From Ignavibacteriaceae bacterium (GTDB taxonomy: Bacteria > Bacteroidota > Ignavibacteria > Ignavibacteriales > Ignavibacteriaceae): a stretch of 58,669 nucleotides of DNA. Made by a program: the position numbers and the translations under genes. Under the pieces are notes generated by a model. That model had not been told where the DNA came from and made no database searches. It saw only the letters and a program-made list of their open reading frames with translations. Where the stretch lies: positions 1 through 58,669 of the forward strand of contig JARLHC010000118.1 in assembly GCA_031292455.1 (NCBI GenBank), written 5' to 3'. This document shows positions 1-58,669 of this stretch, piece after piece. Every line of letters begins with the position of its first letter. Position 1 is the stretch's first letter.

Positions 1-1
1 A

Positions 2-343
2 AATACAATAGAAACCTGGAGCGCTACAGCACATAGTTTCACTTCTAATGCATTAAGCTATGATTTCACAACCGGTCCTGGTCAGGCATTTACAGATGGA
101 AGCAGTGCTCCCCTTGCACTTCATGGAGGTAAATATTGCATCTATAGCGGCGATCTTAATCAGGATGGTTTTGTTAGCGGTGATGATATGACAGGTATAG
201 ATAATGATAACACTAATTTTGATTATCATGCTGTTAACGACTTAAACGGGGATGGATTTATTTCCGGTGATGATATGACATTTGTAGATAATAATAACAC
301 TACTTTCATCGGAAAACAGATCCCTGCAGGTGCTGCTGAATAA
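2..343 (+). CDS. C-terminal part of a secreted protein with dockerin-like calcium-binding repeats (partial)
   Basis: The reading frame is open from the window edge to a TAA at 341-343, giving 113 residues with the start outside the window. The last ~60 residues hold two similar segments, GDLNQDGFVSGDDMT and NDLNGDGFISGDDMT, each followed by a D/N-rich stretch. The DxNxDG pattern is the calcium loop of dockerin/EF-hand-like repeats common at the ends of large extracellular proteins in Bacteroidota and Ignavibacteria. The protein ends soon after the second repeat, with no sorting domain behind it. Only one base separates its stop from that of the convergent transporter gene. The upstream catalytic or adhesive part is unknown. 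Confidence 0.65.
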   Translation, partial: NTIETWSATAHSFTSNALSYDFTTGPGQAFTDGSSAPLALHGGKYCIYSGDLNQDGFVSGDDMTGIDNDNTNFDYHAVNDLNGDGFISGDDMTFVDNNNTTFIGKQIPAGAAE

Positions 344-344
344 T

Positions 345-2222
345 TTATCCTTCCATGCGGATTGGAAGAATAATATTGGTTACACCGTCCCAATGGAGGT
401 TTCTCTGAATTGCAAAAGAAGCTTCGTTGTGTAATATGCGGTGATACCACTTTTCGATTCTGAAGGCAAGTCTTCCGGTGAAAATAGTTGAATGGGGAAA
501 TTCACGAGAAGTATTTTTACATATTTCAGTAGCTGTTTTGATGAGATCGGTTCCAGTCTCCAACCTATAATCGGCGGGGAACCCGAATTTTCTTGCCAGC
601 TCAACATATTTCTTAAGGTAGTCTTCAACTAATTGTTTATGGGTATCGATATTTTCTTCGCCCTTAAAAAGCCCCTGATCGACAACCACCACCGAAACAA
701 ATACAAAGTTCTTGTATAAACCCGGAAACTGACGTATGATTGTGAAAAAAGTATGGATGCCGAATCCGTTGAAATTACTAACCAACTGGACAGCAGTCAT
801 ATCCGATTTAGACACCGGCGAAGTATTGGGTACACCTACAGCGGGGATATTTTCCAGGAGGACATCAAATTTTTCTCTTTCCTTATTAATCTTGTTATAA
901 TGACTTTTGATGGCATAGCAAAGAGTTATGAAAGCAGAAGTAATTAACAAGGTTAACCAACCACCTTCCAAAAATTTCTCAAAAACAGTAATTGTAAGGA
1001 TGATAACGCACATTGTAAGGCCTGTCAAATGAACACTGAGATGTTTTTTCCATTCTTTCTCAGTCTTACGGTGTTTAATAAAGAAGCGGGACATTCCGAA
1101 TTCAGAGAGAGAGAAGGTAAGGAACACATTAATAGAATACATAACCACAAGGGCGCCAATAGAGCCATGAGTATAGAATAAAAGGAGAACCGCTGCAATA
1201 CCAACCAGAAGGACTCCATTGCGCATAGTAAGCCGTTCTGAAAAAGCACCGAAGCGATGGGGCAACCAGGAATCTATAGCCATATTAGCCATAACCCGCG
1301 GGGCATCAATAAATCCAGTCTGAGCTGCAACAAAGAGAAGGGCGCCTTCGGAAAATATTGTGATAACAGCTAAAGCACCGCCAAAATGCCAGCCGCTAAA
1401 AAGCTTATCAGCCAGGACTGCGTTCAAGGTTTTGCCTTCAGTTATATAGACTCCAACCAATAAATAACAAAGAAATAAACCACCTGCGGTAAGTGCCAAA
1501 GAAGTTGCCATATAGGCCATGGTACGCTTACCAGTTTTAACTTTTGGATCCCGCATTATCTGCAAACCATTAGAGACTGCTTCAATTCCAGTATAGGTTC
1601 CTCCACCCAGGGAATAAGCACGGAGGAATAACATCAGGATGCCGACAAATCCAATTTTGCCGATATCGTGGATAAAATTAGAATGGACTCCGGAAACTAT
1701 TGGCGCAATTTGGGGAACATGACTAAAGATTCCATAACCTAATAGGATCAGATGAGTTGCGATAAAGACTATAAAGATAGGGGCAAGACCTGTAATTGAT
1801 TCCTTTACCCCCCTGATATTCAAAATGATTAAAACCCCTATCAAAGCTGCGGCGAAAGTAACCCTAAGAGGCTGATACTCCAACGGAAAATAGCTAAAAA
1901 CAGCATCCGAACATGCAGCGATAGAGACAGTAATTGTTAAAATATAATCGACGATCAATGCTGAACCAGAAATAACGCCGGCGCGTTCACCCAGCATGTG
2001 GGTTGCAACGATATATCCGCCTCCGCCATGGGGAAAGTGTTCAATGATCCGTGAGTATGCATATGAAATTACAAAGACGGTCAGACCTGTAGCAAGTGCC
2101 AGGAAAAGAGCAAGGTATGTATGGCTGCCCAAGGCCTTAAATGCCTCGGAGGGGCCATAGGATGAAGAGGATAAGCCATCGGCCCCAAGACCTATCCAGG
2201 CAAGAACAGGAATAAGGGCCAT
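345..2222 (-). CDS. APC-superfamily transporter, KimA/YdaO-like (probable potassium importer)
   Basis: This 625-residue protein has about 12 hydrophobic segments followed by a cytosolic domain of ~150 residues. The N-terminal GLGADGLSSSSYGPSEAF and the GGGGYIVA element resemble the APC-type potassium importer KimA of Bacillus, and the ending WYHRILHNEASFA matches the KimA-like C-terminal domain (WHTILHNQSAF). Known KimA proteins take up K+ with protons under c-di-AMP control; that function is inferred here. The first ATG is at 2222, but the frame stays open to a stop at 2328-2330. The upstream segment (FGAPRNLNDPKIFHK) resembles the normal family N-terminus yet contains no ATG, GTG or TTG, so the true start is uncertain. 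Confidence 0.8.
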   Translation of the reverse strand: MALIPVLAWIGLGADGLSSSSYGPSEAFKALGSHTYLALFLALATGLTVFVISYAYSRIIEHFPHGGGGYIVATHMLGERAGVISGSALIVDYILTITVSIAACSDAVFSYFPLEYQPLRVTFAAALIGVLIILNIRGVKESITGLAPIFIVFIATHLILLGYGIFSHVPQIAPIVSGVHSNFIHDIGKIGFVGILMLFLRAYSLGGGTYTGIEAVSNGLQIMRDPKVKTGKRTMAYMATSLALTAGGLFLCYLLVGVYITEGKTLNAVLADKLFSGWHFGGALAVITIFSEGALLFVAAQTGFIDAPRVMANMAIDSWLPHRFGAFSERLTMRNGVLLVGIAAVLLLFYTHGSIGALVVMYSINVFLTFSLSEFGMSRFFIKHRKTEKEWKKHLSVHLTGLTMCVIILTITVFEKFLEGGWLTLLITSAFITLCYAIKSHYNKINKEREKFDVLLENIPAVGVPNTSPVSKSDMTAVQLVSNFNGFGIHTFFTIIRQFPGLYKNFVFVSVVVVDQGLFKGEENIDTHKQLVEDYLKKYVELARKFGFPADYRLETGTDLIKTATEICKNTSREFPHSTIFTGRLAFRIEKWYHRILHNEASFAIQRNLHWDGVTNIILPIRMEG

Positions 2223-2417
2223 TTTGTGGAATATTTTAGGATCATTCAGATTTCTGGGGGCACCAAAAACTGCCTGATTAAATTTGGAAGTGTTTATAAA
2301 ATTTCCGCGAACTTTGTCAATTTGTAATTAATTAATTTCTGATTAGTTAGTAACAGTTCAATTGATGTGCCAGAAAAAGAAGCTCAAATAGTAGATAATT
2401 ACATTATATGAAGTGTT

Positions 2418-2458
2418 TAATTACCAAAATGGAAATTAAATTACCATTTTGGTAATTA
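2418..2458. repeat. Perfect 15-bp inverted repeat between divergent genes
   Basis: TAATTACCAAAATGG at 2418-2432 is repeated as its exact reverse complement at 2444-2458, with an 11-base AT-only spacer. It lies in the 383-base gap between the KimA-like gene (minus) and the TPR gene (plus), where both promoters should be, and it is not followed by a clear T-run in either direction. An operator or an RNA hairpin is more likely than a terminator. I see nothing else in 2223-2605. Confidence 0.7.
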
Positions 2459-2605
2459 TTTAGTTTTAAAGAATGTGAACCGGAATATTAAAGGATTTCT
2501 TATATTTACGCAGAGATATTTTATTTATATTTCTATCAGTTTACAAAGTAACGGAATATTAATTTCTCATTATTGTATTGAATTATTCGAGGGATATTCT
2601 GACTT

Positions 2606-3871
2606 ATGATTAAGAAAATATCTGAATTTTTTAAGAAGGGATATGATAATTCCAAGAAGAGAATATATCAAAAGAACCTAAGATTATTAACCCGAATCAT
2701 AGAAAAATACCCTAATAATTCGATAGCATATTCCATACGGGGAACTACAAGGAAAAATTTAGGTGATTATGAGGGGACAATAGAGGATTATAACAAAGCT
2801 TTAGAACTTTACCCTAACGCAAAGACTTACTACAGCCGTGGAGTTGCGAAATGCAACCTAGGCGATTTTACCGGAGCAATTCAGGATTATAATAAAGCTA
2901 TTGAGCTATACCCGGATTTTGCAAACGCTTATGAAAGCCGAGGGGATGCGAAGGATAATCTGGGTGATTATAATGGTGCATTCCAAGATTACAATAAAGA
3001 AGTTGAACTAACTCCAAATAACGCGAAAGCTTATTATAAGCGCGCGAGTGAAAGATTCAGGTTGAAAGATTATCAAGGTGCAATTCAGGATTTCAACAAA
3101 GCGATAGAGCATAATCCAAATTTTGCAGACGCTTACAGCAACCGTGGAAATTGCAAAGTGGGCGCGGGAGATTATAATGGAGCAATCCAGGATTATGATA
3201 CTGCAATCCAAATGAATCCGTCTTTTGCGGAGGCTTATTTTAACCGTGGAATTTCGAAGGAGAAATCCGGTAAAGACCAGGAGGCGATACATGACTACAG
3301 CAAAGCGATAGAAATTAAACCAGGATATGCAGAGGCATTTTTTAACCGCGGACTTACAAGAGATAAACTAGGCGAATATTCAAGCGCAATACTGGACTAT
3401 AATAAGGCAATTGAATTTAACCTTAATGACTCAGAAATATTTAAGGCCAGAGGGGCAGCAAAAGGAAAAATAGGTGATTTTGAAGGAGCACTTCAGGATT
3501 ATAATAAAGCTTTGGAGCTTAACGTAAATGATCCGGATATTTATTATAACCGGGGAATTGCAAAATATAATTTAGGTGATTACCAGGGAACGATACAAGA
3601 ATACGATAAAGCGATTGAATTAAATCCTAATTATGCTAAGGCATACGGTAACCGGGGAGCTGCCAAGGGGAACTTAAAAGATTTTGAAGGGGAAATACAG
3701 GATTACGATAAAGCAATCGGATTAAACCCAAATAATGCAAAGGCATATTTTAACCGAGGGATAGCCAAATATTCGTTCGGCGATAAAAGCGGAGCATGCA
3801 ATGACTGGAGTAAGGCCGGCGAGCTGGGTTTAACAGAAGCCTATGATAATATAAAAAAATACTGCAAATAG
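2606..3871 (+). CDS. TPR-repeat protein, 11 tandem repeats
   Basis: The protein of 421 residues starts with a basic region of ~40 residues and then consists almost wholly of eleven 34-residue tetratricopeptide repeats with the pattern AY.NRG.AK..LGDY.GAIQDYNKAIELNP. TPR arrays form a superhelical scaffold for protein-protein contacts; the partner cannot be told from sequence. No signal peptide or membrane segment is visible, so it is probably cytosolic. The repeats are highly alike at the protein level, suggesting recent internal duplication. No operon partner: 179 bases separate it from the next gene. Confidence 0.85.
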   Translation: MIKKISEFFKKGYDNSKKRIYQKNLRLLTRIIEKYPNNSIAYSIRGTTRKNLGDYEGTIEDYNKALELYPNAKTYYSRGVAKCNLGDFTGAIQDYNKAIELYPDFANAYESRGDAKDNLGDYNGAFQDYNKEVELTPNNAKAYYKRASERFRLKDYQGAIQDFNKAIEHNPNFADAYSNRGNCKVGAGDYNGAIQDYDTAIQMNPSFAEAYFNRGISKEKSGKDQEAIHDYSKAIEIKPGYAEAFFNRGLTRDKLGEYSSAILDYNKAIEFNLNDSEIFKARGAAKGKIGDFEGALQDYNKALELNVNDPDIYYNRGIAKYNLGDYQGTIQEYDKAIELNPNYAKAYGNRGAAKGNLKDFEGEIQDYDKAIGLNPNNAKAYFNRGIAKYSFGDKSGACNDWSKAGELGLTEAYDNIKKYCK

Positions 3872-4050
3872 GAGCAAAGAAAAGTTTAATTAAATTTTCC
3901 ACCCCTGATACCGGAAGTAATTATTCCATATCAGTATGCCAGTGCCTGATAATCGGGACTAACTAATATAAATAAGATGGTAAAATTGATTTTTAAGATG
4001 AAATTGATAATAGAAGTATTATATTTTAGAGGTAATAATAATATTTTATA

Positions 4051-4896
4051 ATGAAATTTTTAGCCGCAGTTTTATTTATATTTTTGCAGGGATGGGGAAA
4101 TTCACAAAGCTATATTTTCCAAGGATCAATAGGCAGTTTTAATAATGCCTCTTCATTTCATATAAATTCCGCAGGATTTATTTATTTAACGGATTCCGGA
4201 AATAATGAGATTTATAAATCAGACACACTTGGAAAGGTACTTAAATCAACCGGAGGGTATGGATGGAAAGAGGCAACATTTGACAACCCAGTAAATGTAT
4301 ATGCAACACCGCTTAATGTTTATATCTCAGACAAAAACAATCATCGGATACAGAGATTTGATAAGGATCTGAATCCTATTTCTTCACTATATACACGCGA
4401 TAATGACGATCCGAACAGCAGGTTCGGATATCCATTAAGCTGTGTAATCTCGGCCCAGGGGGATATGTTTATCCTGGATTCAGAGAATAAACGTATTTTA
4501 AAATTTGACCTTTTCGGTAATTTTATTCAGAACTTCGGAGGTTATGATTATGGCAGATATGCATTAAATGACCCAACAGGAATAGCCGGGGATTTAAATA
4601 ATAATTTATTTGTAATTGACGGAAGCAAGATATTAGTTTATGATCAATTCGGTAACGGAATAGGCGAAATAAAAGGAAAAGAAAATTTTTCTGCAATAAA
4701 TATTATCTATAATAATATGACTATAAATTCCAGGGACAATATTTATTATTATGACCTGTCACATAGAACAGATCAGATGGAAAAAATTAGTATCGATTCA
4801 AAGGAAATAAGCGGAGATATTAAAAGTACACTTATTTTTAATACAAAACTTTATGTTCTAACTTCAAAAGAGATACTAATATTTCAAAGACCCTGA
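4051..4896 (+). CDS. Secreted NHL-repeat beta-propeller protein
   Basis: A signal peptide (MKFLAAVLFIFLQGWGNSQS) precedes 260 residues of NHL-like repeats. Typical blades include FIYLTDSGNNEIYKSD, NVYISDKNNHRIQRFD and DMFILDSENKRILKFD, each followed by a GG or G-rich turn. About five or six blades are seen, so a six-bladed propeller is plausible. Such exported propellers usually bind partners or ligands rather than catalyse. It is the first gene of a tight four-gene plus-strand run, with the next start 9 bases after its stop. Confidence 0.75.
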   Translation: MKFLAAVLFIFLQGWGNSQSYIFQGSIGSFNNASSFHINSAGFIYLTDSGNNEIYKSDTLGKVLKSTGGYGWKEATFDNPVNVYATPLNVYISDKNNHRIQRFDKDLNPISSLYTRDNDDPNSRFGYPLSCVISAQGDMFILDSENKRILKFDLFGNFIQNFGGYDYGRYALNDPTGIAGDLNNNLFVIDGSKILVYDQFGNGIGEIKGKENFSAINIIYNNMTINSRDNIYYYDLSHRTDQMEKISIDSKEISGDIKSTLIFNTKLYVLTSKEILIFQRP

Positions 4897-4904
4897 GGAA
4901 TATT

Positions 4905-5384
4905 TTGTTTAAATACTGCGGAAACAGCAGGATTGTGAGAATAATAATATTTCTATTTATTTCTCTATGGTTCCTTGGCCTTTCCTTTCCGGTCATTTCT
5001 TCTTCCACCGGATTATATATTTTAACCCCCTTTCTAAAAAGAATTTATGCCGAAGTCTGCCACCAGGAAAGGTATAAAAGTATATCTATAGGGGGCCAGC
5101 AGTTTCTTGTTTGCTCAAGATGTCTTGGGATATACACCAGTATTTTACTATCCTCATTTTTTTCAATTTTTATTACAATTAGGTTTAAGAAGATCTATCA
5201 TCTTCTTATAATTTCAGTGGGAATGATGTTTGCAGACATATTATTTTATACAATCGGTCTATACGAATATTCTAAAATTGTTGCATTTGGAACAGGATTA
5301 TTTTTAGGTTCCATATCATTTCCATATATTTTGAATGAATTTGAAAATTATTTATTGACTATAACTCCAGCTGATGAAAAATAA
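4905..5384 (+). CDS. DUF2085 family membrane protein
   Basis: The 159 residues contain about four hydrophobic segments and the DUF2085 signature CHQERYKSISIGGQQF followed by VCSRCLGIYTS (Cys52, Cys70, Cys73 and His53 conserved in type). Function of the family is unknown; the invariant Cys/His suggest metal or redox chemistry at the membrane. The start is TTG at 4905, chosen because AGGAA lies a few bases upstream (4896-4900) and no ATG fits. It overlaps the following gene by 11 bases, so translation is probably coupled. Confidence 0.75.
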   Translation: MFKYCGNSRIVRIIIFLFISLWFLGLSFPVISSSTGLYILTPFLKRIYAEVCHQERYKSISIGGQQFLVCSRCLGIYTSILLSSFFSIFITIRFKKIYHLLIISVGMMFADILFYTIGLYEYSKIVAFGTGLFLGSISFPYILNEFENYLLTITPADEK

Positions 5385-5889
5385 ATATCTCCCTTCACTT
5401 GTTACCGGATTTGGTGCCGGGGTTTTAATGTCCATACCATTAATAAGTCATATAGGCTGCTGTGTAATAGTTCCATTTGCAGCAGTTTATTCATTAATCC
5501 TTGATATTAAGTTGAATAAAGCAGAATTGCCTATAAAAGGGACAGAAGCTTTATTATTCGGTATATTGACAGGATTATGGGCAGCTTTCTTTTCTTCTCT
5601 TTTTGATACAATCATTACATTTGTAACTCATACAAATGAATTTGTTCAGGGACTTCCGGCAATAGAAAACTTAATAAGGAATCAGGCACCTGCGTCATTT
5701 AAACAGGTTGTAGAGCAGGTTATTCTTATTTACAAAAGAATGGCAAATGATATACAAGCTGTAGGATTTTCCTCCATATACACTTTTTCAATTTTAGTCA
5801 CAAATGTCATTATTGATATTATTTTCGGGATAATCGGAGGGTTTATAGGTATGAATTATCTTAATAAAAGAAATAATCTCCAGAAATGA
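5374..5889 (+). CDS. Integral membrane protein, unknown function
   Basis: A 171-residue, strongly hydrophobic protein with four likely membrane segments: residues ~5-45 (two, with a CC pair in SHIGCCVIVPF), ~60-85, and ~130-162. A polar loop of ~45 residues lies between segments three and four. I do not recognise the family; a glycine-rich N-terminus and paired cysteines are the only notable marks. It overlaps its neighbours at both ends (11 and 4 bases), so it is part of the NHL/DUF2085 operon. Confidence 0.65.
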   Translation: MKNKYLPSLVTGFGAGVLMSIPLISHIGCCVIVPFAAVYSLILDIKLNKAELPIKGTEALLFGILTGLWAAFFSSLFDTIITFVTHTNEFVQGLPAIENLIRNQAPASFKQVVEQVILIYKRMANDIQAVGFSSIYTFSILVTNVIIDIIFGIIGGFIGMNYLNKRNNLQK

Positions 5890-6185
5890 TTACCGCAATA
5901 ATTTTTTCAGGCCACTTAATCTTTTCCTTATTAGTATTCACTAAGAAATGGCAAGATGAAAATTTAGGTGCCGGATTCATGAATATGGCACTTATAGGGA
6001 TACTGTTTGCAGTGGGATGGTCAATTTCAGGGATGATCGCAAAACTACTAATGGAACCTAAAGGATTTGGGCTTTATTTTGACAGAGACACATTTTCCCT
6101 ATTCATACTGTCAATTGGCGAATATTTTTTTTATAAAATGTACTACAAAGACATTTTTAGCGAAGGCGGTAAGGAAAAACAATAA
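5886..6185 (+). CDS. Small membrane protein, unknown function
   Basis: This 99-residue protein has three likely membrane segments. It starts with ATGA overlapping the stop of the previous gene, which marks it as the last gene of the plus-strand operon. Its 3' end overlaps the convergent tonB-like gene by 29 bases. No family was recognised. Conserved polar residues inside the membrane part are not evident apart from ISGMIAKLLMEPKGF in the middle loop. Confidence 0.6.
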   Translation: MITAIIFSGHLIFSLLVFTKKWQDENLGAGFMNMALIGILFAVGWSISGMIAKLLMEPKGFGLYFDRDTFSLFILSIGEYFFYKMYYKDIFSEGGKEKQ

Positions 6186-6828
6186 CCGCTACCTGTTCCA
6201 TGTTTTTATAAGAAGTGCTTAGAGCTTCAAACCTCCATTGTCTTAGCGAGTTGATGGCGGCATCCTCCAATTTAGTATCTGCTTTAGTAAGGGGGATAAT
6301 AGTTCCGACAGTTCCATCAGATAAAATTGTAAAACGAAGTTTTATATTTATTTCTTTCTCAACGCCGGGAGGATAAGCCGGAAGGACATAGCTATATATC
6401 TTCCTTGTACCTTTCCCGCCCCAATCTATCCCATAACCAAATCCACCAGGTCCTTCACCTCCATTACCAAGGCCTGAGCTTAAATTGTCTGATTCGACAT
6501 TTTTATTTGTCGTATTTCTTTTCCTGCCGATAGTTTCAGTAACCTCGCCATTAACCTTCTCCCCCGACTTTTGCAAGTCAATGCCTTTTATATCTTTGCT
6601 GTTCTCAACCTGTTTATTTAATTCCTTTGGTTGAATAATATTATCATTGATTTCTGTACCTGAGCCACCGGAAGAACCTGTACCTTCACCATTACCAAAA
6701 GTAATCTCATATAATTTTGAAGGTTGATAGTGAGTGGACAGATTATAGATCAAAAGAGTTGTAAAAAACAATAGGTGTAAGACAAAGGAAAGAGAAAACG
6801 AGAAGTTTTTGACGGAGCGATATCTCAT
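6157..6828 (-). CDS. TonB-family energy transducer
   Basis: The 223-residue protein has an N-terminal membrane anchor (residues ~8-28), a long Gly/Ser/Asn-rich periplasmic linker (~45-135) and a C-terminal TonB-like domain. The domain shows the usual pattern PAYPPGVE, a beta strand with LRFTILSDGTV, and DAAINSLRQWRFE before a last strand ending VIVFPYRLR. TonB proteins carry inner-membrane energy to outer-membrane receptors. It closes the four-gene minus-strand envelope operon, 11 bases after the HU-SPOR gene; the outer-membrane barrel two genes upstream is a candidate partner. Confidence 0.8.
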   Translation of the reverse strand: MRYRSVKNFSFSLSFVLHLLFFTTLLIYNLSTHYQPSKLYEITFGNGEGTGSSGGSGTEINDNIIQPKELNKQVENSKDIKGIDLQKSGEKVNGEVTETIGRKRNTTNKNVESDNLSSGLGNGGEGPGGFGYGIDWGGKGTRKIYSYVLPAYPPGVEKEINIKLRFTILSDGTVGTIIPLTKADTKLEDAAINSLRQWRFEALSTSYKNMEQVAVIVFPYRLR

Positions 6829-6839
6829 GCAGAATAACC

Positions 6840-8480
6840 CTATTTAGACGGATTATGGAATTTTTCTGCTTCATCCTCTGAATTAAAGTAACCAACCATT
6901 ACTCTATACCAGGTACCTGTATCGAGATTCGCTTTAACAATCGATGTCTGATATCCTTTTCCATTATAATAAGAAGCGTGCTTAAGAGCATTTTTTTCAG
7001 AGGACCATGATGATACCTGTACCAGGTATTTATCTCCTGATTTATAAATAAACTCTTTTACCTTTGCATTAGATGAAGATTTAATCTGAACAATTTTAGA
7101 TTCACCCGGCTGATTTATTTGTGCATTCTGACTTTCGCTATTTTTCGCCTTTTTATCAAAAGCATTATTGTCAACCGGCTCAATTTTAACGTTTACGCTG
7201 CTATCTTTGGTATAAGGATAGTTAACAGGAATACTGAAATCCCTATCAATTAATACAGAATTTGGTTTTGTTTCTGATATCCTTACTCCGGCAGTTTTAT
7301 TAAATGCTGGAAAATGAAAATTTGTAAATTTCAAGTAAAGAAAAACAGAGCCACATAATAAAAAGAGGAGAACGAATATTACATAAAGCCCTATATTTCT
7401 CTTTGGGGAATAATTCAGGGTACTTTCTTGAATTGGCGGAATTTCATCAAAAGTCTCCTGAATTTCCATATTTAATTTATGAGGAGTGACTGCATCGGTT
7501 TCAATTTCATCTTTAACCGAGTCATCTCTTACTGCGGCAAAGTTTTCTTCATTCAGTTCTTCATTTATGCTGTTAAGAAGATCTAAATCCTCATGTAAAA
7601 GAAGATCGGAAGAGCCATCGTCCAGGTTATCATCCGAACCGGGAACTTCAGAAGTTTCATGATCGATATTGAAAACTGAAGAAACTGATTCCACTCTCAA
7701 AAATTCACCAGCGCCCTCTTTATCTTTTGTAAACTCACCGAAATCCCATGTTAATTCTTTCCCGTCCTGGTTTTGACTAACCTGGCTATCCTCATTTCCA
7801 GTATCCAGGAGGGCATCCTCCTCGATCTGTTTTTCAAGTTCTCCACTAAAATCCCATGAATAAGTTTCAGATTCTGTTAAATTACTATTATCAGACTTGC
7901 CGATAATAGTTTCTGATGAGCCAGTTTTAATATCTATTTCATCCCAGTTTATTTCAATCTGACCCGGGTTAAATGAGTCTGGATCAATTAATAATATTTC
8001 ATTTCCCTTAAGATTACCATCTACAACCTCTACATCCTGTAAAAGCTTATCAGCTTTAGAATCAATAAGGCGTCTCAGTTCATTCCCTGTCGGTGGGATA
8101 AAATATTCAGAAACATTTGCATCTTTTAGCGGGATGACGGGTTTGCCAAAGCTCAGACTGAAGTAAGAATCAATCAGGTTATAATCTTCCTGATGTTTGG
8201 CAGGGATATTAAAAATAAGGATCTCTTCAGAATCTTCCTGTTCATTTTTAAGCGGGAAAAAGAGAATAAGATCGACGAGCAAGGATTCAGAATCTTCCAA
8301 AGAATTTTTTATTTTGCCAGTTCGTACCTGAAAATATCCGAAATTCTTAACCTTAATTGTTTCACCCGGGTTTAGCTGGAGTGATACTTTCTTTAAAAAT
8401 ACTTCAAAGAATATTTTAGCATCAAGATCAGAGACCCCGACTCTTTTCGCAAGTTTTCTTATAATTTCTGCTTTGGTCAT
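6840..8480 (-). CDS. HU-like DNA-binding domain, membrane segment and SPOR domain in one protein
   Basis: Residues 1-95 look like an HU/IHF-type fold (TKAEIIRKLAKRVG, then NPGETIKVKNFGYF), here of the divergent type seen in Bacteroidota. An acidic, low-complexity region follows (~100-355), then one membrane segment at ~363-385 and a C-terminal SPOR domain (~470-546; YLVQVSSWSSEKNALKHA and WYRVMVGYFNSEDEAEKF). SPOR domains bind denuded peptidoglycan at division sites. The arrangement could tie a cytoplasmic partner (DNA or protein) to septal wall; whether this HU-like domain binds DNA is not shown. It lies 24 bases after the barrel gene and 11 before tonB. Confidence 0.85.
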   Translation of the reverse strand: MTKAEIIRKLAKRVGVSDLDAKIFFEVFLKKVSLQLNPGETIKVKNFGYFQVRTGKIKNSLEDSESLLVDLILFFPLKNEQEDSEEILIFNIPAKHQEDYNLIDSYFSLSFGKPVIPLKDANVSEYFIPPTGNELRRLIDSKADKLLQDVEVVDGNLKGNEILLIDPDSFNPGQIEINWDEIDIKTGSSETIIGKSDNSNLTESETYSWDFSGELEKQIEEDALLDTGNEDSQVSQNQDGKELTWDFGEFTKDKEGAGEFLRVESVSSVFNIDHETSEVPGSDDNLDDGSSDLLLHEDLDLLNSINEELNEENFAAVRDDSVKDEIETDAVTPHKLNMEIQETFDEIPPIQESTLNYSPKRNIGLYVIFVLLFLLCGSVFLYLKFTNFHFPAFNKTAGVRISETKPNSVLIDRDFSIPVNYPYTKDSSVNVKIEPVDNNAFDKKAKNSESQNAQINQPGESKIVQIKSSSNAKVKEFIYKSGDKYLVQVSSWSSEKNALKHASYYNGKGYQTSIVKANLDTGTWYRVMVGYFNSEDEAEKFHNPSK

Positions 8481-8504
8481 ATTATATTACAATAAAGATA
8501 AATA

Positions 8505-10106
8505 TTACCATACTATACTAATTCCGGCAATGGCATTAAAAGGCATTTCCTGATAACCTGCCCATTTGTAATTATCTTTGAACAGTAAATTAGAAAATTC
8601 CAGTGTAAAGAAAAACATAGGTTTATACTGGTAAGTCAATTTGAGTCCCAAATCAATTCTATTCCCTAACTGTGTGGAATTAGGGATATCGGTATAAACA
8701 CCCGACGAATAATTAAGTCTTATTTCTGAATCCAGTTTTATCATACTTAAGTTATAACCATAAATCAGCGAAGCAGTTGAAGCCGGCATATACGGCATTT
8801 TATAGCCCGCAGTATCATTTGTCCCAGTTAATTCGACGTTACCATAAAAGTAGCCATAAGGGCCCAAATGAAACAACATATCAGTAAAGGCTGTGAATAT
8901 CCTGATATCGTCATAAGCCAGATCAAATTGTCCTGAAGTAGTTGAGGTTTTAAAATACGGCATTTCTGTTGATGACAGCGCTTTAATACCGGCATTTATT
9001 TGGAAATATTTTTCATATTCATATTTCATGGCAATTTTGAGTGCATTATTATATCTCACATAAGAGGTATTAAAAGACTGAGAGTTAATATACGGATTGT
9101 CTTTTAAGAAGGATGAAGAGCTGAGAAGATCGGCATGAGGTTTAAATTCACCAAGCAACGAAATACTATTACCAAGCTTTAATGCCATAGAAGCAAAAGG
9201 CGTAAAATAATTATTGCTGAAATACTGAGAGTAGTTCATTCCGAATTCAACCTTAAGAACTTCGGAAATATTTAGCCCTATTCTTGGCAAAATTCCGACG
9301 AATCCATTTTGTGAAGTATTCGGGGTTATATTGGTAATATATTGTTTTTTATATATAAGATCGAAACTCAGATTAAATGCAGAAAGAGCAATCTTACCAA
9401 AGCCATTAAATTTGAGGAAGTTTTCGGAATAATTTTCATTCTTAAGAGAATTAAACTCATTATCCAGAGAAGCTGCAAAAACAAAATAATCGTTCAGGTA
9501 ATTATTAACATTTAAAGAAACGTCTCCCCCGTTTAATATCCTTCTTTGGAAGGGATTCACAGTTGATCCATAAAATTTATATGAGTTTAAATTATAATTG
9601 CCATGGAATTTAATTTCGGTACCTGGTAAAAATGAATTTGAATTACTTCTATATAAGGAAAGGTTCAATCCTCCCGCAAGATCATATTTATCACTATTGC
9701 TTATGAATGCTTTTTGGTTATCAGTAGATGCAAACCATTCGAATATTCCACCGATAAAGGGGTTAGTAAACAGAACATCACCTTCCGGTATTGAATATAA
9801 CCCCAGGGCTGCATTTATCCTTCCTTTGAGATACCGGACCGAATCTCTCAGGTTGATATTTTCCTTTATAGGGTTATTAAAATTCCTAAGCTCTAACTTA
9901 TCGGCAGGAAATGGAGGTTTTAGAAACTCTTCCGATATAGCAGACCCAAAATCAGCCTGTATTTTCTTTGCTTTTTCAATAGAAACAGATTCATTTCCGG
10001 TTATAACGAAATCAGGAAGCTCAACATTCTGATCCTGTTTCTTATCTTCCTGTGCGAGACTGAATAAAGAGAAAACCACAATATAAAATAGAATCTTATT
10101 TATCAT
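8505..10106 (-). CDS. Outer-membrane beta-barrel protein with TonB-box-like N-terminus
   Basis: A signal peptide (MINKILFYIVVFSLFSLAQE) is followed by LPDFVITGNES, a motif placed and composed like a TonB box, and then ~430 residues of alternating aromatic/polar strands typical of a barrel (for example SYKFYGSTVNPFQRR, LNLSLYRSNSN). The protein ends in aromatic residues (AGISIVW), as outer-membrane proteins usually do. No plug domain is obvious, so it is not a full TonB receptor. Its start overlaps the stop of the upstream TPR gene by 4 bases (ATGA), indicating coupling. Confidence 0.75.
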   Translation of the reverse strand: MINKILFYIVVFSLFSLAQEDKKQDQNVELPDFVITGNESVSIEKAKKIQADFGSAISEEFLKPPFPADKLELRNFNNPIKENINLRDSVRYLKGRINAALGLYSIPEGDVLFTNPFIGGIFEWFASTDNQKAFISNSDKYDLAGGLNLSLYRSNSNSFLPGTEIKFHGNYNLNSYKFYGSTVNPFQRRILNGGDVSLNVNNYLNDYFVFAASLDNEFNSLKNENYSENFLKFNGFGKIALSAFNLSFDLIYKKQYITNITPNTSQNGFVGILPRIGLNISEVLKVEFGMNYSQYFSNNYFTPFASMALKLGNSISLLGEFKPHADLLSSSSFLKDNPYINSQSFNTSYVRYNNALKIAMKYEYEKYFQINAGIKALSSTEMPYFKTSTTSGQFDLAYDDIRIFTAFTDMLFHLGPYGYFYGNVELTGTNDTAGYKMPYMPASTASLIYGYNLSMIKLDSEIRLNYSSGVYTDIPNSTQLGNRIDLGLKLTYQYKPMFFFTLEFSNLLFKDNYKWAGYQEMPFNAIAGISIVW

Positions 10107-13069
10107 CTTAAAGTCCTTATTTTACTCTGGGCCTGCTTCCCGTAGACATCTCCATTATGTTTTAAAAGAACATTTTTAAACATTTCTTTAGCTTTAATTT
10201 TATCGTTCATTTTTAAATACACGTCACCAAGTTGCAGATAAGATCTGGTCAGCCATTCATCGTATGCAGAAAATACAGTTTTTACACGAACAAATGCTGT
10301 TACTGCTTCAGGAAATTGATCCTGATCAGCGTACAATACTCCAAGGTAGAACTGTGCTTTTGCTCCAAGTTCGTCGTTCCTTGATTCGGAAAGATTTTTG
10401 AAATATACTGCCGCGTTATCATATCTTCCTCCAGTCAAATCGATTAATCCCAATTCAATTTTGGATTTTTCGGCAAACAGATTCCCGGAACTATTCTGAA
10501 CAATATCAGCAAACACATCATAAGCAGCATTTATATCACCTTTGTTGATCAATGTTTCAGCTTTCATAAACTTCAATTCAGGCAATCTGGGAGATTGAGA
10601 AAGTTTATCGATTGATTTATTTAGTATATTGATGGCGGCGTCATATTGTTTGTTGTTGTTATAAATAGACTGCATTTCAATAACAGCAGAGGCAGCCGAT
10701 TCTTTTCCAGGATAATTATCAAACACTTTATCAAAGTACTTCAAGGCCTCCTCATTGCTGCCAAGATTCTCAGAGCTTTTTCCCATCCAATAATAGGCAT
10801 CAGATATTAAATTGCTTTGAGGAAAAGCAGAAATAAATTCGCCATAACTTATACTGGCTTTATCATATTGCTTTTTGCTATAATAGATTTCTCCTTTTTT
10901 AAAGAAGAGCTTATCAGCAAAATTTGATTTAGGGTTATTTACAACGAAATCATTTATAATAGAAACGGCCAGTTCCGGTTTACCCTCTGCTATATAGGCA
11001 TACTGTATCCCGTTAACCGCATCAAAGACATAACTTGAAGAAGGAAATCCTGAAAGAACCCTCTGGTAATTGACTATTGAGGAATCGTAATCTCCAATAT
11101 TATAATATGCATCGCCGATAGAGTAATAAATTAATGGCAGCAATGAAGAGTTCGGATAGACCAGAGCAAGATTCCTGTATTCAGATATAGCTCCGTTATA
11201 ATTATTCTGCTGGAATTTTATCCACCCAATAAGATAGAGCGATTTATCCGCATATTCTGATTCAGGGAACTTCAGCTGAATATTCCTTAATTCAATCAGC
11301 GCCTGGGGAGCATCTCCTCCTTTATATAATGCCTGGGCATATTGGTAATAAGTAAAGGGATCATCCAGACCAGTTTTTCCCGAAATGAATATATCCTTAT
11401 AAATGGCAGAAGCTTCCAAATAATTTTTAGTTGCATAATAACAATCAGCGAGACGCAACTTCGCATCTCTTATCTTTTTATCCGAAGAATATTTCTTTAC
11501 AAACTCCGAGAATGATTCTGCAGACTGGTCGTACTTTTTAAGATCGAACAGACAATAAGCTTTACCGTACAAAGCCTGGTTTCCGAAAAATTTATTTCCG
11601 GAATCAACTTTATTATACCTTTCGAGGGCGGGCTGATAGTCCCCCATTGCAAAAAGATTTTCAGCCAAATAAAAATTTAATTTGTCTTTTTCAAAGGCAG
11701 GTTCTCTCAAATCAATTTCAGTAAGGCTTGCAACAGCATCATTATGTTTATTTAAGAAATAATAAGTTTCTCCAAGACCAAGTAATGCTCTATTCTGAAG
11801 ATCGGTTTCTACATCAGGAATATTGACAGCATTATTGAAGAATTCTTTTGCTGCCGGATATTCATTTCTTTGCAAAGCAATTTCACCAAGCATAGTATAT
11901 GCTTTTACTTTAACGGTATTATCATAAGAATTAATAGCTGTTGTTAAATATTTTTCTGCCGGCTCTAAATTACCCGAATTGAAATAAATAACTCCCATCT
12001 GGTATTGCACCCCTTCAGACAGTTTACTATCAGGAAACCTCTTGAGAAACTCAATATATATATCAAGAGCATCCGACTCCTGTCCTGCATATCTTTTAGA
12101 CTCCCCTTTCCAATAGAAAGATTTGATTGCCAGCGTATCGGTATCATCGGAGAGTGAATTAAAAATATTATAGGCATCATTGTATTTTTTCTGCTGGAAA
12201 TAAGTCCATGCCAATCCATACCTCACTTCCCTGACCATTGAAGCTGAAGGGTAATTTTGAATTATTTCCTTGTAAGTCTTTTCCGCCTTACCGTATTCCT
12301 GCACCCTGTAATAGGAATTGGCAAGCAGATAGAGGCTTTCGGAATACAGATCACCCGGGAGACCTGATAATACCGGGTTATTAAGTTCAATAATGGAAGA
12401 CTGGTAATCTTTCAACTTAAAATAGCACACACCGATGCGTATCCTTGCAGAATTAGCAAGAGGGCTCTCCTTATGATATGAGATCAACTGGTCATAATAC
12501 TGCACGGCATTATCATAATCCCCAATCTTCTCATAAACGGAAGCAAGTGTATAAATAGTGTAATCAATAAATTTATTATTCTTCTTATCCTGAATGGCAT
12601 CCACCAGAAAATTTACTGCCTCTTCTAATTTATTTTCCCTTGTATATGACTCTCCTATCCAGTACAGGGCAGAACCTGAGAATTCACTTTCCGGATATTC
12701 CTTAAGAAGTGTATTAAGATTAGTTCTGCAGGAAGAATAATTTTTTTGGTCAAAATAAATAATACCCAGCTCATACAATGATTTATCCCTGAAATTTGAC
12801 CAAATAAAATTCCTAATTAAATATTCAAAGCCTACGGCAGCGGCATCCATGTTCCCTGTTTTAAGTAATGCCATTGAAGAATAAAATCCGGCAGTCGAAT
12901 ATAGTTCATCAATCTCATTATGCTCTCTTAAAAATTCATTGAAAAGGCGGTTTGCTTCAACATATTGAGATGAATTATACGACTTCATAGCAAGGTCAAA
13001 TTTTTCAGATACAGACTGCCCCTGTAAATAGGTGGCCAGGAATAAAATCAGGATAAGAGCTTTTTTCAT
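10103..13069 (-). CDS. Large secreted/periplasmic TPR protein
   Basis: The 988-residue protein has a signal peptide (MKKALILILFLATYLQGQS) and then TPR-like repeats over its whole length. Blocks such as ALYWIGESYTRENKLEEAV, YSIGDAYYNIGDYDSSI and FPQSNLISDAYYWMGKSSE resemble the YbgF/CpoB and BamD type of periplasmic repeat. It is the first gene of the envelope operon and is coupled to the barrel gene, so a role in assembling or scaffolding that barrel with the TonB and SPOR proteins is a reasonable guess. The promoter should lie in the ~180 bases above 13069. Confidence 0.8.
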   Translation of the reverse strand: MKKALILILFLATYLQGQSVSEKFDLAMKSYNSSQYVEANRLFNEFLREHNEIDELYSTAGFYSSMALLKTGNMDAAAVGFEYLIRNFIWSNFRDKSLYELGIIYFDQKNYSSCRTNLNTLLKEYPESEFSGSALYWIGESYTRENKLEEAVNFLVDAIQDKKNNKFIDYTIYTLASVYEKIGDYDNAVQYYDQLISYHKESPLANSARIRIGVCYFKLKDYQSSIIELNNPVLSGLPGDLYSESLYLLANSYYRVQEYGKAEKTYKEIIQNYPSASMVREVRYGLAWTYFQQKKYNDAYNIFNSLSDDTDTLAIKSFYWKGESKRYAGQESDALDIYIEFLKRFPDSKLSEGVQYQMGVIYFNSGNLEPAEKYLTTAINSYDNTVKVKAYTMLGEIALQRNEYPAAKEFFNNAVNIPDVETDLQNRALLGLGETYYFLNKHNDAVASLTEIDLREPAFEKDKLNFYLAENLFAMGDYQPALERYNKVDSGNKFFGNQALYGKAYCLFDLKKYDQSAESFSEFVKKYSSDKKIRDAKLRLADCYYATKNYLEASAIYKDIFISGKTGLDDPFTYYQYAQALYKGGDAPQALIELRNIQLKFPESEYADKSLYLIGWIKFQQNNYNGAISEYRNLALVYPNSSLLPLIYYSIGDAYYNIGDYDSSIVNYQRVLSGFPSSSYVFDAVNGIQYAYIAEGKPELAVSIINDFVVNNPKSNFADKLFFKKGEIYYSKKQYDKASISYGEFISAFPQSNLISDAYYWMGKSSENLGSNEEALKYFDKVFDNYPGKESAASAVIEMQSIYNNNKQYDAAINILNKSIDKLSQSPRLPELKFMKAETLINKGDINAAYDVFADIVQNSSGNLFAEKSKIELGLIDLTGGRYDNAAVYFKNLSESRNDELGAKAQFYLGVLYADQDQFPEAVTAFVRVKTVFSAYDEWLTRSYLQLGDVYLKMNDKIKAKEMFKNVLLKHNGDVYGKQAQSKIRTLR

Positions 13070-13214
13070 TATTACCTATATTGAGATATAAAAATAAGCC
13101 ATAAAATAAAGATAAAGCATGATTTTCTAGTATAAAACTAATAAAAATATAATTCAAATCAGACTTTTATTCCTTATTGTGGTAAACAGAAGTATGAAAT
13201 AACGGAAGGGGAAT

Positions 13215-13240
13215 AAAAAAGGCCATCCAAAGACGGCCTT
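13215..13240 (-). terminator. Rho-independent terminator of tRNA-Leu
   Basis: Read on the minus strand, AAGGCCGTC-TTTG-GATGGCCTT forms a 9-bp stem (one G-U pair) and runs directly into six T residues. It starts 10 bases beyond the 3' end of the tRNA. Confidence 0.85.
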
Positions 13241-13249
13241 CAATTGAAG

Positions 13250-13333
13250 TGCGGAAGAGGGGACTTGAACCCCTATGCCAGTTACGGCACTACCCCCTCA
13301 AAGTAGCGTGTATACCAATTTCACCACTTCCGC
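13250..13333 (-). tRNA. tRNA-Leu (anticodon GAG)
   Basis: Read on the minus strand, the acceptor stem GCGGAAG pairs with CTTCCGC. The anticodon stem CTACT/GGTAG encloses the loop TTGAGGG, giving anticodon GAG, which reads CUC and CUU leucine codons. A long variable arm (TGCC-GTAA-CTGGCA region), typical of Leu, and a T arm with GGGGTTCAAGTCCCC are present. The discriminator is A at 13250; CCA is not encoded. Length is 84 bases. It is followed by its own terminator. Confidence 0.95.
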
Positions 13334-13409
13334 AAAAGGGAAGATCAAAAATATAACCGATATACTATAAAATCAACTTTATTGGGGGACAATTTACAAA
13401 ATTTGGCTA

Positions 13410-13904
13410 TTATTTATCCTTATTTTTTTTCATTTGCTCCTGCATTAACAAATCTCTTATATCTTTCCTAAATTTTCTTTCGAATACAATATATTTTCCA
13501 ATCTGATCTGGAGTGAGAATGTCTGAAAGTGATCTCAGAAAACTTAATCTCTCCTTTTCAACATCCATCGTCAATTTCATATAAGATTCATTAAATTTTT
13601 GAATTTTAGAGAAATCTTTCTCCTTACCCTTCATTATTTCGGATTCAATTTTTCGAAGCACAGTATCGATCTTATCTTCAATATTCCATATTCTGGCTCT
13701 ATCCTGATTCCTTCGTGAAATTAACTTTGTAGCTACTGATTCATCAAGGTTTAGCGCTTCAAGCATCTTAATCTTTTCTAACTCCTCGATTTTCCTTATC
13801 GGAGCTCGTCTATTTGGCTGTCCTCCTTTCCCACCCATATTCTGTGTGAATCCAGTAGCAGCAAAAATGCATAATAGAGCTACAATCAGAAATAATTTAT
13901 TCAT
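13410..13904 (-). CDS. CpxP/Spy-like periplasmic protein of the sigma operon
   Basis: A signal peptide (MNKLFLIVALLCIFAATGFTQ) precedes ~140 highly charged helical residues. KIKMLEALNLDESVATKL and LRSLSDILTPDQIGKYIVFERKF match the two LTxxQ-like turns of Spy/CpxP proteins, which act as periplasmic chaperones or stress sensors. It is the third gene after the ECF sigma and its putative anti-sigma, 8 bases after the latter. A second protein of the same type is divergent from the sigma gene (15167-15670). Confidence 0.75.
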   Translation of the reverse strand: MNKLFLIVALLCIFAATGFTQNMGGKGGQPNRRAPIRKIEELEKIKMLEALNLDESVATKLISRRNQDRARIWNIEDKIDTVLRKIESEIMKGKEKDFSKIQKFNESYMKLTMDVEKERLSFLRSLSDILTPDQIGKYIVFERKFRKDIRDLLMQEQMKKNKDK

Positions 13905-13912
13905 TTTATATC

Positions 13913-14506
13913 TCAGAAATATTTTTTATTAATAATCTCGTTATAAATATTATCTGATTCCTCAGTATTTATATCTTTAACTATAGTAGATAAATCCGAT
14001 TTCCTTTCGGCAAAATAGTAGGATTCTGCTTCAGGAGAAACATTTATTTCATTCAAATATAATGCATTTATTGTCGAATCGACAACTGCATCATTAGGAA
14101 TTTCAGAAAGCGAAAAATCTGAAGAATAATGGTTCAACAGTTCCGTTAATTCATTTTCATTAACGCTATCAGTTACATTAGATACATTACCATTTCTATT
14201 CAAAAGAATGAACAGAAACATAATAACCACCACCAGAGCTGCTGAGCCGAAAGCAAATTTAGGTAAGGGGAATTTTATTATTTCACCCGAAAGTTTAGAT
14301 CTGAACCTTGGTACAAGGTTTCTGAAATAATCACTTTCGATTTTAACATCTTTATAACCGGAGAACTCATTATAGACAGCACGGTATTTTGCTAATTCCT
14401 TCTGCAAAGAAACAGAATTTTTCAATTCTGATTCAAAGATAGACTTCTCCTTCTCATCCATATCCCCCTCAATATATTTTAATATGAGGTTATTCTTCGA
14501 ATTCAT
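13913..14506 (-). CDS. Putative membrane-bound anti-sigma factor
   Basis: The 197-residue protein has a cytoplasmic N-terminal part (ILKYIEGDMDEKEKSIFESEL) that looks like the helical sigma-binding region of anti-sigma factors without a zinc motif. One membrane segment lies at ~84-103 (FAFGSAALVVVIMFLFILL), followed by an acidic periplasmic tail. Its start overlaps the sigma factor gene by 17 bases. Position and topology, not sequence similarity to a named family, support the call. Confidence 0.7.
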   Translation of the reverse strand: MNSKNNLILKYIEGDMDEKEKSIFESELKNSVSLQKELAKYRAVYNEFSGYKDVKIESDYFRNLVPRFRSKLSGEIIKFPLPKFAFGSAALVVVIMFLFILLNRNGNVSNVTDSVNENELTELLNHYSSDFSLSEIPNDAVVDSTINALYLNEINVSPEAESYYFAERKSDLSTIVKDINTEESDNIYNEIINKKYF

Positions 14507-15044
14507 TTTTCATCATCTCTGAAATTTTATTAAAAGCATGGAAATAATTTGCCTTTAGTCCTCCAACGCTCTTACCTGTAATTTTAGATATTTCTTCATA
14601 AGATAATCCGTCAACATTCCTTAAAATAAATATCTCCCGCTGTTTAGCCGGAAGCTCCTGTAAGAACTTGTCCAATTTTTGCAATTTATTCCTTAAATCG
14701 ATATCCTCAACAATATCTTCTTTACTTCCTGTTTCTGCAGGATTTGTATCTTCAAACGACAGAATTCTATTAAATTTACGTTTATTTAAGAAATTTATAC
14801 TTCTTGTAGACGTAATCCTGTAAATCCAGGTATATAATGAAGATTTAAACTGAAAATCCTTCAGTTTATTGTAAATAACTATAAGAACTTCCTGGACAAC
14901 CTCATCGGCGTCCAGATGAGAACCTGTCATTCTTCTTGCATGCCAATATATTTTCTGCTGGTATTTATTGATTAACCTGTTAAAAGAACTCTCGTCCCCT
15001 TCAAGAAATTTCTTTACCAGTTCAAAATCAGAATTATCAGGCAT
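14490..15044 (-). CDS. ECF (extracytoplasmic function) RNA polymerase sigma factor
   Basis: The 184 residues contain sigma region 2 (LINKYQQKIYWHARRMTG, then DADEVVQEVLIVIYNKL) and region 4 (LPAKQREIFILRNVDGLSYEEISKITG with a helix-turn-helix ending KANYFHAFNKI), joined by a short linker, as in ECF sigma factors. It heads an operon with an anti-sigma and a CpxP-like protein. Such modules respond to envelope stress. The intergenic region carries a promoter motif mirrored toward the divergent CpxP-like gene, which suggests that this sigma drives both. Confidence 0.92.
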   Translation of the reverse strand: MPDNSDFELVKKFLEGDESSFNRLINKYQQKIYWHARRMTGSHLDADEVVQEVLIVIYNKLKDFQFKSSLYTWIYRITSTRSINFLNKRKFNRILSFEDTNPAETGSKEDIVEDIDLRNKLQKLDKFLQELPAKQREIFILRNVDGLSYEEISKITGKSVGGLKANYFHAFNKISEMMKNEFEE

Positions 15045-15064
15045 ACTAAATTATTTCTTCAATT

Positions 15065-15095
15065 ATTTGACAATAATACCGATTATAGGTTTAAA
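15065..15095 (-). promoter_or_regulatory. Candidate ECF promoter of the sigma operon
   Basis: Read on the minus strand, TTTAAACCTA (15095-15086), a 13-base spacer, then TGTCAAAT (15072-15065). AAC and GTC cores at this spacing are usual for ECF promoters. The -10 element ends about 20 bases before the start codon of the sigma gene. It is the mirror copy of 15104-15135. Confidence 0.6.
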
Positions 15096-15103
15096 AGAAT
15101 TTC

Positions 15104-15135
15104 TTTAAACCTAATCTATTTTAGTAATGTCAAAT
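15104..15135 (+). promoter_or_regulatory. Candidate ECF promoter of the divergent CpxP-like gene
   Basis: TTTAAACCTA (15104-15113), a 14-base spacer, then TGTCAAAT (15128-15135). Both elements are identical to those facing the sigma operon. The two -35 elements also form a perfect 10-bp inverted repeat with an 8-base loop, which could be mistaken for a hairpin. The start codon of the driven gene lies 31 bases downstream. Confidence 0.6.
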
Positions 15136-15166
15136 TTACAAATTTTTACTTAAGGAGTAATATAAA

Positions 15167-15670
15167 ATGACATCACTCAAATTGATCTTTTCGGTTTTGT
15201 TAATTGTGATTACCATGTCCTATATGAATGCCCAGCAGGATAACCAGAAAAGGGGTCCGGATCCAAAGGTTAATGTCCATAAGGGATCCCAGCTCAAAAA
15301 GGGAATGGAAATGCGGGGTGACATGTATAAACATATTAAAGACAAGTTAAAGCTAACGGATCAACAGTTATCCAAAATAAAAGCTTTAAGATCCGAGCAC
15401 ATGAAAAAAATGGTTGATCTAAATGGTAATCTAAAGAAAAGCATGATCGACCTGAAAGAAATCAGATCAAAAGATAACTTTACACGACAGGATATAATTG
15501 CCGAAGTTGAAAAAGTAAATAAAGCGAAAAATGATATAGCTTTGGCAACTGCAAATCATAGAATGGATGTATGGGAAATCCTTACCCCTGAACAGCAGAA
15601 GATAGCAAAAGAGAATCACCAATTGTTCGGTGGAGTCAGGAAGCATGGAAGAATGCACAAAAGGTTCTGA
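15167..15670 (+). CDS. CpxP/Spy-like periplasmic protein, divergent from the sigma gene
   Basis: The 167-residue protein has a signal peptide ending near MNAQQ and a charged helical body. It carries both LTxxQ marks of the family: LKLTDQQLSKIKAL and EILTPEQQKIAKE. The start is supported by a good ribosome site, AAGGAG, 7 bases upstream. It is basic (many Lys, a His/Lys/Arg-rich tail), whereas its paralog in the sigma operon is shorter at the tail. The shared promoter motif suggests it is a main target of the sigma factor. A bidirectional terminator follows. Confidence 0.8.
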   Translation: MTSLKLIFSVLLIVITMSYMNAQQDNQKRGPDPKVNVHKGSQLKKGMEMRGDMYKHIKDKLKLTDQQLSKIKALRSEHMKKMVDLNGNLKKSMIDLKEIRSKDNFTRQDIIAEVEKVNKAKNDIALATANHRMDVWEILTPEQQKIAKENHQLFGGVRKHGRMHKRF

Positions 15671-15696
15671 TAAACAAGTAAGTAAAGTGATCTTTC

Positions 15697-15732
15697 AACC
15701 GTTTCGGGATTATATCCCGAAACGGTTTCTTT
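15697..15732. terminator. Strong bidirectional terminator
   Basis: AACCGTTTCGGGA (15697-15709) pairs perfectly with TCCCGAAACGGTT (15715-15727) around a 5-base loop. A short T-run follows on the plus strand, and A residues precede it for the minus strand. It separates the CpxP-like gene from the convergent pterin operon, whose last stop codon is at 15732. Confidence 0.85.
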
Positions 15733-16445
15733 TATAAATCCCCCTGTATAGGTTTTATTCTAATCTCTTCAGGGATCATATTACCTTCCTGAAGATAAAC
15801 CCACACAAGAAGCCGTGCAATTTCCTCTGCAGTCATCATCTTTTCGGAATTTGCTTTTCTGACTTCTGAGGGCCACATAGCCGTTTCAGTAGCTCCAGGC
15901 AAAATATTTATTACCTTTATATTATACTTTCTGACTTCTTCCCTAAGGACATTTGCATATCCCATCAAACCTGTTTTGGATGCAGTATAAGCAGAACTGT
16001 TTGTAAATATTTTATCGGCGGCAGAAGAAATAATATTGATAATAGTACCCTTCCCCTGCTTGATAAAATAAGGGAGAAGAAACTTAATAGTGTATATGGA
16101 ACCGAGAAGATTAGTGAGTATAATATCGTTTATTTCGTTAATTGAATTATCTTCTGCAGCCTTGAAGGATGTTATTCCGGCATTGTTTATAAGACAGTCA
16201 ACCGGCTGAATAGCGAAGATTTTTTTTATTGTTTGTTCTACATTAGCAGAGGAACCCACATTACATGGGAAGCAAGTTACCGATAATTTCTCTTTTCCAA
16301 TCTCCTCATTTAATTTTTCCAGTTCCCTTGTCCTTCTAGCTGATACGAATACTCTGGAACCAGTACGGGCAAATTCTTTAGCGGCAGCTTTACCTATGCC
16401 GGAGCTACCACCTGTTATCCAGACGCCCGAAAGTTTTTTAACCAT
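15732..16445 (-). CDS. Short-chain dehydrogenase/reductase, candidate sepiapterin-type reductase
   Basis: The 237-residue SDR has the NAD(P) loop TGGSSGIG (11-18), NNAG (87-90) and the catalytic Ser140/141, Tyr153, Lys157 set (SSAYTASK). An Arg-rich stretch after the second strand (SARRTRE) favours NADPH. Its ATG shares a base with the stop of folE (TAATG), and PTPS is one gene further up. That context makes the last step of tetrahydrobiopterin synthesis (reduction of 6-pyruvoyl-tetrahydropterin) the best guess, as in Chlorobium. The fold alone cannot prove the substrate. Confidence 0.75.
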   Translation of the reverse strand: MVKKLSGVWITGGSSGIGKAAAKEFARTGSRVFVSARRTRELEKLNEEIGKEKLSVTCFPCNVGSSANVEQTIKKIFAIQPVDCLINNAGITSFKAAEDNSINEINDIILTNLLGSIYTIKFLLPYFIKQGKGTIINIISSAADKIFTNSSAYTASKTGLMGYANVLREEVRKYNIKVINILPGATETAMWPSEVRKANSEKMMTAEEIARLLVWVYLQEGNMIPEEIRIKPIQGDL

Positions 16446-17011
16446 TATAAATTTTTAGTCCTGATCAAATTAAGGAATTCAGCCCTTGTCCTAGCATCCG
16501 ATTTAAAAATGCCATGCATAGCGCTTGCAGTAGCGGAAGAATTCTGTTTTTCAACTCCGCGCATCATCATGCACATATGAAAAGCTTCGGAAACGACACC
16601 AACTCCTCTAGGATTCACATAGTTTTTAATTGTATCTGCAATTTCCTGTGTCATTCTTTCCTGTACCTGCAACCTTCTTGAGAATATTTCGACAATTCTG
16701 GGAATCTTACTTAAGCCTATAATTTTACCATCCGGTAAATATGCGACATGAACTTTTCCGTAAAACGGAAGCATATGGTGTTCGCACAGGCTATAAAAGT
16801 CAATATTCTTTACAATAACCATCTCATCGTACTTTTCATTAAAAACAGCATTATTCAAGACCTTATCAATATCCATTTTATACCCGGCAGTTAGGAATTC
16901 ATAAGCCTTTGCAACTCTTTTTGGTGTATTTAACAGCCCTTCACGTTTTGGATCCTCTCCGATTTCTGAAAGTAAACTATTTATCAAACCCTGAACCTTA
17001 ATCTGATTCAA
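16445..17011 (-). CDS. folE: GTP cyclohydrolase I
   Basis: It converts GTP to 7,8-dihydroneopterin triphosphate, the first step of folate and biopterin synthesis. The 188 residues are the normal length of the bacterial enzyme. Zinc ligands Cys76 and His79 lie in [10 protein letters not shown] and Cys147 in [28 protein letters not shown] and the C-terminal [14 protein letters not shown] are family hallmarks. It lies 3 bases after the PTPS gene and overlaps the SDR, so it is in a four-gene operon. Confidence 0.95.
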
Positions 17012-17014
17012 TAT

Positions 17015-17422
17015 TTATTCTCCTTTATATTCGAAATAATTATTTTCTGTTTCATAGAGCTTAACAGAATAAAGCTTACCGGAAGGAATTTTGGCCGCAA
17101 GTTGTTTCCATATTGCGACAGCGATATTCTCTGCAGAAGGGAGAATCCCTTTCATAAAATCTGTATCGAGGTTCAAATTTTTATGATCCACTTTATAAAT
17201 AACATTTTCCCTGATAATCTTTTTTAATATATGAATGTCAATAACAAACCCTGTTTCGGGATCGGGTTCTCCAGCAACCATAACTTCCAATATATAATTA
17301 TGTCCATGCCAGTTAGGATTACTGCATGGGCCAAAAACCCGTAAATTCTCCTCATCGGTAAAACCCGGATTAAACATCCTATGTGCAGCACTGAACCTCT
17401 CACGTCTGGTTACATAAAGCAT
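17015..17422 (-). CDS. 6-pyruvoyl-tetrahydropterin synthase family protein (PTPS/QueD)
   Basis: The 135-residue protein has zinc ligands His14 (FSAAHR), His39 and His41 (WHGHNY), and Cys33 in GPCSNPNWHGH. The spacing and the C-terminal LYSVKLYETENNYFEYKGE closely follow animal-type 6-pyruvoyl-tetrahydropterin synthase, with VDHKNLNLD in the middle. QueD proteins, which make queuosine precursor, share the fold. The adjacent folE, the SDR and the nearby pterin-dependent hydroxylase favour the biopterin role. It begins 2 bases after bcp. Confidence 0.88.
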   Translation of the reverse strand: MLYVTRRERFSAAHRMFNPGFTDEENLRVFGPCSNPNWHGHNYILEVMVAGEPDPETGFVIDIHILKKIIRENVIYKVDHKNLNLDTDFMKGILPSAENIAVAIWKQLAAKIPSGKLYSVKLYETENNYFEYKGE

Positions 17423-17424
17423 AT

Positions 17425-17883
17425 TTAACTTGCCAGGGAGTGTTTTATTTCCTCATTATGTCCATCAACTTTAACCTTTCGGAAGATTTTCTTAACAATG
17501 AGGTTTTCATCTAAGACAAAAGTAGTTCGCTCAACTCCCATATATATTTTTCCATAATTATTTTTTTCTTTCCAAACACCATATTTCTCTACGGCTTCTT
17601 TATTTTCATCGCTCAAAAGATCAAAAGGGAGTTTATATTTTGAGCTAAATTTCTTATGTGACTCAACTGAATCGGGGCTGATGCCAAGAATAACTACATC
17701 CAGTCCACTAAACTTTGGAAATTCGTCTCTGAAATTGCATGCTTCTTTAGTGCATCCCGGAGTATCGTCTTTGGGATAGAAATAAAGGACTATTTTTTTC
17801 CCTTTCAGGTCATTTAATGAAACGTTTTCGCCGTCCTGATTCTTTAACGTGAATAAGGGGGCTTTTTTTCCTTCTTCCAACAT
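17425..17883 (-). CDS. bcp: Thiol peroxidase of the BCP/PrxQ family
   Basis: The 152 residues form a thioredoxin-fold peroxiredoxin that reduces peroxides using thioredoxin. The peroxidatic Cys44 and resolving Cys49 lie in DDTPGCTKEACNFRDEF, the PrxQ spacing. It is the first gene of the operon with PTPS, folE and the SDR. Protecting the easily oxidised reduced pterins is a possible reason for the link, but this is conjecture. A 222-base gap upstream holds the promoter. Confidence 0.92.
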   Translation of the reverse strand: MLEEGKKAPLFTLKNQDGENVSLNDLKGKKIVLYFYPKDDTPGCTKEACNFRDEFPKFSGLDVVILGISPDSVESHKKFSSKYKLPFDLLSDENKEAVEKYGVWKEKNNYGKIYMGVERTTFVLDENLIVKKIFRKVKVDGHNEEIKHSLAS

Positions 17884-18105
17884 TTTTTTATCTCCTTCTA
17901 ATAAATTAAAATATACTGGTTTTACATACTTTAATCATTTTGAGGAATTATTATTACTTTCATGATTAAATTACTTAAATACGAATGCTTATTCAACCTT
18001 AATGGTATGTCAACCGGGTTCAATGTGAAAAAGTGAAGGAGATCACACTAAAGGGGAAAAACGCTCTCCTTTCATTAGTATTTAAAGGGCAAAATGATAT
18101 TCTTA

Positions 18106-18915
18106 CTATTTAAACAAGCCCTCGCTTTTGGACCATTTCCGAAATTCTTTCTCCAGTTGTTCAAATGATTCAATAGCAAACAATACGGGTTGGAGATGCC
18201 AAACATCATAAGTCTGATTAATAAGTTTATCAACATTGAAATCTTTTACTTCGACATCATCAGAGAGAGCATGCTGAACTTCACCCAATGAAGAGATTAT
18301 ACCGGCACCATAAATCCTTATTCCTTCCTTTTTTTTAATCAGACCGAATTCCACTGTAAACCAATGAAAGGTTTCAAGCCATTTGCGCTGTATCCCTTTA
18401 GCATTAAAAGCAACTTCACCGAATAAGCGGTAGAATAAAGCAAAGTCAGGGTCTGTAAGCAAGGGCATATGCCCGAACATATCATGGAATAAATCGGGTG
18501 CAGGAGTATAATCCAGTTCATTTTTCCCCCTTATATAATCGGTAGAAGGGAAAATCCTTTTTCGCAGAAGCTCAAAGAAATCCTGCTCATGTATTAACCC
18601 CGGTACCTTGGCAATTTTCCAGCCAGTAGCTTTTTTGAATATAGCGCTCAGATTTTTTAATGAAGGAATTCTTTCGGAAGTAAAGTTAAGTTTAACAGAG
18701 CCTCTAAGATATTCATCGCAAACTCTTTCCGGAAGATACTGCATTTGTCTTTCATAAAGAAACCTCCATGTTTCCTGATCTGATTCCGAGTATTTAGGAT
18801 AAGATATCTGGTCGTCTACCGGTACGTGTCCTTCAAGTTTTTTTGGTATGCAGCGCGGATCAATTCCCTGTTCAGCAGCTTTTTCATATGCAGATAAAGT
18901 CTTTTCATCAGGCAT
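18106..18915 (-). CDS. phhA: Pterin-dependent aromatic amino acid hydroxylase (phenylalanine 4-monooxygenase)
   Basis: The 269-residue protein is the bacterial, catalytic-domain-only form. The iron ligands are His144 and His149 (LFHDMFGHMPLL) and Glu189 (FTVEFGL). The pterin-site region GLIHEQDFFELL is also present. It hydroxylates phenylalanine to tyrosine with O2 and tetrahydropterin; tryptophan is another possible substrate. It lies 222 bases upstream of the bcp-PTPS-folE-SDR operon on the same strand, so cofactor supply and use are neighbours. The gap holds only a weak 7-bp stem (AAGGAGA/TCTCCTT). Confidence 0.92.
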   Translation of the reverse strand: MPDEKTLSAYEKAAEQGIDPRCIPKKLEGHVPVDDQISYPKYSESDQETWRFLYERQMQYLPERVCDEYLRGSVKLNFTSERIPSLKNLSAIFKKATGWKIAKVPGLIHEQDFFELLRKRIFPSTDYIRGKNELDYTPAPDLFHDMFGHMPLLTDPDFALFYRLFGEVAFNAKGIQRKWLETFHWFTVEFGLIKKKEGIRIYGAGIISSLGEVQHALSDDVEVKDFNVDKLINQTYDVWHLQPVLFAIESFEQLEKEFRKWSKSEGLFK

Positions 18916-19037
18916 AATTATTTCCTCATAGAAATTACTTTATTAATGATAATATATTAATCACGTATGAATGTTAAATCAGGTCACAGATTAAATTTTA
19001 CCACGAACTCCTCTGATCGCGGAAACAAATGTGAATT

Positions 19038-20054
19038 TTAATAGATATTAACTTCTTCGGTTAACTCTATCCCGAATGTTTTTATTACAGAAATTTTAAT
19101 CTCACAGGCCAGAGAAAGGATGTCCGAACCATTTGTATTTCCATAAGTTACAAGTACAAGAGCCTGCTTATCATGGACACCAGCATTCCCGATCCTCTTC
19201 CCTTTCCATCCACATTTTTCGATCAGCCATCCCGCGGGAATCTTTATTTTATCACAAGGTGTTGTAAAGCCCGGAATTTCAGGGTATTCTTTTTTCAGTT
19301 CAAGGAAGAGAGATTTATCTATTTCCGGGTTCTTAAAGAAGCTGCCTGCATTGCCAGTAACCGCAGGATCAGGGAGTTTTTCCTTTCTTATCCCGGCAAT
19401 AATTTCACTAACATCTTTTATCGAATAATTCTCTTTATTCTGCTTGTCCAATTCATTTTTTATAGTGCCATAATTAAAAACCGGCCTGGGATTTTTGATA
19501 AGCTGTAATATTACATAAGTTATAACAAATTGTCCTTTAAGTTCCTTTTTGAAAATACTATTGCGGTAATCAAATCTGCATTCTTCCCTTTCAAAGATAG
19601 CATCCTTGCCTGTTTCAAAATAAATTCCTTTCAAAGAATGGAATTTATTCATAAGTTCTTCGCCATATGCGCCTATGTTTTGTACAGGCGCAGCACCGAC
19701 AGTGCCGGGTATAGATATTAAGTTTTCAATCCCTCCCAAATTTTTTTCTATTGCAAAAAGGACAAGGTCATTCCACACTACTCCTGCACCGGCTTTTACA
19801 AGAGCGCTTTTATCATCTTCAAAAATGATCTTAATTCCGGGAATTGAATTTTTAATTACCAATCCTTCATAATCCTTAGTAAATAGAATATTGCTCCCGC
19901 CCCCTAATATTAATTTTGAATCATTCTTAAATTCATCTGCCGATAATATTTTTTTTAAATCCTCTTCATCATATAATTCAACATATTTACAAGCCCGGAC
20001 ATCAATTCCGAATGTATTAAATTTTTTAAGAGATTTATTCTTTTCAATCTTCAT
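19038..20054 (-). CDS. murB: UDP-N-acetylenolpyruvoylglucosamine reductase
   Basis: It is the FAD-dependent enzyme that makes UDP-MurNAc for peptidoglycan. At 338 residues it matches the longer, E. coli-type (type I) form. FAD-binding GGGSNILFT (51-59) and IPGTVGAAPVQNIGAYG (115-131) are clear, and the catalytic serine is Ser238 in GNAGSFFKNP. A C-terminal Glu near EEVNIY fits the third catalytic residue. It stands alone, divergent from an SDR gene 72 bases away. Confidence 0.93.
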   Translation of the reverse strand: MKIEKNKSLKKFNTFGIDVRACKYVELYDEEDLKKILSADEFKNDSKLILGGGSNILFTKDYEGLVIKNSIPGIKIIFEDDKSALVKAGAGVVWNDLVLFAIEKNLGGIENLISIPGTVGAAPVQNIGAYGEELMNKFHSLKGIYFETGKDAIFEREECRFDYRNSIFKKELKGQFVITYVILQLIKNPRPVFNYGTIKNELDKQNKENYSIKDVSEIIAGIRKEKLPDPAVTGNAGSFFKNPEIDKSLFLELKKEYPEIPGFTTPCDKIKIPAGWLIEKCGWKGKRIGNAGVHDKQALVLVTYGNTNGSDILSLACEIKISVIKTFGIELTEEVNIY

Positions 20055-20126
20055 TATTAAATTATTATAATTATTTTGATATAGTAAAAATAACAGTTTC
20101 TGATGTTTATTTATTAACTATAATAT

Positions 20127-20933
20127 ATGGAAGATATAATTAAAACAGGCAAGGGGAAAACTGCCCTAATAACCGGAGCATCCGGCGGAATAGGTTATGA
20201 AATTGCAATGTTATTTGCCCGTAATGGCTACAACCTTGTACTTATTGCCAGAAGTGAAGATAAGCTGGGTAAAATTTCCGCTGAACTTGAGGAAAAGTAT
20301 ATAATAACCTGCAATGTAATAGCAGCGGACCTCTCGATTCCTTCTGCTCCTGCAGAAATTTTCAAGATAACCGAAGAGGAAGGATTGAAAATAGATGTAC
20401 TGGTTAATAATGCAGGGTTTGCAACATATGGTCCATTTATTGAATCAAAACTTAATAGTGAACTGGAAATGCTGCAAGTTAATATTGCTGCAGTTACACA
20501 ACTTTCATATCTTTATGGAAAATCGATGGCAAAGAACGGCGGGGGTAAGATCTTAAATGTTGCATCTACGGCAGCATTCCAACCGGGTCCCCTTATGGCT
20601 GTTTATTATGCATCCAAAGCATATGTTTTACATTTCTCAGAAGCGATTTCAAATGAATTAAATGCAAGTAATGTAACGGTATCCGTTCTCTGCCCCGGAC
20701 CTACAAAAACTGATTTCCAGGATAGGGCAAAAATGCAGAAATCCAGATTATTTAAACTAAGCAAAGTGATGGATGCTTCTTCTGTAGCGTTGTGCGGATA
20801 TAAAGGATTGATGCAGGGGAAAACTATTATTATTCCAGGAATTCAAAATAAGATACTTGCCCGGAGCATAAGGTTATTCCCCAGAAAGGCAGTAACCTTT
20901 ATGGCAAGGAAAATACAGGAATTACAAAATTAG
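20127..20933 (+). CDS. Short-chain dehydrogenase/reductase (DltE/YqjQ-like)
   Basis: The 268-residue classical SDR shows TGASGGIG (16-23), NNAG (94-97), Ser147 and the YxxxK pair Tyr160/Lys164 (VYYASKAYV). The extended C-terminus (residues ~190-268, with PGPTKTDF and a basic tail) is typical of the lipid- or ketone-acting subgroup. The substrate cannot be inferred. Its 3' end overlaps the convergent UMF1 transporter gene by 4 bases. Confidence 0.8.
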   Translation: MEDIIKTGKGKTALITGASGGIGYEIAMLFARNGYNLVLIARSEDKLGKISAELEEKYIITCNVIAADLSIPSAPAEIFKITEEEGLKIDVLVNNAGFATYGPFIESKLNSELEMLQVNIAAVTQLSYLYGKSMAKNGGGKILNVASTAAFQPGPLMAVYYASKAYVLHFSEAISNELNASNVTVSVLCPGPTKTDFQDRAKMQKSRLFKLSKVMDASSVALCGYKGLMQGKTIIIPGIQNKILARSIRLFPRKAVTFMARKIQELQN

Positions 20934-22174
20934 ATTTTCTCCACTTTAAATTGCGGAACCTTTACTTTTTGCAGTATAAACAGACCTGCAATAAAGAATA
21001 GTCCTATAGCCAATGCTGCAAACCTGTCATTAAATATATCAGCTATAATTCCGTAAAATAAGGGTCCTACAACAGCAGAAGATTTGCCGAAGAGGCCGTC
21101 GAAGAAACCGAAGAACTCAGCCTCCCTTTCTTTGGGTGTTATTAATGCCATCAAACTTCTACTGCATGATTGTGACGAACCTATTGAAATACCCGCCAAG
21201 AGTCCCACAATATAAAATCCAAAAACTGTCCGGACAAAAAAAGCTCCAATCACAACTACTACCCAGATAAAGAGAGTAATAGTAATAGTCTTCTTGGGGC
21301 CGATATGATCTGAAATTATCCCGAAAATAACCGATCCGGCAAATGCAGTACTTTGAACAATAACAAAGAAATAGATTACCTGTGCATCTGTCATTTTAAG
21401 TATATTGGATGCAAATATTGAGGCAAACGCAATAATTGTGATAATCGCATCGTTGTAAAGAAAAAAGGCAAACAGGAATCTTGCCATACTGGGATATTTA
21501 TGCTGAAAGAAAATGGCTTTAAACGTTTGGAAGCTTTCTCTGATACCATTTTTTATAAGGTCGGTTTTATTAACCATTTCCTTGTTCGGTTCTTCCAGAA
21601 AAAGAAATATCGGCAGGGAGAATATTAAGAAAAACAGGGCAGCTACAACGAAAGATAGCCTTATGTAATAATAATATTCCGGAGAGGAACTTGCAGGCAG
21701 GAGGAACATTACAATCACAAGTACAGTGCATGCGCCGACATACCCCATGGCATATCCATATCCGGAAACACGGCCGAAGTTTTTCTTTTCAGTAATATCA
21801 GGAAGGAAGGCATCGTAAAATACAAGTCCAGCTTCAAAACCAATATTAGCCAGTACAAAGAGGAATATACCAAGCAGAACATCCCCTTTATAGACGAAAA
21901 ACATTAACGCTGTGCATACTATTGAAATTAAGGTGAGGAATAATAGAAATCTTTTCCTGTTCCGGGAAGCATCGGCAATAGCTCCCATAGTGGGGCTAAG
22001 AATAGCGGCAAAAATCATGGAGATACTTACTGCGAGTCCCCATAACCAACTTCGTCCTCCAGTAACATAAGTGCTGAAATATTTAGAGAAGACAACAGTA
22101 ACGATAATAACGGAAAATGCTCTATCTGCAAAATCGAAAAGGGTCCATGCAAATATCTTCCCTTTTTTCTTCAT
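20930..22174 (-). CDS. MFS transporter of the UMF1 (Atg22-like) family
   Basis: The 414-residue protein has 12 predicted membrane helices. The opening FAWTLFDFADRAFSVIIVTVVF and the GYGYAMGYVGA segment are typical of UMF1 permeases, relatives of the yeast vacuolar amino acid effluxer Atg22. SCSRSLMALITPKEREAEFFGFFDG is another family mark. Substrates of the bacterial members are mostly unknown. It begins 5 bases after nusB. Confidence 0.82.
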   Translation of the reverse strand: MKKKGKIFAWTLFDFADRAFSVIIVTVVFSKYFSTYVTGGRSWLWGLAVSISMIFAAILSPTMGAIADASRNRKRFLLFLTLISIVCTALMFFVYKGDVLLGIFLFVLANIGFEAGLVFYDAFLPDITEKKNFGRVSGYGYAMGYVGACTVLVIVMFLLPASSSPEYYYYIRLSFVVAALFFLIFSLPIFLFLEEPNKEMVNKTDLIKNGIRESFQTFKAIFFQHKYPSMARFLFAFFLYNDAIITIIAFASIFASNILKMTDAQVIYFFVIVQSTAFAGSVIFGIISDHIGPKKTITITLFIWVVVVIGAFFVRTVFGFYIVGLLAGISIGSSQSCSRSLMALITPKEREAEFFGFFDGLFGKSSAVVGPLFYGIIADIFNDRFAALAIGLFFIAGLFILQKVKVPQFKVEKI

Positions 22175-22179
22175 GGAAT

Positions 22180-22662
22180 TTATTTTTTGGGCGGGTTTTT
22201 AGATATAGTTTCCTGGAGCAGGCCTCTTCCAGTCTTATTGAGTTTTCCGGAATCCTTTAATTCAGAAAGGACGGCGTCAAGTATACCATTAATAAATTTG
22301 CCGCTCCCTGCAGTGCTATATTCTTTGGCAATTTCGATGACCTCATTAATGGTAACCTTGGGGGGTATTTCGGGAAAATAGAGGAGTTCGCACAGTCCGA
22401 TCCTAAGAAGGATCCTGTCAATCAATGCAATTCTTCCCAACTCCCAGTTATCGACTCTCTCCTTAATTTTGACATCTAAATCCTTTTGGTTTATTATCAC
22501 CCTATTAACAAGAGTTTCGGCAAAATCCTTACCTGCGCTATCATCAACATCGGCAAGAACATCCTCCGTAAGTTTCTGTAAGGACTCCCTGTTCAATTCA
22601 TAAGCATAAAGAATCTGAAGTACTTTTTCCCTGACAATTCTTCTTTTGAAAACCTGAGACAT
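22180..22662 (-). CDS. nusB: Transcription antitermination factor NusB
   Basis: The 160-residue all-helical protein begins RRIVREKVLQILYAYE and has the NusB pattern DRILLRIGLCELLYFPEIPPKVTINEVIEIAKEYSTAGSGKFINGILD in two adjoining blocks. NusB with NusE binds boxA RNA to prevent early termination in rRNA operons. It is followed within 5 bases by the transporter gene, and 74 bases separate it from the YdcF-like gene. Confidence 0.93.
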   Translation of the reverse strand: MSQVFKRRIVREKVLQILYAYELNRESLQKLTEDVLADVDDSAGKDFAETLVNRVIINQKDLDVKIKERVDNWELGRIALIDRILLRIGLCELLYFPEIPPKVTINEVIEIAKEYSTAGSGKFINGILDAVLSELKDSGKLNKTGRGLLQETISKNPPKK

Positions 22663-22736
22663 ATATTCAAATGAACAAAATTTTATAAATAATCTTTCTT
22701 CTAAACTTTTTAAAGAACAGCACGCAACTTAATACA

Positions 22737-23777
22737 TTAGAGCGCAAAAAACCAGAAAACAAGCAGGGCAACACTTTCCCGCAATTTATAATATATATTT
22801 TTGTCAAAACTTAAGTCAATGCCGGAGGGTTCAATACCCGCATTAATATTATAAAAACTGCAGATCTCGTGAATTCTTGTTAAATGATAGGCATTTGAGA
22901 CAAAAACTATATTGCCGAATTTTTTTTTATTTATAATTTCTTCTTTAACATATCTTACCTGTTCAGCTGTATTTGTAGTCTTTTTCTCTATCCAGAGATC
23001 ACGGATATCCACCCCTCTTTGCTTAAGATATAAATACCCTACTTCAGCTTCACTTAATTCTCCGGGAGCGTTTCCTCCTGTAAGCTGAATTTTCTGGACA
23101 TACCCATTTTTATAAAGCTGATATGCCTTTTCCACCCGTGAAGCCAGCATCGGGCTGGGTGAGTTATTAGACCAAACGGCAGCGCCTAATACTACTGCAA
23201 CTTTATCCTTGTTATTTGTTATTTTATTTTCGGGCTTACTTTGGTTGACATAAATAAATGCCAGTATAAAGAAAAAGACAATTATTATAACTGCATTTGC
23301 TGAAGCATTCAGAAACAGCAGACTGTACCTTCCCATTATGTTCAGCCATATGACAGATAAAAATAAAAAATTCACAAACTGGTAAGCTGAGAAAAGGAAC
23401 CCTGTCAAAACATCCCTGAACTGATGTTCAAACATATAAAGCCTGGGCATGGGAAATTTAATAAAGGAATTGATTATGCCTGCCAGCAAAAATATTGACA
23501 TTACTACTATGTAGGTTAATATTGCACGGTTAGTAATTCTGGACTGTACGAACATATTAATTATTAAACCAATAATGAAAACAGAGCTGAAAACAAGATT
23601 TAATAAATTCCCAATGTAGCTCAACCTGAAATTGCCAAGGGGGAGATTCTGAATTTTATATTTTACATAAAAGATTATTAAGAGTTGTGTTAAAACAATT
23701 AAAATAGCAATAATACTGAGCAGGTTATTATTGCTTCTTTTAATCTTATTCATAATATTATGTCCGCTTTCTCTCAA
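22737..23777 (-). CDS. Membrane protein with YdcF/SanA-like DUF218 domain
   Basis: The first ~190 residues hold five or six membrane helices. The rest is a DUF218 domain with VVLGAAVW, ASRVEKAYQLYKNG, LTGGNAPGELSEAEVGYLYLKQRG and VSNAYHLTRI. Relatives (SanA, ElyC) affect envelope integrity and undecaprenyl lipid use. The longest ORF starts inside vanZ (20-base overlap); ATG at 23753, 4 bases beyond the vanZ stop, would give MNKIKRSNNN and is an equally good start. It belongs to the nnr-vanZ run. Confidence 0.8.
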   Translation of the reverse strand: MRESGHNIMNKIKRSNNNLLSIIAILIVLTQLLIIFYVKYKIQNLPLGNFRLSYIGNLLNLVFSSVFIIGLIINMFVQSRITNRAILTYIVVMSIFLLAGIINSFIKFPMPRLYMFEHQFRDVLTGFLFSAYQFVNFLFLSVIWLNIMGRYSLLFLNASANAVIIIVFFFILAFIYVNQSKPENKITNNKDKVAVVLGAAVWSNNSPSPMLASRVEKAYQLYKNGYVQKIQLTGGNAPGELSEAEVGYLYLKQRGVDIRDLWIEKKTTNTAEQVRYVKEEIINKKKFGNIVFVSNAYHLTRIHEICSFYNINAGIEPSGIDLSFDKNIYYKLRESVALLVFWFFAL

Positions 23778-24156
23778 AAACGAAGATTAAAATGGTCATA
23801 AGGATAACCCCGATTATAACTCCAATTGTATCAGCAGTCCAGTCCAGTATATCACAGGTTCTTTCCGGAATAAATAGCTGGTGAAGTTCATCGAATGCGG
23901 CATAAGCAGAAACAATTAATATAGTGGAAATGGCAGGGTGTTTCTTGATTAAAGTGAATTTATTCTGAATTCGAAGCGAGAGATTCAGCAGAAAGCCAAG
24001 CCCACCGAATGCCATAAGGTGTTCAATCTTATCGTTTATCTTTACATCGGGCACATCATATCCCGGCAGTGAAGTCAGAGTCAGAATCAATAGCCAGTAA
24101 AGAACCAGAGGCAGATAAACCAGATATTTTTTATGAAGTTCAAAGTATTTAAGCAA
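23758..24156 (-). CDS. VanZ-like membrane protein
   Basis: The 132-residue protein has four membrane helices and the VanZ pattern: LTLTSLPGYD, DKIEHLMAFGGLGFLL and AYAAFDELHQLFIPERTCDILDW. VanZ relatives are associated with resistance to glycopeptides and other envelope-active agents, but the chromosomal forms have no defined job. It overlaps nnr by 8 bases and the DUF218 gene by up to 20. Confidence 0.85.
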   Translation of the reverse strand: MLKYFELHKKYLVYLPLVLYWLLILTLTSLPGYDVPDVKINDKIEHLMAFGGLGFLLNLSLRIQNKFTLIKKHPAISTILIVSAYAAFDELHQLFIPERTCDILDWTADTIGVIIGVILMTILIFVFERKRT

Positions 24157-25705
24157 ATGATTTCCTCAGGAATTTAATTGATTCATACATATAATTAATA
24201 ATATCGCCGGCAGTATAGCTGTATTCGGTTAATTTATCTTTTAGCAGATCGGCAGTAAGACTATGAAGATATACACCGCAAATAGCAGCATCCTCTGAAT
24301 TTTTAACCTGTGCATACAACCCAGCAATTACGCCTGTCAGTACATCTCCTGTACCAAATTTGGCAAGCCCGGGATTACCGCTGCTGTTAATGAATGTTTC
24401 ACCGTCAGGATTAAATATTATAGTCGGAGACCCTTTAAGGACTAACACTCCGCCGGTTTCTGCAGCAAACTGCTTACCGAAATTTAATAAATCTTTCTTT
24501 AATTCATCAATATTAATCCCTAATAACTCTGCAAACTCAGCGTGATGAGGGGTCAGTATGGAGTTATTTAGCTTCACTTTCTTATAATTTCCATTTTTTA
24601 ATGCAAAGATGGCATCTGCATCAATCACAAATTTTCCAGAATTATTATCTCTAATAATATTAATAACTGCTTCCTGGGTAGCCTCGCTTCTCCCGAGTCC
24701 GGGACCAATGGCAATTACATCAGCCCATTCGATTCTTTTCTGCAGAGAGGAAATAACTTCAGGAATAAGATATTCTTCAGCCCCCCCATATGAGTCCATT
24801 ATAACTTCCGATAAAGAAGCCGCAATTAATGAATTACCTACTTTAGGGAATGCGAGCACAGAAGCACCAGCTCCAATATTCAGGACAGCTTTGGAAGCAA
24901 GCATTGCAGCCCCGGGCAATTTTACAGATCCGGCAATTGTAAGAACCTTACCGGCCGAGTATTTATAAATATCCTTTTCCTTATGGGGTAATAATACAAA
25001 AGCATCTTCCGGTTCAATTAAATAGTCATCAGTATGGTAGCTTTCAAGAAGCGCCTCATCCACTCCGATACCCTTTTTAACTATTTCGCCTGAATATGCA
25101 TATCCGTCATTAAAGAAAAGCCCCTTTTTATATCCTGAAAGAGTAATAGTAAGATTGGATTTAAATATCAAATCGCCGTATCCCTTATCAGCATCCAGCC
25201 CAGTAGGGATATCAATTGCAATTTTATAGGCATTCAGTTTGTTTATCTCTTTAATAATCGACATATAAGGTTCTTTAAGGGGACCTTTGGCGCCGCTTCC
25301 TAAAACTGCATCTATAATAGTATCGCATTTATTTAAATACTTTAAGTCTTTAATGGAACTGAAATTTATTATTGTAATATCCGTATGATACAGGTTCTTA
25401 AGAATATTATAATTCATACGGCTATCAGGAGATAATTCATCTGCCTTGCCTAATGCAATAATGGTTACTTCGCAGCCATAATTGGAAAGATGTCTTGCAA
25501 CCGCAAAGCCGTCCCCACCGTTATTACCTTTTCCACAGATTATTCCGACCTTATATCCAAGTTTTAGTGAAGTTAATTTTTCAATTATAACTCCAGAGAT
25601 ATTTATAGACGCATTCTCCATTAATAAGAGACCCGGGATTCCTCCTTTATTAATAGCGTAATCGTCCAATTCCTTGATCTGCTTAGTTGAGTATAATGGT
25701 ATCAT
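24149..25705 (-). CDS. nnr: Bifunctional NAD(P)H-hydrate epimerase / ADP-dependent dehydratase
   Basis: It repairs hydrated NAD(P)H. The N-terminal epimerase domain (1-~215) has GKGNNGGDGFAVARHL and IDIPTGLDAD. The C-terminal dehydratase (~230-518) has AIGPGLGRS, TPHHAEFAELL and GTGDVLTGVIAGL with the catalytic Asp. The fused form of 518 residues is the usual bacterial length. It sits 45 bases after nuoN, so NADH repair is next to complex I genes. Confidence 0.93.
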   Translation of the reverse strand: MIPLYSTKQIKELDDYAINKGGIPGLLLMENASINISGVIIEKLTSLKLGYKVGIICGKGNNGGDGFAVARHLSNYGCEVTIIALGKADELSPDSRMNYNILKNLYHTDITIINFSSIKDLKYLNKCDTIIDAVLGSGAKGPLKEPYMSIIKEINKLNAYKIAIDIPTGLDADKGYGDLIFKSNLTITLSGYKKGLFFNDGYAYSGEIVKKGIGVDEALLESYHTDDYLIEPEDAFVLLPHKEKDIYKYSAGKVLTIAGSVKLPGAAMLASKAVLNIGAGASVLAFPKVGNSLIAASLSEVIMDSYGGAEEYLIPEVISSLQKRIEWADVIAIGPGLGRSEATQEAVINIIRDNNSGKFVIDADAIFALKNGNYKKVKLNNSILTPHHAEFAELLGINIDELKKDLLNFGKQFAAETGGVLVLKGSPTIIFNPDGETFINSSGNPGLAKFGTGDVLTGVIAGLYAQVKNSEDAAICGVYLHSLTADLLKDKLTEYSYTAGDIINYMYESIKFLRKSFA

Positions 25706-25750
25706 AATATTTTTATTTTTAATATAACCAAAATAAAGAATAATTAAACG

Positions 25751-27178
25751 TCAATTTAGAAAAGAGGAGATCAGGTTAATTACTGATCCCGGAATAATTC
25801 CAAGCAATATTACAAGCATAAATGAAATGATAACTGCCAGCATTCCGGCACTGCTGTTCTTTATTGTAAATCCGGACTGTGAATCTCTGAAGTACATCAG
25901 TACAACAATGCGGATATAGAAATAAACGCTTATGGCACTTGAGATGACGCCAACAATTGCCAGCCAGGTAATATTCCCTTTTACCGCTGAAATAAATACA
26001 TAGTATTTGCCGAAAAACCCGGCAAAAGGCGGAAGCCCTGCAAGTGCAAACATGAATACAGATAAAAGGAGTGCAAGCATCGGGTTCTTCTCTGAAAGCC
26101 CTGCGTAAGAATTTAAGTCAAGATTGGTTTCCCCGTTTCCTTCAATAAGGGAGACAATTCCGAAAGCTCCAAGGTTCATAAAAGTATATGCAGTAAGGTA
26201 AAACACTATACCTGCTATTCCGGCATGATTCCCTGCAGCAAGCCCGATTATCATATAGCCAGCGTGTGCAATTGAGGAATATGCAAGCATCCTTTTAATA
26301 TTATTCTGGGATATTGCAACAATGCTCCCGAAAAGCATTGACAGCACAGAAATAACAGCAAGGTAAGGCATGAAAACATGGACCGATCCTGCAAACAATG
26401 GAGCAAGTGATGCTATAATAGCACTGAACGCGGCAGCTTTACCGCCTGTGGAAAATAACCCTGCTATTGTAGTAGCGGAACCCTGGTAAACATCGGGCAC
26501 CCACATATGGAATGGGAAAGCTGCAATTTTAAATGAGAAACCTATAAGGAATAAAAGCACTCCCGCAAGGAATATTACATTCCCGGACATTGCCGGGAAA
26601 CTTGCGGTGATAACGTCAATTGAGGTGGAATGTGCCGCGCCATAAATGAGTGCGATACCGTAGACAACAAATCCTGTTGCAAAAGCGCCAAGCAAAAAAT
26701 ATTTAAGGGACGCTTCATTAGCATTAAGTCTTTTCCTGTTCATCCCTGCAAGTGCATAAAAGGATACGGACATTACCTCCAGACCTATAAAGATCATGAA
26801 GAGATCCTTTGCCCCCGCCATGCACATCATTCCAAGAACTGAGATCTGTATCAGTATATAATACTCACCAAAAAACGCACCGTATTTCTTTATATAATCT
26901 ACAGACAGGAGGCACGTAATAGCAGCACCGAAATTAAATACAAAATGAAATATATTTGGAATCCCCCCAGTCTGCAGCATTCCCTGCATAATAACAGACA
27001 TCGAGTTTACAGTCAGGAGAGAATAGAATCCAGCGGCTGAAAATATTATTATTGAAAACCATGGAAGTATTTTTTCACTCTTTGAGGAATACATTTCAAT
27101 AAGCACTGAGATTAATATCCCTGTGCTTAAGATAATAAAAGGCAGAATGCTATAAAATTCCTCAATACTATAAAGCAT
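25751..27178 (-). CDS. nuoN: NADH-quinone oxidoreductase subunit N
   Basis: An antiporter-like membrane subunit of complex I with ~14 helices in 475 residues. FPFHMWVPDVYQGSATTIAGLFSTGGKAAAF (in two adjoining parts) contains the conserved Lys of the half-closed channels, and MLAYSSIAHAGYMIIGL is the second family signature. It is the last nuo gene here, 21 bases after nuoM. Confidence 0.95.
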   Translation of the reverse strand: MLYSIEEFYSILPFIILSTGILISVLIEMYSSKSEKILPWFSIIIFSAAGFYSLLTVNSMSVIMQGMLQTGGIPNIFHFVFNFGAAITCLLSVDYIKKYGAFFGEYYILIQISVLGMMCMAGAKDLFMIFIGLEVMSVSFYALAGMNRKRLNANEASLKYFLLGAFATGFVVYGIALIYGAAHSTSIDVITASFPAMSGNVIFLAGVLLFLIGFSFKIAAFPFHMWVPDVYQGSATTIAGLFSTGGKAAAFSAIIASLAPLFAGSVHVFMPYLAVISVLSMLFGSIVAISQNNIKRMLAYSSIAHAGYMIIGLAAGNHAGIAGIVFYLTAYTFMNLGAFGIVSLIEGNGETNLDLNSYAGLSEKNPMLALLLSVFMFALAGLPPFAGFFGKYYVFISAVKGNITWLAIVGVISSAISVYFYIRIVVLMYFRDSQSGFTIKNSSAGMLAVIISFMLVILLGIIPGSVINLISSFLN

Positions 27179-27199
27179 ATTTTTTAATTCTATTATAGA

Positions 27200-28726
27200 T
27201 CATTTGGGTATTTCCCGGGGTACCGGAGTATTTACCTGTATCAGAACCCTGGCAGTAGACCTGTCTGATATTTTTAAGAATGTATTTGGATAAACTCCTA
27301 TCCACACAATAAAAATAAGCAGAGAAGCAAAAATAAAAATCTCTCTTTTATTCATATCGGGTAAATGTTCCATCTTCGGATTCTTTACTACGCCGAAAAT
27401 CACCCTTTGGTACATCCACAACAAATAAACAGCTGAAAAGATAACACCTGTTGCTGCAAAAACAGTAAAGCCCCATGTATTTAACAGAGGGGACTTAAAT
27501 GCACCCAACAGAATTAAAAACTCGCCTATAAATCCGTTTAATCCGGGCAGGCCTATTGAAGATAATGAAGCAATTAAAAGTGCGGCTGAATAAACAGGAA
27601 CTATCTTAGCCAAACCGCCGTAATCAGAAATCTCTCTTGTATGAGATCTTTCATAAATTACACCGACTAAAAAGAAGAGGGCTCCCGTCGACAAACCGTG
27701 ATTCACCATCTGTATGATAGCTCCCTGCATCGATTCCTGAGTCATTGCAAATATTCCAAGCACAACAAATCCCAGATGGGACACAGAAGAATAAGCAACA
27801 AGTTTCTTCATATCTTTCTGAACCATTGCCACCAGAGCACCGTAAATTATGCCTATAACTGCAAGGACAGACAAAAAAGGAGCGAACGTAATAGCGGCTT
27901 CAGGAAACAACGGGAGGCAGAATCTTATTAGTCCATATGTTCCCATCTTCAAAAGGACAGCTGCAAGTATAATGCTACCCGCGGTAGGTGCTTCAACATG
28001 TGCATCGGGGAGCCAGGTATGCAACGGGAATAAAGGTATCTTAATAGCAAAGCTTAATGCAAAAGCAAGAAACAACCAATTCTGGAAATTCTTTGCCAAA
28101 GCAGGACCAACGCTGTATAATTCTACCAGGTCAGTAGTAAAATGCCCAACCACTCCACCTGCGCTAACTCCCAACCATATAATTGCAACAAGCATAATCA
28201 GACTACCTGTCATAGTAAAGAGGAAGAATTTTACTGAAGCATAAATTCTCCTCTCCCCACCCCAAATGCCTATAATAAAATACATCGGGATGAGCATTGC
28301 TTCCCAGAATACATAAAACAGGAACAGGTCGAGTGATACAAAAACGCCGATCATTCCTACTTCAAGCAGGAGCATAAAGAAAGTAAATTCCTTAACCTTT
28401 TTATTTATTGCTTTCCAGCTTGATAGCAGAGTCAGGGGTGTGATAAAAGTCGTTAATAATAAGAGGAGTAAGCTGAGTCCGTCAATTCCGACATGGTAGC
28501 TGATATTAAGATTAGTAATCCAGGGGACTTTATGGACAAACTGGAACCCCGGATTGATGCTATCAAATTTGGAAAGGACCATTAGGGTCAGACCGAATGT
28601 AATAACAGAAATAGACAATCCGAATATCCGGATCTCATTTTCATTCTCCCGCTGGAAAACGAGTAACAGTAAAGCACCAAGTAATGGTGTAAAGAGAATG
28701 TAAGAGAGTAATTGATTAGTTTCCAT
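27200..28726 (-). CDS. nuoM: NADH-quinone oxidoreductase subunit M
   Basis: The 508-residue proton-pumping subunit shows YVFWEAMLIPMYFIIGIWGG with the conserved Glu, IPLFPLHTWLPDAHVEAPTAGS, and LVAYSSVSHLGFVVLG. Length and helix number (14) are as expected. It starts 2 bases after the nuoL stop, so the two are likely translationally coupled. Confidence 0.95.
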   Translation of the reverse strand: METNQLLSYILFTPLLGALLLLVFQRENENEIRIFGLSISVITFGLTLMVLSKFDSINPGFQFVHKVPWITNLNISYHVGIDGLSLLLLLLTTFITPLTLLSSWKAINKKVKEFTFFMLLLEVGMIGVFVSLDLFLFYVFWEAMLIPMYFIIGIWGGERRIYASVKFFLFTMTGSLIMLVAIIWLGVSAGGVVGHFTTDLVELYSVGPALAKNFQNWLFLAFALSFAIKIPLFPLHTWLPDAHVEAPTAGSIILAAVLLKMGTYGLIRFCLPLFPEAAITFAPFLSVLAVIGIIYGALVAMVQKDMKKLVAYSSVSHLGFVVLGIFAMTQESMQGAIIQMVNHGLSTGALFFLVGVIYERSHTREISDYGGLAKIVPVYSAALLIASLSSIGLPGLNGFIGEFLILLGAFKSPLLNTWGFTVFAATGVIFSAVYLLWMYQRVIFGVVKNPKMEHLPDMNKREIFIFASLLIFIVWIGVYPNTFLKISDRSTARVLIQVNTPVPREIPK

Positions 28727-28728
28727 AA

Positions 28729-30666
28729 TTATAAGCTCATAATTATCCAGAATAATGCAATTACTAATCCGATCATCATAACCATAGCATACAATTGTGT
28801 AACGCCTGTTTGAATTTTCCTGATCTTTCCTGATAAATAATTAATTAATGATGCTGTCCCGTTAACTGCACCGTCAATAATTTTGACGTCTGTAAACTTC
28901 CATAATAACCTTTCCGATCCTCTTTTAACCGGATTAACAATTGCAGCATCATATATCTCATCCACAAAATACTTGTTAAGGAGAAGATAGTATATACCTT
29001 TGAATTTCCGCGAAGTATCAAGAGCAAACTGCGGGTTCTTAAGATAAACGTACCTGGCAAAATATATCGCGCAGGCGGCGCCGATGACTGTTATGGACAT
29101 AAGCGTAATTTCTTCCATACCGGAATGGGCTCCATAAACCATCAGCCTTGTATTAGCTTTCTGAAATACAGGTGCGAGCCAACTTTCAAATAAATTTCCA
29201 TTCTCACCTGCAAAGAGCGCAGGTATTCCTATAAACCCGCCGACAGCCGATAGAACTGCCAGTACCATTAAAGGAATAGTCATCAATTTAGGTGACTCAT
29301 GGGGATGCTTATTAAGGTTAAATCTTTCCTTCCCTTCAAAAATGAGGAAGTAAAGACGAAACATATAAAAGGCCGTAAGCAAAGCTGTTCCCGCACCGAT
29401 AATCCATAGTATAATATGTCCGTTTGCAAAAGTATTCCAAAGGATATCATCTTTGGAAAAGAATCCTGATAAAGGAGGAATGCCTGAAATTGCCAGTGCA
29501 GCAATTAAGAAAGTAAAATATGTCTGCGGCATATATTTCTTAAGCCCGCCGTAATTCTGGATATCCTGCTCTTCATGCATCGAATGGATAACAGAGCCGG
29601 CGCCAAGGAATAGTAACGCTTTGAAGAATGCGTGAGTCATAACATGGAATATTCCAGAAGTAAATGCACCCACGCCCATGGCAAGGAACATATATCCAAG
29701 CTGACTTACAGTAGAATAGGCAAGCACCTTTTTGATATCATTCTGAACCAAACCGATCGAAGCAGCAAATATTGCAGTGAACGCCCCGATGATAGCTATA
29801 ACAGTTAATATGGCAGGGGCAGATGCAAATATTATTGAGCATCGCGCAACCATATAGACTCCTGCTGTAACCATAGTAGCGGCATGTATAAGCGCAGAAA
29901 CAGGGGTAGGGCCTGCCATTGCATCCGGCAGCCATACAAACAACGGTATCTGTGCCGATTTACCTATAGCCCCGACAAAGAGGAATAGCGCAATAAAATT
30001 AAAAATAGATGCAGGAACATTATAAGCATCAACACGGGAGAATACTTCAGTGAAATTCAAGCTTCCAAAAGTAGAATAGATCAGGAACATACCCAGAAGG
30101 AATCCAAAGTCACCTATCCTATTTACAATAAATGCTTTCTTGGCAGCGTCCCCGGTAGTTCCCTTTTCGAATTTTTTATCATACCAGAAACCGATCAGCA
30201 GGTAAGAGCAGAGCCCCACCCCTTCCCATCCGAGAAAGAGGAGCACGAAATTATCCCCTAATACCAAGTTCATCATTGCAAAGATAAAGAGATTCATATA
30301 GGCAAAGAATCTCCAAAATCCTTTATCGCCATGCATGTAGCCGATCGAATAGACGTGAATAATAAACCCCACGCCTGTTACGATCAATGCCATAACAAGA
30401 GAGAGCTGATCTACCTGATAAGAAACATTTATGTTCAATCCCCCTGCATGCAGCCAATTAAATAAAGTAACAATGGTTTTCCTGTCACCGGCCGGCAATC
30501 CAAGTGTCTGAAAGAATGAGCTGACAGCAACAAGGAAAGACAAGCCGATGGTTCCGCTTCCGATCCATCCAATAATCTTTTCGTTTTTAATCCTGCCTCC
30601 CACAATACCGTTAAAGAGGAAACCAAACAACGGCAGCAGGACAGTCAGGTAAATGTATTGAGTCAT
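28729..30666 (-). CDS. nuoL: NADH-quinone oxidoreductase subunit L
   Basis: The 645-residue subunit has the antiporter-like core with GWEGVGLCSYLLIGFWY, PLFVWLPDAMAGPTPVSALIHAATMVTAG (two adjoining parts) and VLAYSTVSQLGYMFLAMG. The C-terminal ~130 residues form the lateral helix and last membrane helix that clamp subunits M and N. It lies 25 bases after nuoK. Confidence 0.95.
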   Translation of the reverse strand: MTQYIYLTVLLPLFGFLFNGIVGGRIKNEKIIGWIGSGTIGLSFLVAVSSFFQTLGLPAGDRKTIVTLFNWLHAGGLNINVSYQVDQLSLVMALIVTGVGFIIHVYSIGYMHGDKGFWRFFAYMNLFIFAMMNLVLGDNFVLLFLGWEGVGLCSYLLIGFWYDKKFEKGTTGDAAKKAFIVNRIGDFGFLLGMFLIYSTFGSLNFTEVFSRVDAYNVPASIFNFIALFLFVGAIGKSAQIPLFVWLPDAMAGPTPVSALIHAATMVTAGVYMVARCSIIFASAPAILTVIAIIGAFTAIFAASIGLVQNDIKKVLAYSTVSQLGYMFLAMGVGAFTSGIFHVMTHAFFKALLFLGAGSVIHSMHEEQDIQNYGGLKKYMPQTYFTFLIAALAISGIPPLSGFFSKDDILWNTFANGHIILWIIGAGTALLTAFYMFRLYFLIFEGKERFNLNKHPHESPKLMTIPLMVLAVLSAVGGFIGIPALFAGENGNLFESWLAPVFQKANTRLMVYGAHSGMEEITLMSITVIGAACAIYFARYVYLKNPQFALDTSRKFKGIYYLLLNKYFVDEIYDAAIVNPVKRGSERLLWKFTDVKIIDGAVNGTASLINYLSGKIRKIQTGVTQLYAMVMMIGLVIALFWIIMSL

Positions 30667-30691
30667 TAATTACTAACCGGAAATTTGTAAA

Positions 30692-30997
30692 TCACCATTT
30701 AAGTATATTTATCTCATCAACATTCATAGTCTGTTTATTCCTGAACAGGGCTATAATAATGGCAAGTCCCACAGCAGCTTCAGCTGCAGCAACAGTCATA
30801 ACAAAAAAGACAAACAGCTGTCCTACCGGATTACCAATATAGGATGAAAAAGTAACCAGCGTAAGGTTAGCAGAGTTAAGCATCAGTTCAACTGACATAA
30901 ATATCACGATTGCATTCCTTCTTGTAAGAACCCCTGCAACTCCGGTAATAAACATGAAAGCGCTTAATACTAAAAAATACTCTATTGGTACGTGCAT
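30692..30997 (-). CDS. nuoK: NADH-quinone oxidoreductase subunit K
   Basis: The 101-residue, three-helix subunit contains the two membrane Glu positions, [13 protein letters not shown] and [17 protein letters not shown], needed for proton transfer. It is spaced 4 bases from nuoJ. Confidence 0.95.
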
Positions 30998-31001
30998 ATT
31001 A

Positions 31002-31514
31002 TTATTCGAATTTCCTCTTGGCTAAAACAACAGCTCCTATTGTAGCGGCAAGCAGTAAAAAGCCTGCGGCTTCAAACGGGAGTATATAATTTGTATAAAG
31101 CTCGGTTCCGATTGATTCAACTGTTCCTGCATTTACGCTTGCAGTTACATCAGAGTTCAAGGCAGAGCCGGGATGGGATTTCAATATCACATAAGCTAAT
31201 TGAACAAATACAAGGGCAGCGATAATGAATGCAAATGTTCTGATTCCCGAAATCTTTGTTACAATCTTCTCGTGCTCGGGTCTTAAAAGCATTATTACGA
31301 ACAGGAAGAGAACCATTATTGCGCCTGCATAGACAATTACCTGAACAACGGCAATAAACTGAGCATTCAGCAATAAATATAATCCTGCCAGTGAAGCTAA
31401 ATTAAGGATCAGGAACAAGGCGGCCATTACGACTTCGGAACGGGTAATCATAAGAATCCCCGAAACGGCAGCAACGGCAGCAAATACAAGAAACAGGAAT
31501 AGTTCTAACGACAT
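31002..31514 (-). CDS. nuoJ: NADH-quinone oxidoreductase subunit J
   Basis: The 170-residue, five-helix subunit has [28 protein letters not shown] (two adjoining parts), the third-helix region with the conserved Tyr-Ala-Gly. It is the first nuo gene here and begins 15 bases after the asnS stop. Subunits A-I are not in the window, so the complex I genes are split in this genome. Confidence 0.93.
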
Positions 31515-31529
31515 ATTTATCTGAAATAA

Positions 31530-32825
31530 TTACGGTGTATTTCTATAGATCATTCTTGGGAACGGAATAGTTTCCCTAACGTGATCGAGTCCGCATATCC
31601 ATCCAACAGTTCTTTCAAGACCTAATCCAAATCCTGCATGGGGAACAGAGCCGAACCTTCTTAGATCGAGGTACCACTCAAAAGCTTCCTGCGGGAGTTT
31701 ATGTTCCTTAATTCTTTCGAGCAGAAGTTCATAATTATCCTCGCGCTGGCTACCGCCGATTATTTCTCCTACTCCTTCCGGGGCGAGCACATCGACAGCG
31801 AGGGCAAGATCGGGATTTTCGGGATCCCTTTTCATATAAAAAGCTTTTACTATAGCAGGATACCTATGTACCATAACAGGCCTGTCGAACTGGTTAGAAA
31901 TAATTGTTTCATCAGTGGCACCAAGGTCATTGCCATACTGGAAATCAATTCCGTTTTTCTTTAATATCTCCACTGCCTGATCATAAGAAATTCTTGGGAA
32001 TGGACGCACAACCTTCTCAAGGATTGAAGTATCTCTTTCGAGGACTTTTAATTCTTCCTGTTTTTCTTTTAAGATAGTCTGGACGATATATTCGAGGAAT
32101 TCCTCTGCAAGATCCATATCAGCTTCCAGATCATTAAAAGCTACTTCAGGTTCAACCATCCAGAACTCTGTAAGGTGTCTTCTTGTCTTAGATTTTTCAG
32201 CTCTAAAAGTAGGGCCGAAAGTATAGACTTTTCCCAGCGCCATAGCTCCTGCTTCAGCATAGAGCTGACCCGACTGAGTAAGATATGCTTTACCGAGATC
32301 GAAATATTCTGTTTCAAATAAGGTAGAAGTTCCTTCGCAGGCAGCAGGAGTTAAAATAGGAGGATCCATCAAAGTAAATCCCCTTTCGTCAAAGAAATCC
32401 CTGATAGCCTTAACTATTCTGTGTCTTATTTTAAGGATAGCCACCTGTTTGGATGAGCGCAGCCATAAATGGCGGTTATCCATAAGGAATTCTATACCGT
32501 GGTCTTTGGGAGTTATTGGATAATCGTGAGCTTCAGAAATTACATGCAGATCAATTGCATCGAGTTCAAAGCCGCCTGGTGCTCTTGGTTCAACTTTTAC
32601 TTTTCCAGTAACTTCGATCGATGATTCCTGTCCGATCCTGTCAGCAAGATTGAATACATCTTCGGATACATTTCCTTTAAAATAGACACATTGGAGGTAA
32701 CCCGAACCGTCTCTGAGAACGAGGAATTTAATTTTGCCGCCTGATCTTTTGTTAAAAAGCCAGCCGCTTAGTGTCACTTCCTGCCCTACATGGTCAGAAA
32801 GGTCTTTTATATATATTTTTTGCAT
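31530..32825 (-). CDS. asnS: Asparaginyl-tRNA synthetase
   Basis: A 431-residue class IIb synthetase. The N-terminal OB fold (1-~110; [31 protein letters not shown] in two parts) binds the anticodon. The catalytic domain shows motif 2 ([20 protein letters not shown]) and motif 3 ([13 protein letters not shown]). Asn-specific features such as the long insertion-free core favour AsnRS over AspRS. It is immediately upstream of nuoJKLMN and probably shares its promoter (above 32825). Confidence 0.93.
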
Positions 32826-32931
32826 TTGGGGACTATTTCTTTATTGTAAAATTTACGGACAAATATAAAGATAGGGGTATATAAATGCAAAGATATCAAG
32901 AGTTTAGTGATATTAAGATGACATAGTTTAA

Positions 32932-33240
32932 TTACTCTAAAGCGGCACGCAGTTCATTATACAGAAGACCGCTTCCGCCCCCAAAATGTTGAATTATTTT
33001 AATACCTGGGTTACCGGAATTAAATATATGCCTGAGTTTTTTATCGGAAGAGGGATCAATTCCCTGGCAAAACAATACCAGATCAAACTTAAGTTTATTA
33101 AAGAGTTTCACCGCCTCATCGTCGGTGAGAGTGCCTGCCGCTATATATGGTGTATTTTTATGAATAAGTTCAAGTACCTTATTAAGGATTTCCGGATGTC
33201 TACCGACGACAAGAATATTTACAACTGCAGGAGCTGCCAT
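32932..33240 (-). CDS. Degenerate receiver-like small protein
   Basis: The 102 residues resemble a response-regulator receiver fold: VVNILVVGRHPEIL (strand 1), FDLVLFCQGID (strand 3) and a last strand IKIIQHFGGG. The phospho-accepting Asp expected at the end of strand 3 is missing (LFCQG), so it could not work by normal phosphorylation. No output domain is present. It follows the pirin gene by 10 bases, so the two are likely cotranscribed. Function unknown. Confidence 0.55.
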   Translation of the reverse strand: MAAPAVVNILVVGRHPEILNKVLELIHKNTPYIAAGTLTDDEAVKLFNKLKFDLVLFCQGIDPSSDKKLRHIFNSGNPGIKIIQHFGGGSGLLYNELRAALE

Positions 33241-33250
33241 ATTTATTAAA

Positions 33251-33976
33251 TTAATTTTCTGTTTTCATAGGGACATCAATAACGAGAATTTCGCTATTAT
33301 CAGATTCCGAAGCAAGAGTAACCGAATTTATATCCCATAAACCTATTACATCCCTTTTATCGAGCACCTGATCGTTGATCTTCATTTTACCATCGATAAG
33401 AAAGCAGAATACTCCATTCTCCCTGCGCTTAACATTATACTGTATCTGATGCCCCATTTTAATATTACCAAGATAGAACCATGCATCCTGATATATCCAG
33501 ACACCCTCATCATCTGGATTTGGAGAAACGATCTGTTGAAGTTTGTTAATCCGTTGTAAAGGGTCAAGAGTTATCTGGGCATATCTTGGCTCAACATTTA
33601 ATTTATTTGGATAGACCCATATCTGAAGGAATTTTCCTTCCCTATCTTTATTTTTATTATACTCGCTGTGGAAAATGCCCGTACCTGCACTCATAACCTG
33701 GATATCGCCTGAATTTATAACCTGCGTATTTCCCATGCTATCCTGATGTTCAAGGGCACCAACCAAGGGAATGCTGATTATCTCCATATTGTCATGCGGA
33801 TGGCGGCCGAAACCGGTACCTGCGGCAATTGTATCATCATTGAGAACGCGAAGAGCACCGAACTGAATTCTTTCAGGATTATAATAATCAGCAAAGCTGA
33901 AAGTATGGTAAGTATCCAGCCAGCCGTGATTTGCGTGACCACGAGATTCAGCTTTATAGAGAATCATATTTTCCAT
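33251..33976 (-). CDS. Pirin family bicupin (YhhW-like)
   Basis: The 241-residue protein has the N-terminal cupin metal ligands His59, His61 (GRHPHDNMEI), His103 and Glu105 (GIFHSEYN). Bacterial YhhW relatives can act as quercetin dioxygenases; the natural role is generally unknown. The second cupin lacks a metal set, as usual. A 287-base upstream gap, shared with a divergent lipoprotein gene, holds its promoter and otherwise nothing I can name. Confidence 0.88.
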   Translation of the reverse strand: MENMILYKAESRGHANHGWLDTYHTFSFADYYNPERIQFGALRVLNDDTIAAGTGFGRHPHDNMEIISIPLVGALEHQDSMGNTQVINSGDIQVMSAGTGIFHSEYNKNKDREGKFLQIWVYPNKLNVEPRYAQITLDPLQRINKLQQIVSPNPDDEGVWIYQDAWFYLGNIKMGHQIQYNVKRRENGVFCFLIDGKMKINDQVLDKRDVIGLWDINSVTLASESDNSEILVIDVPMKTEN

Positions 33977-34275
33977 AATTAAAATCCTTTTTTCTTTATC
34001 GGAATATAAATTTTATTTCGCCATAGATTGGTAACAAACTTAAATGGTTATTCTATATCACATTAAGTGAATAACCCTTATCCCCTTATTTAATTATTGC
34101 AGATATTCTGCTAACACTTTTCTATGACATTTATCCGGGGTATCTTCACTGCAATGGAGACAATTCTGATAAAATTCTTAAACCTTTCATAATCTACTAT
34201 AGGATAATTGGTGTTGAAAATATAATAAATAAGTCGTACAATAATAGTGTCAGATATTATAAGATGAGGCAGGCT

Positions 34276-34899
34276 ATGAAATTAGCAGTAATTTTATTTT
34301 GTCTGGGGATTTTGTCGGGTTGTTCATCAGTACAGCAAACATCAGATAAAAATGCACCTGTACTATTAGTCCAGCGTCCATTTCCTGCTTTTCCGATTTC
34401 ATTCTTTAAACCTAATATTTTTCTGGATGCTGATATTTATATCAGGGATGATGGCACGGTATCAAATGTTATATTAAAAACAGGGAGCGGTATAAAGTCA
34501 TGGGATTCCGCTGCAACCGCGATTATCAGTACATGGCAGTACAGTCCGATGCGTGTAAATAATAAACCTGCTGCTTGCTGGATACATCAGAAAATGAAGG
34601 TCATAAGTGCCGAACCGATAATTTATTCTCTATCAGCTCTTCTATTCCCCACATATCAAATTGCAGATTCGATATACACTGACCTTATAGGAGGAAGCAA
34701 TTTTGAAGAGATCGCAAAGAATATTTCCCTTTACCCTGAGCTTGGTAGACATATTGAAATGGGGGAAGTTAACATTTACCAGTATTCGGAACTAATAAGA
34801 AACAGCATTACCAATTTAAGTGAAGGTGAATTTACAAAACCGATAAAATATGATGACCATTATATTATATTCAAACGCGTTCAGACAGTTGCAAAATAA
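34276..34899 (+). CDS. Lipoprotein with TonB-C-like and parvulin-like (PpiC) regions
   Basis: I chose ATG at 34276 because GAGG lies 6 bases upstream; an in-frame ATG at 34264 would add four residues. A lipobox (GILSGC) anchors it to a membrane. Residues ~40-110 match a TonB C-terminal fold (LDADIYIRDDGTVSNVIL, DSAATAIISTWQYSPM). Residues ~130-205 resemble a peptidyl-prolyl isomerase of the parvulin type (GGSNFEEIAKNIS, LSEGEFTKPIKYDDHYIIFKRV). The isomerase active-site residues look incomplete, so binding rather than catalysis may remain. The combination is unusual. Confidence 0.65.
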   Translation: MKLAVILFCLGILSGCSSVQQTSDKNAPVLLVQRPFPAFPISFFKPNIFLDADIYIRDDGTVSNVILKTGSGIKSWDSAATAIISTWQYSPMRVNNKPAACWIHQKMKVISAEPIIYSLSALLFPTYQIADSIYTDLIGGSNFEEIAKNISLYPELGRHIEMGEVNIYQYSELIRNSITNLSEGEFTKPIKYDDHYIIFKRVQTVAK

Positions 34900-34935
34900 A
34901 TAGATATAATAAAACGACATCCTGATAATTTAGGA

Positions 34936-35496
34936 TTAGGTAATTCTTAATAAAGATGAAAAGCTAAAAGGAAGTTTAGGACCTGCAGATACTTTGAATC
35001 CGCTTTTCTCTGCCAAACCAATTGTCATATTGAATTCCTGTTTAGATACGTGAAAGAATTTAGGTTCCACAATCAGGAATTCGCCTTTTTCATTCAAAAC
35101 ATTTTTTAATGATTCAAATAATTTTTCTTTATTTGGGACTTCATGCACCATATAAAATGCCAGGATAAAATCTACCTTTTGGGGAACAATAATCTTATCA
35201 GATTCACATTTAATTGTACTTATTATTTCCTCGAGAGGAGTCCCTTGAATTTTACTTCTAAGTTTCAGAAGCATTCCTTCCTGCAAGTCGACGGCAAATA
35301 CTTTGCCGTTATTGCCAACCATCTTTGCTAACTCGATGGAGAAGAATCCGGGTCCACAACCTACATCAAGGACTTTCATTCCCTCTTTGATATACGGGGC
35401 GAGTATTTTACAGGGGTTTTGGAACCATCTCCGCATTTTACTATCAAGTGAACCGGAGAGTTCAACAGGGCATACGCGATTTTTATCATTACTCAT
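34936..35496 (-). CDS. Class I SAM-dependent methyltransferase
   Basis: The 186-residue protein has motif I VLDVGCGPGFFSIELAK, motif II-like VFAVDLQEGML and a post-motif FILAFYMVHEVPNKEKLF. Its substrate cannot be inferred. It may be UbiE/arsenite-methyltransferase related by general pattern only; the extra cysteines of ArsM are absent. It starts 66 bases after an unrelated methyltransferase gene on the same strand. Confidence 0.8.
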   Translation of the reverse strand: MSNDKNRVCPVELSGSLDSKMRRWFQNPCKILAPYIKEGMKVLDVGCGPGFFSIELAKMVGNNGKVFAVDLQEGMLLKLRSKIQGTPLEEIISTIKCESDKIIVPQKVDFILAFYMVHEVPNKEKLFESLKNVLNEKGEFLIVEPKFFHVSKQEFNMTIGLAEKSGFKVSAGPKLPFSFSSLLRIT

Positions 35497-35562
35497 ATTA
35501 CGCTCTATAAAATATTATTTGAATTTATATTTATGAACTAATCAAAAGCTTGACTTTAAAAT

Positions 35563-36387
35563 TTATGATTTTAATATTCTTAAATGAACCATATACATTA
35601 TTTTATAATGGTCTGACAGCAATGCAACAATTTTATTTTTAAGTTTTAATCCTTTGAGCATTTTTCTAAACATCGGATATTCTTTAACCACTTCAATCTT
35701 ACTGTTCCATTTGGGAATATCCGAGGAAGTATCCAATCCCCATTTCAGATAGGATTTTTCATCCAGGCCACTACTTTCAATAACCTTTTTATTTGCAGCC
35801 CTTACCCCGACAGATGAAGCCGCATCAAAGACAAGCTCACTTCCAGGAAAAGACGAAGTCATTTTATTGAAAATCTCCTTCAATTGATTTTCTTCAAAAT
35901 AGTAAAGAACTCCCGCTGCAATAAACAGAACTTCATTTTTTACGTGAATCTCATTAAACCAATTATCATCAAGAAAAGAGCAGGAAATAAATTTCCTTCT
36001 ATCCCCTTCCGGGATAAACCTTCTTCTAAGTTCGATCACATCGGGTAAATCAAGATCAAACCATTTTAATTTTCCGTTATCAATTCTATCGTATGTAGTA
36101 TCCAGTCCACAACCAATATTTACGATAACAGCTTCAGGATATTTTATTAAGAATTCTTTAATAGTTCTATCAATATGGATACTGCGGGCAATCCATTCAT
36201 ATTGAGTAACAGGGTGAATATTATTTGATATGCGGGTAAAATCATAGTTAATTTTATTTATTATATCCGATGCCATTTTATCGGTTAATAAAGGATGCGG
36301 CTTTTGGGTTTCGATTGCCCGTCCCCATAATGGAAGAAGCAGAGTTATCTGCACATTTCCAAGGTCGATATTTATTTTTTCAGCCAT
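35563..36387 (-). CDS. LCMT/PPM1-like O-methyltransferase, copy 1
   Basis: The 274-residue protein belongs to the leucine carboxyl methyltransferase superfamily: IVNIGCGLDTTYDRIDNG is its SAM site, and WFDLDLPDVIELRRRFIPE is the typical next block. PLWGRAIETQKPHPLL near the N-terminus is shared with a second copy at 45977-46798; the two proteins align over their full length with obvious similarity. Bacterial members often methylate small carboxylates or polyketide-like substrates. The target here is unknown. Confidence 0.82.
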   Translation of the reverse strand: MAEKINIDLGNVQITLLLPLWGRAIETQKPHPLLTDKMASDIINKINYDFTRISNNIHPVTQYEWIARSIHIDRTIKEFLIKYPEAVIVNIGCGLDTTYDRIDNGKLKWFDLDLPDVIELRRRFIPEGDRRKFISCSFLDDNWFNEIHVKNEVLFIAAGVLYYFEENQLKEIFNKMTSSFPGSELVFDAASSVGVRAANKKVIESSGLDEKSYLKWGLDTSSDIPKWNSKIEVVKEYPMFRKMLKGLKLKNKIVALLSDHYKIMYMVHLRILKS

Positions 36388-36592
36388 ATTTGTTATTTAC
36401 ATAAATATTGATAAACAGGGGCAATGTTTCCTGAAATAAATTTTTAAATCCTCTATAATAGGTAGGTACCGAAACCGGAAAAAAGAGAAAAAATAAATAA
36501 AATATATTTTCCCTCTTTTTTTGTACCATAATGATACACATAGGCAATATCTATAAATAGCAGATAATTCATAATATTGACATACTTAATGA

Positions 36593-37048
36593 TTAGGCAG
36601 TATGGGTATTGTTAAGAATTTTCATAATAAGTTCATTCTGGTGTTCCAGATGCATGAGTATTATTTCTATTTCCTTTTCGGCTCTTACATTAACTTCGAA
36701 ATCAGATTCTGCTCTTTTTTCTGCATGACGTCCCTGGAGATTCTGTCCGATCATGATCAAAGGCATAAGAAATATCTGAATCATATTGGAGATAAACAGC
36801 CACAGGACAAAAGCAGGAAACGGATCAAACCGAAAGTCTTTTGGGGCTACAGTATTCCATCCAAGCCAGAGTAAAGTCCAAAATAATATTATGAAGAAAA
36901 ACCCCATTGATCCGACTTTATCAGTAACTTTAACCGCTAATTTTTCCAGAGTACTTAAGCTTTCTCTATGTTTAACATTTACATTTCTTATGGGCTTGCG
37001 TAATTTTTTTAATTCTTCGGAAGCTTTCAGGAAATTTTTTTCGTTCAT
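36593..37048 (-). CDS. DUF1003 family membrane protein
   Basis: The start at 37048 (MNEKNFLKAS) is preferred over 37078 because CGGAG precedes it by 6 bases. Two membrane helices (GSMGFFFIILFWTLLWLGWN and FVLWLFISNMIQIFLMPLIM) are joined by the short loop of DUF1003, and MIGQNLQGRHAEKRAESDFEVN plus an EIEIILMHLE coiled end are family marks. Function unknown. It stands alone. Confidence 0.85.
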   Translation of the reverse strand: MNEKNFLKASEELKKLRKPIRNVNVKHRESLSTLEKLAVKVTDKVGSMGFFFIILFWTLLWLGWNTVAPKDFRFDPFPAFVLWLFISNMIQIFLMPLIMIGQNLQGRHAEKRAESDFEVNVRAEKEIEIILMHLEHQNELIMKILNNTHTA

Positions 37049-37146
37049 TGTGACTCCGTTATTTGCATGAGTTATCAAAAAGCTGATGGAATAGAACTAA
37101 ATATAATAAATACAAATTGATATGATTGAATGCTAATAATCAGAAA

Positions 37147-37389
37147 TTATAGCCTATGCCAATATTTAACTGACTGATCCTTATTGACAAGTGTAGCAAT
37201 AATAGTATTATAGTTATTTTCGATTGTCAGTTTCACATGTGAGTCTTCAGGTACCTGGTAGTCAATCATAGTGGACGGATCATCCAGGATAGAAGACCGA
37301 CATCCATTCAGGGATAACATAAAGAAAAACAGGAGGGCGATATATTTAAACACAGACGTCAGAGATTGAAGCGATTGTTTTATAACCAT
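37147..37389 (-). CDS. Short lipoprotein-like ORF with degenerate sorting-domain tail
   Basis: The 80 residues start with a hydrophobic helix and a lipobox-like LSLNGC. The rest (PSTMIDYQVPEDSHVKLTI, then NTIIATLVNKDQ) follows the beginning of the T9SS type A / FlgD-like sorting domain common at the ends of secreted proteins in this phylum (NPST-I-Y-IP-V-L-V-ATLV). It breaks off after ~45 residues of the usual 75-90. It may be a fusion of a signal with a gene remnant rather than a working gene. Confidence 0.45.
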   Translation of the reverse strand: MVIKQSLQSLTSVFKYIALLFFFMLSLNGCRSSILDDPSTMIDYQVPEDSHVKLTIENNYNTIIATLVNKDQSVKYWHRL

Positions 37390-37429
37390 AATCAGAATCT
37401 ACATTTAAGTTTATAAATATTAATAATAG

Positions 37430-37495
37430 AATGAAATTCAACAATTAAATATAGGGAATACTATTTGGAATCCCATAAAGCTGAAGGGACCGATT
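37430..37495 (+). repeat. Island repeat family, copy 1
   Basis: AATGAAATTCAACA is followed by ATTAAATATAGGGAATACTA and then AAAGCTGAAGGGACCGAT. It is nearly the same as copy 7 (48533), including the part upstream of AACA. This copy and the following ~150 bases, weakly alike to 38217-38430, occupy the 341-base gap 37390-37730; no gene is seen there. Confidence 0.7.
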
Positions 37496-37730
37496 AGCAA
37501 ACAGGATACGCGGGATAGTTTTGGAACTGAGCGGAAACGCAGACAGATAGAATCATACACAAGGCGAACAAATATTTAATACTCATGTGTTGCGAAACAT
37601 GACATTCTCAATTCATGATTAAAAAGAAGATTGGCTGTCCTTCACGTGATAACCATTATAGATATTCCTGGAAATTAGATTAGCTTCATTGGTGACAAAT
37701 CAATTTATAATTTAATAAAAGGAGGTTTGA

Positions 37731-38171
37731 ATGATTCGTTATCTGATTGTGATATCTTTACTAGCATTATCTTTTTCTGTAACAGCAAATGCTCAAACAC
37801 CTAATGCTAAAAACCGTCCAAAGTTAGAACCGACACGATTTCAAAGACAGCATATGCCACAAACACTAGTAATGCATGTTGAATTATTAAAGGACAGTAA
37901 TCCAGAAAAACGAGCTACTGCAATACAAAATATAAGAGATATGGAATACTCGTATCCTGATGAACCATTTAGTGAATTACTTACCCCGCTTATGGAAAGA
38001 TTAAAGGATGAAAACGAAACTACTCATGTACGTGTTTTATCTGCTATTGCCCTTGATGCGCTACATAATGATACAGGAGATCAGTCGATAGATGAAGTAT
38101 CCAAGAAGACCAGCAATCAAACTGTAAAAGATCTTTGCGCTGCACTATTGATAAAAAGTCAGAATAAATAA
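37731..38171 (+). CDS. Secreted HEAT-repeat-like protein
   Basis: A strong ribosome site (AAAGGAGG, 5 bases before the ATG) and a signal peptide ending TANAQ support the start. The mature ~125 residues are helical, with KDSNPEKRATAIQNIRDMEY and LKDENETTHVRVLSAIALDAL matching HEAT-type helix pairs. Such proteins serve in protein contacts. No operon partner. The gap that follows (38172-38459) holds two repeat copies. Confidence 0.7.
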   Translation: MIRYLIVISLLALSFSVTANAQTPNAKNRPKLEPTRFQRQHMPQTLVMHVELLKDSNPEKRATAIQNIRDMEYSYPDEPFSELLTPLMERLKDENETTHVRVLSAIALDALHNDTGDQSIDEVSKKTSNQTVKDLCAALLIKSQNK

Positions 38172-38216
38172 AATCAGGTTTATGGTTGGTGTGTCCGATG
38201 TATTGTTGCAAATTGT

Positions 38217-38270
38217 CAACGATTAAAGATGAGGAATACTATATGAAATGTTATAAAGCTAAGAAGAGCA
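38217..38270 (+). repeat. Island repeat family, copy 2
   Basis: CAACGATTAAAGATGAGG and AATACTATATGAAATGTT are followed by ATAAAGCTAAGAAGAG. Compared with the main form, AAATATAAGG is AAAGATGAGG here, as in copies 5, 6 and 9. Confidence 0.7.
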
Positions 38271-38340
38271 ATAAAGATTGAGGATAATACAGAGAGATTG
38301 TGAACTACACCGGACACATTTATAAAATAGAATCATAAAG

Positions 38341-38430
38341 ACGAAGGAATAGATAATAAAGGTTATACAGGGCGGGGTTTTTCAAATTGCAGGAGAGTTC
38401 ACGGCAATTTCATGCTGATTAACGTTTGGA
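38341..38430 (+). repeat. Island repeat family, copy 3 (long form)
   Basis: ACGAAGGAATAGATAATAAA leads into GGTTATACAGGGCGGGGTTT and AGGAGAGTTCACGG, followed by TCATGCTGATT. The same series occurs at 44826-44910 and 55546-55630. In one frame it reads DNKG...SNCRRVH, like DYKG...PYCRRVH in the 55-kb copy. Confidence 0.65.
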
Positions 38431-38459
38431 ATAAATTTTGTAAAGTATCGGGACACTAA

Positions 38460-38855
38460 TTACAGCATAATATAAACCCATCCGGCTTCGACTTTTGTCT
38501 TATAGGTACGGATGGATTTTGTATGGATGTGTTTCATCAGCATGCCGATGTTCTGAAGGTATTGGCCTATCATTGGAGGCGGGATCTCTTTGCCAAAATC
38601 TGCAGGAACCGGGCCGGAGAGTGCTTCGCCGTTAGAAACATCAAACTGGGCACAGTGCATGGCACAGGTCAGATAAATGCCGTCGAGCGTACCCTTATCG
38701 AGCGGCGCATTCATATGACCACAGCGCTGCTGCACGGCGTAATAATTTCCGCCACAGTTGCAGATGACGATCTCATTTCCGTCAAGTTGGACAGGTTTCA
38801 TTCCACCTAGAGCTATTTCATCAGTTCTAATCGCTTTAATAAAATTTTCAGGCAT
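38460..38855 (-). CDS. Rieske-type [2Fe-2S] protein, copy 1 of the redox operon
   Basis: I start it at ATG 38855 (MPENFIKAIR), preceded by AAGGA; the longer frame extends into the neighbouring gene. The 131 residues contain CGH (Cys45, His47) and CAMH (Cys64, His67) in RCGHMNAPLDKGTLDG and LTCAMHCAQFD, the Rieske cluster ligands. It is probably a soluble Rieske ferredoxin with a C-terminal extension of ~35 residues. The ATG overlaps the stop region of the FTR gene by 8 bases. Base composition is richer in G+C than flanking genes. Confidence 0.88.
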   Translation of the reverse strand: MPENFIKAIRTDEIALGGMKPVQLDGNEIVICNCGGNYYAVQQRCGHMNAPLDKGTLDGIYLTCAMHCAQFDVSNGEALSGPVPADFGKEIPPPMIGQYLQNIGMLMKHIHTKSIRTYKTKVEAGWVYIML

Positions 38856-39183
38856 GATTAACATCCTTCGGTGGTAACTGGGGGAGTGTATCAGGATCCA
38901 GAACATCCTTATGTACAAAGAGCCCGCACCAACAGCGTTTTATTTCATCAAAATGTTTTCGATGGAATGGAATGCATGGACAAACGATTTGCATATCACG
39001 CTCGCGTTTATGCCGCAATGGCTGGCAAGGACAGAAAGGGATGCCATGTTTGTTTTCCAGTATCACTTCCTGGTCGAGCAGAAAATTCATCAACTCAACA
39101 TCGAGAGTGAATTTAAAGCCCAATGGTTCTACTATTTTTTCGAAAAAATAATGCAAAGCTTTTTTTCTTAATTCAGCATTCAT
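38848..39183 (-). CDS. Ferredoxin-thioredoxin reductase catalytic chain homolog
   Basis: The 111-residue protein has all six catalytic and cluster cysteines in three pairs: CPC (51,53), CPC (68,70) and CWC (84,86). Known FTR uses a [4Fe-4S] cluster next to a disulfide to pass electrons from ferredoxin to thioredoxin; the third pair is usually CHC, here CWC. No variable (alpha) subunit gene is present, as in many non-photosynthetic bacteria and archaea. It lies 11 bases after a glutaredoxin-like gene and overlaps the Rieske gene. Confidence 0.9.
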   Translation of the reverse strand: MNAELRKKALHYFFEKIVEPLGFKFTLDVELMNFLLDQEVILENKHGIPFCPCQPLRHKRERDMQIVCPCIPFHRKHFDEIKRCWCGLFVHKDVLDPDTLPQLPPKDVNHA

Positions 39184-39194
39184 TCAACACAACC

Positions 39195-39440
39195 TCATAT
39201 TCCAATGGCTTTCGCATAGCGATCGGGCAGATAGCCGACTATGAATTCATCATCGATTTTAACAAACGGGAAACCGGTTGCGCCTGCCGCATCAAGCTCA
39301 TCCAGAATCCTACTTTGCGTTGCCTCGTCAGCCAAGTCGTAATCGATGTAGGTGAAAGGGATATTGTGTTGAGTGAAATAATTTTTAGTCTTTCTGCACC
39401 AGGGGCAGGTTGAGAGAGTATACATGCTAACTTTCTTCAT
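39195..39440 (-). CDS. Glutaredoxin-like protein
   Basis: The ATG at 39440 is chosen because AAAGGTG lies just upstream; the GTG at 39446 is part of that ribosome site. The 81-residue thioredoxin fold has the CPWC active site (Cys12, Cys15), a cis-Pro turn in ATGFPFVKIDDEF, and a GYLPD end. With the FTR homolog next to it, it is a candidate disulfide partner, in place of or in addition to thioredoxin. Confidence 0.9.
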   Translation of the reverse strand: MKKVSMYTLSTCPWCRKTKNYFTQHNIPFTYIDYDLADEATQSRILDELDAAGATGFPFVKIDDEFIVGYLPDRYAKAIGI

Positions 39441-39481
39441 GATCACCTTTATAAATATGTGATAGTTTATTTATTGTCTTT

Positions 39482-39787
39482 TTATTTAAGGCTGACGAAC
39501 ACTTTGCCGTCTTCGGATTTTGTGGAGTAATTTGTAAGACCAATTTCAGGTGCATCGAGAAACTTACCTGTTCGAACATCGTACTGCCAGTCGTGGCATG
39601 GACAAGTGATCGTATAACCATCCAACTTTCCTGTGAACAGCGGGCACGCCATATGAGCGCACCTGCCTGAAACAGCAAAGACTACTCCTTCGACGCGAGC
39701 TAAAAGCACATTCACTCCTATAGGATAGGCCGGCACCATGCGGCCTTCAAGCAGTGCGGCATCGTCCAATACATATATCCAATTCAT
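39482..39787 (-). CDS. Rieske-type [2Fe-2S] ferredoxin, copy 2 of the redox operon
   Basis: The 101-residue protein has the ligands Cys43/His45 (RCAHMACPL) and Cys62/His65 (TCPCHDWQYD), with the ring-hydroxylase type end EIGLTNYSTKSEDGKVFVSL. It is the first gene of the four-gene operon (Rieske, glutaredoxin, FTR, Rieske). It may be the electron donor to the FTR homolog, or the operon may serve another oxidoreductase. The promoter lies in the 143-base gap shared with the divergent marC-like gene. Confidence 0.92.
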   Translation of the reverse strand: MNWIYVLDDAALLEGRMVPAYPIGVNVLLARVEGVVFAVSGRCAHMACPLFTGKLDGYTITCPCHDWQYDVRTGKFLDAPEIGLTNYSTKSEDGKVFVSLK

Positions 39788-39930
39788 CGAATTCCTTGCA
39801 GCTATTTATCTATTCCTTTTAATGTAACCTTTTGAAAAGATATTTTGTGTGTTTTAGACGGAATTTGTTATGAATATTTTTATTACATATTTTCAATATT
39901 GTTTATCATTCAACACCTGAAGGAATTTTC

Positions 39931-40605
39931 ATGAAGGATATAGCGAGTTTTTTTTCATGGGTTTTCGTAACACTAATAACACTTCTTCCAATTATAAATC
40001 CAGTGAGTACAGCAGTTCTTTTGCTGGGGATTAGTTCTCATCTCACTGAAGACGAGCGCAATCGTCAGATTACATTAGCGTGCATATATATGACCGGCAT
40101 CTTAGTGATTTTTCTTTTAGGCGGTCATTTCATAATGGTCATTTTTGGAATATCGATACCAGGCATTCGAATAGCAGGTGGAATGGTAATCGGCTTTCTG
40201 GGATTTCGTATGCTATTTCCCAGTGAAGAGCATATCACACAAGAAGGGAAACAGGAGGCACTTGATAAGAGCAATATCTCCTTTAGTCCACTTGCAATGC
40301 CTAGTTTGAGCGGACCAGGAGCTATTGCAACAGTCATTACGATATCTTCATCTATCGATAGCCGCCATGGTTATGAAAAATTCTTTTCTTTCACGGGTGT
40401 AATTCTTGCAATTTTAATTACAGCATTCATCTCCTGGTTAGTTCTTCGCAGTGCCGGTTTGATTCGCCGGATATTAGGAGTAAATGGGATTGCAAGTCTT
40501 TCCAAAATCATGGGTTTTCTATTAATTTGCATAGGTATTCAATTTGCAATTAATGGCGTAAAAGATCTGGTACTAGATACAGATTTTTGGCAGAAAGCGA
40601 TTTAA
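39931..40605 (+). CDS. MarC family membrane protein
   Basis: The 224-residue protein has six membrane helices with the two MarC repeats: LLPIINPVSTAVLLLGISSHL near the start and PLAMPSLSGPGAIATVITISS in the middle. RIAGGMVIGFLGFRML is a further family element. MarC proteins are of unknown function and no longer thought to give multidrug resistance. It is divergent from the Rieske/FTR operon. Confidence 0.88.
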   Translation: MKDIASFFSWVFVTLITLLPIINPVSTAVLLLGISSHLTEDERNRQITLACIYMTGILVIFLLGGHFIMVIFGISIPGIRIAGGMVIGFLGFRMLFPSEEHITQEGKQEALDKSNISFSPLAMPSLSGPGAIATVITISSSIDSRHGYEKFFSFTGVILAILITAFISWLVLRSAGLIRRILGVNGIASLSKIMGFLLICIGIQFAINGVKDLVLDTDFWQKAI

Positions 40606-40655
40606 CGAATTGATCCGGATTTTTATTTTCAAATTCGTGAATAATGTTATGGATA

Positions 40656-41783
40656 TTATTTTACAAGGTTTTTAATATAACAGCGTCTTCTTTTATGCTG
40701 CCTGGCATCCATCTCTTTCCATTGTGCCTGAACCTTCAGGTTAGTTTCAAGTTCGCGGTTTGTTTCAACAAGGGTGATTTTATTTTTTATAAAGATCTTA
40801 TTTATTTCGTTTATTAAAAGAGCATTAACGCCTTTATCCTGCATATCGGGATCAACGGCAACCAGGTACAAGTCAGCCATATTATTGTTTTTCATTGCTT
40901 TTAACATTGGAATAAACCCGAACGGAAACAGCCTTCCCCTGTTTTTCTGAAGAGCTTTGGAAAGCGAGGGCATAGTAATTCCAAATGCAACTATTTTATT
41001 CTGGTTATCCAGGACTACAGGAACAAATTCAGGTTTTATAAATCCAAAGTACTCTTTTATATACAGTTCAATCTGCTTATCTGATAATTGAACAAATCCG
41101 AATAAGTCTTTGTAAGCGCGGTTTATCAAATAAAATATTTCTTTACCATAAGGTAAAAGTTCCTTAGCTTTTTTAACGCGTAATATTTTCAGACCATATT
41201 TTTTACTAACTATTGCGGCAATCCGGTCGACTTTTTCAAGCAACTGTTCCGGAGGCTTTACCTGGAACTCAATCCAATCAACATCTTTTTTGTATCCGTA
41301 TTTTTCTATATGATTGACATAATAGGGATAATTATAAATTGCGCCAAAAGTACCTAATTCTTCAAAGCCTTCAACAAGCATTCCTTCGGGGTCGAAATCA
41401 GTAAAACCCAACGGCCCATGAATTTTTTCTATATTATTCTCTATTGCCCATTTTTCGGCTGAATCAAACAATGCTTTAGAAACTTCGGCATCGTCGATAA
41501 AATCTATATAACTAAACCGGGCATAATTATTCTTCCATGCTTCTATATAACGCCGGTTAATAATACCGGCAATGCGGCCGGCAATCTTACCATTCTTATA
41601 GGCAAGCCAGAGTTTAACATCGCAAAATTCGAAAGCAGGGTTTTTCTCTTTATTAAGTACTTTTTTTTCGTCTAACAACATAGGAGGTACCCAATATGGA
41701 TTCCCCTTGTATAGTAAATATGGGAATTTAATAAAGTTTTCCAGTTCTTTGGGTGTATTAACTTCTTTTATAGTAATTGGCAT
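40656..41783 (-). CDS. GNAT-fold acetyltransferase-like protein
   Basis: The 375-residue protein is of a type common in Bacteroidota. The N-terminal part (YLLYKGNPYWVPPMLLDEKK, then LWLAYKNGKIAGRIAGIIN) and the second half (ADLYLVAVDPDMQDKGVNALLINEI) each resemble a GNAT half, the latter including the acetyl-CoA loop pattern. The middle has GPLGFTDFDPEGMLVEGFEEL. The substrate is unknown. An island repeat copy lies 63 bases upstream. Confidence 0.7.
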   Translation of the reverse strand: MPITIKEVNTPKELENFIKFPYLLYKGNPYWVPPMLLDEKKVLNKEKNPAFEFCDVKLWLAYKNGKIAGRIAGIINRRYIEAWKNNYARFSYIDFIDDAEVSKALFDSAEKWAIENNIEKIHGPLGFTDFDPEGMLVEGFEELGTFGAIYNYPYYVNHIEKYGYKKDVDWIEFQVKPPEQLLEKVDRIAAIVSKKYGLKILRVKKAKELLPYGKEIFYLINRAYKDLFGFVQLSDKQIELYIKEYFGFIKPEFVPVVLDNQNKIVAFGITMPSLSKALQKNRGRLFPFGFIPMLKAMKNNNMADLYLVAVDPDMQDKGVNALLINEINKIFIKNKITLVETNRELETNLKVQAQWKEMDARQHKRRRCYIKNLVK

Positions 41784-41846
41784 TATTTTAAGTCGTTTTG
41801 ATCATAAGTAAGATATTATTTAGCAATCAGAAATGATATAATTTTT

Positions 41847-41905
41847 ATTTAACGATTAAATATAAGGAATACTATTTGAAATGTACCAAATTTGAAGAGA
41901 TTGAT
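41847..41905 (+). repeat. Island repeat family, copy 4
   Basis: ATTTAACGATTAAATATAAG is followed by GAATACTATTTGAAATGTAC. Over ~37 bases it matches copy 11 (57774) with two differences; the left edge is sharp at TTTAACG. The frame from AACG is open to a TAA near 41940, encoding the unsupported peptide end EEIDDRGWLFIFYYE. Confidence 0.75.
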
Positions 41906-41931
41906 GACCGCGGTTGGCTTTTTATTTTTTA

Positions 41932-42496
41932 TTATGAATAAACTTTTTGTTCCACGGTTTTTGTAAAATCTTTAATCAGTTGTTTTATATTTTCAACAGG
42001 ATAATGGATCTCTCTTTTTTGAGGCGGGAGCCTCAAGGTTTTATTAAATACATTCAGCACCGGATAAATTTTCAAATTCATCACGATACAGGATATCTAT
42101 TACGCTTAAATTGGTCAAATCGTATGATTTAAAAACATCACTTCCATTTTTTCCGGATAATTTTAATGCCTGAGCAAAAGCAATAATATTGATAATTGCG
42201 GGGGTACCGGCCTCAAACTTATCAGGAGTTCCGGCCCAAACTACATAATCAGGGGAAACAAGTCTTGCTGTTCCGCCGCCGGTTTGAAAAGGCACACCCC
42301 CCGGAAGTGATTTTTTTATAACAACCAAAGCCCTTACCCCAATCGGCAGGCCAATATCTTTGCTTGACAGACAATAAAAACTTTCCGGTTCAAGTAATTT
42401 TATAAGCTGTTCTGATCTGGCGGGAGTGCAAAATTTGTATACCTTTTTAATGAAACATAGCTGCCAATTTCTTTAGATTCCCCTATTGTGCGGACA
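41932..42496 (-). pseudogene. Remnant of a class V aminotransferase (PLP enzyme)
   Basis: On the minus strand a frame from ~42496 to 42044 reads SYVSLKKVYKFCTPARSEQL, FYCLSSKDIGLPIGVRALVV, PFQTGGGTARLVSPDYVVWA and DKFEAGTPAIINIIAFAQAL, the middle and C-terminal part of a class V (cysteine desulfurase-like) aminotransferase. It stops after GAECI. A shifted frame then gives REIHYPVENIKQLIKDFTKT and a stop at 41932. No intact start or PLP-lysine region exists. I infer large internal deletion and frameshift, with the AbiE genes inserted or joined next to its 5' side. Confidence 0.7.
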
Positions 42497-43357
42497 CTAA
42501 ATCTTATCTTTAAGACCATGCAACATACTTATCAGTATTTCTTTACACTTTTCTGTTTTGGTGTCCTCATCATCCAAATGCAGACCTTCAAATTTGGCCA
42601 TATCTTTAGCAAGTGCATTCAATTTAGCATCTTCCAATATTTCATATAAACTTTGGAGTACTTTTGCACTTGCTATTTTTGAAATATCCCTTCCCAAAAG
42701 TCTAGCGCCACCAATTTCATAATCATCTACCTTATTAAAAATGTCGGAATGTTCTTCAAACAGTCTATTCCGATTTCCCGCCTCTAAATAAGTTGTAGCA
42801 ATTAAGCAAAGATCTTTTGCATCCTTTAATTTTTGATCTGTACTCCGATCGTTCCAGGCAAATATTTTTAACATAACCAGACTTTCAACAGAGGCAGCTT
42901 TAATGATTATTTCCGGATCATTCTGAATTATAATTTCTTCTGCATTCCTATAGGCATCTTCAAATCCAATTACATTCATTTCTTTTTTATCTTCATCCTG
43001 CCACTCTATAGTTTCATTGGGATTAGTAATAGCTCCAAATGGGATAAAATCTACAATCATCCCCTTATAGGAATACCTGTGTAAAATGTTTTCACTTTTA
43101 ATGAATCCCGCCTTTTCTATTTCATTACTAAGCAGGTTATACTCATTCCAATTCCTTAAACTAATCGCAAAATCGATATCATTTGTTGCTCTATATATTT
43201 TAATATTGTAGATGTAATTAAGTATAAAATCCCTTACAGAAGCTCCAACAATAAAAAAATCTATATTAAGCTTATCCGCAACTTCTTTAGTTCTGCTCAG
43301 AATTTTCAGGTTAATCCTGTCAATCTTATTGGAAATATTTAACAATTTCTTTTTCAT
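42497..43357 (-). CDS. AbiEii/AbiGii-type nucleotidyltransferase (toxin of a type IV TA pair)
   Basis: The 286-residue protein has the polymerase-beta-like motif GASVRDFIL (38-46), the metal-binding Asp60 and Asp62 (ATNDIDFAI) and a third Asp103 (IVDFIPFG). AbiEii toxins transfer nucleotides to RNA targets such as tRNA acceptor ends and act with AbiEi as a phage-abortive or stabilising unit. It starts inside the last codons of the AbiEi-like gene (32-base overlap), the expected order antitoxin then toxin. It ends next to the aminotransferase remnant. Confidence 0.82.
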   Translation of the reverse strand: MKKKLLNISNKIDRINLKILSRTKEVADKLNIDFFIVGASVRDFILNYIYNIKIYRATNDIDFAISLRNWNEYNLLSNEIEKAGFIKSENILHRYSYKGMIVDFIPFGAITNPNETIEWQDEDKKEMNVIGFEDAYRNAEEIIIQNDPEIIIKAASVESLVMLKIFAWNDRSTDQKLKDAKDLCLIATTYLEAGNRNRLFEEHSDIFNKVDDYEIGGARLLGRDISKIASAKVLQSLYEILEDAKLNALAKDMAKFEGLHLDDEDTKTEKCKEILISMLHGLKDKI

Positions 43358-44321
43358 ATATTATTTGGGCTGCTTCAATATTTCTTGGATCGCCAGTTGC
43401 TAATAAATCAGCATATACCAAAATTGGATGCGTTATATTCAGAATATGATTATCCTCAAATTTCCAGAATTTTTTTATTAGTACTAAATTGCCCTGTAGA
43501 TTTTTTCTTAATCTATTTCTTAGGACAAACTCCCCTTGTCTATCTCCCACGATGTATATTGTATAATTGAAAGGGCGCAGATATTTTGTCAATCTTGCTG
43601 CTGCCTCCTCCCCTCCCCACAAAGCACCATACCTACCCAAATCTAATTCTTCGAATAATCCTTGCTTCAGCTCATATTTTCCGAGTGTAAATTTTGGTTT
43701 TAATTTTTCCGGGTATAGGGTTACCCATCTTTCCAATAACTTTTCCTTATTAATTATTTTGCATATACCATCATGAATTTGGATATACCCCTGTCTTTGT
43801 AAATCTTTTAGAGTAAGATGAACAGTTCCATGGGTTATACCAGCTTTTTTCGCAATTTCACGTACAGTATTTTTTTCAATTCCAGGGTTACAAAGAAGAG
43901 TAAAGATAGTTTGAAGAGCAGCGGGATAAAATGGCTTTTCTATAGTTTTAGTCTTTTTGATTTCCCGTAATTTATTGCCCTTAATATTAATGAGCAAAGG
44001 AGGAATATTAATAAATGCATTACCGGCAGTATCTATAAAATTAATATTATTTTTTTCTATAGTTTTTCTCAATTCAGGATTCACATATTCTGTGATTAAT
44101 AACAGTATTCCCCGATTACCCTTTAATTTATTTACTACAGTACCGAATCTAGCTTTGGTCAGAAAAAGTCTTACTTCGGTGTTCAATAATAAGTCGTATC
44201 CTTCAATTTTAATAATAAGATCCCGCTGGTTGTTAAATTCATGGATACGCATTTTTAAGCCAGTTTCTGCTTCAAATCTTGTTATTGCTTTATCAATTGT
44301 ATCTTTATTTCGCAGTTCCAT
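43326..44321 (-). CDS. AbiEi-type antitoxin/transcriptional regulator
   Basis: The 331-residue protein has a central helix-turn-helix (NTVREIAKKAGITHGTVHLTLKDLQRQG, two adjoining parts, ~150-178), a preceding NNINFIDTAGNAFINIPPLL block and the C-terminal VYADLLATGDPRNIEAAQIIYE typical of AbiEi-family antitoxins. In known AbiE systems the antitoxin represses its own operon by binding inverted repeats. Matching boxes are visible at 44326-44438. Confidence 0.82.
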   Translation of the reverse strand: MELRNKDTIDKAITRFEAETGLKMRIHEFNNQRDLIIKIEGYDLLLNTEVRLFLTKARFGTVVNKLKGNRGILLLITEYVNPELRKTIEKNNINFIDTAGNAFINIPPLLINIKGNKLREIKKTKTIEKPFYPAALQTIFTLLCNPGIEKNTVREIAKKAGITHGTVHLTLKDLQRQGYIQIHDGICKIINKEKLLERWVTLYPEKLKPKFTLGKYELKQGLFEELDLGRYGALWGGEEAAARLTKYLRPFNYTIYIVGDRQGEFVLRNRLRKNLQGNLVLIKKFWKFEDNHILNITHPILVYADLLATGDPRNIEAAQIIYEKEIVKYFQ

Positions 44322-44325
44322 TTTG

Positions 44326-44438
44326 CCTGTCTAATGCTTATGATTATTCAATTATCTTAGACAAAGATAGTAATATTTTGATTAAAATCAACAATCTTGT
44401 CTAATTTTTCCGAATATTGACGAGCATTAGACAGAGAT
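44326..44438. promoter_or_regulatory. Four alternating TTAGACA boxes, likely autoregulatory operator of AbiE pair 1
   Basis: Box 1 TGTCTAATGC (44328-44337, reverse), box 2 TTAGACAAAGAT (44358-44369, forward), box 3 ATCTTGTCTAA (44393-44403, reverse), box 4 ATTAGACAGAGAT (44426-44438, forward). Boxes 1 and 4 extend to an 11-bp inverted pair (CTGTCTAATGC/GCATTAGACAG). Centres are 31-36 bases apart, about three helix turns. The set ends 4 bases from the antitoxin start codon. Confidence 0.7.
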
Positions 44439-45013
44439 AATACCACTTATTTACCGTTCGGTATTATTAGTTAGAATCCTAGTTTGAATGAAGTGGGGAT
44501 AATTCTTATAGAATTAAGATAGGTAGTTCAAAGGCTCATATGCAGTTCACATTAAGGGTTTAATTTCCTATTAGCAAACGGTGGGATAATAGAGATATAC
44601 ACCAATATTACAATTTAATATGCTATTCTGTCAAGTATTTTAGACACAACTAAAATATAAAATATGAGGTTTCAATGTCGGCCAACTATCGCTTAAGTGG
44701 TTACGGCAATTTCAATCAAATAATTGCTGGAATAAGAAATTATTTGAGCATAAATATGAATAATGGCAATTTTGCCGATATTATTGCCGGATGAACGATT
44801 TTTAATGTCTTATATAATTAACGGTTGAAGATGAGGAGTAGATTACAAAGGTTGCCCAGAGCAGGGTTCTTCGAATTGAAGGAGAATTCACAGCGAATTA
44901 ATGCTGATTCGCATTCATAATATATACATCAATGTATAGCAGATTAAAGGAATCAGAAGATATATGATTTAGTAATGCAGCATATCTTCATCACTTCACA
45001 TAAATTTATTTGC
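44439..45013. other. Long region without an intact gene
   Basis: About 575 bases between the AbiE operator and the DUF4242 gene. It holds the long-form repeat copy at 44745-44910 and otherwise only short open frames without support. Confidence 0.5.
44745..44910 (+). repeat. Island repeat family, copy 5 (longest form, with 5' extension)
   Basis: The core ATTAACGGTTGAAGATGAGG is followed by GATTACAAAGGTTGCCCAGA, GCAGGGTT and AGGAGAATTCAC. Upstream, TTGAGCATAAAT and GATGAACGATTTTTAATGT match the 55-kb copy. Where the 55-kb copy is an open frame (DERFLM, DYKGGPEQGS, RRVH), this one has several stops and at least one shift, so it looks like a decayed form. Confidence 0.7.
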
Positions 45014-45289
45014 TTACGCACCGCCAGTAGTCGGGTCAATTATTGACTCAACTACTGAAACTACATTAGCAGGAAAACCGCCCTGCTTTGCATGTTCACG
45101 AACCATCTCTTCGTTGGGAGCAATGTAAATGCAATAGATTTTATCACCTGTAACGTAACTTTGAACCCATTGTATTTGTGGACCCATCTTGTTTAGCACT
45201 CCGCAGGATTTCTGAGAAATTGCCTGGAGTTCCTGAGCGGATAACTTGCCAGCACCAGGTATGTTTCTTTCAATCAGATATTTGGGCAT
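45014..45289 (-). CDS. DUF4242 (SCO4226-like nickel-binding) protein
   Basis: The 91 residues match the DUF4242 pattern: MPKYLIERNIPGAGKLSAQEL at the start, MGPQIQWVQSYVTGDKIYCIY in the middle and REHAKQGGFPANVV before the end. The fold is a ferredoxin-like dimer; one member binds nickel, but the biological role is unknown. It stands alone in the island. Confidence 0.8.
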   Translation of the reverse strand: MPKYLIERNIPGAGKLSAQELQAISQKSCGVLNKMGPQIQWVQSYVTGDKIYCIYIAPNEEMVREHAKQGGFPANVVSVVESIIDPTTGGA

Positions 45290-45483
45290 AATAATATTCC
45301 TTTTAATTTTGACAGATTTATTACGAAAAGACCTTTCCCGGCTTTGTAATTGAATTGGTCCTTTGCTTATTTACTAAAATATTACCGCGATAATATTCAA
45401 AATGCTTTTGAATAATAGTGACGGGTGCAACAGTGATACTCTATTTATTTCAATGTAAGTACAAGATCATAAAGTGCACGCTA

Positions 45484-45515
45484 TCGGTGGAAGATGAGGG
45501 ATACTATAAGGAATG
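45484..45515 (+). repeat. Island repeat family, copy 6 (short)
   Basis: CGGTGGAAGATGAGGGATAC followed by TATAAGGAATG. The repeat ends at the start codon of the small ORF that follows, so here it may supply the ribosome site (GAGGG or AAGGA). Confidence 0.55.
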
Positions 45516-45650
45516 TTCAGTCTCTCATTTAAGATTACCCCGGTGATGATCGTTGGAATCATATTATGCGGAAGCACTATCCTTATTTTATTTCAATGGT
45601 GGCTTACATTCAAGTCCGTAGAGCGGGCGTATAAATATTTCCTGAAATAG
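45513..45650 (+). CDS. Candidate small single-helix membrane peptide
   Basis: A 45-codon frame encodes a basic N-terminus, one hydrophobic helix (ITPVMIVGIILCGSTILILF) and a basic amphipathic end (WWLTFKSVERAYKYFLK). The layout is like type I toxin or leader peptides, but no antisense RNA or partner is evident. GAGGG lies 10 bases before the ATG. It is small enough to be a chance frame. Confidence 0.4.
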   Translation: MFSLSFKITPVMIVGIILCGSTILILFQWWLTFKSVERAYKYFLK

Positions 45651-45686
45651 AAATCGGGTAGACTTAGTATATATATTTTTCGAATT

Positions 45687-45952
<266 letters not shown>

Positions 45953-45976
45953 CTAAAGTGCAGAGCGTAGAGTTTG

Positions 45977-46798
45977 TCAATTTATTCTGATATGGGCTAA
46001 CGACATCATTTTCAGTGCATCAGCTATATTCATTCCAACTCTTTCCATTATTGAATAATTCTTTTTATGCTCCTGATACATTGGCATATCGCTCAATACT
46101 TTTATGCTGCTATTCCATTTTTCTATTTCCAGGACATTATCAATCCCCCATCTTATAAATGCAGATTTATCCATTCCCCCTTTTTTAAGAACTCTTTTGT
46201 TTGATATTTTCATTCCTAATTTTGAAGCATAATCAAAAATAACCTCTACACCCGGAAGAAAAGTATGGAAGTCATTAAAAAGTCTTTTCACATCAGATTC
46301 ATCAAAATAATGAAGCACTCCAGCAATCAGAAGCATTACATTATTCTTTTTCTCTATTCTTTTGTACCAACTGGTATCAAGAACTGATTTAGGAATAAAT
46401 TGTCTTCTATCTGATTCAGATATATAATTACTTCTTAATTCAATTGTATCCGGTAAGTCTAAGTCAATCCATTGGATTTTCCCGTTATCTACACGGTCAA
46501 AAGTTGTATCAAGTCCACAACCAATATTGACAATTGTTGCCTCAGGATATAAATCAATGAACGCATTTATTTTTTTATCAAAATATAGACTTCTTGCGAT
46601 CCACCCAAACTGAACAAACTTGTTTATATTTTTAGAAATTACAGTAAAATCGTAAGGAATGCTTTTGATTATCGAAACTGCTTTATTATCTATCAAGAGA
46701 GGTTTTGGTTTTTGTGTCTCAATGGCTCTTCCCCATAACGGAAGCAACAGTGTTTTTTGTACACTTCCAAGTTTTATATTACCTAAATCTCCCATCAT
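45977..46798 (-). CDS. LCMT/PPM1-like O-methyltransferase, copy 2
   Basis: A 273-residue paralog of 35563-36387. Shared blocks include LLPLWGRAIETQKP, IVNIGCGLDTTFDRVDNGK, DLDLPDTIELR and IAGVLHYFDE. The SAM site is intact. Differences are spread evenly, so this is an old duplication or a separate acquisition rather than a recent copy. It lies 27 bases after the ferredoxin/membrane protein gene on the same strand. Confidence 0.82.
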   Translation of the reverse strand: MMGDLGNIKLGSVQKTLLLPLWGRAIETQKPKPLLIDNKAVSIIKSIPYDFTVISKNINKFVQFGWIARSLYFDKKINAFIDLYPEATIVNIGCGLDTTFDRVDNGKIQWIDLDLPDTIELRSNYISESDRRQFIPKSVLDTSWYKRIEKKNNVMLLIAGVLHYFDESDVKRLFNDFHTFLPGVEVIFDYASKLGMKISNKRVLKKGGMDKSAFIRWGIDNVLEIEKWNSSIKVLSDMPMYQEHKKNYSIMERVGMNIADALKMMSLAHIRIN

Positions 46799-46825
46799 AT
46801 TCTATATCATTTATGATAATTAAAG

Positions 46826-47620
46826 TCAATTCAGTTTTGCATAAGCTGAAGCAAACCATTTGGCTCTTTTAACAAGATGTAAAATAAGAAAAACAATTAA
46901 AATCAGAGTTAGTTTATCGTGTATTTCAATAAATAGCATACGTATAATACTGTTACCACCTGATAAATCAATAAACCAGGGAGTAAGACCGGTTGCAGCA
47001 ACTAATAAAAATAATACCGATAATATAACTACCTGTCTGTTTTTACCAACCAAATGTTTTTTGATAACCACCTTATACCATTTCCAATGCATGTATGTGT
47101 GGTATGCCATAAGCAACGAAAAGCAAACAATTGTAAATTTGTGGGTGGCAGACCACCCTGAATAGCTTTGTCCGCACACTATTGTGTTTCTGTCTATCCC
47201 CACTAACTGTTCATATTCTATTGATTGGGATTTTACTACACTAGCACCAATCTGATGTTTATCGGATCCCGCCATATGAAATCCTATTTGAAGAATCAAT
47301 CCGGAGAAAATCATTACAAGTCCGAATATAACTAATAGATTATTGATGAGAAAATTACTTAAAGTACGCTTCCCTGGTTTTTCAGCTTTTTGATTTCCTC
47401 TTTCAGATATTGAATAAGCATTATATTGGCATACGTTAACGCAATTCAAACATCCTGTACAGGAATCAGGCTCAACAATCAGAGCGTGCTTGTGCCATGG
47501 CAAATCTATCTTGTTAATGACCTGATTTGAGCAATTATTAATGCATGCCCAACATGCCTTACATTTTTGGGTATCAAGATTAACAAATGGTGTGTGTGTA
47601 TGTTCACGATTAAAAAACAT
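46826..47620 (-). CDS. Two-[4Fe-4S] ferredoxin fused to a DUF4405-like membrane domain
   Basis: Residues 1-70 carry CKACWACINNC (Cys20, 23, 26, 30) and CTGCLNCVNVC (Cys54, 57, 60, 64), both complete CxxCxxCxxxC sets. The rest has five membrane helices with several His in or near them (HKFTIVCFSLLMAYHTYMHW), as in cytochrome b561-like DUF4405 proteins that may bind heme. Electron transfer between a soluble donor and the quinone pool is a fair guess. It lies downstream of a Crp/Fnr-type regulator on the same strand (81-base gap). Confidence 0.78.
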   Translation of the reverse strand: MFFNREHTHTPFVNLDTQKCKACWACINNCSNQVINKIDLPWHKHALIVEPDSCTGCLNCVNVCQYNAYSISERGNQKAEKPGKRTLSNFLINNLLVIFGLVMIFSGLILQIGFHMAGSDKHQIGASVVKSQSIEYEQLVGIDRNTIVCGQSYSGWSATHKFTIVCFSLLMAYHTYMHWKWYKVVIKKHLVGKNRQVVILSVLFLLVAATGLTPWFIDLSGGNSIIRMLFIEIHDKLTLILIVFLILHLVKRAKWFASAYAKLN

Positions 47621-47701
47621 TGCATCCTATCCTGATATTTATAATATAAAAATACCAGTAGGATAAGCATCCTAACGATAACAATTGTTAAGAAATGCGT
47701 C

Positions 47702-48259
47702 TTATATTTTCTTTTTTATTCTGCTAAGCGAAACCGGCGAAATGCCAAGATAGGAAGCAATATAGTGCTGGGGTACGCGTAATATAATTTCCGGGTTGGA
47801 TTTTAATAATTCTTCGTACCGTTTACGGGGATTATCTTTTATACGGGAAAGAAAAAGTTTTGCATAATTTCCCATTCTTTGAATACATAATTTCAGGAGA
47901 ACATCTTTAAGGTTTGGATAGGATTGAAACAGCATGTCAAAGTCGGGTTTCGCGAGTTTAGTTACTGTTGTAGGTTCAATGCTTTCCAGGCTGAATACGC
48001 TGGGTTCTCTTTCAAGGAAGCTTTCGATTGAAGCAATAAATTGATTCTCAAAGAAGAATTGGAAAGTAATATCTTTGCCATCGTTGTTAAACCACAGACG
48101 CAGGCAGCCCTTTTTGATGTAGTATATATTTTGTGCTATTTCACCTTCCCTTAATAATATAGTCCTTGCCGGAATATCCTCATCATGGAACAAGGTCGGG
48201 AATTTATCCCAATTAGCTGAATTCTGTTTCAGTACATTAATAAAATCATCAAGCAGCAT
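47702..48259 (-). CDS. Crp/Fnr family transcriptional regulator
   Basis: The 185-residue protein has a cyclic-nucleotide-binding-type beta barrel (ILLREGEIAQNIYYIKKGCLRLWF) and a C-terminal helix-turn-helix with VPQHYIASYLGISPVSLSRIK. No N-terminal Cys set for an iron-sulfur cluster is present. The pattern is the Bacteroidota-type small Crp. It precedes the ferredoxin/DUF4405 gene and may control it. Confidence 0.88.
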   Translation of the reverse strand: MLLDDFINVLKQNSANWDKFPTLFHDEDIPARTILLREGEIAQNIYYIKKGCLRLWFNNDGKDITFQFFFENQFIASIESFLEREPSVFSLESIEPTTVTKLAKPDFDMLFQSYPNLKDVLLKLCIQRMGNYAKLFLSRIKDNPRKRYEELLKSNPEIILRVPQHYIASYLGISPVSLSRIKKKI

Positions 48260-48308
48260 AATATAATGGGGATATATATGTTTCCATAAGTGAAGTACTT
48301 TTCATTAT

Positions 48309-48512
48309 TCAGATTTTAATAATCTTCTGCTTTCTTCCGATCATAAAGTATAAAATGGCACCAAATAATGGAATCAATACTACAACAATTATCCAGATAA
48401 GTTTACTGTTTTTCTTAAAATTACTTTTTAGTATATCAACGAAAGCCGATGCCCACAATAGGAAGAAAAAAGCAATTATAAGTATAGATCTTATTCTGAA
48501 TATTGGAGGCAT
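48309..48512 (-). CDS. PLDc_N-domain small membrane protein
   Basis: The 67 residues have two membrane helices; the second (KLIWIIVVVLIPLFGAILYFMIG) with the following RK is the phospholipase D N-terminal (PLDc_N) pattern, where such stand-alone proteins are frequent. The 3' end of this gene and the bases behind it have a degenerate second copy at 48892-48960. Confidence 0.8.
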   Translation of the reverse strand: MPPIFRIRSILIIAFFFLLWASAFVDILKSNFKKNSKLIWIIVVVLIPLFGAILYFMIGRKQKIIKI

Positions 48513-48532
48513 AATTATTTCTTTAGATATAC

Positions 48533-48601
48533 AATGAAATTAAACAGTTAAATATAAGGAATACCAGTTAGAAAGTAATAAAGCTGAAGAGACAGATGAG
48601 C
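48533..48601 (+). repeat. Island repeat family, copy 7
   Basis: AATGAAATTAAACAGTTAAA, TATAAGGAATACC and AATAAAGCTGAAGAGACAGA. It shares the upstream AATGAAATT part with copy 1 and TTCTTTAGATAT (48518-48530) with copy 8. Confidence 0.75.
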
Positions 48602-48657
48602 ATGGAGGAGAGATAAAATATTATTATCCCGGTCAGGTATAAAAATTTGGTATAGTA

Positions 48658-48888
48658 ATGTTGAAAATATTAAGTTTGAAATATAGATTGTGCAGTATAT
48701 ACGGAAGCCTTGACGATAGTACAATTGTCAACTACAGAGGTCCAACCTCTTACCAAGAAACAAAGTCAACGGGGTACCCATCTCCGAGCCGCTTTTATTT
48801 TAAGATGGGTCTTTATCGCGATGCCAATCCAGAACCCATGACTATTTATATTGATGAGTACACAAAGGAATTATTGGCAGGCAACTAA
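48658..48888 (+). pseudogene. Probable C-terminal fragment of a polysaccharide lyase-like protein
   Basis: The second half of this 76-codon frame (SRFYFKMGLYRDANPEPMTI, then YIDEYTKELL) resembles the last strands of heparin/alginate lyase-type jelly-roll enzymes, which end with a similar F-K-GLYR-PMTIY-DEY pattern. The first half shows no match and there is no ribosome site. I read it as a gene remnant that begins outside the family; the match is from memory and modest. Confidence 0.4.
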
Positions 48889-48891
48889 TCA

Positions 48892-49040
48892 CATTATTCA
48901 GAATTTATTATTCTTTTGATTTCTACCGATCATAAAGTTTAAGATGGACCAATTAGAGGGATTTCAAAGCGATTTCATACTGAGGAGTGCATTGTAATTC
49001 GAATATACATTTAGGTTTGATAAAGGATCGGAAGTAATAT
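48892..49040. repeat. Degenerate duplicate of flanking segments
   Basis: CATTATTCAG at 48892-48901 followed by a worn copy of the PLDc_N gene end (ACCGATCATAAAGT) repeats 48303-48360. GATAAAGGATCGGAAG near 49018 recurs as GGTAAAGGATCGGAAG near 54124, where CATTATTCAG also stands ~30 bases before it. The segment therefore looks like part of a second dispersed repeat. Confidence 0.5.
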
Positions 49041-49052
49041 CATGGAAAGGAT

Positions 49053-50069
49053 TCAATTATTTCGTGCTTTTTTTTTCGAAATCTTGTCTTGTAATTTTTT
49101 TATTTCTTTATCGAAATCACTTTCGTAATTATGGTCCTGTATAGTGTGGTATTTTCCATATTCCTTTTCTGCAAGAGAGACAGCAATTTCGTGTGTTATT
49201 TTACCTGCATCTTTTAAGACATTATAATCATTGAAATTCAGAAAGCCATCTAGTTTTTCCGTCCAGTCCTTCATTGTCATTTGAATATTACGTTTTGCCT
49301 GATTCTCAGCATAGTCAAGGTACATTACTACTATCCTGTTTAAAGCTTCCAGTTCTTCCTTATTAAGATAGTTTTTAGCTATACCGACATCGAATTTCAT
49401 AATCTTACCAGCGGGAGATTCTTTCCATGTAGTTAGACCCATGTTGGGTTTGGCGGCATCAGCTCTTCCGGCTATCAATTCTGCGGCAGTTTTCCCGGTG
49501 ATTGCCCAGTGAAGTTTGTTTTGAACCGTCTTGTAAAACTGTTTTGTTATTTCAGAATTAGGATCATAATCAATACTGCACTGGGAATAAATATCAGTAA
49601 TTTTTTGATAGAATCTTCTTTCGCTTGCCCGAATCTCGCGTATTCGTTCAAGTAATTCTTCAAAATAGTCCTTGCCGAATTTGGCTCCCTGTTTTAATCT
49701 TTCATCGTCTAAAACGAAACCTTTAACGATAAATTCACGCAATGTGTTAGTAGCCCAGATACGGAATGCAGTTGCTTCTTTTGAATTAACTCTGTAACCT
49801 ACGGCTATGATGGCATCCAGATTATAAAACTGTGTCAGATAATTTTTCCCATCATCTGCAGTTATCCGGAATTTCCGGATAACTGAATTTTCATCTAATT
49901 CACTTGTTTTGAATATATTTAATAAGTGTTCACTTACAGTTCTCACATCTACATTAAATAGTTCGGATATTTTTTTCTGGGATAGCCAGAATGTATCCCC
50001 CTCAAAGAAGACTTCAATTTTAGTTTTATTTTCAGGAGTAGAATATAAAAGTACTTCAAAGGTTTGCAT
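49053..50069 (-). CDS. RhuM family protein
   Basis: The 338-residue protein has the typical RhuM (virulence protein) sequence: VFFEGDTFWLSQKKISELFNV with a helix-turn-helix-like start, FNVDVRTVSEHLLNIF, and YNLDAIIAVGYRVNSKEATAFRIWAT. The C-terminal half has GKTAAELIAGRADAAKPNMG and a basic end. RhuM proteins occur in genomic islands and near defence or TA genes; their activity is not established. It stands alone, with an island repeat 25 bases upstream of its start. Confidence 0.88.
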   Translation of the reverse strand: MQTFEVLLYSTPENKTKIEVFFEGDTFWLSQKKISELFNVDVRTVSEHLLNIFKTSELDENSVIRKFRITADDGKNYLTQFYNLDAIIAVGYRVNSKEATAFRIWATNTLREFIVKGFVLDDERLKQGAKFGKDYFEELLERIREIRASERRFYQKITDIYSQCSIDYDPNSEITKQFYKTVQNKLHWAITGKTAAELIAGRADAAKPNMGLTTWKESPAGKIMKFDVGIAKNYLNKEELEALNRIVVMYLDYAENQAKRNIQMTMKDWTEKLDGFLNFNDYNVLKDAGKITHEIAVSLAEKEYGKYHTIQDHNYESDFDKEIKKLQDKISKKKARNN

Positions 50070-50093
50070 AACTAAATCCCTAATTCTTTAGAT

Positions 50094-50125
50094 ATTTAAC
50101 GATTAAATATAAGGAATACAATTAG
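50094..50125 (+). repeat. Island repeat family, copy 8
   Basis: ATTTAACGATTAAATATAAG followed by GAATACAATTAG. The left edge (TTTAACG) is the same as in copies 4 and 11; preceded by TTCTTTAGATAT as in copy 7. Confidence 0.7.
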
Positions 50126-50293
50126 AAAATATTTTTAATTTCTTAAATAAATATTTAAACCCTCTATATAGCAGGTACCAAATCCGGGTTCTGATAAAAA
50201 ATGTAATTTATTTATTTTTTCGTCACTTCTGTGTCATAATTGTACACTATTTAAGTTATTGCCAGATAAGGATTTAATGAAAGTAAGGTGTGG

Positions 50294-50325
50294 TTAACGG
50301 TTAAAGATGGGGAATAGAGGAGCTG
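50294..50325 (+). repeat. Island repeat family, copy 9 (short)
   Basis: GGTTAACGGTTAAAGATGGG followed by GAATAGAGG; it shares the AACGGTTRAAGATG form with copy 5. The stretch 50070-50454 holds only copies 8 and 9 and no gene. Confidence 0.55.
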
Positions 50326-50454
50326 TATAAATCACATTGATTAATAGTAGTTATGACGGATGGTAATTTGAATAGGTTCATGTTTTTATAAATTAATTAA
50401 TAGTTATACCAGAATTATTAAGCATATAGGACAATTGACTTTTAAGAAAAGAAA

Positions 50455-50923
50455 ATGAAACGCACAACATCCACTCAAAATTCAATGGATATTAAAGCTA
50501 CACCAGAATCTCTCTATAGAGCTTTCATTGATCCAGCAGCTTTAACTGTTTGACTTGCTCCAGGAGAGATGACTGGCAAGATATATAATTTTGACCTTAA
50601 GGTAGGCGGAGGGTATCAGATGTCACTATTCTATCCCCTATCCGATAAGGAATCTCGTGGGAAGACCTCAGAAAAGGAAGACAAATTTACTGCAAGGTTT
50701 GTTGAACTTACGCCAAATAAAAAAATCGTTCAAGCAATTTACTTTTTATACCTCGAATTCTACCTTCTCAGGAGAGATGATAATGGAGGTCACATTTGAA
50801 GCCAAAAATATAGGAACAAGAGTTACAATATGGTTTAAAAACATTCCGTCAGGTATTCGACCGGAGGACAATGAGGCTGGCACAATGTCTTCACTTGAGA
50901 AGTTAGCTCACTATGTGGAGTGA
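50455..50923 (+). pseudogene. SRPBCC (AHSA1-like) pseudogene
   Basis: From ATG 50455 the frame reads MKRTTSTQNSMDIKATPESL, then reaches TGA at 50551 where the family has the Trp of a WL-PGEM-G motif, and goes on with LAPGEMTGKIYNFDLKVGGG and FTARFVELTPNKKIVQAI. Near 50738-50745 the frame shifts, and the next frame gives FSGEMIMEVTFEAKNIGTRV and the C-terminal helix to TGA 50921-50923. One nonsense change and one frameshift make it inactive. Confidence 0.8.
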
Positions 50924-51047
50924 AACTTAACAGAACATATTTTAATAGAATTATTATATAATATCTAATTGCAGATTCAGAATGACAAAAGGATACTCAA
51001 CTAAAAAAGTCGGCCCTCCCTTAAGAAGGGGTTGTTTTACCGCTCAT

Positions 51048-51575
51048 TTATTTTGTTGTTTTGCTTCCCATTTTCCTGCCTAATTTTTCAAATTCTATGT
51101 CATTCGGTTCCCAAAGTTCCACTTTGGTTTCCTCCACATCAAGGATATGAACAAATTTTCCATATTCTACTGTTTCAATTGTGTCCACAACTGTTACTCC
51201 GTTTTTCTTCAATTCTTCAACAAGCGCTTCCAGGTTTTCAACTCTGTAATTTATCATAAAGTCTTTAGTAGAAGGCTCAAAGTATTTCGTTTTTTCAGTA
51301 AACGGAGTCCATAGCGTAAATCCCTTTTGGGTGCTGTCGGCGCCTTGCCGCCATTCAAATACTGTCCCATATTGGTCAGTATTAAAACCAAGGTTTCTTT
51401 TATACCATTCTTTCATTTTGTTTGGGTCTTTACACTTAAAAAAAATGCCTCCAATGCCTGTTACTTTTTTCATTTTTGTCTTGTCGTTGGATTGCTTTGC
51501 GATTATTGTCTTAAATGCAAAACCAAAACAGAATGATGCCATAATGGCTAAAATAATTAAACTTGTTTTTTTCAT
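51048..51575 (-). CDS. VOC (glyoxalase-like) protein with N-terminal signal
   Basis: The ATG at 51575 (MKKTSLIILAIMASFCFGFA) gives a normal signal or anchor helix; the longer frame to 51659 adds an unlikely leader. The remaining ~140 residues form a VOC domain: TGIGGIFFKCKDPNKMKEWY, FTLWTPF and KFVHILDVEETKVELWEPND. Export of a VOC protein is less usual. The metal ligands look incomplete (no clear N-terminal His), so its activity is uncertain. An AAGGGG/CCCCTT hairpin with T-run follows near 51010. Confidence 0.78.
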   Translation of the reverse strand: MKKTSLIILAIMASFCFGFAFKTIIAKQSNDKTKMKKVTGIGGIFFKCKDPNKMKEWYKRNLGFNTDQYGTVFEWRQGADSTQKGFTLWTPFTEKTKYFEPSTKDFMINYRVENLEALVEELKKNGVTVVDTIETVEYGKFVHILDVEETKVELWEPNDIEFEKLGRKMGSKTTK

Positions 51576-51719
51576 TTTAGTATTATTGTTTATTTTCTGA
51601 TGTATAGTCTTGTATATAGTCAAAACTATATCCGAGTTAAAATAGCTAATTACCACCATTCATCATTCGAGTGGCTGAAAGTATGAAAATCGCGAAGATC
51701 TGTGGTTTTAACCATGCAT

Positions 51720-52277
51720 TCATTTTTTCGCCGGCTCATAGTAAAGAGTTACAGCACCACAACCAAATGTTTTTGTCTTTAAGAGTTTAAGATCAACTCT
51801 ATCCTTCACGTTTTTAAATAATGGTAAGCCGCTTCCTAAAATAATTGGCTGAACGCAAAGCTGGTATTCGTCAATTAAGGCAAGCTGCGTTAAGGCAACT
51901 ATTAAACCAGGGCTGCCAACCAAAATGTTTTTACTCCCTAGTGATTGCTTTAGTTCTAAAACTTTTTCTTTAATGCCTTCCTTTTTCAATTCTGTATTTT
52001 TCCACTCAACATTTTTCAGGGTGCGGGAAAAAACAATCTTTGAAATATTGTCTATTAATATTGCAAATTCATCCATTGGTTTGTTACCGGTAGGATTTTT
52101 TACTATAGATGGCCAATAACTTTCCATAAGTTGATAAGTTATCCTTCCGAATAAAAGGGTGTCGGCATTACTTAATATCTCATTATAATGTTGATGTATT
52201 TCATCATCTGCAATCCCTGCCGTGTGGTCGCAAAACCCGTCAAGAGTCATATTAATTGCTGCAATTATTTTTCTCAT
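51720..52277 (-). CDS. Dihydrofolate reductase-fold protein (RibD C-terminal type), copy 1
   Basis: The 185-residue protein begins MRKIIAAINMTLDGFCDHTAG and shows LLFGRITYQLMESYWPS, NILVGSPGLIVALTQLALIDEYQL and the end TKTFGCGAVTLYYEP. This is the YyaP/RibD-C family of uncharacterised NADPH reductases related to DHFR. It is followed upstream, 11 bases away on the same strand, by a second family member, so the two are probably one operon. Confidence 0.85.
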   Translation of the reverse strand: MRKIIAAINMTLDGFCDHTAGIADDEIHQHYNEILSNADTLLFGRITYQLMESYWPSIVKNPTGNKPMDEFAILIDNISKIVFSRTLKNVEWKNTELKKEGIKEKVLELKQSLGSKNILVGSPGLIVALTQLALIDEYQLCVQPIILGSGLPLFKNVKDRVDLKLLKTKTFGCGAVTLYYEPAKK

Positions 52278-52288
52278 TATATTTCTCC

Positions 52289-52882
52289 TTAAGCACCTAC
52301 AGTACCAGTCTTGACTTTTCCAGATCGTTTGTAATTGGCAAAAATGACTCCGGTTGGTGTAACCGAACTCTCTGTTAAAGTAAAGGCAGCCGGAATCGAG
52401 CCATTGTCAAACAATTTTTTCCCTTCACCAAAAGTCACCGGGTGAAATTTGAGCCAGAGTTCGTCCACTAAATCATTCTTAAGCAGCAGTTGAATAAGCT
52501 CGCCACTGCCATGAACCTGAATGTCAGAACCTTTTGAATTTTTGAGCTTTTCGATATCTGCCAGGTTTTTGAGGAAAACCGAGTTTTTCCAATCTGACTT
52601 TTTCATGGTTTTAGACATAACGTATTTTGTAACATCATTGATACCCGGCCAATAGTTTGCATGTTCAGGCCAGTAGGAGGCAAAGATCTCAAATGTTTTT
52701 CTGCCCAAAAGAAGGTCTGCAGATTTCATCTGTTTTTGCATGATCTTACCAGCAGCTTCGTCAAAATATGACGCAGTCCAGCCACCATATTTGAAACCGC
52801 CCAATGTATCTTCCTCAGGTCCACCAGGTGCTTGCATGACTCCATCTAAAGTAATAAATGATAAAACAATTATTTTTCTCAT
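52289..52882 (-). CDS. Dihydrofolate reductase-fold protein (RibD C-terminal type), copy 2
   Basis: The 197-residue protein begins MRKIIVLSFITLDGVMQAPGGPEED and continues LLLGRKTFEIFASYWPEH, DIQVHGSGELIQLLLKNDLVDELWL and TPTGVIFANYKRSG. It is of the same superfamily as its neighbour but of a different subgroup (longer N-terminal GGPEED loop). First gene of the pair; substrate unknown. Confidence 0.87.
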   Translation of the reverse strand: MRKIIVLSFITLDGVMQAPGGPEEDTLGGFKYGGWTASYFDEAAGKIMQKQMKSADLLLGRKTFEIFASYWPEHANYWPGINDVTKYVMSKTMKKSDWKNSVFLKNLADIEKLKNSKGSDIQVHGSGELIQLLLKNDLVDELWLKFHPVTFGEGKKLFDNGSIPAAFTLTESSVTPTGVIFANYKRSGKVKTGTVGA

Positions 52883-53511
52883 GTATATATCGTCAGTGAT
52901 TATAGTGCTGACTCCGCACTTTTATGTTTGTTAATCAGTTCGGTTTTCAGTGATATCCCACGAGTTTAACAGAATCAGAATTTCTTTGTCCTAATGATAT
53001 TTCAGGAACAGCTCGGCTTTTACTTTTTGAATATCTGAAACCATAATATGGTCCTTTTTTATTTTTTGATATATTATTTAAAGAACTATAATAAATCAAT
53101 TTTATTTTGATTATACTTGCCTTGATACTAAGCACAACGACGTTGCGCGTGCTTTACATCGTTTCTTTGTATAGTGAGATATTTTTCAATAAATTTTATG
53201 GGGGGCAGTTCATTATCTAATTAACAATACTACTATATATAATTCCAAAGAATGATTTTTTGCCATTTTGAGGTTGACGGCAAAAAACGATAAAAAGGAA
53301 TTATAACTATTAGAGGGTGCAAGTAAGAAAAGCAGATCAATTACAAAGGAGCACCCTAAAAAGTAGAGTTGAACATTTGCCGGGGAAGACTTCAAATTTA
53401 ATCACCTTATAAGAACAGTACATTAGCGGGCTCCTTCCGAGTGTTGAACAGTGAATGAACAGTACTTTAGGTGTGGTTTTCACTCCCATTTTCATTGATA
53501 GGACCAAATCA
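52883..53511. other. Gene-poor stretch with two inverted repeats
   Basis: No convincing gene in ~630 bases. TTTTTTGCC (53256-53264) pairs with GGCAAAAAA (53279-53287) around 14 bases; the T-run precedes the stem, so it is not a terminator. AGGGTGC (53314-53320) pairs with GCACCCT (53351-53357) around 30 bases. A 62-codon open frame near 52947-53135 lacks any support. Confidence 0.5.
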
Positions 53512-53943
53512 TTATAGAGACCCGTAATCTACTGTTGCTAATAAGATATAGAGTGTACAGCTACCACCTTCGAGAGAAAGGTCAACTAATTGTATATAAT
53601 AATTAGAGCCAGAATTAAAATGATAAATATTCGGCGTACCATTAAAATTCAGTTCAACATTATATTTGGAGTTATTATAATCCACAATAAGTCGAATTTT
53701 GGCCTTCCCGGAATAGTGATTCTTTATTTGCATAATTGAATTGGTATCCAGAATATCCGAGAATGTAACACCAACTTTACTCCATTGGTCATATACTCTT
53801 GTTCCCAAGGGGATTGAATAATAAGCAAAATAAGGGACGGAAGAAAAGCCAGAGGTAATAATCGATTCTGTGGGCGGGGCCTTTGAGCATCCTGGTATAC
53901 TTAAATAAAAACAAATAAACAGCAGAGAAGTAAAGTACTTCAT
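53512..53943 (-). CDS. Small lipoprotein, unknown function
   Basis: Starting at ATG 53943, a signal with lipobox LSIPGC predicts a lipid-anchored protein of 143 residues. The mature part is rich in beta-strand patterns (KIRLIVDYNNSKYNVELNFN, SNYYIQLVDLSLEGGSCTLY), like a small immunoglobulin-like or C2-like sandwich. No family recognised. A broken lipoprotein gene of similar size and style lies 0.5 kb upstream on the same strand. Confidence 0.6.
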   Translation of the reverse strand: MKYFTSLLFICFYLSIPGCSKAPPTESIITSGFSSVPYFAYYSIPLGTRVYDQWSKVGVTFSDILDTNSIMQIKNHYSGKAKIRLIVDYNNSKYNVELNFNGTPNIYHFNSGSNYYIQLVDLSLEGGSCTLYILLATVDYGSL

Positions 53944-54194
53944 TGTTTTCTCTATTTTACAAATTATAATGAAAAAACAGTGCCACATCGATTATAAATA
54001 TATTTACGGCAATTTAACAGAGTAATGTATACTAAATTATTCAGAATTGTTTAGTTTTGGCAGAAGGTATGTCAATACATACTTTTCATTATTCAGAAAT
54101 AATTTAAATGAAGTTTTGGGCTTGGTAAAGGATCGGAAGGGATGCCGGGTGAAACGATATGAGTTCATAGATATTCCGAGATTCTGAAGAATAG

Positions 54195-54443
54195 TTAATT
54201 ATCTGTCTTTCTAAAATCAACGAAATCTTCGATACCTTTTCTTATTGTTGCCCACGTTACTCCGAGTTCGCAATCAATATTTTCTTCGATATCGTCCAGA
54301 ATATACTGAGCTTCCTCATTATTTATTTCTTCTCCCATTTCCTCTGCGGTTTCAAGTATATCGTTGACTCTCCACAGATGAATACATATTGATTCTTCGA
54401 GATCTGAAGATTGCAGATGTTCTATCCACTCTTTTGTTTTCAT
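54195..54443 (-). CDS. Small acidic protein, paralog pair member 1
   Basis: The 82 residues are helical and acidic: KTKEWIEHLQSSDLEESICI, AEEMGEEINNEEAQYILDDI and ENIDCELGVTWATIRKGIED. A clear paralog stands at 57827-58066 (same start MKxKxWIE, ESICxHxW, AEEMGEE, EA-ILxDxE). Such small acidic proteins occur on phages and plasmids, but I know no function. DNA mimicry or an antitoxin role is only a thought. Confidence 0.7.
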   Translation of the reverse strand: MKTKEWIEHLQSSDLEESICIHLWRVNDILETAEEMGEEINNEEAQYILDDIEENIDCELGVTWATIRKGIEDFVDFRKTDN

Positions 54444-54484
54444 TTTTATTACTCCTTAATAATAATTGTTGCTGTCAACTTTTT

Positions 54485-55062
54485 TCAGAAGATATCGTTA
54501 TACCCACTTACATAAATCCAGTGCCCCCCATCCGGTTCAGTTGAAAAAGCTCCAAATTTAGTAAAGGTAAAATCATAGGAAATAGTTGTCTCAGTTATAT
54601 TATTCCAACCTTTTTTGAAATTCAGATCATAATATGTCATATAATAAGCAGGAACTGAAGAGCTATCATAGCCTTTAATTATAACATCTGCGATTACATA
54701 GATATAATGGGAATAAAAAAAATTTATATTATCAACCCCCGAATTCTTACTATTCGTTCTATAAATTTTGCCAATATTTTGATTGGAAGAAGGCGAATAA
54801 ACAACTAAGGTACCGAAATAACTTATTCGTGCATCAGGGTTACTTATATAAACAGAAAGACCAGGAATCCAATTTCTCACAGTAACAGTTAAACTATCCG
54901 GAATTGAGGGAGGAAGAAGAGCAAAAGTTCCTGATTGACTGATCATAGAGGTGATATTTTCTGATTAATTACAGCGCTGATGGGGTTGGCATTCTGCTTA
55001 CATCCATAAAGCAAAAGAAAGTATAACACGGAGATGAGAAGTAAGTTTATCTTGTGTATCAT
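54485..55062 (-). pseudogene. Frameshifted lipoprotein gene
   Basis: ATG at 55062 opens a signal with lipobox (LLISVLYFLLLYGC) and runs 39 codons to TGA at 54945-54943. The next frame starts with an ATG overlapping that stop and codes for 153 residues of beta-rich sequence (SLTVTVRNWIPGLSVYISNP, THE end WIYVSGYNDIF) with no signal of its own. A single indel, perhaps at the AAAA run just before, would join both into a ~190-residue lipoprotein. A sequencing error cannot be excluded. Confidence 0.6.
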
Positions 55063-55151
55063 ATATTCACCCGCAAAGTTGAATAATAATAATTTCGACT
55101 ATTAATATATAATCCATATTTAAATAAAGCAAACCAAATACCAGGGGGAGG

Positions 55152-55328
55152 ATGGACCGAGCGGATACTACTCCCCCCTCAACATCATTTCTTAATTCTT
55201 CAGTAGGTGAACTTTTAGATCAATATGGATTTTCCAAGTTCAAAAGCCTGGTTAAGTTTGTTGATATGACTGTTACTCAATCACAAGTATTAAAGAATTA
55301 TTTTCATTCAAGGGATCTGAAGAGTTAA
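55152..55328 (+). CDS. Candidate 58-residue small protein
   Basis: The frame encodes a polar N-terminus and a helical, basic body: VGELLDQYGFSKFKSLVKFV and TVTQSQVLKNYFHSRDLKS. The composition looks protein-like, but the GGGGGAGG stretch abuts the ATG too closely for a good ribosome site. GGGGGAG (55144-55150) can also pair with CTCCCCC (55171-55177), which would hide the start. Family unknown; it could be a remnant. Confidence 0.35.
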   Translation: MDRADTTPPSTSFLNSSVGELLDQYGFSKFKSLVKFVDMTVTQSQVLKNYFHSRDLKS

Positions 55329-55385
55329 ATAGCGACCCCCTCCTGGCTTTTTTGATTTTGATAAGTACTGATATTTCAATGCGTA

Positions 55386-55640
55386 ATGGTATTTTTTGTC
55401 CTTAATCTTGTCGCATATTTAGCAAATATATGCGACAAATTGCCAGTATCAGACATTTATTTGAGTATAAATTTGTACGGCGGCAATAATAGCGGCAACT
55501 TTATGCCAGATGAACGATTTTTGATGTTTTCGGTTAAAGGCGTAGAGATAGATTACAAAGGTGGTCCAGAGCAGGGTTCACCATATTGTAGGAGAGTTCA
55601 TACTGCAGAAGTTGCTGCTGATGTAGATCCAGATGTTTAG
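55386..55640 (+). CDS. ORF carrying the least damaged long-form repeat (copy 10)
   Basis: The 84-codon frame covers the long repeat (55480-55630). Its second half, NFMPDERFLMFSVKGVEIDY, KGGPEQGSPYCRRVHTAEV and an acidic end, has counterparts in copies 3 and 5, where stops break the frame. Recurrent DYKG/DNKG and CRRVH at the protein level suggest that the repeat derives from a coding sequence. No ribosome site is evident at the first ATG. I am unsure that it is expressed. Confidence 0.35.
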   Translation: MVFFVLNLVAYLANICDKLPVSDIYLSINLYGGNNSGNFMPDERFLMFSVKGVEIDYKGGPEQGSPYCRRVHTAEVAADVDPDV

Positions 55641-55667
55641 GATGATGATGAAGTTACTATGAATGCT

Positions 55668-56483
55668 TTATGATTCGATTTCCTTGATAAAGGTATTGAA
55701 AACATATTGAATATTATTTTTGAGCTGATCGTCATTAAAGTCTTTGAACGCATTTGTAGGTTTTTGGCTAAAGACCATATTTATTCCATTTTTAGGTTCT
55801 TCAATAAAATACTTATTCAGATTATCCTTAAATGTATTAAACCATTTAGATGGATATTGTGCAGCTACTTCTTTTACCCCATTTATTAATTCCCTTTTAT
55901 GCCTATCTCTATAGGCTAAAATGTCAAATATATAATATAAATCCTTTGCTTTTTTAGTGTCTTCTATTCTTTTAGTAAAAACTAATCCTTTATTAAAAAT
56001 AAATGCTGCCGGTTGGGGAATCCAGATAGTTAAATTCTTACCTTCGATATCCAGGATAATGGGAATTTTATTTTCAATATTGATATTTAAGTATTCCAGG
56101 GTTTGAGCCCAAATCCCGGGTTGGACTTCAATAGATTCTTTATTCCGTCCATATCCAGCATAAGTGAGAAATTCTATCGATAATAAAGTACCTTCAATTT
56201 CTCCTTCGAAATGCCCCACTGGTGAATTTGTTAATGGAGTATATATTGGTTTCATTCCCCATAGTAAAAATTTGTCGATAAGTTTGCCCTGTCCGGACAC
56301 CGGGATCTGTTTACCAACAATAAAATCAAAATCATAGGTTTGAATAGGAAACTTATTCTTGTCCCCCCATAGGTACTGATAATATATTAATGAAGCCCAT
56401 CCGCCACCTAAAACAATATGTGGCAAATATTCCTCAAGCATTTTAATAACTTCGAATAAATTTTGTTTTAAGTCTACTGACAT
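55668..56483 (-). CDS. Nucleotidyltransferase of a second AbiE-like (type IV TA) pair
   Basis: The 271-residue protein has VLGGGWASLIYYQYLWG (24-40), then Asp51 and Asp53 (YDFDFIVG), and an acidic third position near Glu104 (LSIEFLTYAG), the pattern of minimal nucleotidyltransferases. LVFTKRIEDTKKAKDLYYIFDILAYRDRHK (two parts) matches the helical region of AbiEii/GSLYT-type toxins. It is clearly different from the first pair's enzyme. It begins 1 base after the stop of the putative antitoxin gene. Confidence 0.72.
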   Translation of the reverse strand: MSVDLKQNLFEVIKMLEEYLPHIVLGGGWASLIYYQYLWGDKNKFPIQTYDFDFIVGKQIPVSGQGKLIDKFLLWGMKPIYTPLTNSPVGHFEGEIEGTLLSIEFLTYAGYGRNKESIEVQPGIWAQTLEYLNINIENKIPIILDIEGKNLTIWIPQPAAFIFNKGLVFTKRIEDTKKAKDLYYIFDILAYRDRHKRELINGVKEVAAQYPSKWFNTFKDNLNKYFIEEPKNGINMVFSQKPTNAFKDFNDDQLKNNIQYVFNTFIKEIES

Positions 56484-56484
56484 A

Positions 56485-57573
56485 TTAATTGATGTTCAAC
56501 AACTTTTTCAATTTAACTTCATAAATTTTTTCAGCCTGTTCACGCCCTCTGAGAGGATAATTGTACAGATCTAAATATAACTGCAGATCGGAAACTACCC
56601 ATAGGTTCTGAATAAACTGCCTATCGAAGAAAACTGATTTTTTATAATATGGAAGCATAAATATTATATTGGCACCCTTGTCAACCTGAATTAAATTTAA
56701 ATCCTTAAACTGATCTAAATTTCCCATATCTCTTATATAAATATGAACTATATCATAGGCTGAGTAATTATAAATCAGATTTGCTCCCGCCTGGAAGCTA
56801 AGGGCATAGTCAGGATTTGAGTTGCCAATTGATATTTTTGATATGTCGGCTAAAATATCTTTTACGTTTTTCCCCGGAGAAAAGAATTTTAATTCAGAAT
56901 TATTTACAGGGCTATAGTTTTCGACCCAATCTTTTAGTATCTGTTCTCTATTTATCAGTTTTATTTGGGAATCTATCCTTATAATGTAATTCCGCAACTG
57001 CAATTCACTTACTATCCTGGAAACAAACCCCGGGTCGAGCCCTATTGAATTAGCTAATTCTCTAATACCCCATAATTGTTGTTTATCATAGAGTAATTTT
57101 CTTATCAGTAATGATGCCTTGTCAGAAAATGGACTCCTATTTTTTCTATTATCGGGGGACAGGTTTTTATTCTGAAGTTTCTCAATATAAATTCTATCTT
57201 CGGCTATATAGACATTTCCACTTAGATCAATAAAATTTATTCCTCGTTCTTTACATTCTTTCTGTTTTAGTTGGTTTAAATAACGTGCAAGGATGAGATA
57301 TTTGCCTGAGGCTTTTTCTTTTTTCAGAAACAATATTTTTTCAATATTAAAGTTAAATGATGCAGAACTATCGGAGTTCATGATCTCTCCCCGAAACTCC
57401 ATTTTTCTCTTATTATATTCGATTATCAACCTAAAATCCGCTCGATGGAATTTCCCATCTGCTGATTTTTCCGAGGAATCTATTTTTTCGATTCTGGATT
57501 TAAACAGGTTCCCTGGTAAGATCTCGTGGGATTTTAGACTAAATTCGTTAAATATGTCATTTTCTAGATTCAT
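56485..57573 (-). CDS. AbiEi-like antitoxin/regulator of the second pair
   Basis: I start it at ATG 57573 (MNLENDIFNEFS); the longer frame to 57639 would run through operator-like repeats. The 362 residues contain RGINFIDLSGNVYIAEDRIY, the same NFID-(A/S)-GN-(Y/F)-I element as the first AbiEi, a helix-turn-helix (GIRELANSIGLDPGFVSRIVSEL) and a C-terminal DLQLYLDLYNYPLRGREQAEKIYE block matching YADLLATGDPRN...IIYE. It precedes the nucleotidyltransferase by 1 base, so the two form a coupled operon. Confidence 0.72.
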   Translation of the reverse strand: MNLENDIFNEFSLKSHEILPGNLFKSRIEKIDSSEKSADGKFHRADFRLIIEYNKRKMEFRGEIMNSDSSASFNFNIEKILFLKKEKASGKYLILARYLNQLKQKECKERGINFIDLSGNVYIAEDRIYIEKLQNKNLSPDNRKNRSPFSDKASLLIRKLLYDKQQLWGIRELANSIGLDPGFVSRIVSELQLRNYIIRIDSQIKLINREQILKDWVENYSPVNNSELKFFSPGKNVKDILADISKISIGNSNPDYALSFQAGANLIYNYSAYDIVHIYIRDMGNLDQFKDLNLIQVDKGANIIFMLPYYKKSVFFDRQFIQNLWVVSDLQLYLDLYNYPLRGREQAEKIYEVKLKKLLNIN

Positions 57574-57676
57574 TGTTGTCTTATTTAATACTGTTGTCCA
57601 TTTGGGCAACAACTTAAATATAAACAACATGAAAGTCAAATTTAACTATCTCTTATTGACAATCAATAGGATAGTT
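57574..57676. promoter_or_regulatory. Operator-like repeats in front of AbiE-like pair 2
   Basis: TGTTGTC occurs at 57574-57580 and 57592-57598; the latter forms a hairpin GTTGTCC-ATTT-GGGCAAC (57593-57610). Further out AACTATC (57644-57650) pairs with GATAGTT (57670-57676), with ATTGA/TCAAT inside, a nested palindrome of 33 bases. These are candidates for autoregulation by the antitoxin. The sequence differs from the TTAGACA boxes of pair 1. Confidence 0.55.
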
Positions 57677-57773
57677 ATAAAATATAAGTGCGATTTTATC
57701 ATTAACGACACCGTTTTAGTGTGTTAGTAAATGAACCAGTCATTCATGTAAGAAGAATGCCAGATTATTTTTT

Positions 57774-57830
57774 TTAACGATTAAATATAAGGAATACTAT
57801 TTGATATGTAATTATGCTGAACTGACCTAT
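57774..57830 (+). repeat. Island repeat family, copy 11
   Basis: TTTAACGATTAAATATAAGG is followed by AATACTATTTGATATGTAAT. The best match is copy 4. It lies at the 3' end of the second small acidic protein gene, just beyond its stop on the minus strand. Confidence 0.75.
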
Positions 57831-58066
57831 GCAACATAAAAGACTGATTGATTAAATTCTTCACTAACATTAGTCCATGATACACCCATTTCCGAATCAA
57901 TATGGCGCTCCATATCTTCCAAAATTTGCTCAGCCTCCCCACGAGTTAATTCTTCTCCCATTTCTTCAGCTTTTTCCAATACATCGCCAACCTGCCAATA
58001 ATGCATACAAATTGATTCTTCGGGGTTTTCTTTTTGAAGTATTTCTATCCAATCTTTTATTTTCAT
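57827..58066 (-). CDS. Small acidic protein, paralog pair member 2
   Basis: The 79 residues KIKDWIEILQKENPEESICM, AEEMGEELTRGEAEQILEDM and ERHIDSEMGVSWTNVSEEF align with the protein at 54195-54443 over ~65 residues; the last ~12 residues differ. It precedes the AbiE-like pair 2 on the same strand by 188 bases. Function unknown. Confidence 0.7.
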   Translation of the reverse strand: MKIKDWIEILQKENPEESICMHYWQVGDVLEKAEEMGEELTRGEAEQILEDMERHIDSEMGVSWTNVSEEFNQSVFYVA

Positions 58067-58147
58067 ATTCCAATCTCCTTACCATTTTTCGTAAAGCCTG
58101 AACGCTAATAAATCATTCATTTGGGGATTTCAATTTCTTGATATTCT

Positions 58148-58423
58148 TTAACATCTTTTTATTTCCATCAGATCTTTAATTACTTTTTCTGCTGTTTTAG
58201 GCATAGCTATCGTTTTGCCAGCGTCGGCAAAATGATCATTTGTTTTTTGACCAGCTTTTAGACAAGCCGTTTGGGCTTTATCAATGACTTGCTCAAAATT
58301 TGCCCATTAAGTATATCCCAATAGTTTCTGTAAGTCTCTTGCAAACCAAAATTCAACCCCATTAATTTCATTTGCATAAGATTCAAAATTATTCGATAAA
58401 GTTTTTATCGTTTGTAATTTCAT
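58148..58423 (-). pseudogene. DinD/BRO-like protein remnant
   Basis: From ATG 58423 the frame reads MKLQTIKTLSNNFESYANEI, NGVEFWFARDLQKLLGYT, then TAA at 58307-58309 (codon 39) at the place where relatives have a charged residue before W-NF. It continues WANFEQVIDKAQTACLKAG and DHFADAGKTIAMPKTAEKV and ends at 58148. The start of DNA-damage-inducible protein D (~275 residues) is recognisable; two thirds are missing. The 246 bases upstream to the window end show no gene. Confidence 0.75.
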
Positions 58424-58669
58424 TTTTACCTCTTTCGGACAATTGAATTATTTATTGTTATGTAACCAACCTGTTGACTTTTTTTATTAGCGGGTGATTT
58501 AATACTTTCGAATAATTATTTTGAGATCCTGTCCTTACTATAAACCATATCCGGATATAAAATAGCTAAATTTAGCGATAATCAAAAGAATTCTTCATTT
58601 AATTTTACCAGATAAATTTTATTAAAGGAGGCAGAGCGTTACCTGAATTTATTGAATGAATTAAATAAT

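Follow-up and report, generated by a model that had tools for sequence, protein, structure and literature searches.

A four-gene cassette linking two Rieske proteins to a glutaredoxin and an FTR/FDR-type catalytic chain in an Ignavibacteriaceae bacterium and other phyla

Described disulfide reductases and the cassette in the window

FTR-type enzymes take up electrons one by one at a [4Fe-4S] cluster and use them to reduce a disulfide. The ferredoxin:disulfide reductases (FDRs) of Methanosarcina and bacteria, close non-plant relatives of the plant and cyanobacterial ferredoxin:thioredoxin reductases (FTRs), possess a rubredoxin domain that is thought to pass electrons on, and normally lack the variable subunit; a Tyr replaces the plant His, and glutaredoxin-like proteins are possible substrates. 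Ferredoxin is the donor in the characterised FTR/FDR systems (PMC7278568). A review of thiol relays covers thioredoxin or disulfide reductases that depend on NAD(P)H, F420, ferredoxin-flavin and ferredoxin/[4Fe-4S], none of which is fed by a Rieske protein (PMC7278568).

We analysed a 58,669-nucleotide stretch of DNA from an Ignavibacteriaceae bacterium (contig JARLHC010000118.1), referred to below as the window. It contains a cassette of four small redox genes (Table 1), ordered RieA-Grx-FTR-RieB in the direction of transcription. A preliminary description of the sequence had these genes overlapping or nearly so, and the spacing agreed: RieA and Grx are 41 bp apart, Grx and FTR are 11 bp apart, and RieB shares 8 bp with FTR, forming an operon-like unit. 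Because RieB homologues begin at the position corresponding to 38855, RieB most likely starts there (MPENF..., 131 aa) rather than at the upstream TTG of a 152-aa ORF; the glutaredoxin start codon is the ATG at 39440. The glutaredoxin combines its PF00462 match with a CxxC motif, as expected of its family, and the two Rieske proteins have the CxH...CxxH motif and PF00355 match of small soluble Rieske ferredoxins. None of the four proteins reached the cut-off of an NCBIfam model, and a promoter and terminator scan gave counts like those of shuffled sequence.

Table 1. Genes of the cassette in the window, listed in transcription order
Gene and predicted product	Position	Strand	Properties
RieA, soluble Rieske [2Fe-2S] protein	39482-39787	-	101 aa, first gene; PF00355 2.1e-18
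Glutaredoxin (Grx)	39195-39440	-	81 aa, active site CPWC; PF00462 1.3e-11
FTR/FDR-type catalytic chain	38848-39183	-	111 aa; FeThRed_B PF02943 7.2e-23
RieB, soluble Rieske [2Fe-2S] protein	38460-38855	-	131 aa; PF00355 5.9e-16

Comparison with FDR (solved structure 4tpu) revealed the same FTR catalytic fold by profile and the same six Cys; both gene sets lack a variable subunit and include a glutaredoxin-type partner gene (for FDR, e.g., methanoredoxin). However, the cassette protein has CWC instead of CYC or CFC, a 13- instead of a 12-residue spacer, and no rubredoxin domain, and it is accompanied by a CPWC partner and two Rieske genes. The plant and cyanobacterial FTR catalytic chain is homologous over residues 8-98, whereas the cassette shows CWC rather than CHC, Grx rather than thioredoxin, and Rieske rather than plant-type ferredoxin genes. 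The variable subunit (FTRv) that the preliminary description had reported missing was indeed not detected in the four-gene cassette by Pfam, which is normal for FDR-type relatives. The solved Grx-FTR fusion 7pwe (196 aa, approximately 36 bits to the cassette FTR profile) contains the same two domains, which in the cassette are separate adjoining genes; since Grx and FTR matches fill its 196 aa, it has no room for a Rieske domain, and the joining of the two domains supports a direct Grx-FTR partnership. The dioxygenase Rieske ferredoxins (2qpz, 5bok) share their fold and cluster motif with RieB and, by profile, with RieA, but the cassette proteins are linked to an FTR and not to an oxygenase, RieA has an extra Cys pair, and RieB has an inserted helix.

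Because defining features of both plant-type FTR and Methanosarcina-type FDR were looked for and not found, the cassette is, on sequence grounds, a variant of the FTR/FDR-glutaredoxin system that belongs to neither type. Its parts come from known families; what appears new is their combination, the CWC/CPWC pair, and the presence of Rieske proteins in place of rubredoxin. A search of the open-licence literature found no description of the cassette, of the CWC/CPWC pair, or of a rubredoxin-for-Rieske exchange.

Distribution, transfer, and genomic neighbourhood

A GTDB genome scan yielded 14 loci, whose titles named Bacteroidales, Ignavibacteriae, Ferrigenium, Rhodocyclaceae, Chloroflexi, Treponema, Thermoleophilia, and Gemmatimonadetes. 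A number of these genomes were assembled from metagenomes of a single fen, so individual taxon labels may be wrong. All of the loci not cut by a contig end contained RieA, Grx, FTR, and RieB in identical order and strand. The cassette of locus L009 lies on an 810-kb contig, and other loci came from different studies. Sweeps detected the cassette in 15 of 199 genomes of the class of the Thermoleophilia locus, and in 5/249 and 4/245 genomes of the classes of the Chloroflexi and Ignavibacteriae loci, respectively; sweeps by order or phylum gave one genome each for Ferrigenium (1/250), Treponema (1/247), and Gemmatimonadetes (1/249). FTR scores were bimodal, with complete cassette FTRs at 156-232 bits and other FTRs at 60 bits or below.

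The preliminary description had called for a survey of this gene order, which proved not to be unique to the contig: RieA-Grx-FTR occurred in one order and strand in 32 distinct loci from at least seven phyla (33 were counted, but L004 and L017 appear to be one contig), with RieB also present in 28, although related sequences occur among these loci and the counts are not independent observations. Recurrence in 32 distinct loci excludes chance as the source of the order. The genes were all co-directional, with gaps mostly between -14 and 54 bp. RieB was missing from four loci, one of which ends at a contig end, while the other three (L024-L026) genuinely lack it and are basal in the clade. Pairwise identity values were correlated among the four proteins (r 0.82-0.90), and none of 2000 permutations gave values as high; the identities rise and fall together, and the cassette has therefore been inherited as a unit.

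The G+C content of the cassette (44.3%) exceeded that of the window (35.9%), corresponding to the 99.9th percentile of equal-length stretches and to the G+C peak of the window, and its GC3 was 0.38-0.50 compared with 0.33 +/- 0.05 in other long ORFs. The cassette FTR is the sole FTR in the window's own genome. The cassette was not found in 58 related genomes, nor in any other of 296 genomes sampled from the phylum. Given this absence in kin and the G+C peak, the cassette in the window was probably acquired. In the FTR tree, cassette sequences of Bacteroidota, Ignavibacteriota, and Pseudomonadota were interleaved, and midpoint rooting placed those of Chloroflexi and Thermoleophilia towards the base. 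Sporadic presence, the jump in G+C, and the interleaving of phyla point to horizontal spread of the cassette, extending the transfer that the preliminary description had suggested from G+C alone. Plasmid-borne spread was considered and rejected, with no match in 72,556 plasmids; for viral carriage, 29 pattern matches were obtained among viral contigs, none of which encoded a relative.

Neighbouring genes in G+C-rich loci were called by GC3-aware ORF calling combined with tblastn. In Thermoleophilia, RieB was followed directly by an Fe/Mn superoxide dismutase (SOD) gene in all 15 distinct loci, and RieA was preceded directly by a gene for a nitroreductase-family flavoprotein in 13 of the 15, giving a co-directional cluster nitroreductase-[RieA-Grx-FTR-RieB]-SOD; neither gene was found near the 15 other FTRs of that class (0/15). 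These Thermoleophilia neighbours may be partly inherited synteny. Elsewhere, SOD was directly downstream in the Ignavibacteriae locus L008, and genes for a ferritin-like protein (L003), a rubrerythrin-family protein (L005), and VIT-family proteins (L006, L008, L010) were close to the cassette. Outside Thermoleophilia, no constant fifth gene was found and the stress link is anecdotal.

In the window, the cassette is surrounded by genes for a MarC-family membrane protein, a GNAT acetyltransferase, methyltransferases, and an AbiE pair, with no stress gene adjoining it. These neighbours are uninformative, so the oxygen-stress reading rests mainly on Thermoleophilia. The MarC-family gene (39931-40605, plus strand) is divergent to RieA, and in the Rhodocyclaceae locus L011 a relative (925-1560) is separated from the cassette by approximately 3 kb, which may be a coincidence. 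The overlapping AbiEii toxin-like (PF08843) and AbiEi antitoxin-like (PF09952) genes (42497-44321, minus strand) constitute a type IV toxin-antitoxin pair. A small protein encoded at 34264-34899 (plus strand) shows an unusual pairing of a TonB C-terminal domain with a weak PPIC-type isomerase match.

The CWC clade and its partner proteins

The FTR in the window has all six Cys in the arrangement CPC-X14-CPC-X13-CWC, as the preliminary description had read it, with CWC in place of CHC. CWC was present in all 31 readable cassette FTRs, whereas CYC or CFC was present in 40/40 other FTRs read, these being the Thermoleophilia and Chloroflexi sweep loci with the Spirochaetota set left out. A branch with 100/100 support separated all CWC-FTRs from the remaining sequences, and the clade was further marked by the 13-residue spacer and the CPWC Grx partner. 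Trp at the FTR histidine position suggests altered chemistry. The AlphaFold2 model of the cassette FTR had a mean pLDDT of 53 and was set aside.

The full comparison set comprised 69 other FTR loci, of which the Thermoleophilia and Chloroflexi sweeps supplied 40 and the Spirochaetota sweep 29. A C-terminal CxxC tail was found in 47 of these 69 FTRs (32/40 and 15/29, respectively) and in none of the 31 CWC-FTRs; in the one tail checked, Pfam identified a rubredoxin-like domain. Rieske neighbours showed the opposite pattern, occurring at 32/32 cassette loci and 0/69 other FTR loci, while a Grx gene adjoined the FTR in all 69 of the latter. In terms of gene content, the Rieske proteins thus occupy the place of rubredoxin elsewhere.

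The Grx active site was CPWC in all cassette loci and in none of the 69 other FTR-linked glutaredoxins. Among the canonical FTRs (L068-L082, L110-L138), those with a rubredoxin-like tail were mostly accompanied by Grx with C[GIVM]WC and those without a tail by Grx with CGHC, CSHC, CGFC, or CAFC; the Grx active site thus tracks FTR architecture more widely.

The two Rieske proteins flanking Grx-FTR are different, as had been noted from the sequence, RieA with and RieB without an extra Cys pair. Such a pair is a feature of bc-type Rieske proteins and was present in RieA of every cassette locus. The RieA motif is CxHMxC...CPCHDW in the window and CxH[ML]xC...CPCH across cassettes. RieA is nevertheless not a bc-type Rieske protein: it has CPCHDW instead of CPCHGS, no membrane anchor was seen, and the potential-raising Ser of bc-type proteins is missing. 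RieB has neither Cys of the pair and contains an inserted helix at residues 94-108 (AlphaFold2, pLDDT 86), and its best structural matches were dioxygenase Rieske ferredoxins. In genomes G337, G748, and G1091, the only Rieske proteins are the two of the cassette, in G732 only RieA is present, and in the window's genome the only Rieske protein outside the cassette is that of a bc complex, beside cytochrome b. With no other Rieske proteins, the usual oxygenase partners are missing from these five genomes, although draft or metagenome-assembled genomes may be incomplete and other carriers do have further Rieske proteins.

The bc-type respiratory complex of the window's organism is encoded by Rieske, cytochrome b, and multiheme cytochrome c genes in a row (L102, 1274-4244; genome G000, contig 138). 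One of the three genomes whose cassette genuinely lacks RieB encodes, away from the cassette, a single Rieske protein (L103, 1810-2163) that has a long insertion ahead of its final strands and may provide a RieB-like function from outside the cassette.

Proposed electron flow through the cassette

We lean towards the cassette being a self-contained, horizontally transferred, Rieske-fed thiol-disulfide reductase chain, probably for cells meeting oxygen. With the rubredoxin domain absent and Rieske genes present instead, the most economical reading is that the reductase would have the Rieske proteins as its electron carriers. The association of Rieske proteins with this FTR is strengthened by the 32/32 versus 0/69 linkage, the lack of a rubredoxin domain, and the genomes with cassette Rieske proteins only. 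As one-electron carriers, the Rieske proteins (RieA always, RieB usually) would replace the ferredoxin or rubredoxin input of an FDR-type [4Fe-4S] disulfide reductase; the FTR would collect two electrons one at a time and reduce the CPWC Grx encoded beside it, and reduced Grx would then reduce oxidised protein disulfides. Where present, the nitroreductase is a candidate upstream reductase. We infer the cluster types, the direction of electron flow, the upstream reductase, and the targets. Rieske clusters are stable to oxygen, a property that would fit a module for oxygen stress.

The direction of flow is where this scheme is most exposed. Known Rieske potentials are approximately -150 mV or higher, above typical disulfide potentials and above ferredoxins, so that disulfide reduction would be uphill unless the potentials are tuned, and the reverse direction stays a serious rival. 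In that case, reduced Grx or a thiol pool would deliver electrons to the FTR, which would split the pair and pass them through Rieske proteins to a respiratory or an oxygen- or ROS-consuming acceptor. Besides the potentials, the flanking of the FTR by two different Rieske proteins, the extra Cys pair that RieA shares with high-potential bc-type proteins, and Trp in place of the Tyr/His of the FDR/FTR active site are consistent with reverse flow. However, RieA (CPCHDW) is without the potential-raising Ser, no acceptor is encoded nearby, and homologous enzymes act as reductases (PMC7278568), and we judge reverse flow distinctly unlikely.

Two other readings deprive the Rieske proteins of a carrier role. 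FTR and Grx could form an ordinary ferredoxin-dependent FDR-Grx pair, with the Rieske proteins serving something else and merely carried along, as ferredoxin's role in characterised systems (PMC7278568) and the commonness of Grx-FTR without Rieske would allow; this is unlikely in view of the strict Rieske linkage (32/32 versus 0/69), the absence of the rubredoxin domain in exactly the CWC clade, the conserved RieA-Grx-FTR-RieB interleaving with short gaps, and the several genomes that have no other Rieske partner. Alternatively, FTR and Grx could maintain RieA, by reducing its extra disulfide or by helping to build or repair its cluster, which would make the Rieske proteins clients and not donors. 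The Cys pair in every cassette RieA and the invariance of RieA, compared with a RieB that can be missing, agree with this, but RieB is usually present despite lacking the pair, Rieske proteins elsewhere do without an FTR, and a carrier role accounts better for the rubredoxin-for-Rieske pattern, making maintenance very improbable.

Whether the cassette represents a new electron input to disulfide reduction, through Rieske proteins and not ferredoxin, rubredoxin, or flavin, in a gene-transferred oxygen-tolerance module, we regard as evenly balanced. In a stronger form, the FTR may split the two electrons of a dithiol between two different Rieske proteins. If true, a Rieske-fed relay would add an electron-input route to thiol relays and illustrate a way of connecting an anaerobe enzyme to carriers that withstand oxygen; the question posed is that of Rieske-driven disulfide reduction or an enzyme running backwards.

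In one carrier genome (G328, locus L005), the cassette FTR occurs together with a second FTR that scores like the canonical ones (50 bits), indicating that both systems can coexist.
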